NCBI RefSeq assembly: GCF_000970305.1
Contig: NZ_CP009517.1
Span: 248,001 to 312,000, forward strand
Source: Methanosarcina barkeri 3
GTDB lineage: Archaea > Halobacteriota > Methanosarcinia > Methanosarcinales > Methanosarcinaceae
Direction: 5' to 3'
Length of the DNA stretch: 64,000 nucleotides
Position numbers and translations under genes: made by a program. Below the pieces are notes generated by a model. It was not told the origin of the DNA. It was given only the letters and a program-made list of their open reading frames with translations, and made no database searches. Below are positions 1 to 64,000 of this stretch, piece after piece (the first letter of the stretch is position 1; each line of letters opens with the position of its first letter).

Positions 1-324
1 GGCGTTTACAGGTTCTGGACTGATTAGACGCGGGATAGCCTGAGTAAGTACAAACAACGATCCGGTTACCAGTACAATAATAGTAAATGTTGCAGATAAA
101 AGAGATAACCTTCTGTATCCAAAAGTCATTTTGCTTGTTGCAGGTTTTTTTGCTTTCTTTTCCGCGTACCAGGCTATTATTAACGCAAAACTATCAGCAA
201 AATCATGCAAGGCATCAGCTATCAGTGCTAAGCTGTTTGTTAAGAATCCTCCTATCAGTTCTATGACTGTGAAGATTATGTTCAAAGCTGCAGCAAACCC
301 TACATTTTTTTCTCTATCACCCAT
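1..324 (-). CDS. Cation diffusion facilitator transporter, N-terminal part (runs off window)
   Basis: The minus strand is open from an ATG at 322-324 to the left edge (108 codons), so only the N-terminus is visible. The translation starts MGDREKNVGFAAALN and contains two hydrophobic segments. The first is followed by ADALHDFADS, the HxxxD metal-binding pattern of the first CDF transmembrane helices. The family exports divalent metals such as zinc, iron or manganese across the cytoplasmic membrane in exchange for protons. The lysine-rich loop after helix 2 and the following helix also fit. The metal cannot be told from this part. The family is well supported; the rest of the protein, including the cytoplasmic C-terminal domain, lies outside the window. 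Confidence 0.85.
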   Translation of the reverse strand, partial: MGDREKNVGFAAALNIIFTVIELIGGFLTNSLALIADALHDFADSFALIIAWYAEKKAKKPATSKMTFGYRRLSLLSATFTIIVLVTGSLFVLTQAIPRLISPEPVNA

Positions 325-1061
325 ATACTCCACCAAATAATTTGCTATCCCCAGTTAAGTTTATCCTGTATTGAAAACAATTTACTATTATCATAAATGT
401 TACTATATAGAATAATGAAAATATGATTCGGAATTATAAAACCTTTCTTGAATTCAAGAAGATGAAATAGGCAACGATGGAAGTAAAATCTATACATTTA
501 TTCAATTTTCTAGATTTTTCATTTTTTAGATTTTCCATTTTTTAGATCTTCTGATTTTTTAGATCTTCTAATTTTTAGATCGTCCGTTTTTTAGATTTCT
601 GAGCACTAAGAAAGACGTAGAAATTACAAAGTTTCACGTCGAACCTATTCCAAAGCCAATATAATGCCAGAATAGGAGTTATAATATTGGCGGTAATAGT
701 AGATTAGATAATATTTTGGGATAAGTTCTGTATGTGAAAAAATAAGTCCTGCTTTTTATAATGAAGAAAAAAGATACACAATTTAAAAATAGTCATTAAT
801 ATTAAAATGTTCTTTGCTAAAAAAACATTTTATATGAGGATATTATTTGCTCGGGACCAATTTTTTATATAGTTTATTTTAAATAAGTTTGGGAATAATT
901 ATAGTTTGTAACTCCACGAGAATAAGAGAACAGATTCAACCTCACGAGAGCAAGAGAGTAAACCCAAATAAACGGATAAAAAACGAATGGACAAACCGCT
1001 AAGACAAAAAGAAAAAGTCAACAAAAATGGGAACTGACTGGGGTATGTGAGTAAAGAATTG
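325..1061. other. Gene-free A+T-rich spacer with promoter-like sequence
   Basis: No convincing reading frame. Positions 505-600 are a run of TTTTTAGAT-like short repeats. A TATA-like box (TTTTTTATATAGTTT, 861-875) would place a plus-strand transcription start near 895-900, ahead of the structured element at 1062-1154. A weak partial match to the ~95-bp inverted-repeat family may lie at 651-662. Confidence 0.4.
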
Positions 1062-1154
1062 CCTGGAAGATGTTCTAATTCAAAGATATATTGAGGGTAT
1101 GTCTCTGGATTACTTTACCGGGGGATAGGTAATAAGAACAAAAAATCTTCCAGG
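1062..1154 (+). ncRNA. Candidate structured RNA or terminator-like hairpin
   Basis: The ends pair perfectly: CCTGGAAGAT (1062-1071) with ATCTTCCAGG (1145-1154). Just inside, GTTCT (1072-1076) can pair with AGAAC (1135-1139). An inner stem can form from ATTAC and GTAAT around a GGGGGAT loop. A T-rich tract follows from 1155. With the TATA-like box at 861-875 this could be the 3' part of a short plus-strand RNA of about 260 nt. No known RNA family was recognised, and it could also be the relic of an inverted-repeat mobile element. Strand and function are inferred. Confidence 0.35.
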
Positions 1155-1248
1155 TTTTCTCTAATCTTTTTTAACTATTTTTAAACTATTTTTTAAACTA
1201 TTTTTAAACTATTTTTAAACTACTTTTAAACCACTTTTAAACCACTTT

Positions 1249-1434
1249 TTACATATAAACATTGGATTTTTTTACTTCCTTTTTATACAGGACTACTGCA
1301 AGCAGGCTAACTGCTCCGTAATATACTTCAAAGCCTGGCATTTTCGAGATTTCTTTTTGTTCATCTTGTGGTTCTTTATTCTCTGTATTGTTTTTATTAA
1401 TTGTCTCAGGGTAATCAACCTCTGTTTTCGTTAA
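1249..1434 (-). pseudogene. C-terminal remnant of a PGF-CTERM surface protein
   Basis: A minus-strand frame open from 1434 to a TAA at 1249-1251 encodes a polar, Asn/Glu/Lys-rich stretch and then KMPGFEVYYGAVSLLAVVLY and a short basic tail. This is the PGF motif, hydrophobic helix and basic cluster recognised by archaeosortase A in Methanosarcina surface proteins. It closely resembles the C-terminus of the intact S-layer-type protein at 49347-52649 (STPGFEIIYSAICLSGFF). An in-frame TGA precedes it at 1435-1437 and no ectodomain is detectable upstream, so this is the surviving tail of a deleted gene. Confidence 0.65.
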
Positions 1435-2121
1435 TCAGTACTAGAGAAGGATTTACAATTTCAAAGATTATAAGAAAGAGTTTAGCTTAAAACAACTTCA
1501 CGATACAAGGAAATCCCTTTCCAGATTTTAAGTCCTGCTCAGTTCTACTTTTGAAAAACGTCGCTGGTGTGAAGTTCCATGAAAAAAGCTGTTGTTGTAT
1601 CGAGAGCAGCATTTCTGTTCTCAAGCTCAAACCTGAGAACATGCCTGCACTTCTGTTTACGGTAGTGAAATGAATGATATCCAGGAACATTGATGTCCTG
1701 CAAATACCAGAACTCTTTCCTTTGTTATTGATGAAGGTAAACTTGAGACCACAAATTAGAATGAGTTCAGGAAAGAACCAATGTTCACTGATGTGGAAAA
1801 AATTTTTTATTTCAAAGAAAGTCTTTAAAAGGAGTATGACTTGTGCATTTTCAATTGTCTACTAATTGTTCTTTATTCCTATTGTTTTCAAAACTGAATA
1901 ATGCTTAAGATCCGGTATCGAAAGATTTCGTAGGTTCAAATCCACACTTCACACTGAACTTCAAGGTAATAGGGATCTCATATTTTTAGTGTGCAACTGA
2001 CAGATTTTTATAGTACACATTTTTCAGATGTTTTCATTTGTCCTCAATGTTTTCATTTGTCCTCAGTTATTATAGCGGATTCAGACAGGTCTCAAGGCAA
2101 AAATCATTTGTAATAGTCATA
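1435..2121. other. Gene-free stretch between PGF-CTERM remnant and methyltransferase
   Basis: Frames of 60-70 codons exist on both strands, but none carries a recognisable motif and stops interrupt all longer readings. The stretch 1700-1860 looks like decayed coding sequence of unknown origin. A 19-bp direct repeat (ATGTTTTCATTTGTCCTCA) occurs twice at about 2029-2067. Confidence 0.4.
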
Positions 2122-3030
2122 TTATTTGACAATTGTCCATGCAATATGTCCATGTTCAGGAGCATGATGTCCGTCCTTACGTCCTTGGAAGTAATGCTTT
2201 TCGATATCTTCCGGACTCAGGTCCTCATGGAGACTTAATCCTAAACTTGTAATATCTTCATCCAGAGTTAAGGGATTAAAACCTGTTATTATCTTTTCAC
2301 CTAGCTTTTGAAAAATTTCCTGCTTTTTTTTCATTATTGGCGACGATTTTTCGGGAATAAACGCGTCCGAATCAAAGTAATCGAAAATAACTGCACTGCC
2401 CTCAGGGGCAATATCGGTAATGGAGCGAAGCGTCGAAAACACTTCTTCCCGAGTCAGGTACATGGTAACGCCAAGCCAGCTAAAGAAACTTTTAACACTC
2501 GGGTCATAATATGGTGAACGAATGAGTGCTGTTGCTAAGTTTTCCTTTGTGAAATCCACGGGAATGAAATGTAAGTGTGCCGGATGCTCCCATCCTAACT
2601 CTGCAAGGCGATGAAGCTTGAGATTTTGTGTAGCCGGATGATCGACCTCAAATACTTCCAAACAATCCATCATTTCTGGACGCCGAAATGCAAAGGTATC
2701 CAGCCCTGCTCCAAGAATTACATATTGCTTCACTCCCTGTATGACAGCTTCCTCCAGGACATCTTCCGTATAGCGTGCACGGCTGAGAACGCTGGTTGAT
2801 TTCGTAACAGATGAAAGGGTAATTGTCTGGTCTGAGGGTGTGACAGTATGCTCAGGATCGTTAAACTGTTTATCCTTACTAAAATGTTGTTTAATCGATA
2901 ACAGTGCTTCTTGTGGTATCAAATTATAGGCCAGAAAATCATCAAAGATTTTGGGAGTATCATACATCGAGTGATGAGCACGAATACATGCAGTCATGAT
3001 TGCAGAAAGGCTAGCTTTGTCCTCTTTCAT
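2122..3030 (-). CDS. Leucine carboxyl methyltransferase-family SAM-dependent methyltransferase
   Basis: 302 residues, a typical length for the LCMT-like putative methyltransferases (TIGR00027/COG3315). The N-terminal third has the family feature of a short helical region ending in the ARYTEDVLEEAV segment. The SAM-binding motif I is QYVILGAGLDTFAFR at about residues 102-116, followed by the acidic strand VFEVDHPATQ that should hold the ribose hydroxyls. FFSWLGVTMYLTREEV matches the later conserved block. The substrate is unknown: members methylate small molecules or protein carboxyl groups, and many are of secondary-metabolism type. It stands alone between non-coding stretches and may have been acquired. 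The start at 3030 is preceded by AAAAGGAAGATGACCGG, a reasonable ribosome-binding site. Confidence 0.85.
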   Translation of the reverse strand: MKEDKASLSAIMTACIRAHHSMYDTPKIFDDFLAYNLIPQEALLSIKQHFSKDKQFNDPEHTVTPSDQTITLSSVTKSTSVLSRARYTEDVLEEAVIQGVKQYVILGAGLDTFAFRRPEMMDCLEVFEVDHPATQNLKLHRLAELGWEHPAHLHFIPVDFTKENLATALIRSPYYDPSVKSFFSWLGVTMYLTREEVFSTLRSITDIAPEGSAVIFDYFDSDAFIPEKSSPIMKKKQEIFQKLGEKIITGFNPLTLDEDITSLGLSLHEDLSPEDIEKHYFQGRKDGHHAPEHGHIAWTIVK

Positions 3031-3861
3031 CCGGTCATCTTCCTTTTTACTGTAATTCTTAGGGCTCGAAATCTGATATTTTAAGAAAAATTTTATTGAT
3101 TTTTAAACAATCAAGGTTAAAGATAAAGATGTTAAGCTCTAACTAGCTTTTTAGCTTTGCTTTATTTCTAGCTTTTTAGCTTTATTTCTAGCTTCTTAAC
3201 TTCATTTATAGCTTTTTAACTCTAATTTTAACCTTTTAACTATATTTAACTATCATTTTAGTGCTATTTAATGAGATTGACGCAGAATTTTTCGGAAAAA
3301 TGAAAATAGCAAAAAATCGAGAACAATGCACAGAAACATCAAATGTAGGGGGAAAACAGGAACGTGAAGCTCCTTTTTTCATTTTAATTTTTATTTTTCT
3401 GTCAAATTAGGGTTAGAAATTAGATCAATTATTCAAAATTCAAGGTTTTGGGATAGGCTCAATCATAACTCAGTTCTCTTCGTTTTTACCATTAATAGTG
3501 GCCACTACCAACTTTTCTCCGAACTTTTCTCCGAACTTTTCTCCGAACTTTTCACCCAATTTTTCACCCAATTTTTCACCCAACTTTTTTCCGAACCTTT
3601 TTTTCTCAGTTTTCAACTACTTTTAAGATGTCAGTTGATTAAATAATTGTCTACTTATGTCTTTCAGCGGCTTAATCAAAATTCAAACTGTATAAAAGCA
3701 TATGTGCCTTTAATTAGGGTCACAAACGAAGCAAAAAAGTCCCAAAAATATTGTATAGCACTGAAAAGCTGAGAAAAGCAGTAAAAGACGAAAAACGATA
3801 TTTATACGCTTTAACTTTGATTATAATAATGAGTAAAGGGTTCACAAGGTTTGGTCTGCAA
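3031..3861. other. Gene-free spacer with simple repeats
   Basis: No reading frame is supported. The stretch 3125-3250 repeats TAGCTTTTTAGCTTTATTTC-like units, and 3508-3600 repeats TTTTCTCCGAACTTTTC and TTTTTCACCCAA units. A truncated copy of the ~95-bp inverted-repeat element lies at 3411-3458 (separate entry). Confidence 0.5.
3411..3458 (+). repeat. Truncated copy of the ~95-bp inverted-repeat (MITE-like) element
   Basis: The segment GAAATTAGATCAATTATTC, then CAAAATTCAAGGTTTTGGGA and TAGGC, matches the right half of the complete copy at 55282-55377 almost base for base. The left inverted repeat is missing here. Confidence 0.7.
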
Positions 3862-4331
3862 CAATGAAGTTTATTGCTGGATCAGCTTCTATTCTGTCCT
3901 GAATTTGCTTCATTTTAAGCTTACGCGTCAATGAAGTAGATTTCGAGATCGATTTTTAAACCGTCTTGAATTTGCTTCATTTTAAGCTTACAAGTCATGA
4001 AGTCTATTACAGGGTCAGGTTTTAGACTGTCCTGAATTTGCTTCACCTCGCAGTTTACGCTATAAATGAAGGATACTACTGGATCGGTTTTTAAGCCGTC
4101 CTGAATTTGCTCCACCTTATAGCTACGCGCCAATGAAGTCTAGACATGGGATCAGGTTCAGACTTGCCCTAAATTAGCTTCATTTTAAGCTTACGCATCA
4201 GTGAAGTAGATTTCGAGATCGGTTTTCAAGCCGTCTTGAATTTGCTCCATTTTAAGCTTACACGTCAATGAAGTTCATTGCGGGATCGAATTTTACTCTG
4301 TCCTGAATTTGCTTCATTTTACAGTTTAGTT
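3862..4331. repeat. Degenerate ~67-bp tandem repeat, seven copies
   Basis: Seven diverged units recur at 66-69 bp, each with CCTGAATTTGCTTCATTTTA, AGCTTACGCGTCAATGAAG and a GGATCGGTTTTTAAGCCGT-like part. Each unit carries AATGAAG and CTTCATT as internal inverted repeats. All parts of the unit are related between copies, so there is no repeat/spacer structure and this is not CRISPR. The minus strand is open through three units (3921-4133), which is a by-product of the 66/69-bp spacing and is not judged a gene. Confidence 0.8.
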
Positions 4332-4697
4332 CCTTGTGAACAATATATACTATGTAAGTTCCTGTATATAACACTGGCGGTATAATTACTGAGAGTAATA
4401 CACGTAGTTCGTTTTTTTACCAAGTGTGTCTGTAAATCATCAGTCATATACTCTGTCAATAAGTGTTTATGTCAAATGCTTCACTAATTTTTATATCCTT
4501 AAAAAATGCCCTTTGGTTTCTATATATGATTAAAGATCCATTAAGTGTATTTCTTTTAAGAAGAAAACAGATAAAAAAGCTTCTTTAATAAAATAAATCA
4601 CATGATGAGCAATTAATGGTGATGAATTTCTCAGACGAGGACCAATATGTATTAGTACGATATTAATACGACATTAATACGATACTAATATGATATT
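4332..4697. other. Spacer upstream of the DUF2683 gene
   Basis: No gene is seen. ATTAGTACGATATTAATACG-like short repeats at 4650-4693 directly precede the DUF2683 start and could be promoter or operator sequence. Confidence 0.4.
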
Positions 4698-4937
4698 ATG
4701 GTACAAGCTATTATTAACATCGATGACCACACAAACAAAATCCTGAATATAGTTAAAGCAAAGTACGGGTTAAAAGATAAAAGCGCAGCTATTATTAAAA
4801 CGGCTGAAGAGTATGAAGACATGATTTTGGAGCCAGAATTAAAACCTGAGTACATTGAAAAATTGAAAGAAATAGAAAAAACTGAAGCGATAGACGTAGG
4901 CACGATTGAAAATTTGAGAAAACGATATGGTCTCTGA
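4698..4937 (+). CDS. DUF2683-family small protein, probable antitoxin
   Basis: 79 residues beginning MVQAIINIDDHTNKILNIVK. The family is common in Methanosarcina. Its short N-terminal strand followed by helices resembles a ribbon-helix-helix antitoxin, and members are often followed by a RelE/ParE-like toxin gene. Here the expected partner is only a remnant: an overlapping ATG at 4927 opens a frame reading MVSDFYV that stops after seven codons. There is no strong ribosome-binding site. The repeated ATTAATACGATA motif upstream may be the autoregulatory operator. The family is recognised with good confidence; the antitoxin role is inferred from family context. Confidence 0.7.
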   Translation: MVQAIINIDDHTNKILNIVKAKYGLKDKSAAIIKTAEEYEDMILEPELKPEYIEKLKEIEKTEAIDVGTIENLRKRYGL

Positions 4938-4992
4938 TTTTTATGTATAGAGAACTTCGATAAACCTATGCTTTCAGTCTGGTTTACTTTAA
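4927..4992 (+). pseudogene. Remnant of a toxin gene overlapping DUF2683
   Basis: An ATG overlaps the last codons of the upstream gene in the +1 frame, the arrangement usual for toxin-antitoxin pairs. It reads MVSDFYV, then a TAG, then RTSINLCF, reminiscent of the FYVxFSRTSIKFL start of RelE-type toxins. Only this opening survives, and the transposase stub begins 25 bases further on. The match is short, so the identity is a suggestion only. Confidence 0.3.
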
Positions 4993-5016
4993 ATCTGTTC
5001 ACATTTATTTTTCTTC

Positions 5017-5220
5017 ATGAAAAACATTACTGATTTTGCTCTTAAAGAGGAATACAAGCGTCTTGAATATGTTGGAGACAAACTGGCTGAGATTGATTCT
5101 TTAATTGACTGGAAACCTTTTCGTAATATGCAATAGATGAAATGGTAGTAAACAACAAAAGAAGAGTAGTTGAAGAAAAACAATCAGGCGTGATTTTCTT
5201 ATATGATTATAATCTTGTCC
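5017..5220 (+). pseudogene. IS5-type transposase, N-terminal stub
   Basis: An ATG at 5017 opens 39 codons reading MKNITDFALKEEYKRLEYVG, followed by a helix and the LIDWKPF block, then a TAG at 5134-5136. This is the conserved start of IS5-group transposases of Methanosarcina. Beyond the stop, a shifted frame reads DEMVVNNKRRVVEEKQ, comparable to the family's YDNKTxxGGRP stretch, and then similarity is lost. The DDE catalytic part is absent, so it cannot be active. Confidence 0.65.
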
Positions 5221-5639
5221 TTTACAGTACTTTAATAAAAATAGACTGAATGAGTTAGTTATATAAAAAATATGTAAGCTTTTCATTTTATTCTGCTCCC
5301 CATAAAAACACTTAAATTCTAATAGAGAAAATAGTTCTATTTGTAGTATAATTTGCTGTAGCTTTTATGGCTGGTCTATGCAGATTTAAGTAGAACAGTA
5401 AAAAACCCAGAGATCAACAATATAAATTACAATGTTTTTATTTTTTGAAAAACATAAATTATGGACAGTAGTTCCTAGCATTGGTACGAGAAAAAACTGA
5501 AAAGCCAGAGTTATTATTAGACAAAGATCTTAGACAAAGATTTGAAATATGCTTGTCTTGACAAAACAATTATGGTAAACCTGTCTATGTGCGTATCTTC
5601 ATAAACGATAAAGTACAATAGTAGTTTGGGGTAATAAAC
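5221..5639. other. Gene-free spacer
   Basis: A+T-rich with stops in all frames. No repeat or signal stands out apart from the start region of the gene at 5640. Confidence 0.4.
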
Positions 5640-5912
5640 ATGACTAAATTAATGAAAATTGTGGGCTATATTTTAGCAGCGATAGGACTTGCATATGTTG
5701 TAAAACACATCATGCACTGTAAGGAACGTTGCTGTTTCTCTGGTTGGCACAAAACAAAAACAGAAGATGAGAAATCAACTGATTCAACTGTATCACACAA
5801 AATAAATGTGGAGGATGAAACATCAACCGGTTCAACTGTACCGCATGAAACAGAAGCAGAGGATGAAAAAAGAACTGGTTCAAGGTATGGTTCTAACCCG
5901 ATCAATTATTAA
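5640..5912 (+). CDS. Small membrane-anchored protein with acidic repeats
   Basis: 90 residues. A single N-terminal membrane segment (about residues 6-24, KIVGYILAAIGLAYVVKHIM) is followed by a short Cys/His-rich juxtamembrane part (HCKERCCFSGWHK). After that come nearly three copies of a 16-residue unit, KTKTEDEKSTDSTVSH / KINVEDETSTGSTVPH / ETEAEDEKRTGS. The repeat is also visible in the DNA as a 48-bp unit. GGGG at 5629-5632 is a plausible ribosome-binding site. No family is recognised. The in-frame repeat suggests recent expansion of an exposed tail. It could be a real small protein or a lineage-specific orphan. Confidence 0.5.
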   Translation: MTKLMKIVGYILAAIGLAYVVKHIMHCKERCCFSGWHKTKTEDEKSTDSTVSHKINVEDETSTGSTVPHETEAEDEKRTGSRYGSNPINY

Positions 5913-5943
5913 ACCCGGCAGAATAACAACTGCACCAGTAGCT

Positions 5944-6056
5944 TTTTTTTGTAAAAAAGCTTGACTACAACCTTTTTGTAAAAAAGCTTGACTAAAATTC
6001 CTGTAACAATGTATAGAATGTTTTGCCACAAGCTTTTCAAAAGCTTGTGGCAAAAC
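5944..6056. repeat. Direct repeat followed by a perfect 37-bp palindrome
   Basis: TTTTTGTAAAAAAGCTTGAC occurs twice (about 5944-5996). At 6020-6056 GTTTTGCCACAAGCTTTT, one spacer base and its exact reverse complement form an 18-bp perfect stem. The AAGCTT core is shared by both parts. It follows the gene at 5640-5912 and could end its transcript, but no T-tract follows directly. It may instead be a small palindromic repeat element. Confidence 0.6.
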
Positions 6057-6555
6057 CCTACCTACTTTCCGCAGTAAACTTTTATAAATTCCTATTTTCC
6101 TGTTATCGTTTTTCAATTAAATGTTGATTTATTAGAATTTTGCATAGTAGGCAAAAGTATCTATGTAGTGTATTTAGAGACTATGAAACGATATCAAGCA
6201 GTTTTCACAATTTTCTGTATAGTCCAAACTAATCAGATCTGTCCAAAAAACGCTATCAGGAAAAATTACTGATTTGTTTTTCGTATGAAAAACTTCTCTA
6301 GTTTGTCCTATTTATAATAATCTCACGGTCCATAATGGCTATAATCTATACACTAAAATAAAGTCTTGGATAAGTCAAGACTGGTCAATGCAAATGCTTA
6401 AATTTTTATTGCGCACGAAGAAGATCATATTTTTGGGAAGAGCTTTAGTCTCTTTACTTAAAGTTTTTTGGGTAATTATTTTAAAATAACATGAAGGTTA
6501 ATGTGTTACCTTAGTTTAGCATTTAAGATTTATGCTACTAGCATTTTACAAACAA
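6057..6555. other. Gene-free spacer upstream of AMP phosphorylase
   Basis: No reading frame or known signal is recognised. The sequence is A+T-rich. Confidence 0.4.
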
Positions 6556-6708
6556 TCACTGTTAACATTTACTGTTAATATCTACTATTAACATCTACTG
6601 TTAACATTTACTACCAACATTTGCTACCAACATTTGCTACCAACATTTGCTATTAACATTTACTATTAACATTTACTATTAACATTTACTATTAACATTT
6701 ACTATTAA
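6556..6708. repeat. 13-bp tandem repeat upstream of AMP phosphorylase
   Basis: About twelve copies of TAACATTTACTAT and variants (CAACATTTGCTAC, TAACATCTACTGT). The last copies are the most uniform. It ends about 135 bp before the downstream start codon and may lie in the promoter or leader. Confidence 0.8.
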
Positions 6709-6844
6709 TCCACCAGGTTTTTCCAGGCTGGACTGTCCGTTTTTCAAATGGAGAAACAAACCGAAAGTCTAGATTCTAGGGAAACAAATTTTAGTCACAT
6801 GTTTACACTTATAACAAGAAAGAAAAAAAGGGAGAAGTTTACTC

Positions 6845-8365
6845 ATGCAGTTGAAGTTGGAACATTTTAACATAAAAATAGGGCAGCACAAAGTGTTACT
6901 AAATATTGCCGACGCAAAGGAACTTGGGGTTAATCCGGGAGATAGGGTCCGTATTCGCGGGCATGAGAGCATTTCTGCAATTGTTGATACAACGGATGAT
7001 ATGGTTCCTCCAGGCACACTGGGATCTTTTTTTGAAGTATACGAGCATTTTCAGGATTGGGATAAGCCAGTCGAAGTTGTTCCTGCATTCCGTTCAAAAT
7101 CCGCATCCGTGATCAAAAAAATGATGGATAAAAAGCCTGTTGTACAGGATGAAATTAAAACACTCGTAAATGATATTGTAGAAGAAAACCTAAGTGAGAT
7201 CGAACTCTCGGCTTTTATAACATCTTCCTATATTCACGGAATGACCGATGATGAGGTTGAATGGCTTACAAAAGCCATGATTGAAAGTGGAGACACGATT
7301 GAATTTGATACTCACCCTATAATGGACAAACACTCGATAGGAGGAGTGCCCGGAAACAAAATCTCTCTTCTTGTTGTTCCTATTATCGCTGCAAATGGGC
7401 TTCTCATTCCAAAGACGAGTTCGAGGGCGATTACAGGAGCAGGCGGAACTGCCGACCTTATGGAAGTGCTTTCCCCGGTAGAATTCAGTTCTCAGGAAGT
7501 CAAAGAGATAACCGAAAAAGTAGGGGGTGCGCTTGTCTGGGGTGGAGCTACAAATATCGCACCTGCGGATGACAAGCTCATAAGAGTTGAATATCCTCTC
7601 TCCATTGACCCTTACTATCAGATGCTTGCCTCTATTATGGCAAAAAAAGGAGCTATTGGGGCCGACAATGTGGTAATGGACATCCCTGTAGGGCCAAGCA
7701 CAAAAGTTCCGACTGTTCAGGAAGGGCAAAAACTTGCAAGAGACTTGATTAACCTCGGGCACAGGCTTGGAATGAACGTTGAGTGCGCAATCACTTATGG
7801 TTCGTCTCCTATTGGAAGAAAAGTAGGTCCCTCGCTAGAAGTCAGGGAAGCTCTGAAGGTGCTGGAAAGTATGGAAGGTCCAAACAGCCTCATTGAAAAG
7901 AGTGCCTCTCTTGCGGGTATTCTGCTTGAGATGGGAGGCGCTGCTCCAAGAGATCGTGGAAAAGAAGTTGCACTGGAAACTCTAAGGAGCGGGAAAGCCC
8001 TTGAGAAAATGAAACAGATTATTGAGGCCCAGGGCGGCGATCCGAAGATTACATCGGGTGACATCCAGGTAGGGCAATATACCGCCGACATTCTCGCTTC
8101 TGCAGACGGATACGTCATCGAGTTTGACAATAAATGGATAATTGAGATTGCAAGGCTTGCAGGAGCTCCTAATGATAAAGGAGCCGGGGTTGCAATTCAT
8201 AAGAAAATGGGAGAGTCTGTTAAGAAGGGAGACCCTATTCTTACAATTTATGCTGAAAAAGAGTTCAAGCTCGATACTGCATTGACAACGGCCCAGAGAA
8301 CAAACCCGATAATTGTTGAAGGTATGCTTCTTAAGAGAATTCCCGGAACTTACGGGTTCCAGTAA
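6845..8365 (+). CDS. deoA: AMP phosphorylase
   Basis: 506 residues, the usual length of archaeal AMP phosphorylase (TIGR03327), which is longer than bacterial thymidine phosphorylase by an extra N-terminal domain of about 85 residues. It converts AMP (also CMP, UMP) plus phosphate to the base and ribose 1,5-bisphosphate. That product feeds the archaeal nucleotide salvage route through ribose-1,5-bisphosphate isomerase and type III RubisCO. The phosphate/nucleoside-binding segment DKHSIGGVPGNK is at about residues 160-171, followed by TSSRAITGAGGTADLMEV. The C-terminal domain (VQEGQKLARDLINLGHRLGM, and YVIEFDNKWIIEIARLAGAP) is complete. GGGAG lies 9-10 bases before the ATG. The next gene (aTrm56) begins 54 bases after the stop, so cotranscription is likely. 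Confidence 0.95.
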   Translation: MQLKLEHFNIKIGQHKVLLNIADAKELGVNPGDRVRIRGHESISAIVDTTDDMVPPGTLGSFFEVYEHFQDWDKPVEVVPAFRSKSASVIKKMMDKKPVVQDEIKTLVNDIVEENLSEIELSAFITSSYIHGMTDDEVEWLTKAMIESGDTIEFDTHPIMDKHSIGGVPGNKISLLVVPIIAANGLLIPKTSSRAITGAGGTADLMEVLSPVEFSSQEVKEITEKVGGALVWGGATNIAPADDKLIRVEYPLSIDPYYQMLASIMAKKGAIGADNVVMDIPVGPSTKVPTVQEGQKLARDLINLGHRLGMNVECAITYGSSPIGRKVGPSLEVREALKVLESMEGPNSLIEKSASLAGILLEMGGAAPRDRGKEVALETLRSGKALEKMKQIIEAQGGDPKITSGDIQVGQYTADILASADGYVIEFDNKWIIEIARLAGAPNDKGAGVAIHKKMGESVKKGDPILTIYAEKEFKLDTALTTAQRTNPIIVEGMLLKRIPGTYGFQ

Positions 8366-8418
8366 TCTTTTCTTTTTTAGTGAAATCCTTTAATACCTTG
8401 CAGGTTTTTAGCACGAGC

Positions 8419-8952
8419 ATGAAAAAGATTGTTTTGCTGCGCCTGGGGCACCGCCCTGAGAGGGATAAAAGAATCACAACCCACGTGGGCTTAACTGCTC
8501 GGCTGCTCGGTGCAGAAGGTATGCTCCTTGCCTCGAATGATCCAGGAATAGTAGAAACTCTTGAGGATGTTGTCAGGCGCTGGGGCGGAGATTTCTATAT
8601 TAAAAACAATGTCAATTATAAGCAGGAAATCAAGGAATGGAAAGCTGCCGGCGGAAAAGTTTGCCACCTGTCAATGTATGGAGTCAATTTGCCCGATGTC
8701 ACGGACGAACTTAAAAACTGTGACAGGCTTATGATAGTCGTAGGAGCAGAAAAGGTACCTCCTGAAATCTACCAGCTTGCGGACTGGAATGTTGCAGTTG
8801 GAAGCCAGCCTCATTCCGAGGTTGCAGCAGTTGCAATCACCATGGACAGAATTGCAGATGACGAACCGCTTGAAAGGGAATTTCCAAATGCAGAGCTGAC
8901 AATTGTGCCAGCAGAAAGAGGTAAACAGGTTATAGAAAACTTCAGGGGTTAA
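8419..8952 (+). CDS. tRNA (cytidine(56)-2'-O)-methyltransferase (aTrm56)
   Basis: 177 residues from the ATG at 8419. An upstream in-frame GTG at 8380 would add 13 residues that do not resemble the family, whose members begin with a strand like MKKIVLLRLGHRPERDKR. This SPOUT (knotted) enzyme methylates the ribose of C56 in the T-loop of archaeal tRNAs using SAM. Visible landmarks are GHRPERDKRITTHVGLTAR near the N-terminus, the VGAEKVPPEIYQLADWN block and NVAVGSQPHSEVAAVAI, which forms the trefoil-knot cofactor site. It follows AMP phosphorylase closely on the same strand. The shared operon does not suggest a functional link. Confidence 0.92.
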   Translation: MKKIVLLRLGHRPERDKRITTHVGLTARLLGAEGMLLASNDPGIVETLEDVVRRWGGDFYIKNNVNYKQEIKEWKAAGGKVCHLSMYGVNLPDVTDELKNCDRLMIVVGAEKVPPEIYQLADWNVAVGSQPHSEVAAVAITMDRIADDEPLEREFPNAELTIVPAERGKQVIENFRG

Positions 8953-9047
8953 GTCTATTCCCTTTTAACTTTTCTTTATAGCCTGTGTCCTCTTTATCAG
9001 GATCTTTACCTTTGTCTCTAGTTTTTAATTTTCAGATTTCCATCTTA

Positions 9048-10514
9048 TTATGTTTCATGCAGATTTCCATCTTCATTAAGAACCTTTAAGAGCTCAATGA
9101 TCGAATACGAAGCCCGGGTGATTCCCATACTTCGTTTATCGGTATCTGTGCCAGCTATATAGAGATTCTGAATCGGAGTTCTGATATCTACAAACTTTCC
9201 ATCTATTGAGACTGTAGCTTTTTCGGGAATTGTTATCTGCTCATGCTGCATATCAACACGTTTCTCGGCATTTGGAATAGCGTGGAAAATGGTGTCATAG
9301 GCTTTTTTAAGTTCATGCTTTTCACTATTATTCTCATTGAGAATGAAAGTAAAGCCTATAAGCTGTTTGTCTTTAGGAGCAAGTGATTGATCGTAATTGC
9401 TTATAGGAGATGCCCAGTAAGCAAGGTCCTTAAACCAAATCTCTGAGCCTGTATAATTAAATTCTGGAATCTTTTTTTCCATTCCAAGCCAGATAGTAAG
9501 GCTTTTGTTATGGACAATATCTTTTAGGTCTGCTACATACTCTGAAGGAAGATCCTTTATAAGCTTGGGAAGCTCTGTTGCAAATCCCGTGTAGATAACA
9601 ATATCTGAGCTATAGATCTCATCAGCTTCTACACCTAATATCTTCCCGTCCTGTACTAAAATAGAGCTTACTTCACATTCTTTTTTGATCTCAACTGTTT
9701 CCGGAAGTGAGTAGAGGATAGCATTAAGCAGAGCCTTTAATCCTTTTCTGGGATAACCCTGTGAATCATTTACTTCATTTGTAGCAAGCCTTTCCAGAGA
9801 TGTAAAAGGCTGCGTGATTTTTGTCATTCTGGCCTGAAGTGAAGCATGGAGATGATACGGGAGGACTGAGGCAAGAATAGACTCTGCAGACTGACGTTTT
9901 TTAGGCTCAAGCTTTCCTATCATGGCATTAAACTGCTCTTGAGTAACGCTATCTCTTACAAAACTACTACCATACAGAACGCGTTGAGCTGAAGTCTCTT
10001 TCATGGCTTTTCCAGAAAGAGACCTACACATTGTGTCCACAAAATCGTATGTATCTTCAGAAAGACTCTTTGGCATGAAATCGTATACCGATCTATTCGA
10101 AAGATCTATTCCGAATGAAGAAAGAGTAAAAGCTTTTGTAAGGGTCTGGGAAAGCAAAACTCTGTCCTTTCTAGGAAGCACATCAAAAGTAACGAAATCT
10201 TTGAGATTGGAAGGAACTTTGACAAAAGTATTTTCAGTTCGAATATAGTAGTACCCGTAGTCTTCAAATATAGGTAGATAATCAAAATAATTGTCCATCA
10301 ATCTCTTCAGGGGTCCTTCAATCAGATGGGTTATCGCATGTACTCCTGTATCTACCTGATAGCCCTCTACCATGTAGCTATTGCAATTTCCTCCAATATG
10401 CTGCCTTTTCTCAAGAACAAGAACCTTTTTTCCGTGTTTGGAAAGTGTTAGAGCTACTAAAAGCCCGCTTATGCCCGCCCCGACAACAACTACGTCATAC
10501 TTTTTCATTTTCAA
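9048..10514 (-). CDS. CrtI/phytoene desaturase-like FAD-dependent oxidoreductase
   Basis: 488 residues. The N-terminus has the dinucleotide-binding fold KYDVVVVGAGISGLLVALTL, the ELEK-type ribose-binding glutamate (VLVLEKRQHIGGN) and NCNSYMVEGYQVDTGVH, typical of phytoene dehydrogenase and carotenoid isomerase relatives. The C-terminal FAD motif is IQNLYIAGTDTDKRSMGITRA at about residues 446-466. In archaea such proteins act in isoprenoid chemistry (carotenoid desaturation, retinol-saturase-like or lipid reduction), but sequence alone does not fix the substrate. Two initiation codons are close together (MKMKKYD); the outer one is used here. It is convergent with aTrm56 and stands alone. The family is confident, the reaction is not. 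Confidence 0.85.
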   Translation of the reverse strand: MKMKKYDVVVVGAGISGLLVALTLSKHGKKVLVLEKRQHIGGNCNSYMVEGYQVDTGVHAITHLIEGPLKRLMDNYFDYLPIFEDYGYYYIRTENTFVKVPSNLKDFVTFDVLPRKDRVLLSQTLTKAFTLSSFGIDLSNRSVYDFMPKSLSEDTYDFVDTMCRSLSGKAMKETSAQRVLYGSSFVRDSVTQEQFNAMIGKLEPKKRQSAESILASVLPYHLHASLQARMTKITQPFTSLERLATNEVNDSQGYPRKGLKALLNAILYSLPETVEIKKECEVSSILVQDGKILGVEADEIYSSDIVIYTGFATELPKLIKDLPSEYVADLKDIVHNKSLTIWLGMEKKIPEFNYTGSEIWFKDLAYWASPISNYDQSLAPKDKQLIGFTFILNENNSEKHELKKAYDTIFHAIPNAEKRVDMQHEQITIPEKATVSIDGKFVDIRTPIQNLYIAGTDTDKRSMGITRASYSIIELLKVLNEDGNLHET

Positions 10515-11200
10515 AACAACCTCTATTTTTACGCCCTATATTTTCCCGTGAGGCTAATTTCTAGCCACTATAACCAATGTGATTGTTTTAATGTGATTGT
10601 TTTAGTGTGATTGTTTTAGTGTGACTGTTTTAATGTGACTGTTTTAGTTATTATTACTACTCATAACTTGCTGATAATTTTAGAATTTCTCTTCGAATTT
10701 TAACTTTATGGAGACTCTTTATTAACAAAAGTTTGCCTGGTCACAGGTGAAATCAACATAAATATCTGAGAATACTAAATATTGTTTCTATTTATTATTA
10801 CTATTTGCTGAAAAAGTATTAAATGCATATTTTACCTTGAACGGAGTGTCTACAGATAGACCCGCTCCTTCTGCTAAAGCATGACCTGGTTTTTCCCGTT
10901 TTTCGTTCTGCCAGAAGAATAGGTGTTAACACATATAGGTGTTAGCACATAATAATTTTCGGAAAACTGTGTTAAAGTCTTGTAGAAAGACATAGGGAGC
11001 GGAAATATTTTTTGGTCGGATTTTTTCGCTTTTCCGAGCATTCTGTCTGGCTATTATTGTTTCCTTTTTCATTATTAGCTGAACCAAACCCATTCCTTGA
11101 TTAACTCTGTGAACTCAAGTTATAACTTTTTGACGTCCTCATACGCTCCGAAAAGCAATAAAAGTACATAAATTAAAATAGTAACAGAAAGTAAAGGTTT
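10515..11200. other. Divergent intergenic region with 14-bp tandem repeat
   Basis: At 10574-10650, ATGTGATTGTTTTA-like units occur five times. The remainder, which should hold the promoters of both flanking genes, shows no further gene. A short direct repeat TAGGTGTTA(A/G)CACATA occurs at about 10920-10950. Confidence 0.6.
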
Positions 11201-11644
11201 ATGGCTCTTATGTATTCAGCTCATGAAATATCTCTCATAGTTGGAGGTCTGATTTTTCTTATATTCCTCCTACTGTTTTTGAATCTGTATAAAAACAGTC
11301 TTATTTCATATTCTCTCAGGCTTTGCAGCTGGATCTGCGGGATGGCGATCAGTTCGGATAGTCCCTGGGTCAAAATGCTTGTGCTTCATCTCGTATTTTT
11401 CATTCGACTTCTCATGTATCTTGCTATTGTTTCCCTCGAGCAGGTTGATAAGTTAACTGCCAGAGGACTTTTGAAGCATTATATTTCAGGTACCAGAACT
11501 GTCCTTTCTGAGTATATACTCTCTTTCCTTCACTCTCCGAAAGCGATTGAGAGGCATATTCACAGCCTTGAGGGTGAACCTGTAAACCGGAAAGATCAAT
11601 ATTTGAGAAAGAACTCTTTAAGAAGTAGTCTATTCAGGAAGTAG
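11201..11644 (+). CDS. Hypothetical membrane protein
   Basis: 147 residues with a strongly hydrophobic N-terminal helix (about residues 10-28, ISLIVGGLIFLIFLLLFL) and a second at about 60-80 (MLVLHLVFFIRLLMYLAIVS). A soluble, basic C-terminal half of about 65 residues follows. No family was recognised. AAAGG precedes the start at a short distance. It stands alone between repeat-rich spacers. The composition is that of a real membrane protein and not of a random frame. Confidence 0.55.
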   Translation: MALMYSAHEISLIVGGLIFLIFLLLFLNLYKNSLISYSLRLCSWICGMAISSDSPWVKMLVLHLVFFIRLLMYLAIVSLEQVDKLTARGLLKHYISGTRTVLSEYILSFLHSPKAIERHIHSLEGEPVNRKDQYLRKNSLRSSLFRK

Positions 11645-12104
11645 TCTATTTAAGAAATATTCTCTTTAAGAAGTAGTTTTTTTAAGAAAACAAACTCTCC
11701 AAATCAGTTTTTTCCTCTTAAAGTTTATTTGCTTTCTTTTTTAACTTCTTCTTGTTATAAGTCTCACCTTAGCTTTATTTTGCGGGGTCGCTATAGGCTG
11801 TTTTTTTGTCTATCTGGCTTGTTTCTCGATTTCTCAAACTATTTATGAACATCATTTCTTTCTGTCCGGGTATTTTCATAATATCTACCTAATAATAACA
11901 TATACAGGAGGATTCCGGTCCATTTTTTGGAATTTCAAGTTATCAGTTAGATTTAATTATCATTTCCAGGTAAACAGAAAACGCTATACGTTTTATATAG
12001 CTGGAGAGTATATTTTGTTCGAATGATTTAAGGCGCAATGACCGTTGTACAGTGAAGCTTGAGGTAGCGAGTTCCTTTATTTCCAAAATTTGGAGAGTAT
12101 CACA
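11645..12104. other. Spacer upstream of the shikimate-kinase-like gene
   Basis: The start of this stretch repeats AAGTAGT(C)TATTTAAGAAA-like units (11636-11690). A TATA-like stretch (TTTTATATAG, 11991-12000) could be the promoter of the gene at 12105. No other coding sequence is seen. Confidence 0.45.
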
Positions 12105-12609
12105 TTGAACATTACATTAATCGGCATGGCAGGAGCGGGAAAAAGTACTATAGGGAGATCACTTGCTAAGCACCTTGGATATACTTTTATCGATGTGGAT
12201 CACCTGATAAGGGAAAAACAGGAATGCCCCTCCAGACTCTGATCGATAAAGAGGGAGATCTGGCTTTTATCAGGTTTGAAGAAGAAGCCATTCTAAGGCT
12301 CGAGCAGGTGGATAGGAGCGTTATTCCTCCTGGTGGGAGTGTGATTTATTCCGAAAAAGCCATGACTCACTTAAAAACAATCTCAAAAATATTCTTTCCA
12401 CTGCATTCAGAAACATTGCCAAAAGGCTTCCCAACGCAAGAAAAAGGGGCATAGTAGGACTCAGGAATAGGAGCCTGAAAGAACTTTTTGAAGAAAGAAT
12501 GGTTCTATATCAGAAATATGCCGATTTTTCAATAAAGCTCAACGGAAAAGAAAATATTCAAGAAATCACTGAAAAGATCATTGAACTCTGTTTTGAGGAG
12601 AATACCTGA
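12105..12609 (+). pseudogene. Shikimate-kinase-like P-loop kinase, disrupted by two frameshifts
   Basis: A TTG at 12105 (preceded by GGAGAG) opens [20 protein letters not shown], a Walker A motif of the shikimate kinase type, then [13 protein letters not shown]. The frame then breaks near 12220. The next frame gives [20 protein letters not shown] and SVIPPGGSVIYSEKAM, which is the conserved GGG motif. It breaks again near 12393-12400, after which STAFRNIAKRLPNARKRGI, containing the lid arginines, and a helical C-terminus run to the TGA at 12607-12609. Joined, the three parts make a normal-length kinase (about 167 residues). Either two indels inactivated the gene or the sequence has two errors. 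Homologues of this type exist in Methanosarcina beside the GHMP-type shikimate kinase, so the true substrate is uncertain. Confidence 0.8.
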
Positions 12610-13082
12610 GACTATGACTCAGACTGGTTTATTAAGGTTTTCAGTTGTGTTTTAACATAGTTACTCTTTCTAAGTTAGGGTTTTTAGATCGATATGTTAT
12701 TTAATTTCCGAAAGAAATTTAATTTTCCATAGAGATTTAATTTTCTATAGAGTCTACACTTTAAGAATGGTTTTCTGTAGGGTCATTTTCATCTAGGAAC
12801 AGTTCTCTTTAAGAACAATCGGCTTCGTAGATGGTTTACTTTAAAGACAGTTTGCTTCAAAGCAGTTAAGAAACTGCTTTACCAGATACATGGTTTACCC
12901 CATTAATAGCCTGTTAGAACGGTTTATTTAAAACAATAGTTCACTTTATTAGCAATCAGGTCTTCAATCTGAGCAAAATTCCTCAGTTTATACAAAATTT
13001 CTCAGTTTATACAAATTTTTCAGTTTATAATATTTGAGCATCGGCCTGCAGGAAAAAAGGTCCGAGCAGCAGGAGACATAAA
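12610..13082. other. Spacer with small hairpins and repeats upstream of ACT/PFL genes
   Basis: The hairpin AAAGCAGTT/AACTGCTTT lies at 12859-12880. A 17-19 bp unit (TCAGTTTATACAAAATTTC) is repeated about three times at 12970-13030. No gene is seen. Confidence 0.5.
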
Positions 13083-13361
13083 ATGGCATCAAGTCGTTTC
13101 ATAATTACGGTTATAGGCAGCGACCGGGTAGGAATTGTTGCCAGAATCACTAGTGTGATGGCAAGTTTCAATGTAAACATTGTCGATATCACTCAGACTA
13201 TCATGCAGGGTATTTTTACCATGATTATGCTTGCAGAAGCTCCACAGGAGAATTTCGACCTTGCGGCTTTCCAGGAGGCTATGAGTGTAGAGGGACAGAG
13301 CCTTGGAGTCGAGGTCAAAGTACAGCATGAGGACGCATTTCGTTTCATGCACAGGATCTGA
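13083..13361 (+). CDS. ACT domain-containing protein (UPF0237 family)
   Basis: 92 residues, essentially a single ACT domain. RFIITVIGSDRVGIVARITS is the first strand and ligand-binding turn, and NVNIVDITQTIMQGIFTMIM the second and third strands. The family's typical length is about 90. ACT domains bind amino acids or other small ligands. This stand-alone type is nearly always followed by a PFL-family (UPF0210) gene, as here 61 bases downstream, so the two probably act together. GGAGA precedes the ATG by six bases. The ligand and role are unknown. Confidence 0.9.
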   Translation: MASSRFIITVIGSDRVGIVARITSVMASFNVNIVDITQTIMQGIFTMIMLAEAPQENFDLAAFQEAMSVEGQSLGVEVKVQHEDAFRFMHRI

Positions 13362-13422
13362 TCTGGAGACGATCTGAAGTGGTCTGGAAAATTAATCTGT
13401 CTGAAACGAGAGGTAACCTTTC

Positions 13423-14784
13423 ATGTATATAAATCCAAACGAAATCCTGGAAACAATTCAGATGGTCAGGATGGAACATCTCGACATCAGAACCGTAACA
13501 ATGGGTATTAGTCTGAGGGACTGCAGTCACCCTGATATTGAAGTTTTCAATGAGAATATTTATGAAAAGATAACCACCCGTGCAAAAGAACTTGTTCGTA
13601 CGACGAATGAAATCCAGAGCCTCTACGGAATTCCGATAATCAATAAGCGGATATCAGTAACTCCAATAGCCGTAGCAGCCGAAAGTTGCAGGTCTCCGGA
13701 TTTTGTTTCCATAGCAAAAACAATGGATGAAGCTGCGAAAGATTCACAGGTAGACTTTATAGGAGGTTTCAGTGCCCTTGTTCACAAAGGTGCAACTATA
13801 GGGGACCTGAAGCTTATCAATTCCATTCCTGAAGCTCTTGAAAGCACAGAAAAAGTTTGCTCATCGGTAAATGTTGCCACTACAAAAACCGGGATTAACA
13901 TGGACGCAGTTGGCTTGATGGGAGGCATAATTAAAAAAACTGCGGATTTGACTGCGGATAGGGATGGGATAGGCTGTGCCAAGCTTGTGACCTTTGCAAA
14001 TGCCCCTGAAGACAATCCTTTTATGGCAGGAGCCTTTCACGGAATCGGTGAACCTGAATGCGTTATCAACGTTGGGGTAAGTGGGCCTGGCGTTGTGAAT
14101 GCTGCAATCTGTGAGCTTGAAAACCCCAATCTTACGGAAATTTCGGAGACCATCAAAAAGACAGCATTTAAAATAACTCGCATGGGCGAAATGGTGGGCC
14201 GAGAAGTTTCACGAAGGCTTGGAGTCGAATTCGGAATTCTTGATCTTTCCCTGGCTCCGACGCCTGTAATCGGTGATAGTGTTGCTGCGATTCTTGAGGC
14301 AATGGGGCTTGAGCGTTGCGGGGCTCACGGGACTACTGCAGCCCTTGCTCTCCTGAACGATGCTGTAAAAAAAGGAGGGGCAATGGCTTCTTCCTCAGTA
14401 GGAGGCCTGAGTGGGGCTTTTATCCCTGTCAGTGAGGACGCAGGCATGATTGAAGCTGTCAGGGCAGGAGCCCTCAGCCTGGAAAAGCTTGAAGCTATGA
14501 CCAGCGTCTGCTCGGTTGGCCTTGATATGATTGCAGTTCCTGGTGATACTCCTGCTTCCACCCTTTCGGCTATTATCGCTGACGAGATGGCCATAGGAGT
14601 GATAAATAGAAAAACAACAGCAGTCAGAATTATTCCTGCGCCTGGAAAAGAGGTTGGAGATTCCGTAGAATTTGGCGGCCTGCTTGGAAATGCCCCTATT
14701 ATGCCAGTAAGCAATTTCAGTTCCGAGACTTTTGTAAAACGAGGAGGAAGAATCCCGGCTCCTATCCAGTCACTTACAAACTAA
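13423..14784 (+). CDS. PFL family protein (UPF0210/DUF711)
   Basis: 453 residues, the usual length of the UPF0210 family. It starts [20 protein letters not shown], then [14 protein letters not shown]. Conserved glycine-rich segments include [28 protein letters not shown] and [18 protein letters not shown]. The fold resembles pyruvate formate-lyase-like ten-stranded barrels, but the radical glycine and catalytic cysteine pair of PFL are not evident. The biochemical role is unknown. Its ACT-domain partner upstream suggests amino-acid-responsive regulation. GAGGTAA lies just before the ATG. The codon use matches housekeeping neighbours. Confidence 0.9.
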
Positions 14785-15765
14785 GTACTGAACTAACAAG
14801 GATTGAAATCAGGATTGAAATCAGGATTGAAATAAAAACTGAAATAGCAAAGTGAAATAACAAATTGAAAACAAACCGAGATAACGAACCATATGAAGAA
14901 TCTGAGTATTATCCTAAAAACAATCAGCTACCCTTCATATTCTAATGTTTTCAGGAAGATTGATACTTTTTCTGGATGATGGACTGAGCCGGTAAACCCG
15001 GCAACTTATTTTTATTTTCCGGAAATGAGTTAAGCTACCATAATTTTTTCAACATAAGATTACTGATTTCTGTTATGGAATAACATTTTCCAATTTCTAT
15101 CATGAAATTATATTTTCCAATTTCTATCATGAAATTATATTTTACAGGCAATTTTTAATTGTTTAAGCTTATAATTTTTCGTTTGGAAATAATATTTGCT
15201 TGAAAGCAATTTTTTGTATAATTAATTTAAAATAATTTACGTTACTCGTATATTTTGGAGTAAGGGGACAAATTGGGGTATAATTGACTAAATGAACATC
15301 CTGAGGACGCTGATCCTTCTCTTCGAATGAACATGTTTGGGGGAGCATGATGTTTTCGAAGAGGCTGTATTGGGGGATGCGGTAAATGGATTCAGCGCCT
15401 CTGGACTTCTTCTCTGGATTTCTTATTATTCTTTTGATCTGTTGTTCTTTTGATGAAGGTCTTTCAATGAAAATCCTTAGTTTTTCATTAGATGGAGATT
15501 CCCTATATCACTAACGTATTCCCAAAATACCAATAAGATTCGTTGTAACATTTAGATTCAATCGAGATCCGGTTACTGTTAAGATTTGTGTGCAATTAAC
15601 CTGTTGTCAACTAGTTGTTGCAGACCAGGAGGTTGAGACATTCGATGAATAGTGCTACTGCAAAGTTTTTAGAAAATACGAGAGAATTCAAGAATTCAGG
15701 GTGCAAAACTCCGAGCTCCAATTCCGAACTCCGCTTGAAAGCTGGTCTCTGGAACTTAAGGAGGC
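14785..15765. other. Long spacer upstream of porB
   Basis: 981 bp without a supported gene. GGATTGAAATCA is repeated three times near 14800-14830. A 29-bp direct repeat (TTTTCCAATTTCTATCATGA plus AATTATA) occurs at 15088-15145. The hairpin CTCTTCGAA/TTCGAAGAG (15319-15363) could be a leader structure. A short open stretch ending at 15652 (VVADQEVETFDE) has no recognisable identity. The other pyruvate synthase genes that normally precede porB are not here. Confidence 0.5.
15319..15363 (+). promoter_or_regulatory. Hairpin in the probable porB leader
   Basis: A perfect 9-bp stem CTCTTCGAA (15319-15327) and TTCGAAGAG (15355-15363) encloses a 27-base loop with ATG codons and a GGGGGAG. It lies about 400 bases before porB. 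A regulatory role is only inferred from the position. Confidence 0.3.
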
Positions 15766-15771
15766 ATGGTA

Positions 15772-16662
15772 ATGAGTAGAACTGCACCGAAAACTTATAT
15801 TACATCCGGGCACAGCGCCTGTCCGGGCTGCTGTGACGTTTTTGCTGCAAAGTTTACACTCATGGGAGCAGGTCCTGACAGCATTGTTGTCAATCCGACT
15901 GGCTGCCTGGAAGTCACAAGTACACCTTTTCCGCTGTCTTCATGGCAGGTTCCGTGGATCCACTCTCTCTTTGAAAACGGAGCTGCAGTGGCCTCAGGTA
16001 TTGAAGCTGGCTTAAAAGCCCTTGGCAAAAAGAAAGATACCAAAATCATAGTTCTTGCAGGCGACGGTGCTACGATGGACATAGGCTTCGGGGCTATTTC
16101 AGGTGCGTTTGAGCGGGGTCATGACTTTACATATGTCTGTATGGACAATGAAGCCTATATGAACACTGGAGTCCAGCGTAGCAGTGGAACACCCTATGGT
16201 GCTAGCACCACAACGACCCCAGCAGGCAAATTTTCCTTTGGAAACCCCCTTCTTAAAAAGAATATGCCTGCTATCATGGCAGCCCATGGCTCTCCTTATG
16301 TGGCCACAACTTCCATAGGTTTTTCAAGAGACATGATGCGAAAGGTCAAGAAGGCAACTGAAACCATGGGCCCTACCTATATCCATGCCCATGCTCCCTG
16401 TACAACAGGCTGGGGCTTTGATACCTCAAAGACCCTGGAAATCGCCAAACTCGCAGTTGAAACCTGCCTCTGGCCTATGTACGAGATGGAAAACGGGGAA
16501 ATTACCCAGGTCAGGAAAGTTAAAGATCCCAGGCCTGTCGAAGAATATCTTAGAATCCAGAAAAGGTTCAAACACCTCTTCACCATGGAAGGCGGTGAGG
16601 AAGAAATCAAGAAGATTCAGGCCATGGCTGACTGGAACATAAAACACTTCGGGCTTCAGTGA
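15772..16662 (+). CDS. porB: Pyruvate synthase (pyruvate:ferredoxin oxidoreductase) beta subunit, PorB type
   Basis: 296 residues from the ATG at 15772, with GGAGG at 15760-15764 (an ATG at 15766 is also possible). PorB carries thiamine diphosphate and part of the Fe-S ligation of the enzyme interconverting acetyl-CoA + CO2 and pyruvate with ferredoxin. Visible are SGHSACPGCCDVFAAKF (cluster cysteines near the N-terminus), GCLEVTSTPFPLSSW, the ThDP motif LAGDGATMDIGFGAISGAFE at about residues 97-116, and MDNEAYMNTG. The family usually lies last in a porGDAB operon. Here no gamma, delta or alpha subunit gene precedes it and the next gene is convergent. It may be an orphan paralogue or a displaced member working with subunits encoded elsewhere. 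A related 2-oxoacid substrate cannot be excluded. Confidence 0.88.
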   Translation: MSRTAPKTYITSGHSACPGCCDVFAAKFTLMGAGPDSIVVNPTGCLEVTSTPFPLSSWQVPWIHSLFENGAAVASGIEAGLKALGKKKDTKIIVLAGDGATMDIGFGAISGAFERGHDFTYVCMDNEAYMNTGVQRSSGTPYGASTTTTPAGKFSFGNPLLKKNMPAIMAAHGSPYVATTSIGFSRDMMRKVKKATETMGPTYIHAHAPCTTGWGFDTSKTLEIAKLAVETCLWPMYEMENGEITQVRKVKDPRPVEEYLRIQKRFKHLFTMEGGEEEIKKIQAMADWNIKHFGLQ

Positions 16663-16689
16663 AAAATGAATTTCCGGCAGCCTGAACTT

Positions 16690-17586
16690 TTATATCGAAT
16701 CTACCCATAGTGCTCTCATCGTTTCCCTTATTGCTTCTATCTTTTTTATGTTAGCTTCATCGTTTATTATATCAAGCTCATTAAAGGATTCAAGGGCTAC
16801 CTTAGCTGCAATTGAGGCATCGTTCAGATACCTGTTTCCTGCATTGCTCACAATGATCTGGAGAGCAGAGATTGCCTGGATAACTGCGTTTTCCATGTTT
16901 TCTTCTTCAGCGTTTCTCCCAACTTCTTCAATAGAGTTTGTGATACTCCTTACCGTATTCTGGAGGTTTTCCTGCATAGCTACGGCTGCCATTTCCTGAA
17001 GCATAAGTTCTACTCCCACTGCAGCCTTCTCAAGGTTTTTCTGAGCCGTAAGTTTTCCGACGTCTCCAAGGCACGAGATACATATTGCCGTATTTTCCGA
17101 AAGATCCGGAAACTTCATCCTGGTAACAGCTTTTCCGATTTCTCCAAGCCCGATTATAACTGCCATGGTTTCTCTCTCCCTGTTAAGGAGAGCTGCCGTA
17201 TTTCCGCTTTTTCCGAGCACTGAAGCTGCAAGCTTTGCTACCATTTCCATCTGTTGTTCTGCAGCCGTTTTTCCTATAGCTCCAAACGAAAGTAGCACTC
17301 GGATAGCTATGTCCTGCATATTCTGCTCTATGGAGCCCTGCAGTAGTTTTTCAAGGGCGCGGATAGCACTGACTGCGGCATTCGCCATGCCCTGGAGAGT
17401 AGCAGCTTTTCCGATTTCCTTTATGGAAACTACCGTTTTTTCAGCTTCCGATTCCTTTCTTTCGTTTAGATAATATGTGCCAATTTCAGTCAGGAAATTA
17501 ATGGCCTTGCTAACTCCTTCGTCAAATCCCTCATTAATCGAATTAAACCCAAGGCTTACCATTTTGTCTTCTTCCTTTGAAAACAT
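16690..17586 (-). CDS. Helical-repeat protein of unknown function
   Basis: 298 residues, almost all alpha-helical. It is built of about seven repeats of 36-40 residues with a recurring pattern IxxIGKAxxxxxMxxxAxxAIxxLxxL. Examples are VVSIKEIGKAATLQGMANAA, VIIGLGEIGKAVTRMKFPDL and ISCLGDVGKLTAQKNLEKAA. This resembles HEAT/ARM-like superhelical scaffolds. There is no signal peptide or membrane segment. It ends convergently 27 bases from porB. No catalytic motif is seen, so a scaffold or binding role is likely. It does not match a family I can name. Confidence 0.65.
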   Translation of the reverse strand: MFSKEEDKMVSLGFNSINEGFDEGVSKAINFLTEIGTYYLNERKESEAEKTVVSIKEIGKAATLQGMANAAVSAIRALEKLLQGSIEQNMQDIAIRVLLSFGAIGKTAAEQQMEMVAKLAASVLGKSGNTAALLNRERETMAVIIGLGEIGKAVTRMKFPDLSENTAICISCLGDVGKLTAQKNLEKAAVGVELMLQEMAAVAMQENLQNTVRSITNSIEEVGRNAEEENMENAVIQAISALQIIVSNAGNRYLNDASIAAKVALESFNELDIINDEANIKKIEAIRETMRALWVDSI

Positions 17587-17700
17587 GGCATAAGACTCCT
17601 TTCAGCGAGTATTTCTTTTCATAAAAAACTCAGACTAGAGATTGAGTACACCTTTTTCTCAAAGTTTTTTTCCCTTGTCAATATCTGTCCCACTTATTTT

Positions 17701-17860
17701 TCTTACTTATTTCTCAGATACCTTACTTATTTCTCAGATACCTTACTTATTTCTCAGATACCTTACTTATTTCTCAGATACCTTACTTATTTCTCAGATA
17801 CCTTACTTATTTCTCAGATACCTTACTTATTTCTCAGATACCTTACTTATTTCTCAGATA
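17701..17860. repeat. Perfect 20-bp tandem repeat, eight copies
   Basis: Eight head-to-tail copies of CCTTACTTATTTCTCAGATA, identical apart from the first base of copy 1. Degenerate partial copies flank it. It lies in the divergent spacer between the helical-repeat gene and the phosphoribosyltransferase gene. The perfect identity implies recent slippage or expansion. Confidence 0.95.
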
Positions 17861-18046
17861 CTCTTATACTCTTGATTTATGGTTTACCGGCTCTGAATAT
17901 TTCAGGTAATCTGTAAACATTCAGGCGAATTAATAAGTCATTAGACTGATAAACTCGTTAGGGAAGATGTTATTTCTCCTTATTAGGTATCCGCCAATTC
18001 TCATTACCTTCATTATAAGACATGTGTTAAGAAGGCGATTTATCTG

Positions 18047-18757
18047 ATGCAGGAAAGGAAAATTGAGTTTCAGCAATCCAGGTTTCAGTCAGAAAATAAC
18101 TCATTCAGGTGTGAGCTGATAAGCTTTAATGAAGTCTTGAAGCTTTCCAAAATTCTTGCACGAAAAATTAAAGCTTCTGGTTATATACCTGACCTGATTG
18201 TTGCCGTAGGGAGAGGAGGTTATGTGCCCGGAAGGCTGGTTTCCGACTTTTTGCTCTTCAGTGACCTTACCTCAATGAAGATCGAGCATTACACACGAGC
18301 TGCAGACACGCTGGAAGAGACAAGAATAAAATTTCCTATTCCTGAGAATATATCAGGAAAAAAAATTTTAATTATTGATGATGTAACCGACACCGGTGAG
18401 ACACTCAAGCTTGCAGCGGACTACGTCCTGAGTCTGAATACGACAGATGTCAGGACTGCAGTCCTCCAGCATAAGACCTGCTCGGCTTTCACACCTGACT
18501 TTTATGCTCAGAAGATTCTCAAATGGCGCTGGATAATTTATCCCTGGGCCAGGTATGAGGATCTGGCAGGTTTTGCAGAAAAGATTCTCCAGAACAGGCC
18601 TCTTGATCTCCCTCAAATTATAGCCGAGTTTAAACATAGGTATGAGCTGGATCTCAAGGAATTCGAACTTCTCGAAATTCTGGGCGATCTAACGGAAAGG
18701 GGTGAGCTTGAAAGCATAGAACAGAATCAAAGAAAGCTATGGAGTATCAAGCAGTAG
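18047..18757 (+). CDS. Xanthine/guanine-type phosphoribosyltransferase
   Basis: 236 residues. LIVAVGRGGYVPGRLVSDFL is the first conserved block, and ILIIDDVTDTGETLKLAADY at about residues 106-125 is the PRPP-binding motif of type I phosphoribosyltransferases. YPWARYEDLAGF matches the C-terminal substrate-side segment of Gpt-like enzymes. It would transfer ribose 5-phosphate from PRPP to a purine base in salvage. The last ~60 residues form a helical extension (QIIAEFKHRYELDLKEFELL) seen in archaeal members. AAGGCG precedes the ATG by about 9 bases. It stands alone with repeat arrays on both sides. Confidence 0.85.
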   Translation: MQERKIEFQQSRFQSENNSFRCELISFNEVLKLSKILARKIKASGYIPDLIVAVGRGGYVPGRLVSDFLLFSDLTSMKIEHYTRAADTLEETRIKFPIPENISGKKILIIDDVTDTGETLKLAADYVLSLNTTDVRTAVLQHKTCSAFTPDFYAQKILKWRWIIYPWARYEDLAGFAEKILQNRPLDLPQIIAEFKHRYELDLKEFELLEILGDLTERGELESIEQNQRKLWSIKQ

Positions 18758-18794
18758 GTACTTCAGGAAAAGGGTTCTAACCAAAAGATAAGAT

Positions 18795-18992
18795 CGATAG
18801 AATTAACGGATTGATAGAATCAATGGTTTTAGAGTTAACGGATTGATAGAATCAATGGTTTTAGAGTTAACGGATTGATAGAATCAATGGTTCTAGGGGT
18901 AACGGATTGATAGAATTAATAGATTAATAGAATTAATAGATTGATAGAATTAACAGATTAATAGAATTAATAGATTGATAGAATTAACGGAT
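18795..18992. repeat. Tandem repeat array, 32-bp and 13-16-bp units
   Basis: TTAACGGATTGATAGAATCA followed by ATGGTTTTAGAG (32 bp) occurs about three times from 18823. It then degenerates into shorter ATTGATAGAATTA(AC/AT) units to 18992. It follows the phosphoribosyltransferase stop. Confidence 0.85.
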
Positions 18993-19135
18993 CATCTATA
19001 GAACAAAAAAGATGAAAAGGGAAAAGGTTAGCTTCATCTCCCATCTAAAGGACAGGATGTTGCGACCTTTTACACTCCTAAAGTAATAATATTATAAAAT
19101 TCTCTATTTTTGAGGGTATAATGAATATATCTCAT

Positions 19136-19564
19136 TTATAACTTCAAAATTCCCAGATCAAGGCTCAGAGATACCACTACTGCAACAATTGAAAGTACTG
19201 AGATGATCAGGTAATTTGCACGTTCTTTTGATATCGAAAGACTGCACAGCAAATATTCCAGTCCTTCAAGGTCTTTATCCGTAAGTTTCTGCTGTCTCTT
19301 TATTTTTTCCAGCAGGTCCAGGTTTTTGACAACGCCAAACCTTCTCTTCGCAATATGGTATCTGTGTGTGAAGAACCATAGATAACCTACTACTCCGATA
19401 TACCAGATTGCTTTTCCCCAGAAAATGCTGTAGTGGTCAGCTATAATTATACTTCTTAACAGGATAGCGGAAATCAACCCTACATAAAAGTATAAATTGA
19501 TTACAGGCATCCCGTATCTATGGGGGATTTCAAATGTTGGAGTTTCAGATTTAAACTCGGTCAT
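19136..19564 (-). CDS. Hypothetical membrane protein downstream of glnK
   Basis: 142 residues with three predicted membrane segments: about 22-42 (VINLYFYVGLISAILLRSII), 50-68 (WGKAIWYIGVVGYLWFF) and 118-138 (LIISVLSIVAVVVSLSLDLG). The charged loop between helices two and three contains KIKRQQKLTDKDLEGLEYLL. No family is recognised. It begins 66 bases after glnK on the same strand and may be cotranscribed with amtB-glnK, though a separate promoter is possible. Confidence 0.6.
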   Translation of the reverse strand: MTEFKSETPTFEIPHRYGMPVINLYFYVGLISAILLRSIIIADHYSIFWGKAIWYIGVVGYLWFFTHRYHIAKRRFGVVKNLDLLEKIKRQQKLTDKDLEGLEYLLCSLSISKERANYLIISVLSIVAVVVSLSLDLGILKL

Positions 19565-19630
19565 AGTTCTTCTACCTGATTTCTAGAGTTGTTTAATAAT
19601 AATTGTAAATTAAGAAAAAGGGGATGCAGT

Positions 19631-19978
19631 TTAAAGAGCATCTCCATTTTGTTCTCCAGTTCTTATTCTGACTACAGTTTCAACGGGAATGACGAAGATC
19701 TTACCGTCTCCAATTTCTCCGGTATACGCTGCACTCTGAATAATTTTCATAATTTCTTCAATTTTATCCTCAGGGGCCGCAATCTCTATTTTGGTTTTGG
19801 GAAGAAGATCCACACAATATTTCTTACCTCTCCATTGCTGCACGATTCCTTTCTGCTGTCCACGTCCTTTGACATCAGTTACTGTCAGGCTAGGATATCC
19901 GGCTTCTTCAAGGGCATCTTTTACCTCATTCAGTTTATGGGGTTTTATTATTGCTTCTATTTTATACATTTTAGTCAT
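19631..19978 (-). CDS. glnK: P-II family nitrogen regulatory protein GlnK
   Basis: 115 residues, a typical PII trimer subunit. MYKIEAIIKPHKLNEVKDAL is the first strand and helix. The T-loop KGIVQQWRGKKYCVDLLPK retains the conserved tyrosine, and the C-terminal TGEIGDGKIFVIPVETVVRI is the nucleotide-binding B-loop/PII signature. It senses 2-oxoglutarate, ATP and ADP and plugs the adjacent AmtB channel when nitrogen is plentiful. Its ATG follows the amtB stop by one base, so translation is coupled, and GGAGG lies 6 bases upstream. This is the usual order amtB-glnK or glnK-amtB in methanogens, with expression presumably governed by NrpR. Confidence 0.95.
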   Translation of the reverse strand: MTKMYKIEAIIKPHKLNEVKDALEEAGYPSLTVTDVKGRGQQKGIVQQWRGKKYCVDLLPKTKIEIAAPEDKIEEIMKIIQSAAYTGEIGDGKIFVIPVETVVRIRTGEQNGDAL

Positions 19979-19979
19979 G

Positions 19980-21389
19980 TTAGTCCTCCCTCATAAGGTA
20001 CTCGGGATATGCTCTAATTCCGTGCTCAGAGATATCGAGGCCTTCGATTTCTTCTTCTTCAGATACTCTAAGCCCTATTACGGCATCGAGGATTTTAAAG
20101 ATTATATAAGAGAGTCCAAAGCCCCAGACCATGGTTACAAGTACTGATACAAGCTGGATAAGGAGTAAGCTGATTCCTCCGCCATAGAAGAGTCCAGGGA
20201 CTTGAGCAGCATATGAGGCGTCTGCAAGAATCCCGTTTCCAATTCCTATGGAAAAGAGCCCGACAGAGATCAGTCCCCAGCTTCCACAGTATCCGTGCAC
20301 TGCAATTGCACCTACAGGGTCGTCCAGTTTTAGTTTATTTTCGTTAAACATGACACCTGCGTAAATTATTATCCCGGCAACAAGACCAATCGCCAGGGCT
20401 GCCCAGTTTGATATCGATCCACAGGGAGCGGTGACTGCTACAAGCCCGCCGAGAAGCCCGTTTGCAGTGAGGGAGGGGTCCGGTTTTCCGGTCTTTATCC
20501 AGGTAATAACCATGACCGTAAGAGCTCCTGCAGCCCCTGCAAGGAAGGTATTGACTACTACCAGGTTCATATAAGGATCATTGGCATTGAGGGTGCTTCC
20601 TCCATTGAATCCCAGCCATCCGAGAGCCAGGATAAGAGTCCCCAGGAAAGTAATAGTCAGGTTATGACCTGGAATAGGTACGGGTTTTCCGTCTTTAAAT
20701 CTTCCTATCCTTGCGCCCACAAGAAGCACACCCGCAAGGGCAGAATATCCTCCTATTGAGTGTACGACCCCGGAACCGGCAAAGTCATGGCTCGCCACTC
20801 CGATTGCTTTTACTATTGGGCTATCGGCGCCACTTAAGAGAGCCATATCCGCTCCACTCCAGACCCAGTGGCCGTATATAGGGTAAATTACGGCTACCAT
20901 CATGACACAGTAGACAAGATAAGCCTTAAAATTGGTTCTCTCAGCCATTGCCCCTGAAACTATAGTAGCACCAGTAGCCGCGAAAACCATCTGGAAGAAC
21001 CACGAGTTCCAGATTGCGTTATCCGCACCTGCCAGGAAGAACTGATTGGTTCCTATTATGCCTGCGACATCAGCTCCGTACATTATGCCCCAACCAACGG
21101 CCCAGTAGACGAGAATGCCCAGGACAACAGTCATAAAGTTTTTCATCAGAATATTGGCGGTATTTTTACTTCTCGTAAGTCCAGTTTCCACGAGTGAGAA
21201 ACCTGCATGCATAAAGAATACCAGTCCACTTGCAAGTAACAACCACATAAACGTTAGTGTAGTCTTTACTTCTTCGATCGCTGCTGCATTTTCATCAGCC
21301 GTTACCGCAAAAGCTGGTGAAACCAGTGCTATAAGTAAAACAAAAGTAACTATCGGTAGTCTATTTAATTTTTCCATCTTTTTCAACAT
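19980..21389 (-). CDS. amtB: Ammonium transporter AmtB
   Basis: 469 residues from the ATG at 21387-21389, which has AAAGGAGG 6 bases upstream; a longer frame reaching 21455 lacks such a site. An N-terminal hydrophobic segment ending in SPAFA looks like a cleavable signal. Eleven transmembrane helices follow. The channel histidines are in GSGVVHSIGGYSALAG (about residue 208) and DDPVGAIAVHGYCGSWG (about 363). WNSWFFQMVFAATGATIVSG and the KDGKPVPIPGHN loop are classical Amt blocks. The short C-terminal tail carries EEEEIEGLDISEHGIRAYPE, the conserved regulatory segment. It conducts ammonium/ammonia into the cell and is controlled by GlnK. Confidence 0.95.
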   Translation of the reverse strand: MLKKMEKLNRLPIVTFVLLIALVSPAFAVTADENAAAIEEVKTTLTFMWLLLASGLVFFMHAGFSLVETGLTRSKNTANILMKNFMTVVLGILVYWAVGWGIMYGADVAGIIGTNQFFLAGADNAIWNSWFFQMVFAATGATIVSGAMAERTNFKAYLVYCVMMVAVIYPIYGHWVWSGADMALLSGADSPIVKAIGVASHDFAGSGVVHSIGGYSALAGVLLVGARIGRFKDGKPVPIPGHNLTITFLGTLILALGWLGFNGGSTLNANDPYMNLVVVNTFLAGAAGALTVMVITWIKTGKPDPSLTANGLLGGLVAVTAPCGSISNWAALAIGLVAGIIIYAGVMFNENKLKLDDPVGAIAVHGYCGSWGLISVGLFSIGIGNGILADASYAAQVPGLFYGGGISLLLIQLVSVLVTMVWGFGLSYIIFKILDAVIGLRVSEEEEIEGLDISEHGIRAYPEYLMRED

Positions 21390-21411
21390 ATTTGCCTCCT
21401 TTTCACCAGAA

Positions 21412-21449
21412 GTAGGTAACCGGTTGACTACTTGATGATATATATACTT
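21412..21449 (-). promoter_or_regulatory. amtB promoter with dyad operator, candidate NrpR site
   Basis: On the coding strand AAGTATATATA (21439-21449) is a TATA-like box. About 8 bases downstream lies GTAGTCAACCGGTTACCTAC (21412-21431), a dyad of form GTAGnnAACCGGTTnnCTAC that would cover the transcription start. In methanogens nitrogen genes are repressed by NrpR, which binds short inverted repeats at this position. The assignment rests on position and symmetry only. Confidence 0.45.
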
Positions 21450-22096
21450 TTCCATCTTGCGTGATATGTATTACAATGTAAACAGAAAAATAATTAAAAA
21501 GTAATCTGCTACACATGTCCAGAAATAAGTAAAAACCGTAATCCCTCATGAAAACTAATTCTTTGAATTTGTAGGAAAACTCTCCAAGTTAGCTACAAAA
21601 AGCTGAAACATACAAACTCAAACTGCAGGCATCTGTGCAAGCCTTATAGATTGGGCATGCTGATATGATTCCTGTTCTTTTTCTCAAAAACAACCAAATT
21701 TTTTTATTAGGTCTCTTTAGTATGAAGATGAAATTCCAGTTTGGATATGTTTTAATAATTATTAAATATTTATAAAATTCAAGTAAAACATTTAGAATGA
21801 AAAAATATTATGAAAGAAATAAAAAAGCATGTGAGGTTTTGTTTCACTTTCGACATAAAGGAAGAAAGATAGTAGAAAAAAAGGAAAGAAGATCAAAAAT
21901 AATAGAGAAAAGAAAAAAGAAAAAATATAATAAAAAAAGAAAAATGATGATAGAAAAAAAAAGATAATAGAAAAAAGAAAAAAGATAATAGAAAAAAGAA
22001 AAAAGAAAAAAGAAAAAAGATAATAGAAAAAAGAAAAAAGATAATAGGAAAAAAGTAAAAGAAAAAGAATTAGAAATTTTAAATGTTTATGGGGCT
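21450..22096. other. Spacer with purine-rich repeat tract
   Basis: From about 21860 to 22075 the plus strand is nearly pure purine plus scattered T, repeating AGAAAAAAGATAAT and AAAGAAAAAAG units. No gene is seen. The tract lies between the metallophosphoesterase stop and the amtB promoter. Confidence 0.6.
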
Positions 22097-22837
22097 TTAC
22101 ATGACTGTCTCAGTGACCAGTTCCCTATCTCCTTTTGAAAAGACTCTGGACACCCTGACTTTCCAGTTTCCGTTTGAATTCTCTTTGTCAGCCTGAATCA
22201 GGTTATAACACTGCGTGGTTTTTCCCCTGGTTTTGGAAGAACAGAATGTGCCTGCATTTACCACAAGCATGTTATTGAGGTTCCAGACCCAGGGAATGTG
22301 GCAGTGCCCGCAGAGGACAAGATTAACTTTGCAGCGGTTTAGAAGTTCCAGGACATCGCCTGCGTCCACAAGGACAGTATTTTCCCTTCCTGCCAGAGGT
22401 ATAGGAACAAGGTGGTGGTGCATGGCAAAAACCTTGAAATTTTCCCCTGAAAAGGCTTCTTTAATCCAGCCATAGTTTTCCCTGCCCAGATGACCTTCAT
22501 CGAGATCGGGTTGTGACGAATCGGCCCCTACAACCGTAACATCCTCAAAATTCCGCGAAAAATACCGGTCTGTAAAGAGATCTTCAAAATGCACATATCC
22601 TGCATTTTTCGAGTCATGGTTACCCGGGACAAGAATTTTATTCTTGCATTCAATCCTGTCAATAAACCCTTTTACTCCATCATATTCTGCTGAAAACCCA
22701 TTCTCAGTCAGGTCACCTGTAATCACTACAAGGTTTGGTTCCAGTCGGTTTATACTGTCAACCATAGACTCTGCAATCTCCGGAATAAAGTACGCATCTG
22801 AATAATGGATATCTGAAAGGTGTACAATCTGTATAAT
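22097..22837 (-). CDS. Calcineurin-like metallophosphoesterase with no normal start codon
   Basis: The first ATG (22763-22765) would begin MVDSINRLEPNLVVITGDLT and omit the first metal-binding motif. The same frame is open upstream and encodes IVHLSDIHYSDAYFIPEIAE, the DxH motif that belongs there. Further motifs are GDLTENG, VPGNHDS, MHHH and GHCHIPW, so all five blocks are present. Upstream of VHLSDIH the only candidates are ATA (22832-22834) and ATT (22835-22837), with GAGAGGAAGAAG just before and an in-frame TGA beyond. Either the gene uses a rare start or the original ATG has mutated to ATA. The family hydrolyses phosphoesters with a binuclear metal centre; the substrate is unknown. The length of about 246 residues is normal. 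Confidence 0.8.
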   Translation of the reverse strand: MIQIVHLSDIHYSDAYFIPEIAESMVDSINRLEPNLVVITGDLTENGFSAEYDGVKGFIDRIECKNKILVPGNHDSKNAGYVHFEDLFTDRYFSRNFEDVTVVGADSSQPDLDEGHLGRENYGWIKEAFSGENFKVFAMHHHLVPIPLAGRENTVLVDAGDVLELLNRCKVNLVLCGHCHIPWVWNLNNMLVVNAGTFCSSKTRGKTTQCYNLIQADKENSNGNWKVRVSRVFSKGDRELVTETVM

Positions 22838-23437
22838 TTCTTCTTCCTCTCATTTTCTTAATTTTGTAACATACATTGAATCTCTTATATTCAGAGCACA
22901 GGATTTCTGTACCATTATATATAGGTATCTCTCAAATCTACATATTCGAGAATATCTAATTATAATTCATTAAAAAAGGAGATTTTCATCCTAAAACCTT
23001 ATTTGTGTAGTATAAATATGTACCTGATTAATGTTCATGAACAATATCTATAAAAATCACATACCTAAATTACCCGATATGCACACACCTCATTTCAGCC
23101 CATCTTCTACCAGTAGGCGAGCGCGCGGCGGCAGGTTCCATATCATCATGTTGTCATAAAAATACCAAAATAAGTCGGGCAGAAAGACTAGAACTTTTAA
23201 AATTAGGTAGCTTGTAAAAGCATTGAGCTGCAACTTTTGATCACGTAGGATAGAGTTAGGGGATAAGTTTTTAAAGCTCAAATGCTGCCACGAATTTTAG
23301 TTCAAACCTTTTCACAAAAGATTTGCGTTAGACCAGTTAATTAAGCAAATAATCTCTCCGGAGCGAGTTAAGAATATAGCCTTTCTTGCCCCTAAATTAG
23401 CTTTCTAGGTTTATCTCAGTTTCTCTAGCCCATAATT
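22838..23437. other. Spacer upstream of the 85-bp repeat array
   Basis: A 63-codon minus-strand frame at 23090-23281 has no recognisable features. The segment 23100-23140 is unusually G+C-rich (GGCGAGCGCGCGGCGGC) for a spacer. Nothing else is identifiable. Confidence 0.4.
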
Positions 23438-23837
23438 CAGCCCCTTGAGCGAACTCGTGAGCGAAAAGGGCCCCGTCCTCCCGAGACAGGACTTGGGTTT
23501 CAGTGTTTTTCATTATGCTTCAGCCCTCTTGAGCGAACTACGTGAGCGAAAAGGGCCCCGTCCTCCCGAGACAGGACTTAGGTTTCAGTGTTTTTCATTA
23601 TGCTTCAGCCCTCTTGAGCGAACTACGTGAGCGAAAAGGGCCCCGTCCTCCCGAGACAGGACTTAGGTTTCAGTGTTTTTCATTATGCTTCAGCCCTCTT
23701 GAGCGAACTACGTGAGCGAAAAGGGCCCCGTCCTCCCGAGACAGGACTTAGGTTTCAGTGTTTTTCATTATGCTTCAGCCCTCTTGAGCGAACTACGTGA
23801 GCGAAAAGGGCCCCGTCCTCCCGAGACGGGACTCGGG
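23438..23837. repeat. 85-bp G+C-rich tandem repeat, four full copies plus one partial
   Basis: Units begin at 23438, 23521, 23606, 23691 and 23776. Each contains GAGCGAACTACGTGAGCGAA, AAGGGCCCCGTCCTCCCGAG, ACAGGACTTAGGTTTCAGTG and TTTTTCATTATGCTTCAGCC. Copies 2-4 are identical and the first and last differ slightly. Within a unit GTCCT and AGGAC form a hairpin around CCCGAGAC. It ends about 95 bp before aspS. Unit identity along its whole length and the 85-bp period exclude CRISPR. Function unknown. Confidence 0.95.
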
Positions 23838-23931
23838 CAACAAATAAATTAATAATGAGTTATGACTATTCACCTACGTTTCAGCTTCATCCTTATATTT
23901 TTCATTTATTACCCCAAATCAAGGTGAATTT

Positions 23932-25266
23932 ATGTCATTAGCAAAACTTAGAACACATTATACAGCCGATGTCAAGCCTGAAAATGTTGACAACGGTCAG
24001 AAAATTACTCTGGCAGGCTGGGTCCATGAGGTAAGAGACCTCGGAGGGATCTGTTTTGTAGTGCTTCGAGACCGCGAAGGAAAGGCTCAGGTTACTCTTG
24101 TAAAGAAAAAGATCGATAAAGAGCTATTTGATGCTGCAAGAAGGCTTATACGCGAGTCAGTAATTTCAGTAACCGGCACCGTTAAATTCGAAGAGAAAGC
24201 TCCAAACGGATACGAGTTGCTTCCTGAGGAGATTACTGTCCTGAATGTTGCAAATTCTCCATTGCCAATGGATACTACAGGCAAGGTAGAAGCTGAACTG
24301 GATACCAGATTGGACTCACGGTTTATCGACCTCAGGCGGGCCGAAACTACTGCGGTTTTTAAGATAAGGCATCAGGCTCTGCAGGCTATCAGGGAATACT
24401 TTGTTGAAAACGGATTTATCGAAACTGCAACCCCCAAGGTCGTAGCAACTGCAACCGAGGGAGGAACTGCACTGTTCCCGATTACATACTTTGACAGGGA
24501 AGCTTTTTTGAACCAGAGTCCTCAACTCTTCAAGCAAATCCTTATGAGCGGCGGTTTTGATAGGGTTTTTGAAATAGGTCCTATTTTCAGGGCCGAAGAG
24601 CACGACACTCGCAGACATTTGAATGAAGCTACTTCTATCGATGTTGAGGTAAGCTTTGCAGACCACTTCGATGTAATGGAGATTCTCGAAAACCTTGCGG
24701 CTTACGTCTACACGCAGGTTATTGAGAAATGCCAGCCTTCTCTTGAAACACTTGGAATTGAGCTCAAAGTCCCGAAAACTCCTTTCCTTAAGCTCACCTA
24801 TGACGAAGTAATCGAGATCATAAACGCCCGCTCGGAAGAGAAAATGCATTGGGGAGACGATCTGGGTACATCCGGAGAGCATATCGTGGGCAATTACGTC
24901 TACGAGACCACAGGGGAATCTCACTATTTCATTATTGACTGGCCGACTGAAATTAAACCTTTCTATGCCATGCCTTACGAGGACAGGCCGGAGTTCAGTA
25001 AGTCATTTGATATGATGCACCGTACAATGGAACTCTCATCAGGAGCTCAGCGTATCCACATTCCGGACTTGCTTAAGAGCAGGATAGAATCACAGGGCCT
25101 CAATCCTGAGGGCTTTGAGTTCTACCTTAAAGCTTTTGAATATGGCATGCCTCCACATGCAGGCTGGGGCATGGGTTGCGAACGCTTTATCATGACCATG
25201 CTCGGAACCGAAAATATCAGGGACACCGTACTCTTCCCCAGGGACAGGAGAAGACTTTCTCCCTGA
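23932..25266 (+). CDS. aspS: Aspartyl-tRNA synthetase
   Basis: 444 residues, the archaeal/eukaryotic-type length without the bacterial insertion domain. An N-terminal OB-fold anticodon-binding domain (about residues 15-105, [20 protein letters not shown]) precedes the class II catalytic core. Motif 2 is [20 protein letters not shown] (about 218-237) and motif 3 [15 protein letters not shown] (about 410-424). [20 protein letters not shown] is the aspartate/ATP site. It charges tRNA-Asp; archaeal enzymes may also charge tRNA-Asn, which this sequence does not settle. AAGGTG precedes the ATG. It lies immediately after the 85-bp repeat array, so its transcript or promoter region borders the array. 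Confidence 0.96.
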
Positions 25267-25396
25267 AATCCCTTCTTTTTGGAGTTTAAACGGTTTCAGC
25301 TTAAACACTTCAAGTTTAGTCTCCAGCTTAAGAATTTCATAATTTTTCCAGTACCTTTCATAATTTTTAGAGTATTCGAACCGGAGGGAACATAGC

Positions 25397-26095
25397 ATGA
25401 CAGAAAGAAACATATCTGCCGATTCCCCGGAAAAACGTGCAGCTGGTATCGCTGCATCCCGGATGGTTGAATCGGGAATGGTTGTAGGGCTTGGGACGGG
25501 CTCAACAGTAGCATATACGATAAAAGAACTCGGCAGGCGAGTGAGGGAAGAGGGACTTGAAATCCTTGGTGTTGTTACCTCATATCAGTCCGAAATGCTT
25601 GCCATAGAAGCCGGCATCCCTCTGGCTAACCTTGCCCAGCATCCGAAACTGGACATCGCCATTGACGGAGCAGACCAGATCGATTCGAAGCTATACGCAA
25701 TTAAAGGTGGGGGAGCTGCCCATACCCGAGAAAAAATCGTATCGGCATCTGCAAGACATTTTCTGGTCGTCGCTGACGAATCAAAAACGAGCATTCAGCT
25801 TAATAAGGCCGTACCTGTAGAAGTTCTCCCCTTTGCAAAAACTCTTGTGATTAAAAAGATAAAAGAGCTGGGAGGAAAGCCCGAATTAAGGCTTGGTCTG
25901 AGAAAAGACGGGCCTGTGATAACTGATAATGGAAATTTCGTACTTGATGTAAATTTAGGCGTAATAAACGACCCTGAAGGTCTGGCCCTTAAACTATCTT
26001 CAATTCCGGGAGTTGTTGAGCATGGAATATTTTCTAATGTGGACGAACTCTATATCGGGAAGAAAGACGGATCAGTAGAGATAGTAAGGAAGTAA
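25397..26095 (+). CDS. rpiA: Ribose-5-phosphate isomerase A
   Basis: 232 residues, normal for RpiA. The conserved blocks are [15 protein letters not shown] (phosphate site, about residues 34-48), [11 protein letters not shown] (about 83-93) and [19 protein letters not shown] with the catalytic lysine/glutamate region. [18 protein letters not shown] and [14 protein letters not shown] complete the fold. It interconverts ribose 5-phosphate and ribulose 5-phosphate, supplying nucleotide synthesis in an archaeon that uses the ribulose monophosphate or non-oxidative route. GGAGG lies about 10 bases before the ATG. It follows aspS by 130 bases and may be cotranscribed. Confidence 0.95.
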
Positions 26096-26328
26096 AAATA
26101 ATCAGGAAATATGAATGTTTCACCTTCCGGAATCGGAATATACCCGGTATGTTTTTATAGAAGTATTATCAGTTATTTTCTGATCAAATACTCTTCATAC
26201 AAGGCAACTGATTAAATCATATTTTCAGACTGATCTCGGGCTAAGAGTGACTATAGCCAGGATAACTTCAAATTATCAAGTAAAAAGCTTCGACACATAT
26301 ACTTCATTTTAAGGAGGTTTTGGTTAAG

Positions 26329-27972
26329 ATGGAAAAAGGTGGCCAGCCAATTATAATAGTAGATCCTAGAAAAGAGCAGACAAAGGGAAAAGAAGCACTC
26401 AGCATGAACATTGCGGCTGCAAAGGCAGTGGCCAGCATAGTCAAGAGCACACTCGGTCCTAGAGGAATGGATAAGATGCTTGTCAATCCTCTCGGGGACA
26501 TTACAATCACAAACGATGGTGCAACCATTTTACACGATATGTCCATCGAGCACCCTGCAGCCAAGATGGTGGCCGAAGTTGCAGAGTCACTTGAAAGTTC
26601 GGCAGGTGACGGGACTACAAGTGCTGTAGTATTTACAGGCAGCCTGCTGGAAAAGGCAGAAAGCCTTATTGAGAGTGGAGTTCACCCGACAGTTATTGTT
26701 AAGGGATACAGGCTTGCAGCCGAGAAGGCTGTTGAGATTCTCGAGAACCTGGCAGTTTCGACTGTCGAGAATGAAAAGGTGAAGCTTGTAGAAGTTGCCA
26801 AAACCTCTATTACAGGTAAAGCTTCAGACAGGTACAACCGTTTGATTGCGGAGCTCTGTGTGGATGCCGCACTCGCAATTCGTGAAAGAGGAATCGTTGA
26901 CCTTAAAAACATTATTCTTTCAAAAGATATCGGCGGCAAGATCGAAGATACCGAGTTTGTCGAAGGCATTGTTATAGACAAAGTCGCCCTTGACAAGGAA
27001 TTCCCTCTCAGAATTGAGAACCCAGCGATCGCTCTGATCGATACCCCTATGGAGATTGCCAAGACCACAAACAAAGCAAAACTTCAGATAAATGAATATG
27101 GCGATCTTGAGGATTTTGTAAAGCAGGAAGAAGCAGCCTTATTCGAAATGGCAGACTATGTCATCAGGGCAGGGGCAAACGCGGTTTTCTGTTCCAAAGG
27201 AATGGATGACAAGGTCGCAGCCTATCTGCAAAACCGGGGAATTTATGCAACCCGCAGGGTTAAGAATGAGGATATGCAGCACCTTGTAGATGCCACAGGC
27301 GGCAGGCCTATCCGCAATATCAAAGAACTGACCCGGAAAGAACTCGGGCATGCCGGGCTCCTTGAACAGGACCGTGACGGTGACCAGGGTAAGACCTATC
27401 TCAGGGACTGCAAGGGTGCAAAATCCGTATCTATTGTCATTAGGGGCGGTACCGAACACATAGTCGACAATCTTGAGCGCGCAATTGACGATGCTCTCAG
27501 AGTAATAAAATGCACCATTGAAGACGGCAGGATAGTTGCGGGCGGTGGAGCTTCCGAAGTCGAAGTCGCACTTGAGCTTCGTACATATTCCGCTAGCGTA
27601 GGCGGTCGTGAACAGATGGCAATCAGGGCTTTTGCAGATGCCCTTGAAGAAATCCCGAAGACAATTGCCAGAAACGCAGGCCTGGACACTATCAACACAA
27701 TGGTGAACCTCAGGGCAAAGCATGCTGAAAACAAAAACGCAGGCCTGAACATCAATACCGGTGCTGCCGAAGACATGCTCGAAAAAGGCATTGTTGACCC
27801 TCTCAGGGTTAAGGTCAACTCTATCAAATCCGGTTCCGAAGCCGCAGTGATGGTGCTCCGTGTGGATGATATGCTCCGCGCCCAGCGTACTGACATGCAG
27901 AATGTCAAACCCGAGCATATGGCAAGCACTTATGACGGAATGGCAGCTCCTGGACTTAACATGCGCAGGTAA
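26329..27972 (+). CDS. Thermosome subunit (group II chaperonin)
   Basis: 547 residues from the ATG at 26329, which has AAGGAGG 11 bases upstream. An in-frame TTG at 26320 is only two bases after that site and is less likely. The equatorial ATPase domain shows [28 protein letters not shown] and [12 protein letters not shown] (about residues 90-101). The apical domain lies around residues 210-370, and [20 protein letters not shown] belongs to the second equatorial half. The C-terminus ends PGLNMRR and lacks the glycine/methionine-rich tail seen in some thermosomes. It forms an eight-membered double ring that folds proteins. Methanosarcina encodes several paralogues and the exact subunit is not decided here. 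Confidence 0.95.
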
Positions 27973-27999
27973 GTCAAGTTTTCGAATTAATATCACGAT

Positions 28000-28021
28000 A
28001 AGCACAGAGATTTCTGTGCTT
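28000..28021 (+). terminator. Hairpin terminator after the thermosome gene
   Basis: AAGCACAGA and TCTGTGCTT form a perfect 9-bp stem with a GATT loop, starting 28 bases after the stop codon. T-rich sequence follows (TTTATTTT and TTTTTTCAGTTTTTT). Confidence 0.6.
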
Positions 28022-28138
28022 GTGTTTATTTTAATCAATATTTTTTCAGTTTTTTGCGCAATCAGCATCATTTTTATGAACTTCTCTCGTGACAATCTTT
28101 AGTATGTTTGAACTACCGGCTGTTAGCAGATTGAAAAG

Positions 28139-28936
28139 TTATATTTTTCCGTAAAACCGCTGATAATCTTCCATTGCCCTTTTCGCCTGAACAGGAAACT
28201 CTTTTTTCATATATTCTATGAATTCATCCAGTGATTGGATTTCCTTAATGATTTCAAGCATACAGGCGGCAAATTTTCTTGATTCCAAACTTCCTTTTAG
28301 GAGTTCAAAAGAGAGGCAGAGAGATTCTTTAGGAAAATACTTCCTTCTAATCCAGGGAGAAACCGAACCAAGGAGCACTCCTTCTTTCAGAATACTGTAA
28401 GCAGGCACTCCTATGAGTTCTAACCTGTTCTTTCCTGCCAGTTTTTCAAGGTTTTTGCTGGAATAGGAATGAATCTCAACGTAAATTTCGGGCTTTAACT
28501 CTTCAATCGCCCTGACAATCTTTTTTCCGATACCAGAATAGTAGTCCGGGTTCAGGGTTGAAATGTACTTTCCGCAGTCTACAAGTGGGATCAGGGCCAG
28601 GGTGCCGGTTTTTGGAGGTTTGATTCTCTTCAGAAGTCCGGTCGTATCTTTCCATTCATCTCCATGGAGACCTGCAACAAAGAGACGAACCGGTCTTCCG
28701 TGACCGTAAATTCTCATCCCGAAATCCGGGTAAGAACCTGATCGCGTATCTACGCTTTCGTGATAGTCGGAAAAGGAATCCTCGGAATTTTCTTTTTCTT
28801 TTGAGTTCCCTTTTCCTTTAGAGTTCTCCATTGACTCAAAATTCTCTGTTGTTTCGGAATTCTCTATTGCTTCAGAATTCTCTATTGCTTCAGAATTCTC
28901 TGTTGTTTTAGAATTCTCTATTCTGTCAGTATTCAT
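28139..28936 (-). CDS. DUF2119 family protein (zinc carboxypeptidase/AstE-like fold)
   Basis: 265 residues from the ATG at 28934-28936, 13 bases after the upstream methyltransferase stop. A longer frame to 29074 would overlap that gene by 125 bases. The N-terminal ~60 residues are six-residue repeats (ENSEAI, ENSETT, ENSKGK), an 18-bp DNA repeat. The conserved domain begins at YPDFGMRIYGHGRPVRLFVA and contains GLHGDEWKDTTGLL and IYVEIHSYSS. These resemble the HxxE and H metal ligands of succinylglutamate desuccinylase/M14 peptidase folds. DUF2119 is found mainly in methanogens and its substrate is unknown. Linkage to a TlyA-like RNA methyltransferase suggests cotranscription. Confidence 0.75.
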   Translation of the reverse strand: MNTDRIENSKTTENSEAIENSEAIENSETTENFESMENSKGKGNSKEKENSEDSFSDYHESVDTRSGSYPDFGMRIYGHGRPVRLFVAGLHGDEWKDTTGLLKRIKPPKTGTLALIPLVDCGKYISTLNPDYYSGIGKKIVRAIEELKPEIYVEIHSYSSKNLEKLAGKNRLELIGVPAYSILKEGVLLGSVSPWIRRKYFPKESLCLSFELLKGSLESRKFAACMLEIIKEIQSLDEFIEYMKKEFPVQAKRAMEDYQRFYGKI

Positions 28937-28949
28937 ATGTTTCGAGGCC

Positions 28950-29660
28950 TCAGAAATCCTTTTCTTCTGGCTGGTCTTCTTTGAATGTCTCTTCCTCTTC
29001 AGGAAGGAGTTTTCTTGCAACCACATAAATTTCCTGTTTTTTGGGATTGATGACCTGCTGAATTTCAAGTCCAAGGTTCTCGATTTTACTCAAGATCGGT
29101 TTTGGGTTCTTCTTTTTTGGGATTTTGATAACCTGAAGCAGCTTTCCCCCGGTTTTCAGTAGAGGGAGGATTCTCGACAGAGCCTTGATTGAGTCCTCAG
29201 GTTCCAGGGTCATGTCCGAAAGAATAACATCTACAGGCTCTTCCGAGAGCGAATTCAGAGGTACGGTGAAGACGTCTCCGAATATTACCTCAACATTTTC
29301 CTTTTCGTATGCGATTTTTCCAAGTTCGCTCCTGAAGTCCTTGCTGAATTCCACGCCTTTCACATGGCCTGCAATTTCCGAGGCAAAAAGAAGAAAGCCA
29401 CCTGCGCTGGAACCAAGGTCAAGCACTTTATCTCCAGGCTTAAGAATTTCGCTTTCCTCCTGAATAAGCTTGAGTTTGAAATAGCCCTGAGGCTGGTCCA
29501 GACCCTCAGTAACCTCAATTATATCATCAGTAGATACGTCTCTGGAGGCCTTTGTCACTGCCGTGCCGTTAACCTTAACATTTCCGGCAAGGATAGCTGT
29601 CTTAGCTCGCCCCCTTGACTTGAAATGGCCCATATCTACAAGGTATGCATCCAGTCTCAT
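28950..29660 (-). CDS. TlyA-type S4/FtsJ-like RNA methyltransferase
   Basis: 236 residues from the ATG at 29658-29660. The frame continues upstream to 29828, but that part runs through a tandem repeat and is not conserved. The N-terminal S4 RNA-binding domain is MRLDAYLVDMGHFKSRGRAK, then AILAGNVKVNG (about residues 1-60). The Rossmann methyltransferase domain has VLDLGSSAGGFLLFASE (about 90-106) and the DVILSDMTLEPED block. The family includes TlyA 2'-O-methyltransferases of 16S/23S rRNA and archaeal relatives, so an rRNA target is likely but not proven. It is followed by the DUF2119 gene with a 13-base gap. Confidence 0.85.
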   Translation of the reverse strand: MRLDAYLVDMGHFKSRGRAKTAILAGNVKVNGTAVTKASRDVSTDDIIEVTEGLDQPQGYFKLKLIQEESEILKPGDKVLDLGSSAGGFLLFASEIAGHVKGVEFSKDFRSELGKIAYEKENVEVIFGDVFTVPLNSLSEEPVDVILSDMTLEPEDSIKALSRILPLLKTGGKLLQVIKIPKKKNPKPILSKIENLGLEIQQVINPKKQEIYVVARKLLPEEEETFKEDQPEEKDF

Positions 29661-29714
29661 GGGGCATTGTATCGTCAGAGCCTGTATATATAGGTAGCAA
29701 GTCAGGGTTCTATT

Positions 29715-29825
29715 GAAGAAAAGACTGAGTAAAGATTGCTGTGAAAAGACTGAGTAAAGATTGCTGTGAAAAGACTGAGTAAAGACTGCTTTGAAAAGAC
29801 AGGGCAAAAACTGCTGTAAAAAAGG
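29715..29825. repeat. 25-bp tandem repeat upstream of the TlyA-like gene
   Basis: About four copies of AAAGACTGAGTAAAGATTGC with TGTGA. The first two are identical and the later ones diverge. Confidence 0.85.
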
Positions 29826-29982
29826 CAAGCAAAAATAGTTGTGAAAATATAAGCAAAGAAATGGTTTAAACTTTTATAAAACTTGAACCTGGGAATTGTA
29901 TCCCAGATTTTTGCGTTGAACTTCTTTTTTGTTTACTTCAATCATGTAATTTGATATCTCTGTTTTTAACGTTTTTATCCTG

Positions 29983-30220
29983 TTACCTGATTTTCTGAAC
30001 CAGTATTTTTGCAAGTTTTGAATCTGTACCATTTTGATTGAGTGTCGTCAGATTAACACTATAGTTTCCTGCTTCAAAGTAGGTAGGTACCGGATTCTGC
30101 TCGGTTGAATTAGCTCCGTCTTCAAAGTTCCAATTCTATTCGGTTACATTTTTTGATAGGTCGGTAAACTGTACCATAATAGGAGCAAAACCCTGGGTGA
30201 CATTGCTGCTAAAGTTCGCT
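29983..30220 (-). pseudogene. Detached PKD domain, formerly the C-terminus of the YVTN/PKD protein
   Basis: Directly after the stop of the neighbouring gene a shifted frame reads APVANFSSNVTQGFAPIMVQ, then FTDLSKNVTE, a TAG, NWNFEDGANSTEQNPV and GNYSVNLTTLNQNG, ending at TAA 29983-29985. This is a complete PKD domain very like the one inside the upstream gene. A frameshift near 30222 and an in-frame TAG in place of the PKD tryptophan codon have cut it off. Confidence 0.75.
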
Positions 30221-32231
30221 ACTGGAGCACTGGTGCAGACTGTTCTATCTTCTCAGGTTTAATGGTTATTTCTTTTGTGATATTTCCTATCTTTATCTTA
30301 AAAATTCCTGGAGGAATAGCTGTTGTATTATAAGAGTAATTGAAGTTTCCGTTAGAATCAATATTTGTTTCCTGAGAAGCTGTGACCTTCAGATTAACTT
30401 CTGAAACACCTTCTCCAGCATTCCCGTCGATTCTCATTTTATAGTTTCCCGGAGGAACATTCGATTGAGATACGGTTGCAGTATTCCCTGAAGCCTTTGA
30501 GCTTTTTGTTACCCAGAGAATCATCTTCACCCTTACATTGAGATTTTTGGCTCCCTGGGCCTCAACTTTATATGAATTATTAGAACCCTCAGGAATTACG
30601 ATGTCTTCAAGACTATATTCATATCTTCCCATTGAAACAGGTACTGTTTTCTCAAAAGTTGCAAAGACATCGACTTTGTTCCCCGGAAAAGCGCTACCGT
30701 TTATATATAATATGTCCCCGGAAACAGGTTCTTCAGGGTGGAACTCCCAGTGACTGACAGGCACCGATTTATCTAAAGCATTAATTGTAGCAAATGTTGA
30801 GTTTGTACCGTTTTCATTAATTGCAGTTAGATTAACCGTATAGTTTCCAGGAACTATGTACTCATGTATTGGATTTCTGTCTGTGGAGTTAATAACTCCG
30901 TCATTTTCAAAGTCCCAGCTCACAGAAGTCGCATTTTCTGATAGGTCTCTAAACTGCACACAAAACGGAACATAACCCTCGGTAACGTTGCTGCTGAAGT
31001 TTGCGACGGGAAGTATCAAATTTGCCGGGGCAGGACCTATAAACTGCCCAAAGGAATATGGACGACTTCCCGCATTGACCGTGTTTATAACAGTGTTTGT
31101 GCTTGTATCGATTACAGAGACAGTATTGTCCCGATAGTTAGTTGTATACACTTTCGTTCCATCCGGAGTAACTGCAATTCCGTAAGGACCTTTCCCTACA
31201 TTCACCGTAGCTGTAACATTGTTTGTGGATGTATCAATTACGGAAACGGTACTGCTACCAGAATTTGCCACGTATACCTTTGTTCCATCGGAGTTGACTG
31301 CAATTCCATTAGGCTCTGTTCCTACCTTAATTATTGCTGTAATGGTTTCTGTGGTCGTGTTAATTACGAAAACAGCAGCGTTACCATAAACATCTCTCGT
31401 CACGTAAAGGTTTTTCCCGTCTGGAGCGATTGCAACCCCAGTGGGCCCTTCATTATTATATGGATAATAGTCTCCATCTCCCACAGGGATTGTTGCTTTG
31501 AACTTTTTTGTTGTTGTATCAACTATAGAGATTGTGCTGCTATCTCTGTTCACTACATATACCTCTGTTCCATTGGGGCTGACTGCAACTCCATAAGGAC
31601 TTACTCCCACTTTTATTGTGGCTGTAACCGTCTTTGTGGCTGTATCAATTTCAGAAACAATACCATGAGTTGCACGTTCACTATCATAATCCATAAAATC
31701 ACTGGCCACATATACTTTTGTTCCTGTTGGGTTAACTGCAATTCCACGAGCATAACCTTTTACATCCACTATTGCTACAACACTGTTTGTAACTTTATCA
31801 ATTACAGAAACAGTGCCACTGTTCGTGTTTGTCACATATACTTCTGTCCCGTTTGGGGTAACTGCCACTCCAAACGGAGAATCTCCTCCATTTCGTATGT
31901 CTGTACTGGTAAAAGTTTCTGTATCCACGATATTTGTAACGTTATCTGTCAGTGTGTCAATTATAGCGACAGTGTCCGTATCGGAACTGGTAATGTATGC
32001 ATATGACCCTGTTATTGAGGAATTCTGATACCCATCTGGTCCTATAATCGAGGAATTTTGATATCCATCTGGTCCTATAATCGAGGAATTTTGATATCCA
32101 TCTGGTCCTATAATCGAGGAATTTTGTGTTGAAGTTGCCAGGGTAGTAGGCGAAATCAGTATCAATAATAAAAAATGGATTGTTAGAGCTAAAGCTATTG
32201 AACATTTTGTTTTAGTGCTTATATGCTTCAC
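30219..32231 (-). CDS. YVTN beta-propeller / PKD surface protein
   Basis: 670 residues from a GTG at 32231 with a purine-rich site upstream. The N-terminal signal peptide (about 1-33) is followed by about four copies of an 11-residue unit NSSIIGPDGYQ, coded by near-identical 33-bp repeats (about 32010-32125). Residues about 85-400 are seven or so YVTN-type propeller blades, with repeated VAVTPNGTEVYVTN and VSVIDT motifs. A PKD domain follows at about 415-490 (VSWDFENDGV), then a region with two beta-sandwich-like segments. No PGF-CTERM or transmembrane anchor remains at the C-terminus (ending KIEQSAPVLQ). The frame continues after a frameshift into another PKD domain, so the protein is probably truncated. 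It is an exported cell-surface protein likely to bind polymers or partners; no enzyme activity is implied. Confidence 0.85.
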   Translation of the reverse strand: MKHISTKTKCSIALALTIHFLLLILISPTTLATSTQNSSIIGPDGYQNSSIIGPDGYQNSSIIGPDGYQNSSITGSYAYITSSDTDTVAIIDTLTDNVTNIVDTETFTSTDIRNGGDSPFGVAVTPNGTEVYVTNTNSGTVSVIDKVTNSVVAIVDVKGYARGIAVNPTGTKVYVASDFMDYDSERATHGIVSEIDTATKTVTATIKVGVSPYGVAVSPNGTEVYVVNRDSSTISIVDTTTKKFKATIPVGDGDYYPYNNEGPTGVAIAPDGKNLYVTRDVYGNAAVFVINTTTETITAIIKVGTEPNGIAVNSDGTKVYVANSGSSTVSVIDTSTNNVTATVNVGKGPYGIAVTPDGTKVYTTNYRDNTVSVIDTSTNTVINTVNAGSRPYSFGQFIGPAPANLILPVANFSSNVTEGYVPFCVQFRDLSENATSVSWDFENDGVINSTDRNPIHEYIVPGNYTVNLTAINENGTNSTFATINALDKSVPVSHWEFHPEEPVSGDILYINGSAFPGNKVDVFATFEKTVPVSMGRYEYSLEDIVIPEGSNNSYKVEAQGAKNLNVRVKMILWVTKSSKASGNTATVSQSNVPPGNYKMRIDGNAGEGVSEVNLKVTASQETNIDSNGNFNYSYNTTAIPPGIFKIKIGNITKEITIKPEKIEQSAPVLQ

Positions 32232-32785
32232 CTTCTTAGCTTCTTATTATTTACTTATCACACTAAAAATATTAATACTGATGGGACGTTAACTGATTTA
32301 AAAATTTCTATAATAAGCTCCATTTTATAACTCTTCTATAATATTTTAACTAAAATTAGTCGATTAAAATAGGAGTCATATATAGAAATTATCTCCGAAT
32401 TTAACTCAAATTTTGAGATTTATCTCTAAGAAATAGATATATTTTTAAATGACAATTTTATTTTTATAATTAACAATTATACCCAGTTCTCAAATCCGTG
32501 AACTCAGTTCTTAAACCCAATAAGTTCAGTTCTTAAACCCAATAAGTTCAGTTCTTAAATCCAGTAAGTTCAATTATTAAGTCCAGTAAGTTCAATTATT
32601 AAGTCCAGTTCTTTATTCTCAATTCTGCACCGCAGATCGAAGGAATAAAGTACTGTTCATTATTCATAATACACAGAAACTGTGCACATTTACTTTATCA
32701 TGATTTACTACTTGATCTTCTGCCTGATGCTTCAGGCATGTGGCTCCCTCCATTCTGCAAACCTGGTGAGATAGTGTATCAAAAA
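32232..32785. other. Divergent spacer with 22-bp tandem repeat
   Basis: At 32505-32610 CAGTTCTTAAACCCAATAAG with TT is repeated about five times, with increasing divergence. The rest is A+T-rich with no gene. Confidence 0.7.
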
Positions 32786-33754
32786 ATGCTTCAAAAATTT
32801 ACGGCTCTGTTTCCCCTCTGGGCGGTTCTTCTATCGGTTGTTGCATATTTTTATCCTGAATATTTTGCTCCTCATCAGGGGCTTATCGTACCTTTTCTAA
32901 GCCTTATTATGCTCGGGATGGGAATCACTCTCTCGGTGGACAGTTTCCTTGCAGTATTGAAAAGGCCTTCGGTAGTCCTCCTGGGTACCTTAATGCAGTA
33001 CACTATTATGCCACTTGCAGCCTGGATAGTTTGCCAGGTTCTGAAGCTTCCACCTGATCTGGCTGCTGGCGTGATTTTGCTGGGCTGCTGTCCTGGCGGC
33101 ACGGCTTCGAATGTGATCTCTTATTTAGCAAAAGCCGATGTGGCCCTTTCAATAGTACTTACCTCGGTTTCTACCCTGATTGCTTTTCTAGCAACACCTT
33201 TCCTTACCTGGGTTTTTATAGGCCAGACTGTGGATGTTGACGTAATGGGCATGCTCATAAGCGTTGTAAATGTGGTAATCGTGCCTGTGGTACTCGGGCT
33301 TGCAATTAACTACTTCTTTGAAAAAAGGATAAACGCAGTACGTGAGGTCTTTCCGGCAATCTCAGCCGCCGCTATAGTAATTATAATCGCGGTAATTATA
33401 GGGACAAACAGCGCGAACCTTGGAAAAAGCGGCCCTCTGGTTCTGCTTGCAGTGATCTTACATAACGGGCTTGGCCTTGCAGGTGGTTATGGGGTTTCAA
33501 AGGCTTTACGGCTCAGCGAAACCGAAGCAAGAACTATTGCAATCGAGGTCGGGATGCAGAACTCCGGCCTGAGTGTAGCTCTTGCAATAAAACATTTCAC
33601 AGCAACAGCAGCGCTTCCGGGTGCGATTTTCAGTATATGGCACAACCTGTCCGGAGCTTTTCTTGCAGGACACTGGTCAAAACAAAGTGTATCCGTTCAT
33701 GATAAAAGTAAGATGCCTTCCAAAAAGGGCATTCATAGTAAGAAATTGGGGTAA
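32786..33754 (+). CDS. Bile acid:sodium symporter (BASS) family transporter
   Basis: 322 residues from the ATG at 32786. An in-frame ATG at 32738 would add an uncharacteristic proline/cysteine-rich leader. About ten transmembrane helices are visible. Family hallmarks are LIMLGMGITLSVDSFLAVLK, LLGCCPGGTASNVISYLAKA (the crossed-helix substrate/sodium site, about residues 98-117) and AIEVGMQNSGLSVALAIKHF. The family couples sodium import to uptake of organic anions, such as pyruvate, pantothenate or other acids, in prokaryotes. The substrate is not predictable here. The basic C-terminal tail (SKMPSKKGIHSKK) is unusual but short. A strong hairpin follows the stop. Confidence 0.9.
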   Translation: MLQKFTALFPLWAVLLSVVAYFYPEYFAPHQGLIVPFLSLIMLGMGITLSVDSFLAVLKRPSVVLLGTLMQYTIMPLAAWIVCQVLKLPPDLAAGVILLGCCPGGTASNVISYLAKADVALSIVLTSVSTLIAFLATPFLTWVFIGQTVDVDVMGMLISVVNVVIVPVVLGLAINYFFEKRINAVREVFPAISAAAIVIIIAVIIGTNSANLGKSGPLVLLAVILHNGLGLAGGYGVSKALRLSETEARTIAIEVGMQNSGLSVALAIKHFTATAALPGAIFSIWHNLSGAFLAGHWSKQSVSVHDKSKMPSKKGIHSKKLG

Positions 33755-33790
33755 AATCCAAAGGATTTTACAAAAAAGAGGTTGGGAAGC

Positions 33791-33834
33791 AGGAAAAATC
33801 CGGTGATTTCCCATAAGTTTTCCGGATTTTTCCT
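33791..33834 (+). terminator. 13-bp perfect hairpin after the BASS transporter gene
   Basis: AGGAAAAATCCGG (33791-33803) pairs exactly with CCGGATTTTTCCT (33822-33834) across an 18-base loop. It starts 37 bases after the stop and T-rich sequence follows. Confidence 0.55.
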
Positions 33835-33942
33835 GTATTCATCTAATTTTTCTCATTTTTATCTATTTTCATAGTTTTTTTTCTTTTTCTTCAGAATTTC
33901 TTTTTCTCTTCTAATTATTATATTTAGCAATTTTGCACTCGA

Positions 33943-34036
33943 GCCTATTCCAAAACCTTGAATTTTGAACACTCGCTTAATTCCCAACAGAAAATAATAT
34001 AATAGATTTGGGAATAAAATTGGTTTTGGGATGAGC
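33943..34036 (-). repeat. ~95-bp inverted-repeat (MITE-like) element, complete copy
   Basis: Ends GCCTATTCCAAAACC and GGTTTTGGGATGAGC are imperfect inverted repeats. The inside matches the copies at 53001-53093 and 55282-55377 in reverse orientation. No clear target duplication is visible. Confidence 0.8.
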
Positions 34037-34160
34037 TCTTCTTGTAATTCCATTTTCGGTCTCTCGGCTTTCCAGGCCACTTAATATATAAAAGTTTCAA
34101 AACCTTGGAAATAAGTTGGTTTTTGTTTCCTACTCAGTTCCAAGCCAGTTGAATACAATA

Positions 34161-34260
34161 CTTAAAATCCATTAAAATCACATTAAAATCACATTAAAAT
34201 CACATTAAAATCACATTAAAATCACATTAAAATCACATTAAAATCACATTAAAAATCACA
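34161..34260. repeat. 11-bp tandem repeat, about nine copies
   Basis: ACATTAAAATC is repeated nearly perfectly, ending with a variant carrying one extra A. It lies in the 800-bp spacer upstream of the M13 peptidase gene. The rest of that spacer (34261-34567) is an A+T-rich probable promoter and leader without a gene. Confidence 0.9.
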
Positions 34261-34567
34261 ATCTCTGGAACTAAGGCTAATTTTAGTATAAGTAGTTTAA
34301 AATAATTATGGGAATAATTATGTTCTACAACAGGAGTAATAGGACTTGTGGATGGCTACGGTATAGCGAGCTTACAGTTAAAAATAACGTTATCGAATCA
34401 GGAATTTTGTAGTTTACTTGATCACAACATCTATTCGGTGTGATTCTTTACTCCAGATATGTATCCTATATTGTAAGATGATGGATTCCTAAAAAGTTCA
34501 AATAAGCGTTTTTGAAGCTGTATTTTAAGGATCAGAATCCATAGTAGTTGAGGGCAGGTGAGGGGGC

Positions 34568-36652
34568 ATGAATAGGAAGGGAGTGATAAATCTGTTCACT
34601 TTTGGCATCGTACTGGTTAACGCTTTAACCATTGTAGCTTTTGGTTCTTCCGAAACTTTGAGGAGTAACATGAGCACTTCAGAAAAGGAAAAAGCTTTCG
34701 ACCCAGGAAGCATGAATCTCTCAGTAAAACCTGGAGACGACTTCTATGAGTATTCTGAGGGAGCCTGGATAAAAAGCCATCCTGTGCCACCGGACAAAAC
34801 CCGATACGGAGAGTTCGAGATAGTAAAGGACAGGACTTATGACCGTGTTAAAGGAATAGTGGAGAGTGCAGCCAATAATACTTCAGCTCCTGATGGAAGC
34901 CTCGAGCAGAAGATTGGCAAGTTCTACAGTATGGGAATGGATAATGCTACTCTGGAAAGGCAGCGCTTTGACCCAATTAAAGGCGAGCTGAAGATGATAG
35001 ACAATATCTCCGGTGCCTCCGATCTCCAGACCGTTTCGACTCAAATGATGGAATATGGCCTGGATCCTTTCTTCTCAATGTATGCCGCACCTGACAAGAA
35101 GAACAGCAAGACCATGATTGCTACCCTTAGTCAGGGAGGGTTGGGCCTTCCGGATAGGGATTTCTATTTCAGGCAGGACAACGAATCTATTAAGATCAGA
35201 GAACAGTATTTGGCCCATGTTGCAAGGATGTTCGTCTTCCTTGGTGATAGTCCGGAAATCGCTGAGAGTAATGCCAGGACCGTGATGAGGATAGAGACCA
35301 GGCTGGCCAATGCATCCTTTACCAACGTTGATAACCACGATGAAGTCAAAACGTACAATAAGATGAGCCTTGAGGAACTCCAGACTTTTGCTCCAGGCAT
35401 TAACTGGTCCTGTCTCTTTGGCTCTCTGGTTTGTCCGGATGTAACTGAGGTCAATGTCAGAAATCCTTCCTTTTTTAAAGAGCTAAGCATCGCCCTTCAG
35501 GACGAAAGCATAGCTGACTGGAAGACCTTCCTGCGCTGGAAGTTGATTTTAGGGACGTCCCCTTACCTTAGCTCAGACGTAGAGCAGGAACATTTTGATT
35601 TTTTTGGGAGAAAACTCAATGGCCAGCAGGAAATGAAGCCGCGCTGGAAGAGAGTTATTGATGCGGAAAACGAGGCCATGGGCGAGGCTGTAGGCCGTGT
35701 CTATGCGGATAGATATTTTGATCCCGATTCCAGGGCCAGGATGCAGGAGATGGTATTCAACCTGAAGAAGGCCTTTGGAGAGAGACTTCAAAACCTTACA
35801 TGGATGGAGCCTGAAACCAGGAAAGAAGCTTTCAAAAAGCTTGAAGCTCTGGATGTACAGGTAGGCTATCCTGATGAATGGCTGAACTATTCGGAGCTTG
35901 AAATTAAAAACGACTCATATGTAATGAATGTACTCAGGGCTTCTAAATTTAAGTTCTATCACGGTCCAGATGGTCTGGATAGAATAGGCCGGCCTGTAAA
36001 TCGCAAACTATGGGAAATGAACCCCCAGGAAGCCAATGCCTATGCGGACTACAATAAAATAATCATAGTCTTCCCGGCAGGCATTCTTCAGCCGCCTTTC
36101 TTCAGTAAGGATGCCGATGACGCTGTCAACTATGGTGCCATAGGCTCTGTTATAGGACACGAGATGACTCACCACTTCGACAGCCAGGGCAGGAAGTTCG
36201 ATGCGAGTGGAAATTTGACGGATTGGTGGACAACGCAAGACGCCGATAACTTCAATAAAAATACGGAGGTTCTGGTGGACGAATATAACAGGTTTGAGGT
36301 TCTGCCCGACCTGTACGTCAACGGTAACCTGACCCTGCCTGAGAACGTAGCAGATTTCGGCGGGTTGACAGTAGCCTACCACGCCTATAAGCTCTCATTA
36401 AAAGAAGAGCCGAAAACAATCGACGGATTCACTGGAGACCAGAGGTTCTTTTTAAGCTTCACCCAGATCTGGAGGGAATCGAACACGAATGAATCCTTGA
36501 GGACTCTGGTACTGACTGATACACACTCACCAGCCAGGTTCAGGGTCAATGGCGTAGTCTTCAACGTGCCTGAGTTTTACAGGGCTTTCCCGAACGTAAA
36601 ATCCTCGGATAAACTATACAGAATTGAAAATAAGAGGCCTGTAATCTGGTAA
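34568..36652 (+). CDS. M13 family (neprilysin-like) zinc metallopeptidase
   Basis: 694 residues, a typical M13 length. A hydrophobic N-terminal segment (about residues 7-27) acts as signal or membrane anchor. MNLSVKPGDDFYEYSEGAWI is the usual start of the peptidase domain. The zinc motif is VIGHEMTHHFDSQG (HEMTH at about 531-535), and the third ligand is in ENVADFGGL (about 590). NAYADYNKIIIVFPAGILQP is the substrate-side NAxY-type block. The C-terminus has RFRVNGVVFNVPEFYRAFP, ending without the classical CxVW and with RPVIW. The enzyme would cut oligopeptides outside the membrane. GTGAGGGGGC precedes the ATG. M13 peptidases are patchy in archaea, which suggests acquisition from bacteria. 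Confidence 0.93.
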   Translation: MNRKGVINLFTFGIVLVNALTIVAFGSSETLRSNMSTSEKEKAFDPGSMNLSVKPGDDFYEYSEGAWIKSHPVPPDKTRYGEFEIVKDRTYDRVKGIVESAANNTSAPDGSLEQKIGKFYSMGMDNATLERQRFDPIKGELKMIDNISGASDLQTVSTQMMEYGLDPFFSMYAAPDKKNSKTMIATLSQGGLGLPDRDFYFRQDNESIKIREQYLAHVARMFVFLGDSPEIAESNARTVMRIETRLANASFTNVDNHDEVKTYNKMSLEELQTFAPGINWSCLFGSLVCPDVTEVNVRNPSFFKELSIALQDESIADWKTFLRWKLILGTSPYLSSDVEQEHFDFFGRKLNGQQEMKPRWKRVIDAENEAMGEAVGRVYADRYFDPDSRARMQEMVFNLKKAFGERLQNLTWMEPETRKEAFKKLEALDVQVGYPDEWLNYSELEIKNDSYVMNVLRASKFKFYHGPDGLDRIGRPVNRKLWEMNPQEANAYADYNKIIIVFPAGILQPPFFSKDADDAVNYGAIGSVIGHEMTHHFDSQGRKFDASGNLTDWWTTQDADNFNKNTEVLVDEYNRFEVLPDLYVNGNLTLPENVADFGGLTVAYHAYKLSLKEEPKTIDGFTGDQRFFLSFTQIWRESNTNESLRTLVLTDTHSPARFRVNGVVFNVPEFYRAFPNVKSSDKLYRIENKRPVIW

Positions 36653-36913
36653 AAAGTCCACAAAAAAGCCTTTTTTCTGATGGCGAAGTACAGCGCCTAT
36701 GAAAAGTCATGAACCCTAGCGACGGCAGTACCTGTTTGAGCTCTGCTCTCCTTTGATGCGGAAGTAAATTGGTTTTTGGATGAGCTAACTACTTCTGCTC
36801 AAACTTCTGAAACCTAAGTGTCGAGGTTCATTATTTTCTTTAACGGAACCTGGAGAGGTGACACGAAAGTATCTCGTTGTTTGAATAGGGATGTGCTATC
36901 GTAACTTTCGTTG
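36653..36913. other. Convergent spacer with inverted-repeat element fragment
   Basis: AAATTGGTTTTTGGATGAGC at about 36766-36785 matches one end of the ~95-bp inverted-repeat family; the remainder of the element is missing. AAAAAAGCCTTTTTT (36662-36676) is a small hairpin after the peptidase gene. Confidence 0.4.
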
Positions 36914-37444
36914 TTAAAACTTATTTTGTCCAAATTCTTTTATTAACCAGTGTAGTGCCAAAATAACTATTATCCCTATACCCAGGATTTCAGGAGTGGA
37001 AGAACGCGAGAGATGAAACGTAAACGAGTTTTCGAACAGTCTTGTCAAGTATTCAATTCCGTTGAAATCGACTTGATTTTTGGGGAACTGCAGTCCGAGG
37101 AGGGGCCAGAGCAGAGTTTTGGGAGTTTTCCACATCTGATCTTCCATGAGGTGAAAGAAAGAGCCTGAAGCAAGGCTAAGAACTTTAATATCTTTTTTCT
37201 TTTCGTACAGATATAAACCTAACAGGAATAGGGAAAGAACGAATAACAGCGTATGACATATAATACGTCCGTTTGCAAAGGTAGAAGCAAAGATAATCAT
37301 TCCTAGAGGTTTGTCGATTAAGTCGGGCAAAAGAGCTCCAACGGCTAAATATTTCGGATCTATAATAGTTTTTAGCCGAGGTATGAAAATCCCAATTGCG
37401 AAGAATATCCCCAATGTAACCCCAATATGTCCAAAAAGAAGCAT
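36914..37444 (-). CDS. YdjM-like membrane-bound metal-dependent hydrolase family protein
   Basis: 176 residues with about four hydrophobic helices. The N-terminus MLLFGHIGVTLGIFFAIGIF gives the first His. LAVGALLPDLIDKPLG holds the PDxxD motif, GRIICHTLLFVL the GRxxxHT-type histidine and SGSFFHLMEDQMW the final HxxxD-type ligands. This pattern is the YdjM/DUF457 family. Members are membrane proteins thought to be metal-dependent hydrolases related to phospholipase C or LexA-regulated YdjM; activity is unproven. It stands alone. Confidence 0.75.
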   Translation of the reverse strand: MLLFGHIGVTLGIFFAIGIFIPRLKTIIDPKYLAVGALLPDLIDKPLGMIIFASTFANGRIICHTLLFVLSLFLLGLYLYEKKKDIKVLSLASGSFFHLMEDQMWKTPKTLLWPLLGLQFPKNQVDFNGIEYLTRLFENSFTFHLSRSSTPEILGIGIIVILALHWLIKEFGQNKF

Positions 37445-38515
37445 CGTAAGTCAACAAGACTTCTTGAATATATAAATATAGTCAAGCTCAATAAAAATTT
37501 TTAAAAAGTAACACATTTCGTTTAGAGATATTCTTTAAATACACATATCATGCATTTAATACACTTATAAGTTGATAATTAGTCAATATAATTAATAGAC
37601 TGACATACTGACAGATTATAATTGAAAGACACCTGTTAATAGACTAATAAATAGACTGATATATTGATATCTATAAAGAGTGCTAATGCAGACACAGCAT
37701 TAATTCAGTAGAAATTTACACAAATCTACTAAAATATTCTAAAGTAGATAATTATTTATATTATAGGCATAATCTAGCCATCCGTTGTATGATTAAAAGT
37801 TCGAATATCGCTCTTCTTGCAGTCTATTGACCTTTTTCCTCCTTCTTTTTTGGGGATGAATTCCTGACTTAACAGGTTTATTCACGCTGGCTTGTAGAGA
37901 AAATGATTATTCTGGACTGAAAGTATTGAAGACAAACAGACTTAAAATTGAACGTAAGAATGCTATACAATTCAATATTCGTGAACATAATCTACTAAAT
38001 ATAGACTCTAAAAATCGATTGTTTACTGGTTAATACTTTCACTACGCTATATCATTCTATTAATAAAAAGTCTGCATTTTGCTGTATGTATTGAAAAACG
38101 GGGTAGTATGAATCCTAAAACCGTCGTATGTCATAGGAGTGAAATCAACCTCGGTTAATTATCACTACTTATTTATAATAATACATGGAATTATCTGCCT
38201 GTAAAAATGGCTTGACAAGTAAACTTCAGCTTTAAGCTTTTCAAAAAAATTCCTTTAAAATCTTAAATTCACTTATTCCTGGATTTTTAGAGATTTAACT
38301 TCAAAATCCAGACTTTACTCTAGAATTTACTCTAATATGAAATCCAGACTTTATTCTGGCCTTAAATTCTCATTTAACAAATTTCATCTAACCAAATTAT
38401 CATCTAACCAATTCTCATCTAACCAATTTCATCCAAACAATTCTCATCTAACCAATTTCATCCAAACAATTCTCATCTAACTGATTCAACTGGACAAAAA
38501 CCCGAGAGAAAGAAA
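37445..38515. other. Long spacer upstream of uvrA
   Basis: About 1.07 kb without a supported reading frame. At 38371-38482 there is a tandem array of TCATCTAACCAATT and TCATCCAAACAATT units, about eight copies. No other structure is recognised. Confidence 0.55.
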
Positions 38516-41500
38516 ATGAAAAATATTATTATTAAAGGGGCACGGGAACACAACCTGAAAAACATCACTGTTGAACTCCCGCGGGACAAATTAATTGTTA
38601 TTACAGGGGTATCAGGCTCAGGAAAATCCACCCTGGCTTTTGACACGGTTTATGCCGAAGGGCAGCGGCGCTATGTGGAGTCGCTCTCAGCTTATGCACG
38701 GCAGTTCCTCGGGCTTATGAACAAGCCGGATGTTGACAGCATTGAGGGTTTATCTCCGGCGATTTCCATTGAGCAGAAAACGACCTCGAAAAACCCCAGG
38801 AGTACGGTCGGAACAGTCACTGAAATTTATGATTACCTGAGGCTGCTTTTTGCAAGGATCGGCACACCTTACTGCCCTACTCATAACATAAAAATCGAGT
38901 CACAGTCTCCTGAAAGGATTGCGGACAGCCTGAACAGGGAATGTGAGGGCATGGTTACAATTCTCGCGCCAGTAGTCCGGCAGAAGAAAGGGACATACCA
39001 GCAGCTTTTCAGGGAACTTAACAGTGAAGGTTTTGCCCGCATGAGGGTAAACGGCGAGATTCACAGGACTGACGACGAAATTACTCTTGACCGCTACAAA
39101 AAGCATGATATTGAAGTCGTTATTGACCGTCTGGACCCCTCAGAGGACCGTTCCAGACTTGTCGAGGCCTGTGAAAATGCCCTCCAGAAAGCAGACGGGC
39201 TCTTAATTGCGGTTGATTCGGAAGGAAAAGACCACCTTTATTCCTCAAACATGGCATGTCCGGTCTGCGGCATGGCTTTTGAAGAACTTCAGCCCAGGAT
39301 GTTTTCCTTCAACAGTCCTTTCGGGGCCTGTGAAGCCTGTAATGGTCTCGGGATCAAGATGGAGTTCGACCCTGACCTCATTATTCCGGATAAAAAGCTC
39401 TGTCTCGCAGACGGAGCTGTTGCTCTGTACAGGAATTACCTGGACAGTTATCGGAGCCAGCATCTGGCAGCCGTGGCAAAGCATTTTGGTTTTGACATTT
39501 TTACTCCAATTGAGGCTCTCACGGATGAGCAGTATAATGCGCTTATGTACGGCTCGGACGAACTCATGCAGTTCAGCATGAGCATGAAAAATGGGGACGC
39601 CCAATGGTCTCACAAAGGAACATGGGAAGGGCTACTTCCGCAGTCCGAGAGGCTCTACAGCCAGACAAAATCCGAATACCGCCGAAAAGAACTTGAAAAA
39701 TTCATGCAGGTAAAGCCCTGCCCGAAATGCGAAGGTAAACGTCTGAAGGAAAAAGTGCTTGCAGTAAAGCTCGGCGGAAAGTCCATTGTAGATGTAACAA
39801 ATCTCTCAATTCTGGAATGCATTCGGTTTTTTGAAAATGTGGAACTCTCGGAAAAGGAAAGAGAGATCGCAAAACAGGTCTTAAAGGAAATCCGCTCAAG
39901 GCTTGGCTTTTTAGAGCATGTCGGGCTCGGTTATCTTACCCTTTCGAGAGGCGCAGGCACTCTCTCAGGCGGAGAAGCCCAGCGAATCCGGTTGGCTACC
40001 CAGATTGGTTCAAACCTTATGGGCGTGCTCTATGTGCTCGACGAACCCTCAATAGGGCTGCACCAGAGAGATAACGAACGGCTTATCCAGACACTTCAGA
40101 CCCTGCGGGACCTTGGAAACACCCTGATAGTCGTGGAACATGATGAGGATACTATTAGAGCTGCGGACTATGTGCTCGATGTAGGTCCGGGTGCAGGCGT
40201 TCATGGTGGTTATGTAGTAGCCGAAGGCACACCAGAAGAGATCGAAATAAATCCGGAATCCCTTACAGGCCAGTACCTCTCAGGAGAAAAACAGATAAAG
40301 CCGCCTGCTCTTCGTCGGCGTAGTGACGCCTTCATAAGGCTTAAAGGATGCAGGGCTAACAACCTGAAGGACATAGACGTAGATATTCCCATAGGGGTCC
40401 TGACTGTAGTTACAGGCGTTTCGGGTTCAGGAAAGTCCACGTTAATTTACGATACCCTGTACAAAGCTTTGACAAAGAAGATAAACAAATCAAGTGTGAC
40501 GCCAGGGGACTATGACGAGCTGGTTTTCGATTCCGAGATCGACAAGGTAATCGTTATTGACCAGAGCCCTATTGGCAGGACTCCTCGCTCAAACCCTGCT
40601 ACTTATACCAAGGTTTTTGATTCCATAAGGCAGGCTTTTGCCGATACTAAAGAAGCCAAGATCCGGGGATATAAAAACGGACGTTTCTCCTTCAACGTAA
40701 AAGGAGGACGTTGTGAAGCCTGCCAGGGAGACGGGCTGATCAAAATCGAAATGAATTTCCTGCCTGATGTTTACATTGAATGTGAGGAATGCAAGGGCAC
40801 ACGCTACAACCGGGAAACCCGAGAAGTAAAATACAGGGGTAAGTCGATTGCAGAAGTCCTGGATATGACCGTTGAAGAGGCTGCCGAACATTTTGAGAAT
40901 ATTCCTGGAATCAAAAACAAACTCGATACTTTAACAAGAGTCGGGCTGGGCTATATCAAACTAGGTCAGAGCTCAACAACGCTTTCAGGCGGGGAAGCCC
41001 AGAGGATCAAACTGACAAGGGAACTCTCCAAAAAATGTACCGGAAAAACGATTTACCTCCTTGATGAGCCTACAACCGGGCTTCACTTCCATGACGTTAA
41101 AAAACTTATAGCAGTTCTCAACAGGCTTGTTGCAAAAGGAAACACTGTGGTTGTGATAGAGCATAATCTGGATGTAATCAAATCCGCAGACTATATCATC
41201 GACCTTGGTCCCGAAGGCGGGAACGCAGGCGGAGAAATTATTGCCGAAGGAACCCCTGAGGAAGTGTCCACAGTTCAGGGAAGCCACACTGCCCGTTTCC
41301 TTGCTCCCAAGCTTTCAGCGTCATACCTTGATATATCGGGAGAAGAGTCCATAGAGGCTGTCTTCGAAGAAGGAGAAGAATTTGAGGCCAACTCTGATGA
41401 AGTTGAAGACGATATGTACGGGGATTCCGAAGACTTTGAGGAAGATTCTGAAGAAAACTTTGAAAAAGACTTTGAAAAAGACTCCGAAAACTCCAGAGAT

Positions 41501-41554
41501 TTCAAGCATAACAAACACAGGACAGATAAAGCACTTGGAGAGCAGTTTATTTAA
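38516..41554 (+). CDS. uvrA: Excinuclease ABC subunit A (UvrA)
   Basis: 1012 residues against a usual ~940. The first ATPase half has [13 protein letters not shown] (Walker A, about residues 31-43), a zinc site beginning [11 protein letters not shown] (about 248) and [14 protein letters not shown] (about 482). The second half has [13 protein letters not shown] (about 636-648), the CEACQGDG and [10 protein letters not shown] zinc module and [18 protein letters not shown] (about 823). It recognises DNA lesions with UvrB. The extra length is a C-terminal acidic tail of about 75 residues rich in Glu/Asp/Ser ([19 protein letters not shown]), coded by internally repetitive DNA. It heads the uvrA-uvrC-uvrB cluster, a bacterial repair system acquired by methanosarcinal archaea. 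Confidence 0.97.
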
Positions 41555-41606
41555 AACGAGTTTAAGCTCCCTTTAAAAACTTGAAACTTGAACAAGAGGT
41601 TTAAAA

Positions 41607-43166
41607 ATGATTGACCTGGAGGCTCTTCCTCACCTACCTGGCTGTTATCTTTTCAAGAACGAAGAGGGGACTGTGATTTATGTAGGCAAGGCAAAGGACC
41701 TCAAAAAGCGGGTAAGCAGCTACTTCCAGAAAAGGGATCACGACCCAAAAACAACGAGCCTTATGGAGGCTGTAAGGGGCCTTGATTTTATTGTCACGAA
41801 CACGGAAGTAGAGGCTTTCCTTCTGGAAAACACCCTTATTAAAAAACACTGGCCAAGGTACAATATTCTTCTAAAGGACTCAAAGCGATATGCCTGCATT
41901 CATTTAACAGAAGAAAAGTTTCCAAGGATCAGGCTTGCCCGGAAAAGGGTTGATAGTGGAAATTTTTTTGGACCTTTTGTTTCGGCAAAGGAGAGAGATT
42001 ACATTTTCGAGGTTGTAAGAAAAACCTTTCAGCTCCGGACCTGCAAACAGATGCCGAAACGGGCCTGCCTCAGATACCATATAGCGGCATGCAGCGGGCC
42101 CTGCATAGGTGCAATTTCCATGGAGGACTATGCCGAGAAAGTTAAGAAAGCTGCTTCTGTTCTCAAAGGCAATATCAAAGAACTTATTGAGTCCATGGAA
42201 ACAGAGATGAAGGAACTGGCATCAAGACAGCAATTCGAGCAGGCCATATCTCTCAGGGATGAGATTACAGCCCTTGAATACCTTCAGGAAAAACAAAACA
42301 TGGAGAGGCAGAAAAAGCATAACGAGGACATCCTGAACTATATTGTCAGGGATGATACAGTTTATCTCATGCTCTTCAAGGTTTACAAAGGCACGCTTGA
42401 GGATAAGCAGGACTATGTTTTTGCCTTCGGGGAAAATTTCCTGGAGGAATTCTTGGTGCAATATTATTCCGAGAACGAGCCGCCTGAAGAACTTATCCTG
42501 CCCGAATCGCTTGAAGAGTCATTTGTTGATTTCCTCTCTCATGTCAAGGGAACAAAAGTTAAAGTTACGGTTCCGAAACAGGGAGAGAAAAAAGAGCTTC
42601 TCGACCTTGCCCTGAAAAATGTTGAGATTGGTTTCTTCGGAGACCGAAAAAAGCTCGAGGCCTTGCAAAGTAAGTTATCCCTTCCGAAACTTCCGAATGT
42701 CATAGAATGTTTTGACATTTCCCATCTCTCAGGCACGGCTACGGTCGGTTCAATGGTTCAGTTCCGTGGGGGTAGACCCGATAAACACAATTATCGCCGC
42801 TTCAAGATCGAGAGCGTTGAAGGGATCGATGACTTCGCTTCCATTGCCGAGGTTGTACACAGGCGCTATTCCCGTCTGCTTGAAGATAAACACGACCTGC
42901 CTGACCTTATTATTATAGATGGGGGAAAAGGGCAGCTCTCTTCAGCTTTTCAGGAACTCAGAAAGCTCAAAATCAGGGTTCCTCTTATTTCTATAGCAAA
43001 AAGGGAAGAAGAAATCTATGTGCCTGGAATTAAGTCCCCTCTTCCCATCAAAAAAGACGAGAAAGCCTCACTTTTTGTCCAGGAAATCCGGGACGAAGCT
43101 CACAGGTTTGCAATTACCTACAACCGTCTGTTAAGACAAAAATCGATGATCCCTAAAAATGATTGA
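41607..43166 (+). CDS. uvrC: Excinuclease ABC subunit C (UvrC), without C-terminal HhH domain
   Basis: 519 residues. The N-terminal GIY-YIG nuclease domain begins LPGCYLFKNEEGTVIYVGKA, then KDLKKRVSSYF (about residues 7-40), and incises 3' of the lesion. A four-cysteine region (LRTCKQMPKRACLRYHIAAC) is conserved. The UVR helix pair for UvrB binding is at about 200-235. The RNase H-like 5' nuclease domain includes ECFDISHLSGTATVGSMVQF and DLIIIDGGKGQL. The protein ends soon after AHRFAITYNRLLRQK, where bacterial UvrC continues with tandem helix-hairpin-helix motifs. GAGG precedes the ATG and the gene follows uvrA by 52 bases, so cotranscription is likely. Confidence 0.96.
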   Translation: MIDLEALPHLPGCYLFKNEEGTVIYVGKAKDLKKRVSSYFQKRDHDPKTTSLMEAVRGLDFIVTNTEVEAFLLENTLIKKHWPRYNILLKDSKRYACIHLTEEKFPRIRLARKRVDSGNFFGPFVSAKERDYIFEVVRKTFQLRTCKQMPKRACLRYHIAACSGPCIGAISMEDYAEKVKKAASVLKGNIKELIESMETEMKELASRQQFEQAISLRDEITALEYLQEKQNMERQKKHNEDILNYIVRDDTVYLMLFKVYKGTLEDKQDYVFAFGENFLEEFLVQYYSENEPPEELILPESLEESFVDFLSHVKGTKVKVTVPKQGEKKELLDLALKNVEIGFFGDRKKLEALQSKLSLPKLPNVIECFDISHLSGTATVGSMVQFRGGRPDKHNYRRFKIESVEGIDDFASIAEVVHRRYSRLLEDKHDLPDLIIIDGGKGQLSSAFQELRKLKIRVPLISIAKREEEIYVPGIKSPLPIKKDEKASLFVQEIRDEAHRFAITYNRLLRQKSMIPKND

Positions 43167-43265
43167 TTCTGAAAATCATTGATTCCCAAAAATCATTAGT
43201 GAGTTACTGATATTGTTGCTACATATGTCATCTCTAAATCTCCATAATTTTAAGGTTTTGATTCT

Positions 43266-45278
43266 ATGAATTCTTCTGACCAAACATCACAGCCATTATC
43301 TCATAAAATCTCCGAAACACTAAGAGATTCCCGATACTGGAACAGCCCGCAATTCAAGCTGGTTTCCGATTTTGAGCCAAAGGGTTCCCAGCCGCAGGCA
43401 ATCGAAAAACTTGTGGAAGGGCTTAAAAAAAGTGAGCACTATCAGACCCTGCTTGGGGTAACAGGGTCAGGAAAAACCTATACTGTTGCCAATGTTATAA
43501 ACCAGGTCAAAAAACCGACCCTTGTCATTGCTCATAATAAAACCCTTGCAGCCCAGCTTTATAATGAGTTCAGGGAATTCTTCCCTGAAAACAGGGTAGA
43601 GTACTTTGTTTCTTATTACGATTATTATCAGCCAGAGTCCTATCTTCCTGCCAAGGACCAGTATATTGAAAAGGATGCCCAGATTAACCCGAAAATCGAG
43701 CAGATGAGGCTTGCTGCTACTGCTTCCCTGATGTCGCGTCAGGACGTTATTGTTGTGGCATCTGTATCCTGTATCTACGGGCTTGGCAATCCTGAAAATT
43801 TCCAGAAAATGGGGTTTGAATTAAAGGTAGGAGATAAAGTCCAGAGAAAAGAGATCCTGCAAAATCTCGTTGAAATCCTGTTCGAGCGAAATGATCTTGA
43901 GCTTATGCCAGGACGCTTCAGGGTAAAAGGGGATACTATTGACATTATTCCCGGATATTTTGATAATATTATCCGGATTGAGCTATTCGGAGATGAGGTA
44001 GACAGGATTTCCGAGGTGGACAAACAGACAGGACAGCGAACAGAAGATATGGATTATTTCTTTGTTTATCCTGCCAGGCACTATGTAATTCCTGAAGAGG
44101 AGCAGAAAAGTGCAATTCAGTCCATTCTCGAAGAGCTCGAAGAACACCTTCCTGAGCTAGGGCTTCTCGAATCTCACAGGTTAAAGCAGCGCACGCTTTA
44201 TGATATGGAAATGATTCAGGAAACCGGTAGCTGTAAAGGTATTGAAAATTATTCGCGGCACTTTGACCACAGACAGCCAGGAGAACAGCCCTTCTGCCTG
44301 CTTGACTATTTCCCTGAGGATTTCCTGCTTGTCATTGATGAGAGCCACCAGACAATCCCGCAACTTCACGGCATGTACAATGGGGACCGCTCAAGAAAGA
44401 AGAGCCTTGTAGATTATGGGTTCAGGCTTCCAAGTGCCTACGATAACAGGCCTCTGAAGTTCGATGAGTTCGAGAAGTACATGAAAAACGTGATTTTTGT
44501 TTCGGCAACCCCAGCAGACTATGAACGTGAGCATTCAGCCCAGATTGTGGAACAAATCATCCGCCCGACAGGGCTTGTTGACCCTGAAGTGGAAATTCGT
44601 CCTCTTGAAGGCCAGGTCAGGGACGTTATGCAGGAGGTCAGGAAAATTGTCGAAAAGGGAGACCGTGCCCTTGTAACCACCCTGACAAAAAAGCTTGCGG
44701 AAGAACTTACCGAGTACCTTGCCAGAAACGAAATCAAAGCTCGCTACCTGCACTCGGACATTAAAACCATAGAACGGACCGAAATAATCCGCGAACTCCG
44801 CCTTGGCAAATTCGATGTCCTTGTAGGGATCAACCTGCTCAGGGAAGGGCTTGATATTCCGGAAGTGGGTTTCATTGGTATCCTGGATGCGGATAAGGAA
44901 GGTTTCCTGAGAAACTCAAAAAGTCTGATTCAGATCATAGGTCGTGCTGCCCGAAACGCCAGCTCGAAGGTTGTCCTGTATGCCGACAATATGACAGATT
45001 CCATCAAAAGTGCCGTTACTGAAACCGAACGCCGTCGCTCCATGCAGATTGCCTATAATAAGGAACACGGCATCGTTCCGACAACTATCAGGAAACCCAT
45101 CAGGGAAAAGGTCGTGGATATCACCGACACAAAACACATCCCTAAAACCGACATTCCCAATATGATTATCGAACTGGAAACCGAAATGAAGGAAGCTGCT
45201 GACAGGCTGGACTTCGAAAGGGCAATTCAAGTAAGGGAAATGATAAAGAAGCTGGAAAAAGAGATAAAAGTAGTCTGA
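43266..45278 (+). CDS. uvrB: Excinuclease ABC subunit B (UvrB)
   Basis: 670 residues, normal length. Helicase motif I is LLGVTGSGKTYTVANVI (about residues 60-76). The DNA-clamping beta-hairpin region is YFVSYYDYYQPESYLPAKDQ. DESHQT is the Walker B box (about 358), and IQIIGRAARN the motif VI arginines. The C-terminal UVR domain IIELETEMKEAADRLDFERA (about 635-655) binds UvrC. UvrB verifies damage handed over by UvrA and recruits UvrC. It closes the operon-like order A-C-B. The spacing of about 100 bases to uvrC leaves room for its own promoter. Confidence 0.97.
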   Translation: MNSSDQTSQPLSHKISETLRDSRYWNSPQFKLVSDFEPKGSQPQAIEKLVEGLKKSEHYQTLLGVTGSGKTYTVANVINQVKKPTLVIAHNKTLAAQLYNEFREFFPENRVEYFVSYYDYYQPESYLPAKDQYIEKDAQINPKIEQMRLAATASLMSRQDVIVVASVSCIYGLGNPENFQKMGFELKVGDKVQRKEILQNLVEILFERNDLELMPGRFRVKGDTIDIIPGYFDNIIRIELFGDEVDRISEVDKQTGQRTEDMDYFFVYPARHYVIPEEEQKSAIQSILEELEEHLPELGLLESHRLKQRTLYDMEMIQETGSCKGIENYSRHFDHRQPGEQPFCLLDYFPEDFLLVIDESHQTIPQLHGMYNGDRSRKKSLVDYGFRLPSAYDNRPLKFDEFEKYMKNVIFVSATPADYEREHSAQIVEQIIRPTGLVDPEVEIRPLEGQVRDVMQEVRKIVEKGDRALVTTLTKKLAEELTEYLARNEIKARYLHSDIKTIERTEIIRELRLGKFDVLVGINLLREGLDIPEVGFIGILDADKEGFLRNSKSLIQIIGRAARNASSKVVLYADNMTDSIKSAVTETERRRSMQIAYNKEHGIVPTTIRKPIREKVVDITDTKHIPKTDIPNMIIELETEMKEAADRLDFERAIQVREMIKKLEKEIKVV

Positions 45279-45284
45279 AAGGAA

Positions 45285-45385
45285 AGTGACTTGAGGGGAA
45301 AAATAGCCTAAGAGGAGAGTGACTGGAGGAGAAAAATAGCCTAAGAGGAGAGTGACTGGAGGAGAAAAATAGCCTAAGAGAAAGT
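45285..45385. repeat. 33-bp tandem repeat after uvrB
   Basis: AAAAATAGCCTAAGAGGAGA followed by GTGACTGGAGGAG occurs about three times. It begins only a few bases after the uvrB stop. Confidence 0.85.
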
Positions 45386-45419
45386 AGATTGAGAGGATTT
45401 ACCTCCAAACAAAATATAA

Positions 45420-45540
45420 ATTATCTAAGCGTCGTGCTTCCATCACCTTCCATAAGCCGTGTCATTTCTTCAATGCGTTACAACGGAAATGGCGGCGAAG
45501 TAGTTTCCGGTCTGGTATACGAAGTAGCGGGGTAAACCAT
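45420..45540. pseudogene. Coding fragment of unknown origin
   Basis: A plus-strand frame ending at TAA 45535-45537 reads SISRVISSMRYNGNGGEVVS, then GLVYEVAG. Its opposite strand reads YPATSYTRPETTSPPFPL. The G+C content is higher than in the surrounding spacer. It looks like the end of a foreign or decayed gene; no family is assigned. Confidence 0.3.
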
Positions 45541-45546
45541 TATTAT

Positions 45547-46314
45547 TTACATCTTTTTCCCAATATAAAATACATATCCATAATACTGTTTATATTTTGA
45601 ATACAAGTCTGCCTCACGCCTCATAAATGCAATCATATCCTCAACGGTTTTATTTCCCGCATGTTTTTTCAAGAATTCCTCTTGCCTTGCTTTTTGCGGA
45701 ATAAAATAATTGTCTATCCAACAATTTTCAGGCAGCGTAAATGCGGCAACAGGAATATAACCTGTTTTTTGCATGATGGAAATATTATGCCCTATTGTGC
45801 CAATTTCAGGAACTGCGTCCAACCACCACTTCTCAATTTCAGCGGGGCGTTCATCGGTAAACCATGACTCATATGTTACGGCAATATAACCATCTTTTTT
45901 GAGGAAGTTTTTCCAGTGATTCAAGCCTTTTTCAAAACCTATATTGGCAATAGCCCCTTCAGACCATATAAGATCAAATTCGGCATTTTGGAACGGCAAA
46001 TTATCCATTGAACCGACAATACCTTTTACCCTGTTCTGTAAACCAAGTTTTTCGGCTGTTGCGTTAAGTTTATCAATCGAACCGGCGCAAAGGTCGAGGG
46101 CGGTGATGGTTGCTTCTGTATTTTGTGCCAGAACCATTGTTTGAAAGCCTGTGCCGCAGCCTAAATCGGCAATTTTTGTTTTGTTTGAAAGATTTCCGAT
46201 AAAACTTAATGCCCTGATGGTTTCTTCGGGGCTGCCGGGTCCCTGCCGTTCAAGCTCTGTGAAAAATTCATTGATGAGGTCAAAATCAAATTCGTGGATT
46301 GTTATTTCTTCCAT
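45547..46314 (-). CDS. Class I SAM-dependent methyltransferase (UbiE-like)
   Basis: 255 residues from the second of two close ATGs (46314), which lies 7 bases after AAGGAG; the outer ATG at 46320 is too close to that site. Motif I is [18 protein letters not shown] (about residues 46-63), followed by [40 protein letters not shown] is the post-motif region of small-molecule methyltransferases. The C-terminal half has aromatic-rich segments ([12 protein letters not shown]). The substrate is unknown. Codon use and flanking debris suggest recent transfer, probably from bacteria. Confidence 0.85.
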
Positions 46315-46380
46315 TGTCATGCTCCTTATCTTCTAATTATACCTTTGCCTTTTTCTGCCTTAAAGATTTTTGCTATGTTT

Positions 46381-46599
46381 TTACGCTTGCCATATGCAAT
46401 ACCTAACATAATAATTTCCCTGGGAGACCATTTTATACCCATTGTAGGTTGCAAGTATTGTGGATCCGTTCCTCAAAGAACCCATGTATTTTGTTCCAAC
46501 AGTTTTGAATTTTCCGAGTATTCCAATATAATAAGTTTCAACGCCAATATGATCCATGAGTACTTTTTTCTTTTCTGGTAGCGGTTTTAAAAGCTTCAT
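46381..46599 (-). CDS. Small hypothetical protein, possibly co-acquired
   Basis: 72 residues beginning MKLLKPLPEKKKVLMDHIGV and rich in Tyr and Gly (VETYYIGILG, ATYNGYKMV). It lies just upstream of the methyltransferase on the same strand, 60 bases from its ATG. The composition looks like real protein and not spacer translation, but no family is recognised. It could be the end of a larger lost gene. AGAAAGAAGCAG precedes the ATG. Confidence 0.35.
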   Translation of the reverse strand: MKLLKPLPEKKKVLMDHIGVETYYIGILGKFKTVGTKYMGSLRNGSTILATYNGYKMVSQGNYYVRYCIWQA

Positions 46600-46745
46600 A
46601 ACTGCTTCTTTCTCAATATATTCAAAATTTTTTTATTAGACTTTAGATATTCAGTTATAATTTTTACGAGTTTTCTGTTACTTGCTCCTCTCTCATAACA
46701 AAATCAAGCTCTTAAAATCATTTCGTTTAGCATATACTCTAATAC

Positions 46746-46836
46746 ATAGACAAAAAATTCATATATAGACAAAAAATTCATATATAGACAAAAAATTCAT
46801 ATATAGACAAAAAATTCATATATAGACAAAAAATTC
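46746..46836. repeat. 19-bp tandem repeat, five copies
   Basis: ATATATAGACAAAAAATTC is repeated, nearly identically, five times. The wider stretch 46600-47599 contains no other supported feature. A 98-codon plus frame at 46842-47138 is Phe/Ile-rich and has no family signature. Confidence 0.9.
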
Positions 46837-47599
46837 TGTAAATGGTTATATCTAATTATTATCGATTCTTGATGAGCAAGAGACTGGATCTAGAAAATCA
46901 CATAATTATTTTTACAATACTGGAATCTGGTAAAATAATTTCATTATTTAGAATAGTTCGGAAAGAAAACTTGAAGTTTTTCTTTCATTTGAATACCTTC
47001 CTAGTTTTCTGTGGGTGCGCCAGCACAACTTTGATGTATATTTTTTTTGTATATATTCCCTTGAATTTCAGGGGACTTTTACCTTTTCATTTCACAATCT
47101 TATGTCAAAAAATAGAACTATTCTCTGGCTCTCTATAGAATATTTATGAGATAGCTAGATGGAGAACTGTAGTGCGAAAATAAAGTTTCCGCAGTTTGAG
47201 CCTAGTATTTTTACCTTTGTATGCCAGTTTCTTGGGAATAAAATGAATTAATTTTCCTAATTGTGAACATTTACACTGACTTTGAAACAGAGCTAGATTT
47301 TTTATAACACAACTTCAAAAATATATATTAACATAAATTTAGAAAGATAAATAACAAATTATTAATATTCATATTTTAATACAATATAGGAAGTTACTAT
47401 TAAAAAATACTAAAATAAATTGCCTTTGAATTATGGCAGTACGCCGATTTTTCTGTAAAATCGTATGTTTAAAAGTTAATAGTCAAAATTTTATATCTTA
47501 AAGATAATTCCATCGTCCGTATACGAAAAATTTAATTTAACATTTACAGCAAATTCGTATTACTGTCAAATTTTGTAAGGTTGAACCATAAATTCGGGA

Positions 47600-48556
47600 A
47601 TGTATAGGATGAAAGGACAAATCAAAAACACATTGGTTATTTTACTTGCAATCTTATTTGCGTTGACACTATCTGGTGCAATAGCAGGTGCTGATTCCGT
47701 TACAACTGCCGACGACGTTGCGCCACAAAATTTTTCTCCAGTTTGGAGTAAGTGGGAAGATCTGGGTGGAGAACTTACTGACGGTGTAGCTGTCTCTTCC
47801 TGGGCACCCGGTCGGTTGGACTGTTTCTCAGTTGGGACTGATCGGACACTGCAGCATAAGGTGTTTGATGGCTCCTGGCATGACTGGGAAAATCTGGGCG
47901 GCGAACTGTACTCTGCCCCTGCAGCCGTCTCATGGGATTCGAACCGTATCGATGTTTTCGCTATAGGTAAAAATAAGACACTGCAGCATAAGTGGTTTGA
48001 TGGCTCCTGGCATGACTGGGAAGATCTGGGTGGAGAACTTACTGACGGTGTAGCTGTCTCTTCCTGGGCACCCGGTCGGTTGGACTGTTTCTCAGTTGGA
48101 ACTGATCGGACACTGCAGCATAGGGTGTTTGATGGCTCCTGGCATGACTGGGAAGATCTGGGCGGCGAACTGTACTCTGCCCCTGCAGCCGTCTCTTCCG
48201 ATTCACGTCGTATCGATGTTTTCGCTTTAGGCAAAGACAAATCTATGCAACATAAGTCGTTTAATGACACCTGGTATGACTGGGAAAGTCTGGGTGGGGA
48301 ATTTATTGACGGTGTAGCTGCCTCCTCATGGGCATCTTATCGGCTGGATTGTTTCGCAGTTGGAAGTGATTTTCACACACTGAAGCATAAATGGTATGAC
48401 GGTTCCTGGCATGAATGGATGTGTAGAGGCGGAGAATTATATTCTGCACCTGCAGCTGTCTCGTGGGATTCACAACGTATCGATGTTTTCGCTATAGGTG
48501 AAAATAAAACTATGCAGCATAAGTGGTATCACCTGCAGCTTAATCAATCGAATTAA
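47600..48556 (+). CDS. Secreted PLL-like/DUF346 beta-propeller lectin
   Basis: 318 residues. A signal peptide (about 5-31, ending SGAIAGADS) is followed by six blades of about 44 residues. They alternate two types: WEDLGGELTDGVAVSSWAPG with RLDCFSVGTDRTLQHKVFDG, and GGELYSAPAAVSWDSNRIDV. The pattern of Trp-Glu-x-Leu-Gly-Gly followed by RLDxFxxGxDxxLxHK is that of DUF346 and of fucose-binding PLL lectins of Photorhabdus. It is probably an exported carbohydrate-binding protein; the sugar is unknown. A 264-bp segment (two blades) is duplicated almost perfectly (47757 and 48021 onward). Such propellers are unusual in archaea, so a bacterial origin is possible. No surface anchor is seen. Confidence 0.8.
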   Translation: MYRMKGQIKNTLVILLAILFALTLSGAIAGADSVTTADDVAPQNFSPVWSKWEDLGGELTDGVAVSSWAPGRLDCFSVGTDRTLQHKVFDGSWHDWENLGGELYSAPAAVSWDSNRIDVFAIGKNKTLQHKWFDGSWHDWEDLGGELTDGVAVSSWAPGRLDCFSVGTDRTLQHRVFDGSWHDWEDLGGELYSAPAAVSSDSRRIDVFALGKDKSMQHKSFNDTWYDWESLGGEFIDGVAASSWASYRLDCFAVGSDFHTLKHKWYDGSWHEWMCRGGELYSAPAAVSWDSQRIDVFAIGENKTMQHKWYHLQLNQSN

Positions 48557-48599
48557 TTATAGTAACTGTTCAGCTATCCAAACGTATTAGTTATAGTAA

Positions 48600-48789
48600 A
48601 ACTATTCAGCCTATCCAAACATGTCTATGGATATTGATTTTGGTGAAAACGAGGAATCCAGGAAATAACCTGCGGAAAAGGAAGAAGTGCAGTCAATTGC
48701 CAACAAATTAAGAAAATCAATTTACAGAAATTTGTCGATTGAACTTAATAAGATGGTTATCGATTCTGTTTCACATAGGCTGAATAGTT
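48600..48789. mobile_element. Small non-autonomous inverted-repeat element
   Basis: AACTATTCAGCCTAT (48600-48614) and ATAGGCTGAATAGTT (48775-48789) are perfect 15-bp inverted repeats enclosing 160 bp. A second copy of the left end (TAGTAACTGTTCAGCTATCC) lies just upstream at 48561-48580. Inside, ATG 48621 opens MSMDIDFGENEESRK, a TAA, then PAEKEEVQSIANKLRK, which looks like remains of a short gene. It could be a deletion derivative of an insertion sequence. No target duplication is evident. Confidence 0.55.
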
Positions 48790-49346
48790 GTATTATATAT
48801 TTCATTATGTGGTTCTAATATCTAATATCAACTGAATATAATACTCAACTAGATATAATATGACATCCAGCTTTATTTACCAAAGTAAAAATATATTAAT
48901 AATGACTCTACAGGTAGATAGCTCTTAATCAAGTCGATTAGACTGTTCTTATTTTTTTGTAAATGGGGGATTCTTGAGAGTCTTCAAGAAGCACAAGTTC
49001 CTGCCTGGAATGTTAATTTACTGCCTGCGAAGATAATGCATCTTCCTTTTTTACGATAAACCTTAAATAACCAGACCTATCAGAAATACCGGATATATGA
49101 CCTTCCAGGAAAATTCCGAAGTTTGGAAACCCACTTGAAAAGACAATTGTTGAAGCCGTAATATCCTTAACCGAGAGGAAATAATGTACGGTGCAGTCAT
49201 TAATCCCGAAAAGAATATCGTCACGTAGCTTGCTCTAAGTCCAGAAGCTTTCAAATTGTCGATGGTTTTGGCATAAATTGTTTTTAAATGAGTATAGAAG
49301 AGGTAGTTATTAAACTACCTATAACTTCTCTATTACTCACTATTCT
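48790..49346. other. Gene-free spacer
   Basis: No supported gene. A minus-strand frame at 49063-49254 has hydrophobic stretches but no recognised family. Confidence 0.35.
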
Positions 49347-52300
49347 TTAAATCTTCCATCTTTTACACAGGAAAAATCCAGACAAGCAGATGGCACTATA
49401 AATGATTTCAAATCCTGGAGTGCTCATGCTTTTCTTCTCAAAAGTGCTTGCTTTTTCTTCACTCTCAGGCTGCTGTTCAACTAGATCTGTACAACTATTA
49501 TTTTTTTCATCATCCTTAGTTTCAAGCGGCATTTCAGTTGCGACTTCCTTTGTTGATGTTTCGCCTGTTATTGCAAACGGAGAGAAGCCAGGGGATTCTG
49601 CCTTGAAATACAGGTATTTGTCGTCTTCCCTGAGGAGGTTTATTGGAAGTTCATTCCACTTCTTATCACTGTATCTGTTTAGGATTATTGAGGACTTGTC
49701 AATACTTTTATTCTGTACCCAGGGTTTCTCAACTTTGAAAGTTATGACTGCATTTTCAAGATTGACTTCATCGTTTCCATATCCGCCGTTTCCGACCCAG
49801 ATGTTAAGGTAACTGTAGATCTCCCCTCTTGGTGCATCTGGAGTTAGTATGGATTTGTTATTCAGCATCTCGACAATGGCAGTTGTCTTGCCAACAGTCT
49901 TCTTGGAGTCAAAGCTCAAATTTGAAATACAGGTGGCATTTTTTGGAAACTCAAACTTTATTTGTTTTCCACTTGTAACGAAAGTCTTGGAGAGTTCCTT
50001 AACTTTTACATTCTTTGCGGGTTCAGGAGAACCGCCACCTCCGCTACTTTCTTTACTGCCACTGCTTGAGCTTTTCTTCACTGCAGTAATTGTAGCAGTT
50101 TTTAGAGCAGTTCCGTTTTCATTAATTGCAATCAAATTAATACTATATGATCCGGGATTTGTAAACACGTAAATAGGAGCTGCCTCAGTGGAATCCCCCT
50201 GCCAATCGTTATTGAAGTCCCAGGCTCTTCCGACCGAATTTTGCGAAAGGTCTGTAAACTGAATAGCAAGGGGAGTATAACCACTTGTTACATTGGTGCT
50301 GAAGTCAGGTATAGGAAGCGTCTTATTGCTACTCTCTTCGACAATTCTCTTAACAAATGGGTAATACCTGAGTTCAGCTACCGATGTGTTAGCGATCCTG
50401 AAATATATTCCCTGGCCAATTTCCTGATCAGAACCCTTGGTCAGAGTGAAGGCATCCCTGTTGGAAATGCTAAGATTGGTACCATTAATGGAAATATTGT
50501 TGAGCTTGCAGGATTCATCTGAACTCTGAATACTCATGGGATTTGCATAGTCAATAAGCCAGAGACCATCAATCATTGTAGTGCCGTTGACTGAACTTTG
50601 GGGAAAAATCTTGACATGGACTCTCAAGACAAGAACACTATTTTCTCCCTGGACGTTATCAATTTTGACGTCCCAAGTACCTAGGTACATATCAGTTGGG
50701 ACAATTGCATCATTTACGTATTTCCCGTCTTTATCGAATTCGAGCCAAACTTTATCACCGTCAATATCCACCAGTTTGACTTTGAGGGTGTAGCCTTGAC
50801 CTAAATCAAGAATATCACCGGTGTTGATAGCACTCTTATCGTTGCTGTCAAGAACGAGCTTGGCAAGCTTGCCAGTATTGTTAATATTAAGTGGAACGTA
50901 TTTTTCTCCAAATAAGCCGATAACCGGATAGGTGCCCCAGTCGTTATATTTATTTTTGTATTTATAGGCAACTTCCTTGATGGAAGTATTGTAAACAAGC
51001 TCATTCTTTCCAATAATATTTTCGTTAATATTAGAAATACTAAGTGATTCCGTAGCGACGTTACTATCGAGGTCGTAGTAGAAGCCTGCAAAGTTTCTTG
51101 CATCCCACCTAAAATTACTATTATCTTTGGCAACCTCTCCTCTTACTTCATAGATTCCTGGCTCTATGGTCTGCTTAAATAGATAGAACCTGAGTTCATT
51201 AACCGGGGTATCTATAACTTTGAAGTAAATTTCCTTAGCAATTTTCTGTTCAGAATTCCTGTTCAGAGTGAAAATATATTTGTTTGAGATAATAAGTGTA
51301 GTACCGTTTATATAAAGATCATTAAGTTTACCATACTCACTTGAACTATAGATATCTATAGCGTTAAAATAATCAATAAGCCAAAGACCTTTGATTATGC
51401 AAACACTAGTATTTGCATCTAGGAATATATTCTTGACGTGGACTTTCAGGACAACAACGTCATTTTCGCCCTGAATGTCGTTGAGTTCAGTAGTCCATGT
51501 ATTGTCGCCGTTATTAACCGAAACTACTCTATCATCTACATACTGTCCGTATTTGTCAAATTCTAGCCAGACTCTATCACCGTCAACGTCGATCTGCTTT
51601 ATTTTGAGAGTATAACCCTTACCGAGGTCAATTATATTGCCATTAATAAGTGTATGCGTTTCGTTGCTGTCAAGAATGAGCTTGGCGAGTTTGCTAGAAT
51701 CAGTTAGTCTGAGTGGGACATATTTTTCCCCAAATAAGTAGATAACAGGGTATTTGTCCCAGCCGGAAAATGAATTTGAATAACTGTAGTTAACACTTTC
51801 AATAGTGGTATTGTATTTCAGATCGTTCTCAGAAATCACTTTTCCTTCAATGGAAGCAGTACTGAGTTTGCTAAATTCATCGGTGATATTCAAAGCGGTT
51901 GCATAGTCAATGAGCCAGAGACCATCGATGATAGCAGTACTGTTTACTGCATTTTGGAAAACCTGCTTGACATGGACTTTGAGAACAGTTATATCATTTT
52001 CACCCTGAATATTATCAAGTTTGCAGGTCCAGGTGCCATCACCATCAGCTACAATAATCTGATCATCTACGTATTTACCATCTTTATCGAATTCAAGCCA
52101 TATTCTCTCACCTTCAATATCGATCTGCTTAACTTCGAGAGTGTATCCTTGACCTAAATCAAGAATGTCACCTATGTTGAGAGTGTTATTTTCATTGCTG
52201 TCAAGAATGAGCTTGGCAAGTTTACTAGCATCGGTAGGTTTGAGTGGAACATAAAGCTCTCCAAATAAACTGATAACTGGATATATATCCCAGGATTCAA

Positions 52301-52649
52301 ACTTGTAATTAGTATTCTGTATCGTTGTTTGATAAACTAAACCATGTTCTCCGATAACATTGCCTTGAGTGCCTTCAACATCTCTAATGGAAAGAGATTC
52401 AGTTGCCATATTTTTGTCGTGGTCATAGTAGAATCCTGCAAATTTAGTGGCGTCCACTGTAACGGTTTCACCATTACCCAGAGTATCGATAACATTGTCA
52501 ATATCAGAGCCATTGTATACTGGGCCACGAATCTCAGCACAATAGTCTATAGGGAGAGCAGCCGAAGTCATAGGTAAAATGAGAATTAAACATAAGGCAA
52601 TAGCAGTTGAAGATGAAACTACTGAACATGAAGTTTTCATAATCTTCAC
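49347..52649 (-). CDS. S-layer-type surface protein with PKD, PGF-pre-PGF and PGF-CTERM
   Basis: 1100 residues from a GTG at 52649 with GGAGG 8 bases upstream. A signal peptide (1-30, ending TSAA) is followed by tandem S-layer-related Mac-type domains (TIGR01567/DUF1608). Repeated landmarks are FAGFYYDxDxNxATESLSI, YPVIxLFGExYVPL, KLAKLILDSN and GLWLIDY; three LFGE..GLWLIDY sets are present but only two FAGFYYD heads. A PKD domain lies at about residues 785-865. A Ser/Gly linker (SSGGGGSPEP) leads into a PGF-pre-PGF domain, which ends near PGFSPFAITGE. The C-terminus STPGFEIIYSAICLSGFFLC with KRWKI is an archaeosortase PGF-CTERM signal. It is a cell-envelope protein presumably lipid-linked after sorting, a paralogue of the major S-layer protein or a minor envelope component. 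Confidence 0.92.
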   Translation of the reverse strand: MKIMKTSCSVVSSSTAIALCLILILPMTSAALPIDYCAEIRGPVYNGSDIDNVIDTLGNGETVTVDATKFAGFYYDHDKNMATESLSIRDVEGTQGNVIGEHGLVYQTTIQNTNYKFESWDIYPVISLFGELYVPLKPTDASKLAKLILDSNENNTLNIGDILDLGQGYTLEVKQIDIEGERIWLEFDKDGKYVDDQIIVADGDGTWTCKLDNIQGENDITVLKVHVKQVFQNAVNSTAIIDGLWLIDYATALNITDEFSKLSTASIEGKVISENDLKYNTTIESVNYSYSNSFSGWDKYPVIYLFGEKYVPLRLTDSSKLAKLILDSNETHTLINGNIIDLGKGYTLKIKQIDVDGDRVWLEFDKYGQYVDDRVVSVNNGDNTWTTELNDIQGENDVVVLKVHVKNIFLDANTSVCIIKGLWLIDYFNAIDIYSSSEYGKLNDLYINGTTLIISNKYIFTLNRNSEQKIAKEIYFKVIDTPVNELRFYLFKQTIEPGIYEVRGEVAKDNSNFRWDARNFAGFYYDLDSNVATESLSISNINENIIGKNELVYNTSIKEVAYKYKNKYNDWGTYPVIGLFGEKYVPLNINNTGKLAKLVLDSNDKSAINTGDILDLGQGYTLKVKLVDIDGDKVWLEFDKDGKYVNDAIVPTDMYLGTWDVKIDNVQGENSVLVLRVHVKIFPQSSVNGTTMIDGLWLIDYANPMSIQSSDESCKLNNISINGTNLSISNRDAFTLTKGSDQEIGQGIYFRIANTSVAELRYYPFVKRIVEESSNKTLPIPDFSTNVTSGYTPLAIQFTDLSQNSVGRAWDFNNDWQGDSTEAAPIYVFTNPGSYSINLIAINENGTALKTATITAVKKSSSSGSKESSGGGGSPEPAKNVKVKELSKTFVTSGKQIKFEFPKNATCISNLSFDSKKTVGKTTAIVEMLNNKSILTPDAPRGEIYSYLNIWVGNGGYGNDEVNLENAVITFKVEKPWVQNKSIDKSSIILNRYSDKKWNELPINLLREDDKYLYFKAESPGFSPFAITGETSTKEVATEMPLETKDDEKNNSCTDLVEQQPESEEKASTFEKKSMSTPGFEIIYSAICLSGFFLCKRWKI

Positions 52650-52930
52650 TAAAATATCCTCCAGTCTTCATTTGTAAAACTATAAAATAGAAAACAGAAT
52701 AATTAATTTAACAAAGTCGTTCAGTGATATTACAGTACAAACTTATTTATACATATCTGTAAGATATTCCCTAACCAATATGGATAGTAATAACACGATT
52801 CATGAATTATATGGTTTGGTAGATAAGAAAACGGTATTTTCAGTAATAAAAAGAAAGTTTGGAGAATAGTTAAAGCAAGAAAGTTTTACAACCAAGTAAA
52901 AGAAATAAAAGTAAAATGATAGTGTATAAT
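52650..52930. other. Probable promoter region of the S-layer-type gene
   Basis: A+T-rich, no gene. AACTTATTTATACATAT (52740-52756) contains a plausible TATA-like box for the minus-strand gene. Confidence 0.35.
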
Positions 52931-53210
52931 ATAAGTAAAAATTATAAACTCATTTTGGATGAGATTCAGGATTTATACAACCATAATAATTGACATTGAA
53001 GCTCATCCTAAAACCAATTTTATTCCCATATCTATACTGTTTTCATGTTAGAAATTGGAGTAATTATTTGAAATTTAAGATTTTGGGATAAGCCATTGAA
53101 ATAATTCCAAAATCAAGCTCTCTCGATAATAATATCATTGAAATGAAAAAAATTGCAAAGAAAATGATAAGCAATAATTGAGAAAATTTCTCCTTGTTAA
53201 TTCACACTGA
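52931..53210 (-). pseudogene. Decayed paralogue of the 54329-54523 gene, split by a MITE-like element
   Basis: Positions 53101-53205 match 54427-54530 closely, sharing CTCTCGATAATAATATCATT and GATAAGCAGTAATTGAG-like stretches. The start codon has become CTT-equivalent and frame indels are present. The matching part continues left of the inserted element (52940-53000, ending AATTGACATTGAA). The element at 53001-53093 is inserted inside the former coding region. Confidence 0.7.
53001..53093 (+). mobile_element. MITE-like element with 7-bp target duplication
   Basis: 93 bp with terminal inverted repeats GCTCATCCTAAAACC and its near complement ending TTTTGGGATAAGC. It is flanked by CATTGAA at 52994-53000 and 53094-53100. 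The intact paralogue at 54329-54523 shows the uninterrupted site with a single CATTGAA. This confirms insertion by transposition. No coding capacity. Confidence 0.85.
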
Positions 53211-53227
53211 TGAATTGACATCCATAG

Positions 53228-54159
53228 TTATAAGTTTTTAACCGTTTTTGTTCTTTCTGATCTCCGCTTTGAACTCGTTATAACAACGCTTAAAAGTTTG
53301 GTTTTGGATTTACAGCAAGCAAATTCGAGACGTGCCAGAGAAGGTAAGTAATCACAGACTTTTTCGCCATAAGATCTAACATGCTTCCAGGCTTTATGGT
53401 GATTGGCAAAAAGATTCTCGTCTACGTATATTGAATTATTTTCCCTATTATATACAACTCTATCATTTCCTACTGGACAGACCTTGATACATATACCGCA
53501 CGGTGAAATGTGACGCTTGTTTAATTCAGCGCTATAAGAGGAACAGGCTTTTTTATCTGTCAGTCCGCTAGGGTAATCTTCCTTATTAAGAGCTTTTGAT
53601 GGACACATCTTTACACAACGCATACAGCGAGTGCAAAGTTCAGTTTCCAACATCGGATCCGGAGGAAGCTCGGCTGTGGACAGAATTGAACCAAAGCGGA
53701 CCCTGGGGCCATATTGAGGCGTAATAATAGTGTTATTTACCCCAAAAGTGCCCAATCCAGCGAGTAAAGCAGCATGTCTATGAGAAAAGAAGGCAATGGG
53801 ATTTTCGAGAAGTACCTGAATGCTTCCGTACCCATCTCTAGGTATGAAAATAGAGGGGTATCCTTTCTCGGTCAGGAAGTTAGCAAGTCTATAAGTGTAC
53901 TGATCCAGTAAGGTGTTTACAGTATTGTACAATTCGCGGTAGTACAAAGAAGGGGATGTTTCCAACACCGGTAGGGGTATCGGCAATCCGATAACTATCA
54001 CTGATTTTGCTTCAGGATATATTGACTGAGGATAGAATTCTTCAGGCATCCATGGTAAAAAAGGAGGGTTATTCCTCTCTCAACATTGGTAACCCCAACC
54101 ATGGGTATGTCCATGCTTTCGCATTTCTGCAGGAGGGCTTTTTTTAGATCTTCAGTCAT
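53228..54159 (-). pseudogene. QueG-like 4Fe-4S oxidoreductase with N-terminal frameshift
   Basis: The 273-residue main frame (from 54049) reads PEEFYPQSIYPEAKSVIVIG and contains two ferredoxin motifs, CTRCMRCVKMCPSKAL and CGICIKVCPVGND. These are typical of epoxyqueuosine reductase-like and reductive-dehalogenase-like proteins. Upstream in another frame, an ATG at 54157-54159 (after GAAAGGATG) encodes MTEDLKKALLQKCESMDIPM and VGVTNVER. In relatives this continues directly into a WxxPPFxPWxPEEF segment. The break lies near 54065-54090. Joined, the length of about 310 residues is normal. The C-terminal ~35 residues are basic and unlike the family. Either a recent pseudogene or one sequencing error. 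The substrate is unknown; related archaeal paralogues are not queuosine enzymes. Confidence 0.75.
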
Positions 54160-54328
54160 AGTTTCATCCTTTCTTTATCATTCATTGTTGCTACAGAGAG
54201 ATATTTTTACCTATTCATTTAACGTTTTCACTAATTAATACGTCCAGGATTTCCCAAAAAGAGAAAACGGATTTAATTAACTTGGATAAACTTCTATCGT
54301 TTTTGAACTGAAGAATTACAAGGAAAAA

Positions 54329-54523
54329 TCAAAAAGAATGTAGCCTGTTGTATACATTTACAATTAGGGTTATAACAAAATATAGAATCAGAGATCCTAT
54401 TAATGATCCAAAAATTGACATTGAAATAATTCCAAAATCGAGTTCTCTCGATAATAATATCATTGGAACGAAAAGAATTACGAAGAAAACGATAAGCAGT
54501 AATTGAGGAGGTCTTTTCTTCAT
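54329..54523 (-). CDS. Small two-helix membrane protein
   Basis: 64 residues: MKKRPPQLLLIVFFVILFVP, a short polar turn (SRELDFG) and a second helix (MSIFGSLIGSLILYFVITLI). The family is unrecognised. A decayed second copy lies at 52931-53210, so this is a duplicated gene of which this copy stays open. The N-terminal basic residues imply a cytoplasmic N-terminus. Confidence 0.55.
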   Translation of the reverse strand: MKKRPPQLLLIVFFVILFVPMILLSRELDFGIISMSIFGSLIGSLILYFVITLIVNVYNRLHSF

Positions 54524-54819
54524 GTTAATTCACAACCATAGATCGACACACACGTTTGTAAATTTTTTAATGTCAACTCTTTTTGCTATTTTTAACGCTG
54601 TTTGACCTAAGCTTATGAAATGCTTGTAATGAACTTTACACTCACAACTTCTAGTTCTTTGACTCCAAACCAATTACGAACCTGAACTTTCTAATTCATC
54701 AGCTGATCGATCAAGTCTTCCTTAAATCTGGATTTTAAACTATCGGATTCAAACTGCGAATTTTAAACTGCCTAATTTAAACTGCGAATTTTAAACTTTC
54801 AGATTAAGCACAATGCGAA
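54524..54819. other. Short-repeat spacer
   Basis: Positions 54725-54800 repeat AAACTGCGAATTTTAAACTG-like units of about 18-20 bp. No gene is seen. Confidence 0.5.
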
Positions 54820-55176
54820 TTATATGTAGTATTCAACATAGAAACGGTAAGCAACCTGAACTTCTTCCAGCTCCCTTGGCTCCAGTTCAAAATCAGGCTG
54901 GCTAGTTTTGTAAGTCTTTTCTCCAAAATTTTTAAAGGTGACTTCGCATTTTATATTTTCAGGAAGTTGAGCCTCAAAGCTACCGCATTTATCGCGGATT
55001 TTCAGCACAAATTTTTCGATTTCTGCAGGACTGAAGACTTTTTTCTTTTCAGGGATATAATTTACCTCAACTATCAATTCTTCTTTGCTTGTTAAATCTG
55101 CCCAGAAGCCGGAAAGCTCGGTTCCTTCTATCCTGTAGTCCTGAAGTTCAAAACTTCTCGTGATTGTATTCTTCAT
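54820..55176 (-). CDS. Hypothetical protein
   Basis: 118 residues from the ATG at 55174-55176, which has GGAAGAG 6 bases upstream; the outer ATG at 55191 lacks such a site. The protein is soluble and predicted to be mostly beta with one helix (ELIVEVNYIPEKKKVFSPAE). It has one cysteine near the middle and another later. No family is recognised. It is oriented like the radical SAM gene but about 390 bases separate them, including a MITE-like element, so no operon is implied. The length and cysteine content do not resemble a ribosomal-peptide precursor. Confidence 0.5.
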   Translation of the reverse strand: MKNTITRSFELQDYRIEGTELSGFWADLTSKEELIVEVNYIPEKKKVFSPAEIEKFVLKIRDKCGSFEAQLPENIKCEVTFKNFGEKTYKTSQPDFELEPRELEEVQVAYRFYVEYYI

Positions 55177-55281
55177 TTTGCTCTCTTCCATATTCTTAGT
55201 TTAGAAAGTGGATATATATAAACTATTTTAAAAACAAAGCAAATTATTTAGAAATTTCTTTAAATTAATAATTCTTTGTGA

Positions 55282-55377
55282 GCTCATCCCAAAACCAATT
55301 TTATTCTCAAATCTATTATACTATTTTCATGTTGGAAATTAGAGCGAGTATTCAAAATTCAAGGTTTTGGGATAGGC
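55282..55377 (+). mobile_element. MITE-like element, complete copy
   Basis: 96 bp with ends GCTCATCCCAAAACC and GGTTTTGGGATAGGC, inverted repeats of the same family as 53001-53093. No clear target duplication. It abuts the lipoprotein signal remnant on its right. Confidence 0.85.
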
Positions 55378-55490
55378 TCTGAGTTTGTTCTCTTTTCAGT
55401 AAAGCCGACTGCAAAAACAACAGTAGCAATAACAAGAAGCATTGCTACTATTTTTTAAACTTTTTCTAATTAGTAACATCACTAAAAATC
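55378..55490 (-). pseudogene. Signal-sequence remnant truncated by the MITE-like element
   Basis: On the minus strand a frame reads KIVAMLLVIATVVFAVGFTE, then KRTNSEPIPKP, with the last residues coded by the element. It resembles the lipoprotein-type signal peptides of Methanosarcina exported proteins (lipobox Cys replaced by Phe here). A stop just before KIVAM separates it from a possible ATG. The rest of the gene is gone. Confidence 0.4.
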
Positions 55491-55565
55491 TTTCTTCATT
55501 TCAAAAACATAATTGATTCACGAATTTATACAAGTTCATAAGCTCCATGTATTTTTGAGCTTCCG

Positions 55566-56708
55566 TTAGAGTTTTTTAAGCATGAGGGACATTATTCCGG
55601 ATTTTGAAGGTCTCATGCTGCTGGGAGAGAACATGCTATCCATATCTGAACCCCCGAACATTTCCTCGTTGACACGCTTGTTAATTTCATCAAAAATCAT
55701 CTTGTAGGCCAGGCAGTGCGGGTCTACGCCCTCTATCTCGCCGCTCGTGGGCACTATTGCATTGTACGGGCATCCGCCTCTGCAATATTTGATATGGGCG
55801 CATTTACTGCATGCGGTGTCCACATATTCTTTGAACTTATGCATTTTCTTCCAGGCTTCGGATTGAGCGAGGTCTGCCATGCTTGGACGGTCATAAACAT
55901 TACCCATAACGTATTCGGGCATTCCTATAAAACGATAACAGGGGTATATATCTCCGTCAGGGCCTACTGCAAAGGTATCTCCCATACAGTCAACATAGGT
56001 GCAGACCGTGCCATGGCCTGTGAAAACACATTTGCACAGGTGATCAATGTTCATAACCTCAATCCGGCCCAGGTTTTCCAGATATTTATCCAGAAGATAG
56101 ATCAGGAGTTCTCCGTATTCCTCTGGAGCGAGAGTCCATCTCTCAGGATTGTCATCTTTTAATGAAGGCAAGCAGGGATGGAGCTTGAGCGTCAACCCTT
56201 TCTCAAGATAAAAATTAAAAATCTCTTCCTTTTGTTTTACGGAATGAGAAGTGAAAGTGGTAATGAACCTCACATTAAGCCCGTGTTCCCTGGCAATTTC
56301 ATAGCCTCTCATGGTTTTGTCATAGTATCCTTTTCCCCTCTGCAGGTCATTAAGTTCTTTTGGGCCATCCAGGCTGGAGCCTATGGGAACCCCATATTCC
56401 GCAAAAATTTCGGCTATTTCAGGGGTCATTTTCCAGAGGTTTGTCTGTATCGCAAAAGCGATTCTCCTTGGGCTTAAACCCTCAACCAGAAGCGGCAGTG
56501 CCTCCCGATAAAATTCCGCTCCAGCTAGGAGCGGTTCTCCTCCATGGAATGTGAAAGTAACCGAATCTCCCCTGAAAGTTTTAAGCCACTCAACAACTTC
56601 TTTTATCGTTTCAATGCTCATTATAGGGGACTTTTCTTCGGAACTCCAGCAGTAGCTGCAGTTAGCAGGACAACCAAGGGTCGGGATTAACATCACATGA
56701 AAAGGCAT
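55566..56708 (-). CDS. Peptide-modifying radical SAM/SPASM enzyme (TIGR04083-like)
   Basis: 380 residues. CPANCSYC at residues 13-20 is the CxxxCxxC site of the SAM-binding cluster, and FHGGEPLLAGAEFY carries the GGEP motif. The C-terminal SPASM domain has many cysteines: CKC, CTYVDC, YPCYRF, CSKCAHIKYCRGGCPYNAIV and PHC. They should ligate two further Fe-S clusters. Sequence and length fit the methanogen family of putative peptide-modifying enzymes (TIGR04083). These are thought to act on a small ribosomally made peptide, as do anaerobic sulfatase-maturating and sactipeptide enzymes. AAGGTG precedes the ATG. No cysteine-rich precursor was found within 600 bases either side, so the substrate must be elsewhere or be an unrecognised neighbour. 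The SPASM family is certain, the subfamily likely. Confidence 0.85.
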   Translation of the reverse strand: MPFHVMLIPTLGCPANCSYCWSSEEKSPIMSIETIKEVVEWLKTFRGDSVTFTFHGGEPLLAGAEFYREALPLLVEGLSPRRIAFAIQTNLWKMTPEIAEIFAEYGVPIGSSLDGPKELNDLQRGKGYYDKTMRGYEIAREHGLNVRFITTFTSHSVKQKEEIFNFYLEKGLTLKLHPCLPSLKDDNPERWTLAPEEYGELLIYLLDKYLENLGRIEVMNIDHLCKCVFTGHGTVCTYVDCMGDTFAVGPDGDIYPCYRFIGMPEYVMGNVYDRPSMADLAQSEAWKKMHKFKEYVDTACSKCAHIKYCRGGCPYNAIVPTSGEIEGVDPHCLAYKMIFDEINKRVNEEMFGGSDMDSMFSPSSMRPSKSGIMSLMLKKL

Positions 56709-57331
56709 ATTTAAAGCACCTTTTTTTTAAGCTTCTTTAAATTATTAGTACTTTTCTAAGTTCTACTGAGAAAACTAAGATCGAGATACTCTTTAATGTT
56801 TTATATGTTCAGCTTATCTAATTTCTTAGGCTCAGCATTCTCTAAATTTCTCTTTACTTTTTTGTCAATCAGGAGTTTATATCAAGTTCAATCAAATATT
56901 ACATAGCATATTTTTCAATAAATAGTCCGCAATATATTACGGAAAGTAAAGATTAGCTAAGTTAAGGTGCGCCAGAAGAAACGGGTTCCAGGAAAAACAA
57001 ACATAATTCCAAGATTTTACATTTCTGATATACAATTTGTATATATTTATACTGACTTCATATTATATTTGCAATAAATTTTAACATAGATTTTACAAAT
57101 AGGGGGATAATATCTAAATTTGAAGTATACACAGGTAGACAAGAGAATACCACTTTAGACTAAGGGCAAGAAACAGGTAGATTATAGCTTTAAGTCAGCG
57201 CTACAAAGGCAAAGAAAGCTGCCTGAAAGGTATCAAGTCAGTAAAACTAAGATTAGAGTATAGCTTATCTGTAATAAAAACAATAGACGATGAATAAGGA
57301 AGCTACCGGTTTTAATGGGTAGCATTTCACA
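56709..57331. other. Spacer upstream of the radical SAM gene
   Basis: Both strands were checked for small cysteine-rich frames and none was found. The segment 57140-57260 looks like decayed coding sequence without identity. A TATA-like stretch lies at about 57040-57050. Confidence 0.4.
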
Positions 57332-58021
57332 TTATATCTCATATGTTCCTTCTCCTGTAACAAGCTCCCCATTTACTGCTGTCCATCCATCCTGAGGTCC
57401 GGATAACATAATTTCCACTTTTTCCCTATAGTTATTAGACTGCCATCCTCCGATCCACCATTCATTACGTGCGTCCAAGTAGATCGAAATGCTGGTATTT
57501 GCATTCGAGGAGGTCTCATAGGAGGCATACACCCGGCTTTCATAATCAAATTGCTCAGATGTCCGTGAATATGCTCCGCTAGCGTTGACATTATGCGTAA
57601 GATTGTATTTGGGCATAAGGACCATTTCATTGCCCAACGGGTTCATTGTATCTATGGTCTGGTTAGAAAATACCATTGTACTAAGATCTATACTTTTTGC
57701 CTTCTCATTTTTCATAGATAACATGAGCCCGTGTTCCGTATCTACTAGGGCGTATTCCCATGAAGGATTATTGTTATTAAAGTGATGCTCTACGGTATCC
57801 ACGCCCACGGATGACGTATTGTTTATCACCGGAAGTGGAAGGTAAAGAGTTGCGTTGCTCAAGGTCGAGTCCGTAGTTAATATTACATCGTAATCATAAA
57901 CACTTGTGAAACTATTATTATACATTTTCTGCTTCTGATCTTGCCACCAGATAGACAGCAACCCTACAGAAATGATTATTAATAGTACAAACCCGATCCC
58001 TATTTTGTAACGAGTCCTCAT
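57332..58021 (-). CDS. Membrane-anchored or exported hypothetical protein
   Basis: 229 residues. An N-terminal membrane segment (about 8-26, IGFVLLIIISVGLLSIWW) is followed by a beta-rich, Asn/Thr/Ser-rich domain with several N-glycosylation sequons (NNS, NAT, NNT, NQT, NLT). That is typical of exported Methanosarcina proteins. No enzymatic motif is seen. The C-terminus EWWIGGWQSNNYREKVEIML may form a lipocalin-like or sandwich fold. It resembles archaeal hypothetical exported proteins of similar length, but I cannot name a family. Confidence 0.6.
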   Translation of the reverse strand: MRTRYKIGIGFVLLIIISVGLLSIWWQDQKQKMYNNSFTSVYDYDVILTTDSTLSNATLYLPLPVINNTSSVGVDTVEHHFNNNNPSWEYALVDTEHGLMLSMKNEKAKSIDLSTMVFSNQTIDTMNPLGNEMVLMPKYNLTHNVNASGAYSRTSEQFDYESRVYASYETSSNANTSISIYLDARNEWWIGGWQSNNYREKVEIMLSGPQDGWTAVNGELVTGEGTYEI

Positions 58022-58540
58022 GTTTCAACACCTTATCCACTCTTGAGGAAAGATTTTAATTAAATATAATTGCTTTATAATTTCATTATATATCTAAGTC
58101 ATAATAATTTAAGTGGGACACAGAAGAACTACCTTTGAATTAATTTTCATTTTGATTTAATTCCCATTTCGCAATGATTAATCTCGACAATAATGGGAAC
58201 TGCCTAGTATAGTGCTGGGCGACAAATTACTTTAGAACTCTCTAAATTCTTCTTTGCTGATTCTTTATATGTTTTCTGGCCAAATTGTCAACAATGCAAT
58301 TTTTACACTTACTTTGCCATGAAATAAATTTCTAATTTTTGATTGTTAGACGATTTGGCCGGAAAACATATATATAAGCAAATATCCTGACCCTTATTCA
58401 AATAATATATATAAAAAATAATCAATGGAATTTTCGAGGGAATTAACAGTATCGTACAGTTGAAAAAAGAAATGCAAGAGGGTTTAAAAGCATATACTAT
58501 TTTATTAATATGATCTATCTAAAATTAGGGAAACTAAAAT
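58022..58540. other. Spacer with large imperfect inverted repeat
   Basis: TATATGTTTTCTGGCCAAAT through ACAA (58266-58294) and its near complement (58343-58372) could form a long hairpin of about 29 paired bases around 48 bases. No gene is supported. Small plus-strand frames from 58510 onward are antisense to the UPF0228 remnant. Confidence 0.5.
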
Positions 58541-58872
58541 TCAAATTACCCAAATGGTTTCGTTATCGACAGCTTGTTCGGATACAGATATTATATAATA
58601 ATCTTCTTTTTGATATCCGTAGCAGATTTAAATTTATCATTTACACGCTGTTTTTATTATTTTCTACCTGTATATATTTGTCTGCCTATATTCTACATTA
58701 TAGTCCAGCCTATACGTAAAAAGGTTGCAGCCTTCAAGAATAGTTTTAACTTCGGATTTAGTAATTCCCTCTTCAAACTCTATAACTAAGCTACTTACTT
58801 CAATTCGTGATCTGGAGTTTTAGGATCAACTGTGATTTTCGAATCAACGTGTGCTGACGTAAACAGTAACAA
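58541..58872 (-). pseudogene. UPF0228 family protein, degenerate
   Basis: Fragments in shifting minus-strand frames follow the family order. A hydrophobic leader ILLLFTSAHVDSK comes first, then VIEFEEGITKSEVKTILEGC and a NLFTYRLDYNVE segment, and finally KEDYYIISVSEQAVDNE. Two frameshifts and at least two stops interrupt it. The C-terminal third of the family (cysteine-containing FGD region) is missing. UPF0228 proteins are small exported proteins found in several copies in Methanosarcina, function unknown. Confidence 0.7.
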
Positions 58873-58874
58873 TA

Positions 58875-59282
58875 TTAGTTTAGCTTTCTGAATTCGACTC
58901 CTTCAAACCTGCATGTTGAAATTCTTCTTTCACGGAAAGCATACAAGAAGACCTTAAAAAGAGCATAAAGCCTGAAATAATAAGCAAGCAGGACAGGAGA
59001 GCGAAAACCGCTGATATATACGATTTTTTTATCGTCCCTGATAGAGTCATCCAGGAATTTTACTATCCCGTCAAAAGAATTCCTTTTAAGTGTACTTCCT
59101 CTCGGCATGCGGGGTCCGAGTACAACTACATCCTCTTCCATTCCATCTGCACCTTCTGTTCCCTCTACAAAGCCGTAATTGAAAATTGTAGGCAGGGGAG
59201 AAAAAAAAGCCTTTTCATAGCCTTTTTCTGTTCTGTTATACTTCCAGAAACTATATTTTGGGGTTTCGATTATAATTTTCAT
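58875..59282 (-). CDS. Inorganic pyrophosphatase-like protein
   Basis: 135 residues, shorter than family I pyrophosphatase (~170). KYSFWKYNRTEKGYEKAFFS, PLPTIFNYGFVEGTEGADGM and EEDVVVLGPRMPRGS correspond to the substrate-binding beta-barrel strands. PTIFNYGFVEGTxGxDGxxxD is the pattern around the metal-binding aspartates of soluble pyrophosphatases. The usual DPID catalytic stretch is only partly present, so activity is uncertain. It may be a diverged paralogue with another phosphate substrate. It is divergent from the Trm5-like gene. Confidence 0.65.
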   Translation of the reverse strand: MKIIIETPKYSFWKYNRTEKGYEKAFFSPLPTIFNYGFVEGTEGADGMEEDVVVLGPRMPRGSTLKRNSFDGIVKFLDDSIRDDKKIVYISGFRSPVLLAYYFRLYALFKVFLYAFRERRISTCRFEGVEFRKLN

Positions 59283-59408
59283 GGGTAATAGTCCTGCCTG
59301 TACTGTTACGAATGGCTGTTTAAAGTTTCTTCCGGGTTTTTACCTTTTTCCACAATTTCTCAGCCATTTCCCAAAACAAAAAGCATATATTAAAATGATT
59401 CTTAAAAA

Positions 59409-59536
59409 CGGAACTAAAATCTGAAACTTAATATCCGGAACTTAATATCTGAAACTTAATATCTGAAACTTAATATCTTGAACTTAATATCCGGAACTTA
59501 ATATCTTGAACTTAATATCTGGAATTAAAATCTTAA
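59409..59536. repeat. 14-15-bp tandem repeat upstream of the Trm5-like gene
   Basis: About nine copies of CTGAAACTTAATAT and variants (CCGGAACTTAATAT, CTTGAACTTAATAT), ending within 40 bases of the start codon. Confidence 0.85.
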
Positions 59537-59573
59537 AGTGAAAGTCTACAATTTGATAAGCAGAGGATTCTTA

Positions 59574-60530
59574 ATGAGTTTTCGAAATAGAATAAGCTTG
59601 CGAGATGCAATGAGAGGAATAGTTGAAGAACCCCTGCTTCCTATGGTTCCGAAACGTTTTGATTACATTGGAAATGTAGCCGTAATATCGATTCCTCCTG
59701 AGCTTGAGGCTTATAAAAAATCTATTGCCTCGAAACTGCTTTCTATGCGTGGCAATACTCGGGCCGTACTTAACAAGGTGAGCAAACTCGAAGGAGAGCA
59801 TAGAGTTGCGGATTTTGAGTTTCTGATTGGGGAAACCACAGAAACAATTCACAGGGAAAACGGTTATACCTATAAGCTGGATGTCAAAAAAGTGTTTTTT
59901 AATCCCCGTCTGTACTCTGAGAGAAGGCGTGTAGCCTCAAAAATAAAGTCGGGAGAAAACATCATAATTCCTTTTGCCGGAGTGGGACCTTTTGTACTTC
60001 CTGCTGCAGGAAAAGGGGCAAAGGTTTACGCCATTGAAATAAATCCCAACGCCTGTGCTTGCCTTCAAGAGAATATACGGATTAACAGGCTTGAAGGGCA
60101 AATAACCGTTATTCAGGATGATTTTGAGAATCTTTTCCATATGTTTAATTCTGCAAAAACCAGTGAAGGGCTAGTAAATACGACTTTTTCTAGTCTGCAT
60201 GTATGCCTGAATCCTGAGGAAGCTAAAGATGAAAATTTTCAGATTCCTGAAAATGGGTTTGATAGGGCCATAGTGCCTACACCTTACGGCATGGACCATT
60301 TTCTTGGCAAAATCTCAAAACTTGTCAGGAAAGAAGGGTACATTCACTTTTACACTTTTAAAGCCGAATCTCAGATTCCTGTGCTGATTGACGAATACAA
60401 AAAAATGGGGCTTGAAGTGGAGCTGTACAGGCGGACCGGAAATGTTGCTCCGGGCATCAGCAGGTGGGTTTTTGACCTTAAAAAAATAGGTTTGAAGGAA
60501 GAAAGTGTAGAAACTGTGGGGAATAAGTAA
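59574..60530 (+). CDS. Trm5/Taw2-family tRNA methyltransferase
   Basis: 318 residues from the ATG at 59574, with AGAGGA 6-7 bases upstream. A GTG at 59538 would extend it by 12 residues into a repeat. An N-terminal tRNA-binding part (FDYIGNVAVISIPPELEAYK) is followed by VKKVFFNPRLYSERRRVASK, the hallmark region preceding the Rossmann fold. It has NIIIPFAGVGPFVLPAAGKG and VYAIEINPNACACLQENIRI. These are characteristic of archaeal Trm5, which makes m1G37, and related wyosine enzymes such as Taw2. The usual NLP/NPPY-type catalytic block reads VPTPYGMDHFL. Methanosarcina has more than one Trm5-like gene, so the exact reaction (m1G37 or wyosine step) is open. Confidence 0.82.
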   Translation: MSFRNRISLRDAMRGIVEEPLLPMVPKRFDYIGNVAVISIPPELEAYKKSIASKLLSMRGNTRAVLNKVSKLEGEHRVADFEFLIGETTETIHRENGYTYKLDVKKVFFNPRLYSERRRVASKIKSGENIIIPFAGVGPFVLPAAGKGAKVYAIEINPNACACLQENIRINRLEGQITVIQDDFENLFHMFNSAKTSEGLVNTTFSSLHVCLNPEEAKDENFQIPENGFDRAIVPTPYGMDHFLGKISKLVRKEGYIHFYTFKAESQIPVLIDEYKKMGLEVELYRRTGNVAPGISRWVFDLKKIGLKEESVETVGNK

Positions 60531-61009
60531 GGTTTCATCCCTGACTTTTCAAAGGCGGGTTAGACCGTCAACCTCAACAAAACAACAAACTTAAAAACTT
60601 TATATTCAGGGGTTAAAACAATTTTACTCAGGTGCATGCACAATAACAGTAAGTTTCCACCTTTCGAACTCTTCAATTGATTACACAAATATAATTATAA
60701 CTGGATAATTTATAACAAGTGAGTCTATATTTGTTATTTATTTGCTTAAATAAGACTTTTATACACTATGATTGAATATTATTTCCCTTTATAGTCATTT
60801 TTGAATATGAGCTAAGGCATATACTCAAATAAATAATTTATGATCAAATTATTAAATATTAAAAATGTTGATAAGTAATCAAGACTCGAAATTCGCTTGA
60901 AAAAGACGAAAAACTGAAAATAGTGGAATCGATTTCAGAAAAGACATAGTACTTGTAATCCGCTGGAAGACAAAAAGATAAAAGAAAGACAAGTAAGGAA
61001 ATGGTAAAC
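60531..61009. other. Gene-free spacer
   Basis: A+T-rich, no repeat or gene recognised. A TATA-like stretch near 60832-60841 may serve the small gene downstream. Confidence 0.35.
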
Positions 61010-61210
61010 ATGGAAAAATCTCTAATGAAAAACCCATTTGTACTTTTCATTATCCCTGTAATTATATGTACATTCTTAGGATACTTGTCTAATAATTTAA
61101 TGAATGGAGCACTTACTGGAATTTCCATTGGGATTGGGTTCTTTATAGGGATGAACGTATTTGATAGAAAGCAGGAAAAAGATAAAAGAAAAGAAAGCAA
61201 GAAAAAATAA
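61010..61210 (+). CDS. Small membrane protein
   Basis: 66 residues from the ATG at 61010, which is 10 bases after AAGGAA; an ATG at 61001 is too close to that site. There are two helices (about 9-25, FVLFIIPVIICTFLGYLS, and 32-48, ALTGISIGIGFFIGMNVF) with a highly basic tail (DRKQEKDKRKESKKK). No family is recognised. The tail could contact nucleic acid or lipid headgroups. Confidence 0.5.
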   Translation: MEKSLMKNPFVLFIIPVIICTFLGYLSNNLMNGALTGISIGIGFFIGMNVFDRKQEKDKRKESKKK

Positions 61211-61376
61211 AAATAAATCCGGCATCGATATAATCATACTAGAAGATTCCACAAACGTATCGGATTCTACCGAACTAAATTCTACATACATGCGAGATAC
61301 CTATTTGAGTTATTAAACAGGTGAAAATTTTAAGCTCTCATAGTAGATATTTTTTCAATCACGAGCATAAGGATTT

Positions 61377-62807
61377 TCAGTCCTCAAGCCCGATATGTTT
61401 AAGAAAATGATGATAGTGTTCAGGCGGCAATCGAGAATAAAATGCCCTGGTTACAACCTCACTGAGAGACGGGTGAATGTCCATACTCCGCATAATTGGT
61501 CCAGTGCTTCTTGATTCTGTGTACATGAGAGGAATTATCTGGTGGATCAGGACTGAAGCATGCGGGCCTATAATGTGGGCTCCCAGGATTTTTTCTTCCT
61601 TCGCATCCAGAATCACTTTTACGAAATAGTCTCTGATTTCCATAGCTGACCCTTTTGCAGTATCTTCAAAAAACTTGAGGCCTATGATGACTCTTTCCTC
61701 TCCGTACTTTTCCACGGCTTCCTGCTCTTTCATACCTGCTCCGGCGATTTCAGGGTAGGAAAAGACTGCGTGGGGTACGGCATGGTAGTCTGCCTTTTCT
61801 TTTTCTTTCTTGATCGCATTGAGGAAAACTATTCCGGACTCGTAGTTTGCTACGTGCTTTAGCAAATACTTTCCATTTGCATCCCCAAATGCCCAGATAT
61901 TCGGCTGTGAGGTCTCAAGAAACTCGTTCACCAGAATCCAGCCCTGTATATCGGTTTTAATCCCTGCTCTCTCGGGGTGGAGAATATCGGTATTCGGAAC
62001 TCTTCCTGTTGCCACGAGGATTTCGTCCACGGTTATTTCTACTTCCCGTTCCGAGCCGTTTTCCTTTGCAATAACCGTTTTCTGCCCGTTATCTTCTTTC
62101 CGAACTTCTATGGCTTCATGGTTTGTAATTATCTGCATGTACTCCGACATTTTCATACTGGCAAGTCTGGAGATCTCGGGCTCCTCCTGCGGAAGAAACT
62201 GGGAATTTCTCCCGATGACCGTGACTCTGGTTCCCATAGCTGAAAAAAAGTGCCCGTATTCGGCTGCAATGTAACTCCCTCCCAAGATAGCGAGCTTTTC
62301 TGGGCGTTCCGTGAGTTTAAGCACAGTATCACTTGTAAGGTATCCTGCTTCTTCGAGACCCTTAATAGGAGGAATCGCAGGTTTTGAACCAGTACATAGA
62401 AAGATCATTTCGGAGTGGAGGGTTTTTTCACCTACTTTCAGGGTATAAGGTGAGATAAACTCCGCACTTTCGTGATAGTAGTCAAGATAAGGGTTATCGG
62501 TCAACCCATTCCTTATCGCCTCGACATCTTCTCCTATTTTCCTGCGCATCCTTTCCATAATTGCAAGGAAATCAATGTCCTTTATTTCAATATTAATTCC
62601 GAAAACAGATGCGGTTCCAATTTCCCTGATGAGTTCGGCAGGATAGAGCAGGATTTTTGAAGGAATGCATCCTCTGGTAAGGCAGATCCCGCCGGGTTCA
62701 TCTTTGTCGATAACCGCAACTCTCATTTCAGGTTTTGAATCAAGAATAGGATTTATGTAGTTCATTGCAGAACCCGTACCTATTATAATAAGGTCGTAGT
62801 TTTCCAT
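61377..62807 (-). CDS. Dihydrolipoamide dehydrogenase/mercuric reductase-like flavoprotein
   Basis: 476 residues. FAD site: YDLIIIGTGSAMNYINPILD (with the unusual GTGSAMN in place of GxGxxG/A). The redox-active disulfide is GGICLTRGCIPSKILLYPAE (about residues 39-58). The NAD(P)-binding site is LAILGGSYIAAEYGHFFSAM, and TNIDILHPERAG-type and WAFGDANG are FAD-binding. The dimerisation domain ends SMDIHPSLSEVVTRAFYSR, whose His-Pro pair is the catalytic base of the opposite subunit. Relatives include dihydrolipoyl dehydrogenase, mycothione reductase and mercuric reductase. No lipoyl complex genes adjoin it, so the physiological disulfide substrate is open. GAGGGGAAAAC precedes the ATG. Confidence 0.9.
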   Translation of the reverse strand: MENYDLIIIGTGSAMNYINPILDSKPEMRVAVIDKDEPGGICLTRGCIPSKILLYPAELIREIGTASVFGINIEIKDIDFLAIMERMRRKIGEDVEAIRNGLTDNPYLDYYHESAEFISPYTLKVGEKTLHSEMIFLCTGSKPAIPPIKGLEEAGYLTSDTVLKLTERPEKLAILGGSYIAAEYGHFFSAMGTRVTVIGRNSQFLPQEEPEISRLASMKMSEYMQIITNHEAIEVRKEDNGQKTVIAKENGSEREVEITVDEILVATGRVPNTDILHPERAGIKTDIQGWILVNEFLETSQPNIWAFGDANGKYLLKHVANYESGIVFLNAIKKEKEKADYHAVPHAVFSYPEIAGAGMKEQEAVEKYGEERVIIGLKFFEDTAKGSAMEIRDYFVKVILDAKEEKILGAHIIGPHASVLIHQIIPLMYTESRSTGPIMRSMDIHPSLSEVVTRAFYSRLPPEHYHHFLKHIGLED

Positions 62808-63093
62808 GTTTTCCCCTCATCACACATATCTGTTTGGAACTATGAGAAATAGATTAAGTTTAACAAATCCCGAATAACAAATGTGAGGCAAAAGTTATTT
62901 TATTCATTGAACTATTTCTATATAACTTAAAGGGTTTGTCTAAATTACTTCCCAATCGCAACTACTAAACAGATATTTTTAAGTTTTAACATGTAGTTTT
63001 AATCATCTCTGAAAGAAAAACAATTGTTATTTATAAAGATAAGCTTATTCTATGTAACTTCCCAGAAAAAGTAAAAACAAAAGATGTCTTATA
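62808..63093. other. Divergent promoter region
   Basis: A+T-rich spacer serving both flanking genes. No feature beyond TATA-like stretches, for example CTATATAAC near 62920. Confidence 0.35.
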
Positions 63094-64000
63094 ATGAACA
63101 GAGCTGCCCGAATCCTTAAAAGCGGGAATTCCTGCCAGAGAATTCCTGTAACGCATATCTTATATCTCCTGCTCATTCTTATAGCTCCTTTTGCAGGAGT
63201 GAATCTTCTTTTTCTCTTATCCATCGTTCTTTTTCTGGGAATACGACTTTCTGGAAACTCCTTTTCCTGTGATAGAGATGTTACCAGCCTTACTTTTTCC
63301 CTGGTTATCATGCTCTTTGTTTCCATGATTTCGAGTGTTTCTTCTTATGCCTATCCTTTCTACATAGTACTTGGAGCGTTTGCAATTGCGGCAGTAGGAA
63401 ACCATAAAACATCTTTTTCGGAGACCGAGTCTGTACCTGATTTAAATTTAAGACGGAGGAGAATCAAAAAGAAGAGTTTTTCAATTATCTGGAGTTCGGC
63501 TTTCCTGGCACTTCGGATTGCTGCTTCATTCTTTGCCGCAAGCTGGATTGTCTACTGGCAGAAACTTCCGGTCTCATATAACATGATTTTCTTCATATCT
63601 GTTATCGGGGCAGTTACAGGTTCTCTTTTCGAGTCAATCCCCTCCAAAATAGACAAAAATATTTCTGTGCCTCTGGGTGCAGGCATGACAATGTGGATTT
63701 TTGAAGATTTCAGGTACTGGGTGCCTCCCGAAAAAATGGTTGTAGCACTCATATTCTCCTTTTTCCTGGGTATACTGGCTTACAGGGCGAAGATTGCAGA
63801 TGTATCTGCACTTCTGAGTGCCGCCCTTCTGGGAGTCCTGATAATTGTCTTCAGCGGGCTTTCCTGGTTCCTGCTTCTGCTCACATTTTTTATTCTCGGA
63901 GGCGGGTTTACAAAATATAAATATACATACAAAGAATCCATAGGAATTGCACAGGCTAAAGACGGCATCCGGAGTTATGAAAATGTATTTTCGAACAGTA
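63094..64000 (+). CDS. DUF92/TIGR00297 integral membrane protein, N-terminal part (runs off window)
   Basis: The frame is open from the ATG at 63094 to the right edge (302 codons). At least seven hydrophobic helices are visible, then LGGGFTKYKYTYKESIGIAQ and AKDGIRSYENVFSNS. This is the diagnostic FTKYKYxYKxxLGIAxxxxGxRxxxxVxxN block of DUF92 membrane proteins, which are related to phytol/dolichol-type kinases. In plants a DUF92 protein (VTE6) phosphorylates phytyl phosphate. In archaea an isoprenoid phosphate kinase role is plausible but not shown. A longer N-terminal membrane part than in bacterial members is typical of archaeal ones. Confidence 0.8.
   Translation, partial: MNRAARILKSGNSCQRIPVTHILYLLLILIAPFAGVNLLFLLSIVLFLGIRLSGNSFSCDRDVTSLTFSLVIMLFVSMISSVSSYAYPFYIVLGAFAIAAVGNHKTSFSETESVPDLNLRRRRIKKKSFSIIWSSAFLALRIAASFFAASWIVYWQKLPVSYNMIFFISVIGAVTGSLFESIPSKIDKNISVPLGAGMTMWIFEDFRYWVPPEKMVVALIFSFFLGILAYRAKIADVSALLSAALLGVLIIVFSGLSWFLLLLTFFILGGGFTKYKYTYKESIGIAQAKDGIRSYENVFSNS

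Follow-up and report, generated by a model that had tools for sequence, protein, structure and literature searches.

The question raised by this locus is what a radical SAM enzyme acts on when nothing resembling a substrate is encoded beside it. The gene lies at 55566-56708 on the minus strand of the window, by which we mean the whole 64,000-nucleotide stretch of the Methanosarcina barkeri 3 genome that was analysed, and a sequence-only reading had assigned its product to the radical SAM enzymes with a SPASM domain, had seen no precursor peptide nearby, and had suggested that it might define a methanogen peptide natural product. The enzyme class is borne out: the open reading frame is real, with 380 codons and an ATG start, and its product scores 710.2 bits against NCBIfam TIGR04083 (model positions 1-376 of 376; curated cut-off, 300 bits) and matches both the Pfam Radical_SAM and SPASM domains. 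It is the one member above cut-off in its own genome (4,560,446 bases), and its orthologs are strongly conserved, with identities from 56% (Methanosphaera) upward among those aligned. TIGR04083 is catalogued as a hypoth_equivalog, 'peptide-modifying radical SAM enzyme', to which no substrate or reaction is assigned; desaturation of an aspartate in McrA, the alpha subunit of methyl-coenzyme M reductase (MCR), is our proposal for this full-length member. No papers on TIGR04083, or on the small-protein family TIGR04165 considered below, were found in the open-access literature, most subscription journals lying outside the search. The gene and the parts of it on which the argument draws are:

55566..56708, minus strand: TIGR04083 radical SAM/SPASM protein-modifying enzyme, 380 aa; candidate McrA aspartate desaturase
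56649..56672, minus strand, codons 13-20: CxxxCxxC, the radical SAM 4Fe-4S cluster motif (C13, C17, C20), invariant in 23 orthologs
55713..56003, minus strand, codons 236-332: SPASM cysteines C236, C241, C257, C300, C303, C309, C313 and C332, from Pfam and the alignment
55935..55937, minus strand, codon 258: Tyr258 in an invariant YPCY motif, aligned with Asp277 of the anaerobic sulfatase-maturating enzyme (anSME); Tyr in 134/134 orthologs
55656..55715, minus strand, codons 332-351: C-terminal helix, confidently predicted; the M. wolfeii stop described below falls at the codon equivalent to Tyr335

The genomic context of the orthologs points to MCR. Of the 57 Halobacteriota genomes in which both genes share a contig, 19 have the enzyme gene on the same strand as mcrA, at 144-1345 bp downstream, against about 0.02 expected by chance under a uniform model, related genomes not being independent; as the 19 span four GTDB families, the effective number is below 19 but above one. 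Neighbour analysis placed mcrA immediately upstream of the enzyme in Methanolobus loci and on the ANME-2 contig L098, and at locus L068 the upstream protein scores 1012.6 bits against TIGR03256 (McrA). On L098 mcrA precedes the enzyme gene by 92 bp and encodes a protein closest to 9qm5, the structure of an ANME-2c enzyme reported to contain didehydroaspartate (PMC12413448). The enzyme gene stands away from mcrA in Methanobacteria and in Methanosarcina, our genome included (303,575 vs 3,099,034), which counts against an McrA target. Across 393 Halobacteriota genomes, the enzyme is found above cut-off in 132 and McrA in 228, and McrA accompanies it in 129 of the 132 enzyme-positive genomes, compared with 99 of the 261 that are enzyme-negative; in the three exceptions (G164, G301, G367) the gap may perhaps come from the assemblies. 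Methanobacteria carry the enzyme in 136/152 genomes. Its function therefore looks tied to methane metabolism, unlike that of a patchily distributed natural-product pathway.

Which residue of MCR might be concerned is suggested by the distribution of McrA modifications. Didehydroaspartate is tabulated as present in M. marburgensis I and II, M. barkeri and M. acetivorans, and as absent in M. kandleri, M. formicicus, M. wolfeii, M. thermolithotrophicus, M. shengliensis, ANME-1 and Ca. E. thermophilum (PMC9081873), and it is described in ANME-2c and two ANME-2d (PMC12413448). We took modification states from the tables of these two papers and of PMC7058361, and assigned genomes to them by McrA identity to PDB chains. 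An intact enzyme gene was present in 5/5 modified lineages and 0/4 unmodified, two of those four being relatives of the measured organism, so that the correlation draws on some nine lineages, few and related; the unmodified set was limited to M. wolfeii, Ethanoperedens, an ANME-1 relative and M. jannaschii. On the modified side, McrA shows 0/550 differences to 3pot (M. marburgensis) in G537 and 0/569 to 1e6y (M. barkeri) in G642, with intact enzymes at 577 and 707 bits respectively; the enzyme is also present in M. acetivorans (a named control), in loci of Methanoperedens (ANME-2d) and in ANME-2c. On the other side, no enzyme was found above cut-off in G386, whose McrA is identical to 7b1s, the ethyl-CoM reductase of Ca. 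Ethanoperedens thermophilum (best score 62 bits), in the ANME-1 relative G058, whose McrA is nearest 3sqg (best 87 bits), or in M. jannaschii, a named control standing in for Methanococcales.

Other MCR modifications are distributed differently: S-methylcysteine is found in both M. wolfeii and Ethanoperedens, Methanosarcina has no methylglutamine, and methylhistidine, methylarginine and thioglycine turn up almost everywhere (PMC9081873). S-methylcysteine, methylglutamine and hydroxytryptophan were each considered as the product and rejected on misfitting distributions, and no known McrA modification other than didehydroaspartate has the enzyme's distribution. The machinery behind it was called unknown in a 2020 review and a 2021 structure paper (PMC7581889, PMC8070964), and we found no paper in the open-access literature that assigns it an installer. 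Every McrA sequence compared keeps the target aspartate, with no difference between genomes that have the enzyme and those that lack it, so residue covariation does not speak in favour of an McrA target.

A more particular case is M. wolfeii, whose McrA keeps S-methylcysteine and is missing didehydroaspartate (PMC9081873). In the genome G544, assigned to this species by an McrA identical to 5a8k, the M. wolfeii MCR I (PMC9118554), the enzyme gene is interrupted by an in-frame TAG, reading HQCEA-stop-RMIF vs HQCQAYRMIF in M. marburgensis, at a tyrosine present in 127/127 other orthologs scored. The stop takes away most of the C-terminal helix (332-351) and everything beyond it. All the cluster cysteines precede the stop, and dN/dS before it is about 0.08, like that of a sister species and without sign of long decay, which together suggest a recent stop, a stop that disables the enzyme only in part, or an error of sequencing. 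These observations on a stop known from one genome point to M. wolfeii as a natural near-knockout of the enzyme, consistent with McrA as its target. Separately, the enzyme gene of another genome (G542; locus L213, G542:C1:70200-74300) is split by a frameshift, which is either another broken copy or an error left from older sequencing.

The predicted structure suggests how such a modification might be made. The AlphaFold model (mean pLDDT 86) finds its closest fold in anSME (TIGR03942, PDB 4k36-4k39; TM-score 0.80), with which the enzyme has the radical SAM core and SPASM domain in common, and by comparison with the family two auxiliary 4Fe-4S clusters are expected on the SPASM cysteines C236-C332. 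anSME attacks the beta-carbon of a Cys or Ser side chain in its protein substrate, where, in the mechanism proposed for it, hydrogen is abstracted and an electron then passes to an auxiliary cluster; we propose that the present enzyme likewise acts at a side-chain beta-carbon. The two differ in sequence (25% identity), in the replacement of Asp277 by an invariant tyrosine, and in proposed substrate and product. The target would be the active-site Asp470 (Methanosarcina) of McrA, in the motif G-[YF]-D-L-Q-D-Q-C, and its conversion to didehydroaspartate may be envisaged as follows. Judging from the conserved motif, the CxxxCxxC cluster would cleave SAM to yield a 5'-deoxyadenosyl radical; by analogy with anSME, this radical would abstract hydrogen from the beta-carbon of the aspartate in freshly synthesised McrA; an auxiliary SPASM cluster might then accept the remaining electron, with loss of the alpha proton, to leave a Calpha=Cbeta double bond. 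Dedication of a radical SAM enzyme to one McrA residue has parallels in Mmp10 (mmpX/mamA) and MgmA, and mmp10 adjoins mcrB in most methanogens (PMC5943407). Those two methylate, however, being described as cobalamin-dependent methylases (PMC11796369, PMC11659888), whereas desaturation is proposed here, and MgmA is only a weak structural match to our model.

The observation of the sequence-only reading that no precursor is visible nearby still holds on closer inspection, as no small conserved precursor that is Cys-, Gly- or Pro-rich was found among the 96 ORFs of 15-130 aa in 52650-59540 (the gene excluded). Its suggestion of looking for small conserved frames that co-occur with the enzyme yielded, in Methanosarcina, just two ordinary genes and frames overlapping them, the ORFs kept in at least 5 of 21 loci being the gene at 54820-55191 and frames that overlap either it or the gene at 58875-59282. 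The former (minus strand), whose 123-aa product matches nothing in Pfam or NCBIfam, is kept downstream of the enzyme at 16 loci, most of them in Methanosarcinaceae; the latter (minus strand), which lies upstream of the enzyme at 22 or more loci in Methanosarcinaceae, has a 135-aa product that weakly matches inorganic pyrophosphatase (PF00719, 30 bits). Between the enzyme and this usual upstream neighbour lies a 229-aa ORF (57332-58021, minus strand) seen only in the window and its close relatives L045 and L046, as if it were a lineage-specific insertion, and a gene at 53228-54049 (minus strand), shared by three related loci only, encodes 273 aa with 4Fe-4S domains and a distant likeness to QueG and reductive dehalogenases. 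Elsewhere, the gene immediately before that of the enzyme in Methanosphaera and relatives (L107-L109, L157, L158) is for an RLI/ABCE1-type ATPase; ANME-2 contigs L075, L079, L084 and L094 have a double-ABC ATPase 140-180 bp upstream of the enzyme that resembles MCR component A2, scoring 331 bits against TIGR03269, under the 517 cut-off.

How far other substrates could account for these data varies considerably. A free peptide natural product made from a distant, unlike precursor, as the sequence-only reading had envisaged, draws on superfamily relatives whose substrates are RiPP precursors, the NCBIfam matches including ranthipeptide, cyclophane and dynobactin enzymes; we nevertheless think it very improbable, given the single copy, the strong conservation, a distribution that follows McrA, and the lack of a conserved small ORF or leader-binding domain. 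As to the last, the first cluster cysteine is residue 13 and a predicted core strand is already present at residues 3-7, so that the start of the enzyme, about a dozen residues before that cysteine, leaves no space for an N-terminal leader-binding (RRE-like) domain; such a domain is not carried by all RiPP maturases, and its absence is not decisive. Linkage, distribution and the broken M. wolfeii copy all point instead to McrA. That reading had itself opposed to a peptide substrate a normal-sized protein such as a sulfatase or methyltransferase, and with McrA at 550-600 aa and anSME, which matures a normal-sized protein, as the best structural match, the evidence now comes close to the latter. 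For the enzyme to be an anaerobic sulfatase maturase or other formylglycine-forming enzyme itself is scarcely credible, although anSME is also the second-best NCBIfam match: its score of 194.5 bits against TIGR03942 falls under the 349-bit cut-off, and Asp277 (anSMEcpe numbering), which we take to be the catalytic residue of anSME, is replaced by Tyr258 without exception among orthologs. Together, these two differences indicate that the enzyme is not an anSME.

The more serious contender lies in Methanobacteria, many of which encode, directly upstream of the enzyme, a protein of 50-70 aa that has two CxxC pairs and belongs to the Cys-rich peptide family TIGR04165 (methano_modCys; 84-88 bits). 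Were this the substrate there, and an unrecognised small protein elsewhere, the enzyme would serve a peptide-modifying system, and the association is close: in many genomes the end of the TIGR04165 gene is 1-8 bp from the enzyme start, each is present in 136/152 Methanobacteria genomes, with 14 of each one's 16 negatives common to both, and in the Methanosphaera genome G393 both are kept on different contigs, which indicates a tie beyond adjacency. To this extent the peptide-modifying idea has support, confined to Methanobacteria. It has none elsewhere: the TIGR04165-like peptides for which the sequence-only reading had advised a search were not found above the cut-off of 60 bits in the window's own genome (best, 22 bits) or in any of 393 Halobacteriota genomes, one third of which carry the enzyme, and this argues against TIGR04165 as the general substrate. 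Furthermore, the four cysteines, in two CxxC pairs, appear from sequence to be zinc-ribbon-like, and neither the mcrA linkage nor M. wolfeii, where TIGR04165 is intact beside the broken enzyme, is explained. We therefore consider this account unlikely; in Methanobacteria, TIGR04165 could be a substrate, in line with the NCBI names, or serve as adaptor or accessory protein. More improbable still, in our estimation, is that the enzyme acts on MCR through some other, undetected modification, another subunit or an assembly factor. Linkage to mcrA by itself names no residue, and some ANME-2 loci place the gene after the ATPase resembling the MCR activation component A2; against this, orphan didehydroaspartate has the same pattern of presence and absence, M. 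wolfeii included, and atomic-resolution structures leave little scope for an unseen change in McrA.

In summary, we regard the enzyme as a strong candidate for the McrA aspartate desaturase that installs didehydroaspartate, and think that it probably fills this role, on the combined indications of family, predicted fold, linkage to mcrA, and the match between intact gene and modification. Besides the separation of the two genes in Methanosarcina and Methanobacteria, it must be said against McrA as the target that the coupling to TIGR04165 is accommodated only by calling the latter accessory. The fuller picture, of an aspartate desaturase dedicated to MCR that works with a zinc-ribbon partner, TIGR04165, in Methanobacteria and alone elsewhere, often from beside the mcr operon, is one on which we are evenly divided. 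Almost all methane of biological origin comes from methyl-coenzyme M reductase; among the modifications in its active site, some are without a known installer, and for one of these the enzyme is now a named candidate. As the candidate gene is present in the genetically tractable M. acetivorans, the question of the installer is testable. If the proposal is true, heterologous production of MCR would call for one more gene, and a family assumed to modify peptides would become one that matures proteins.
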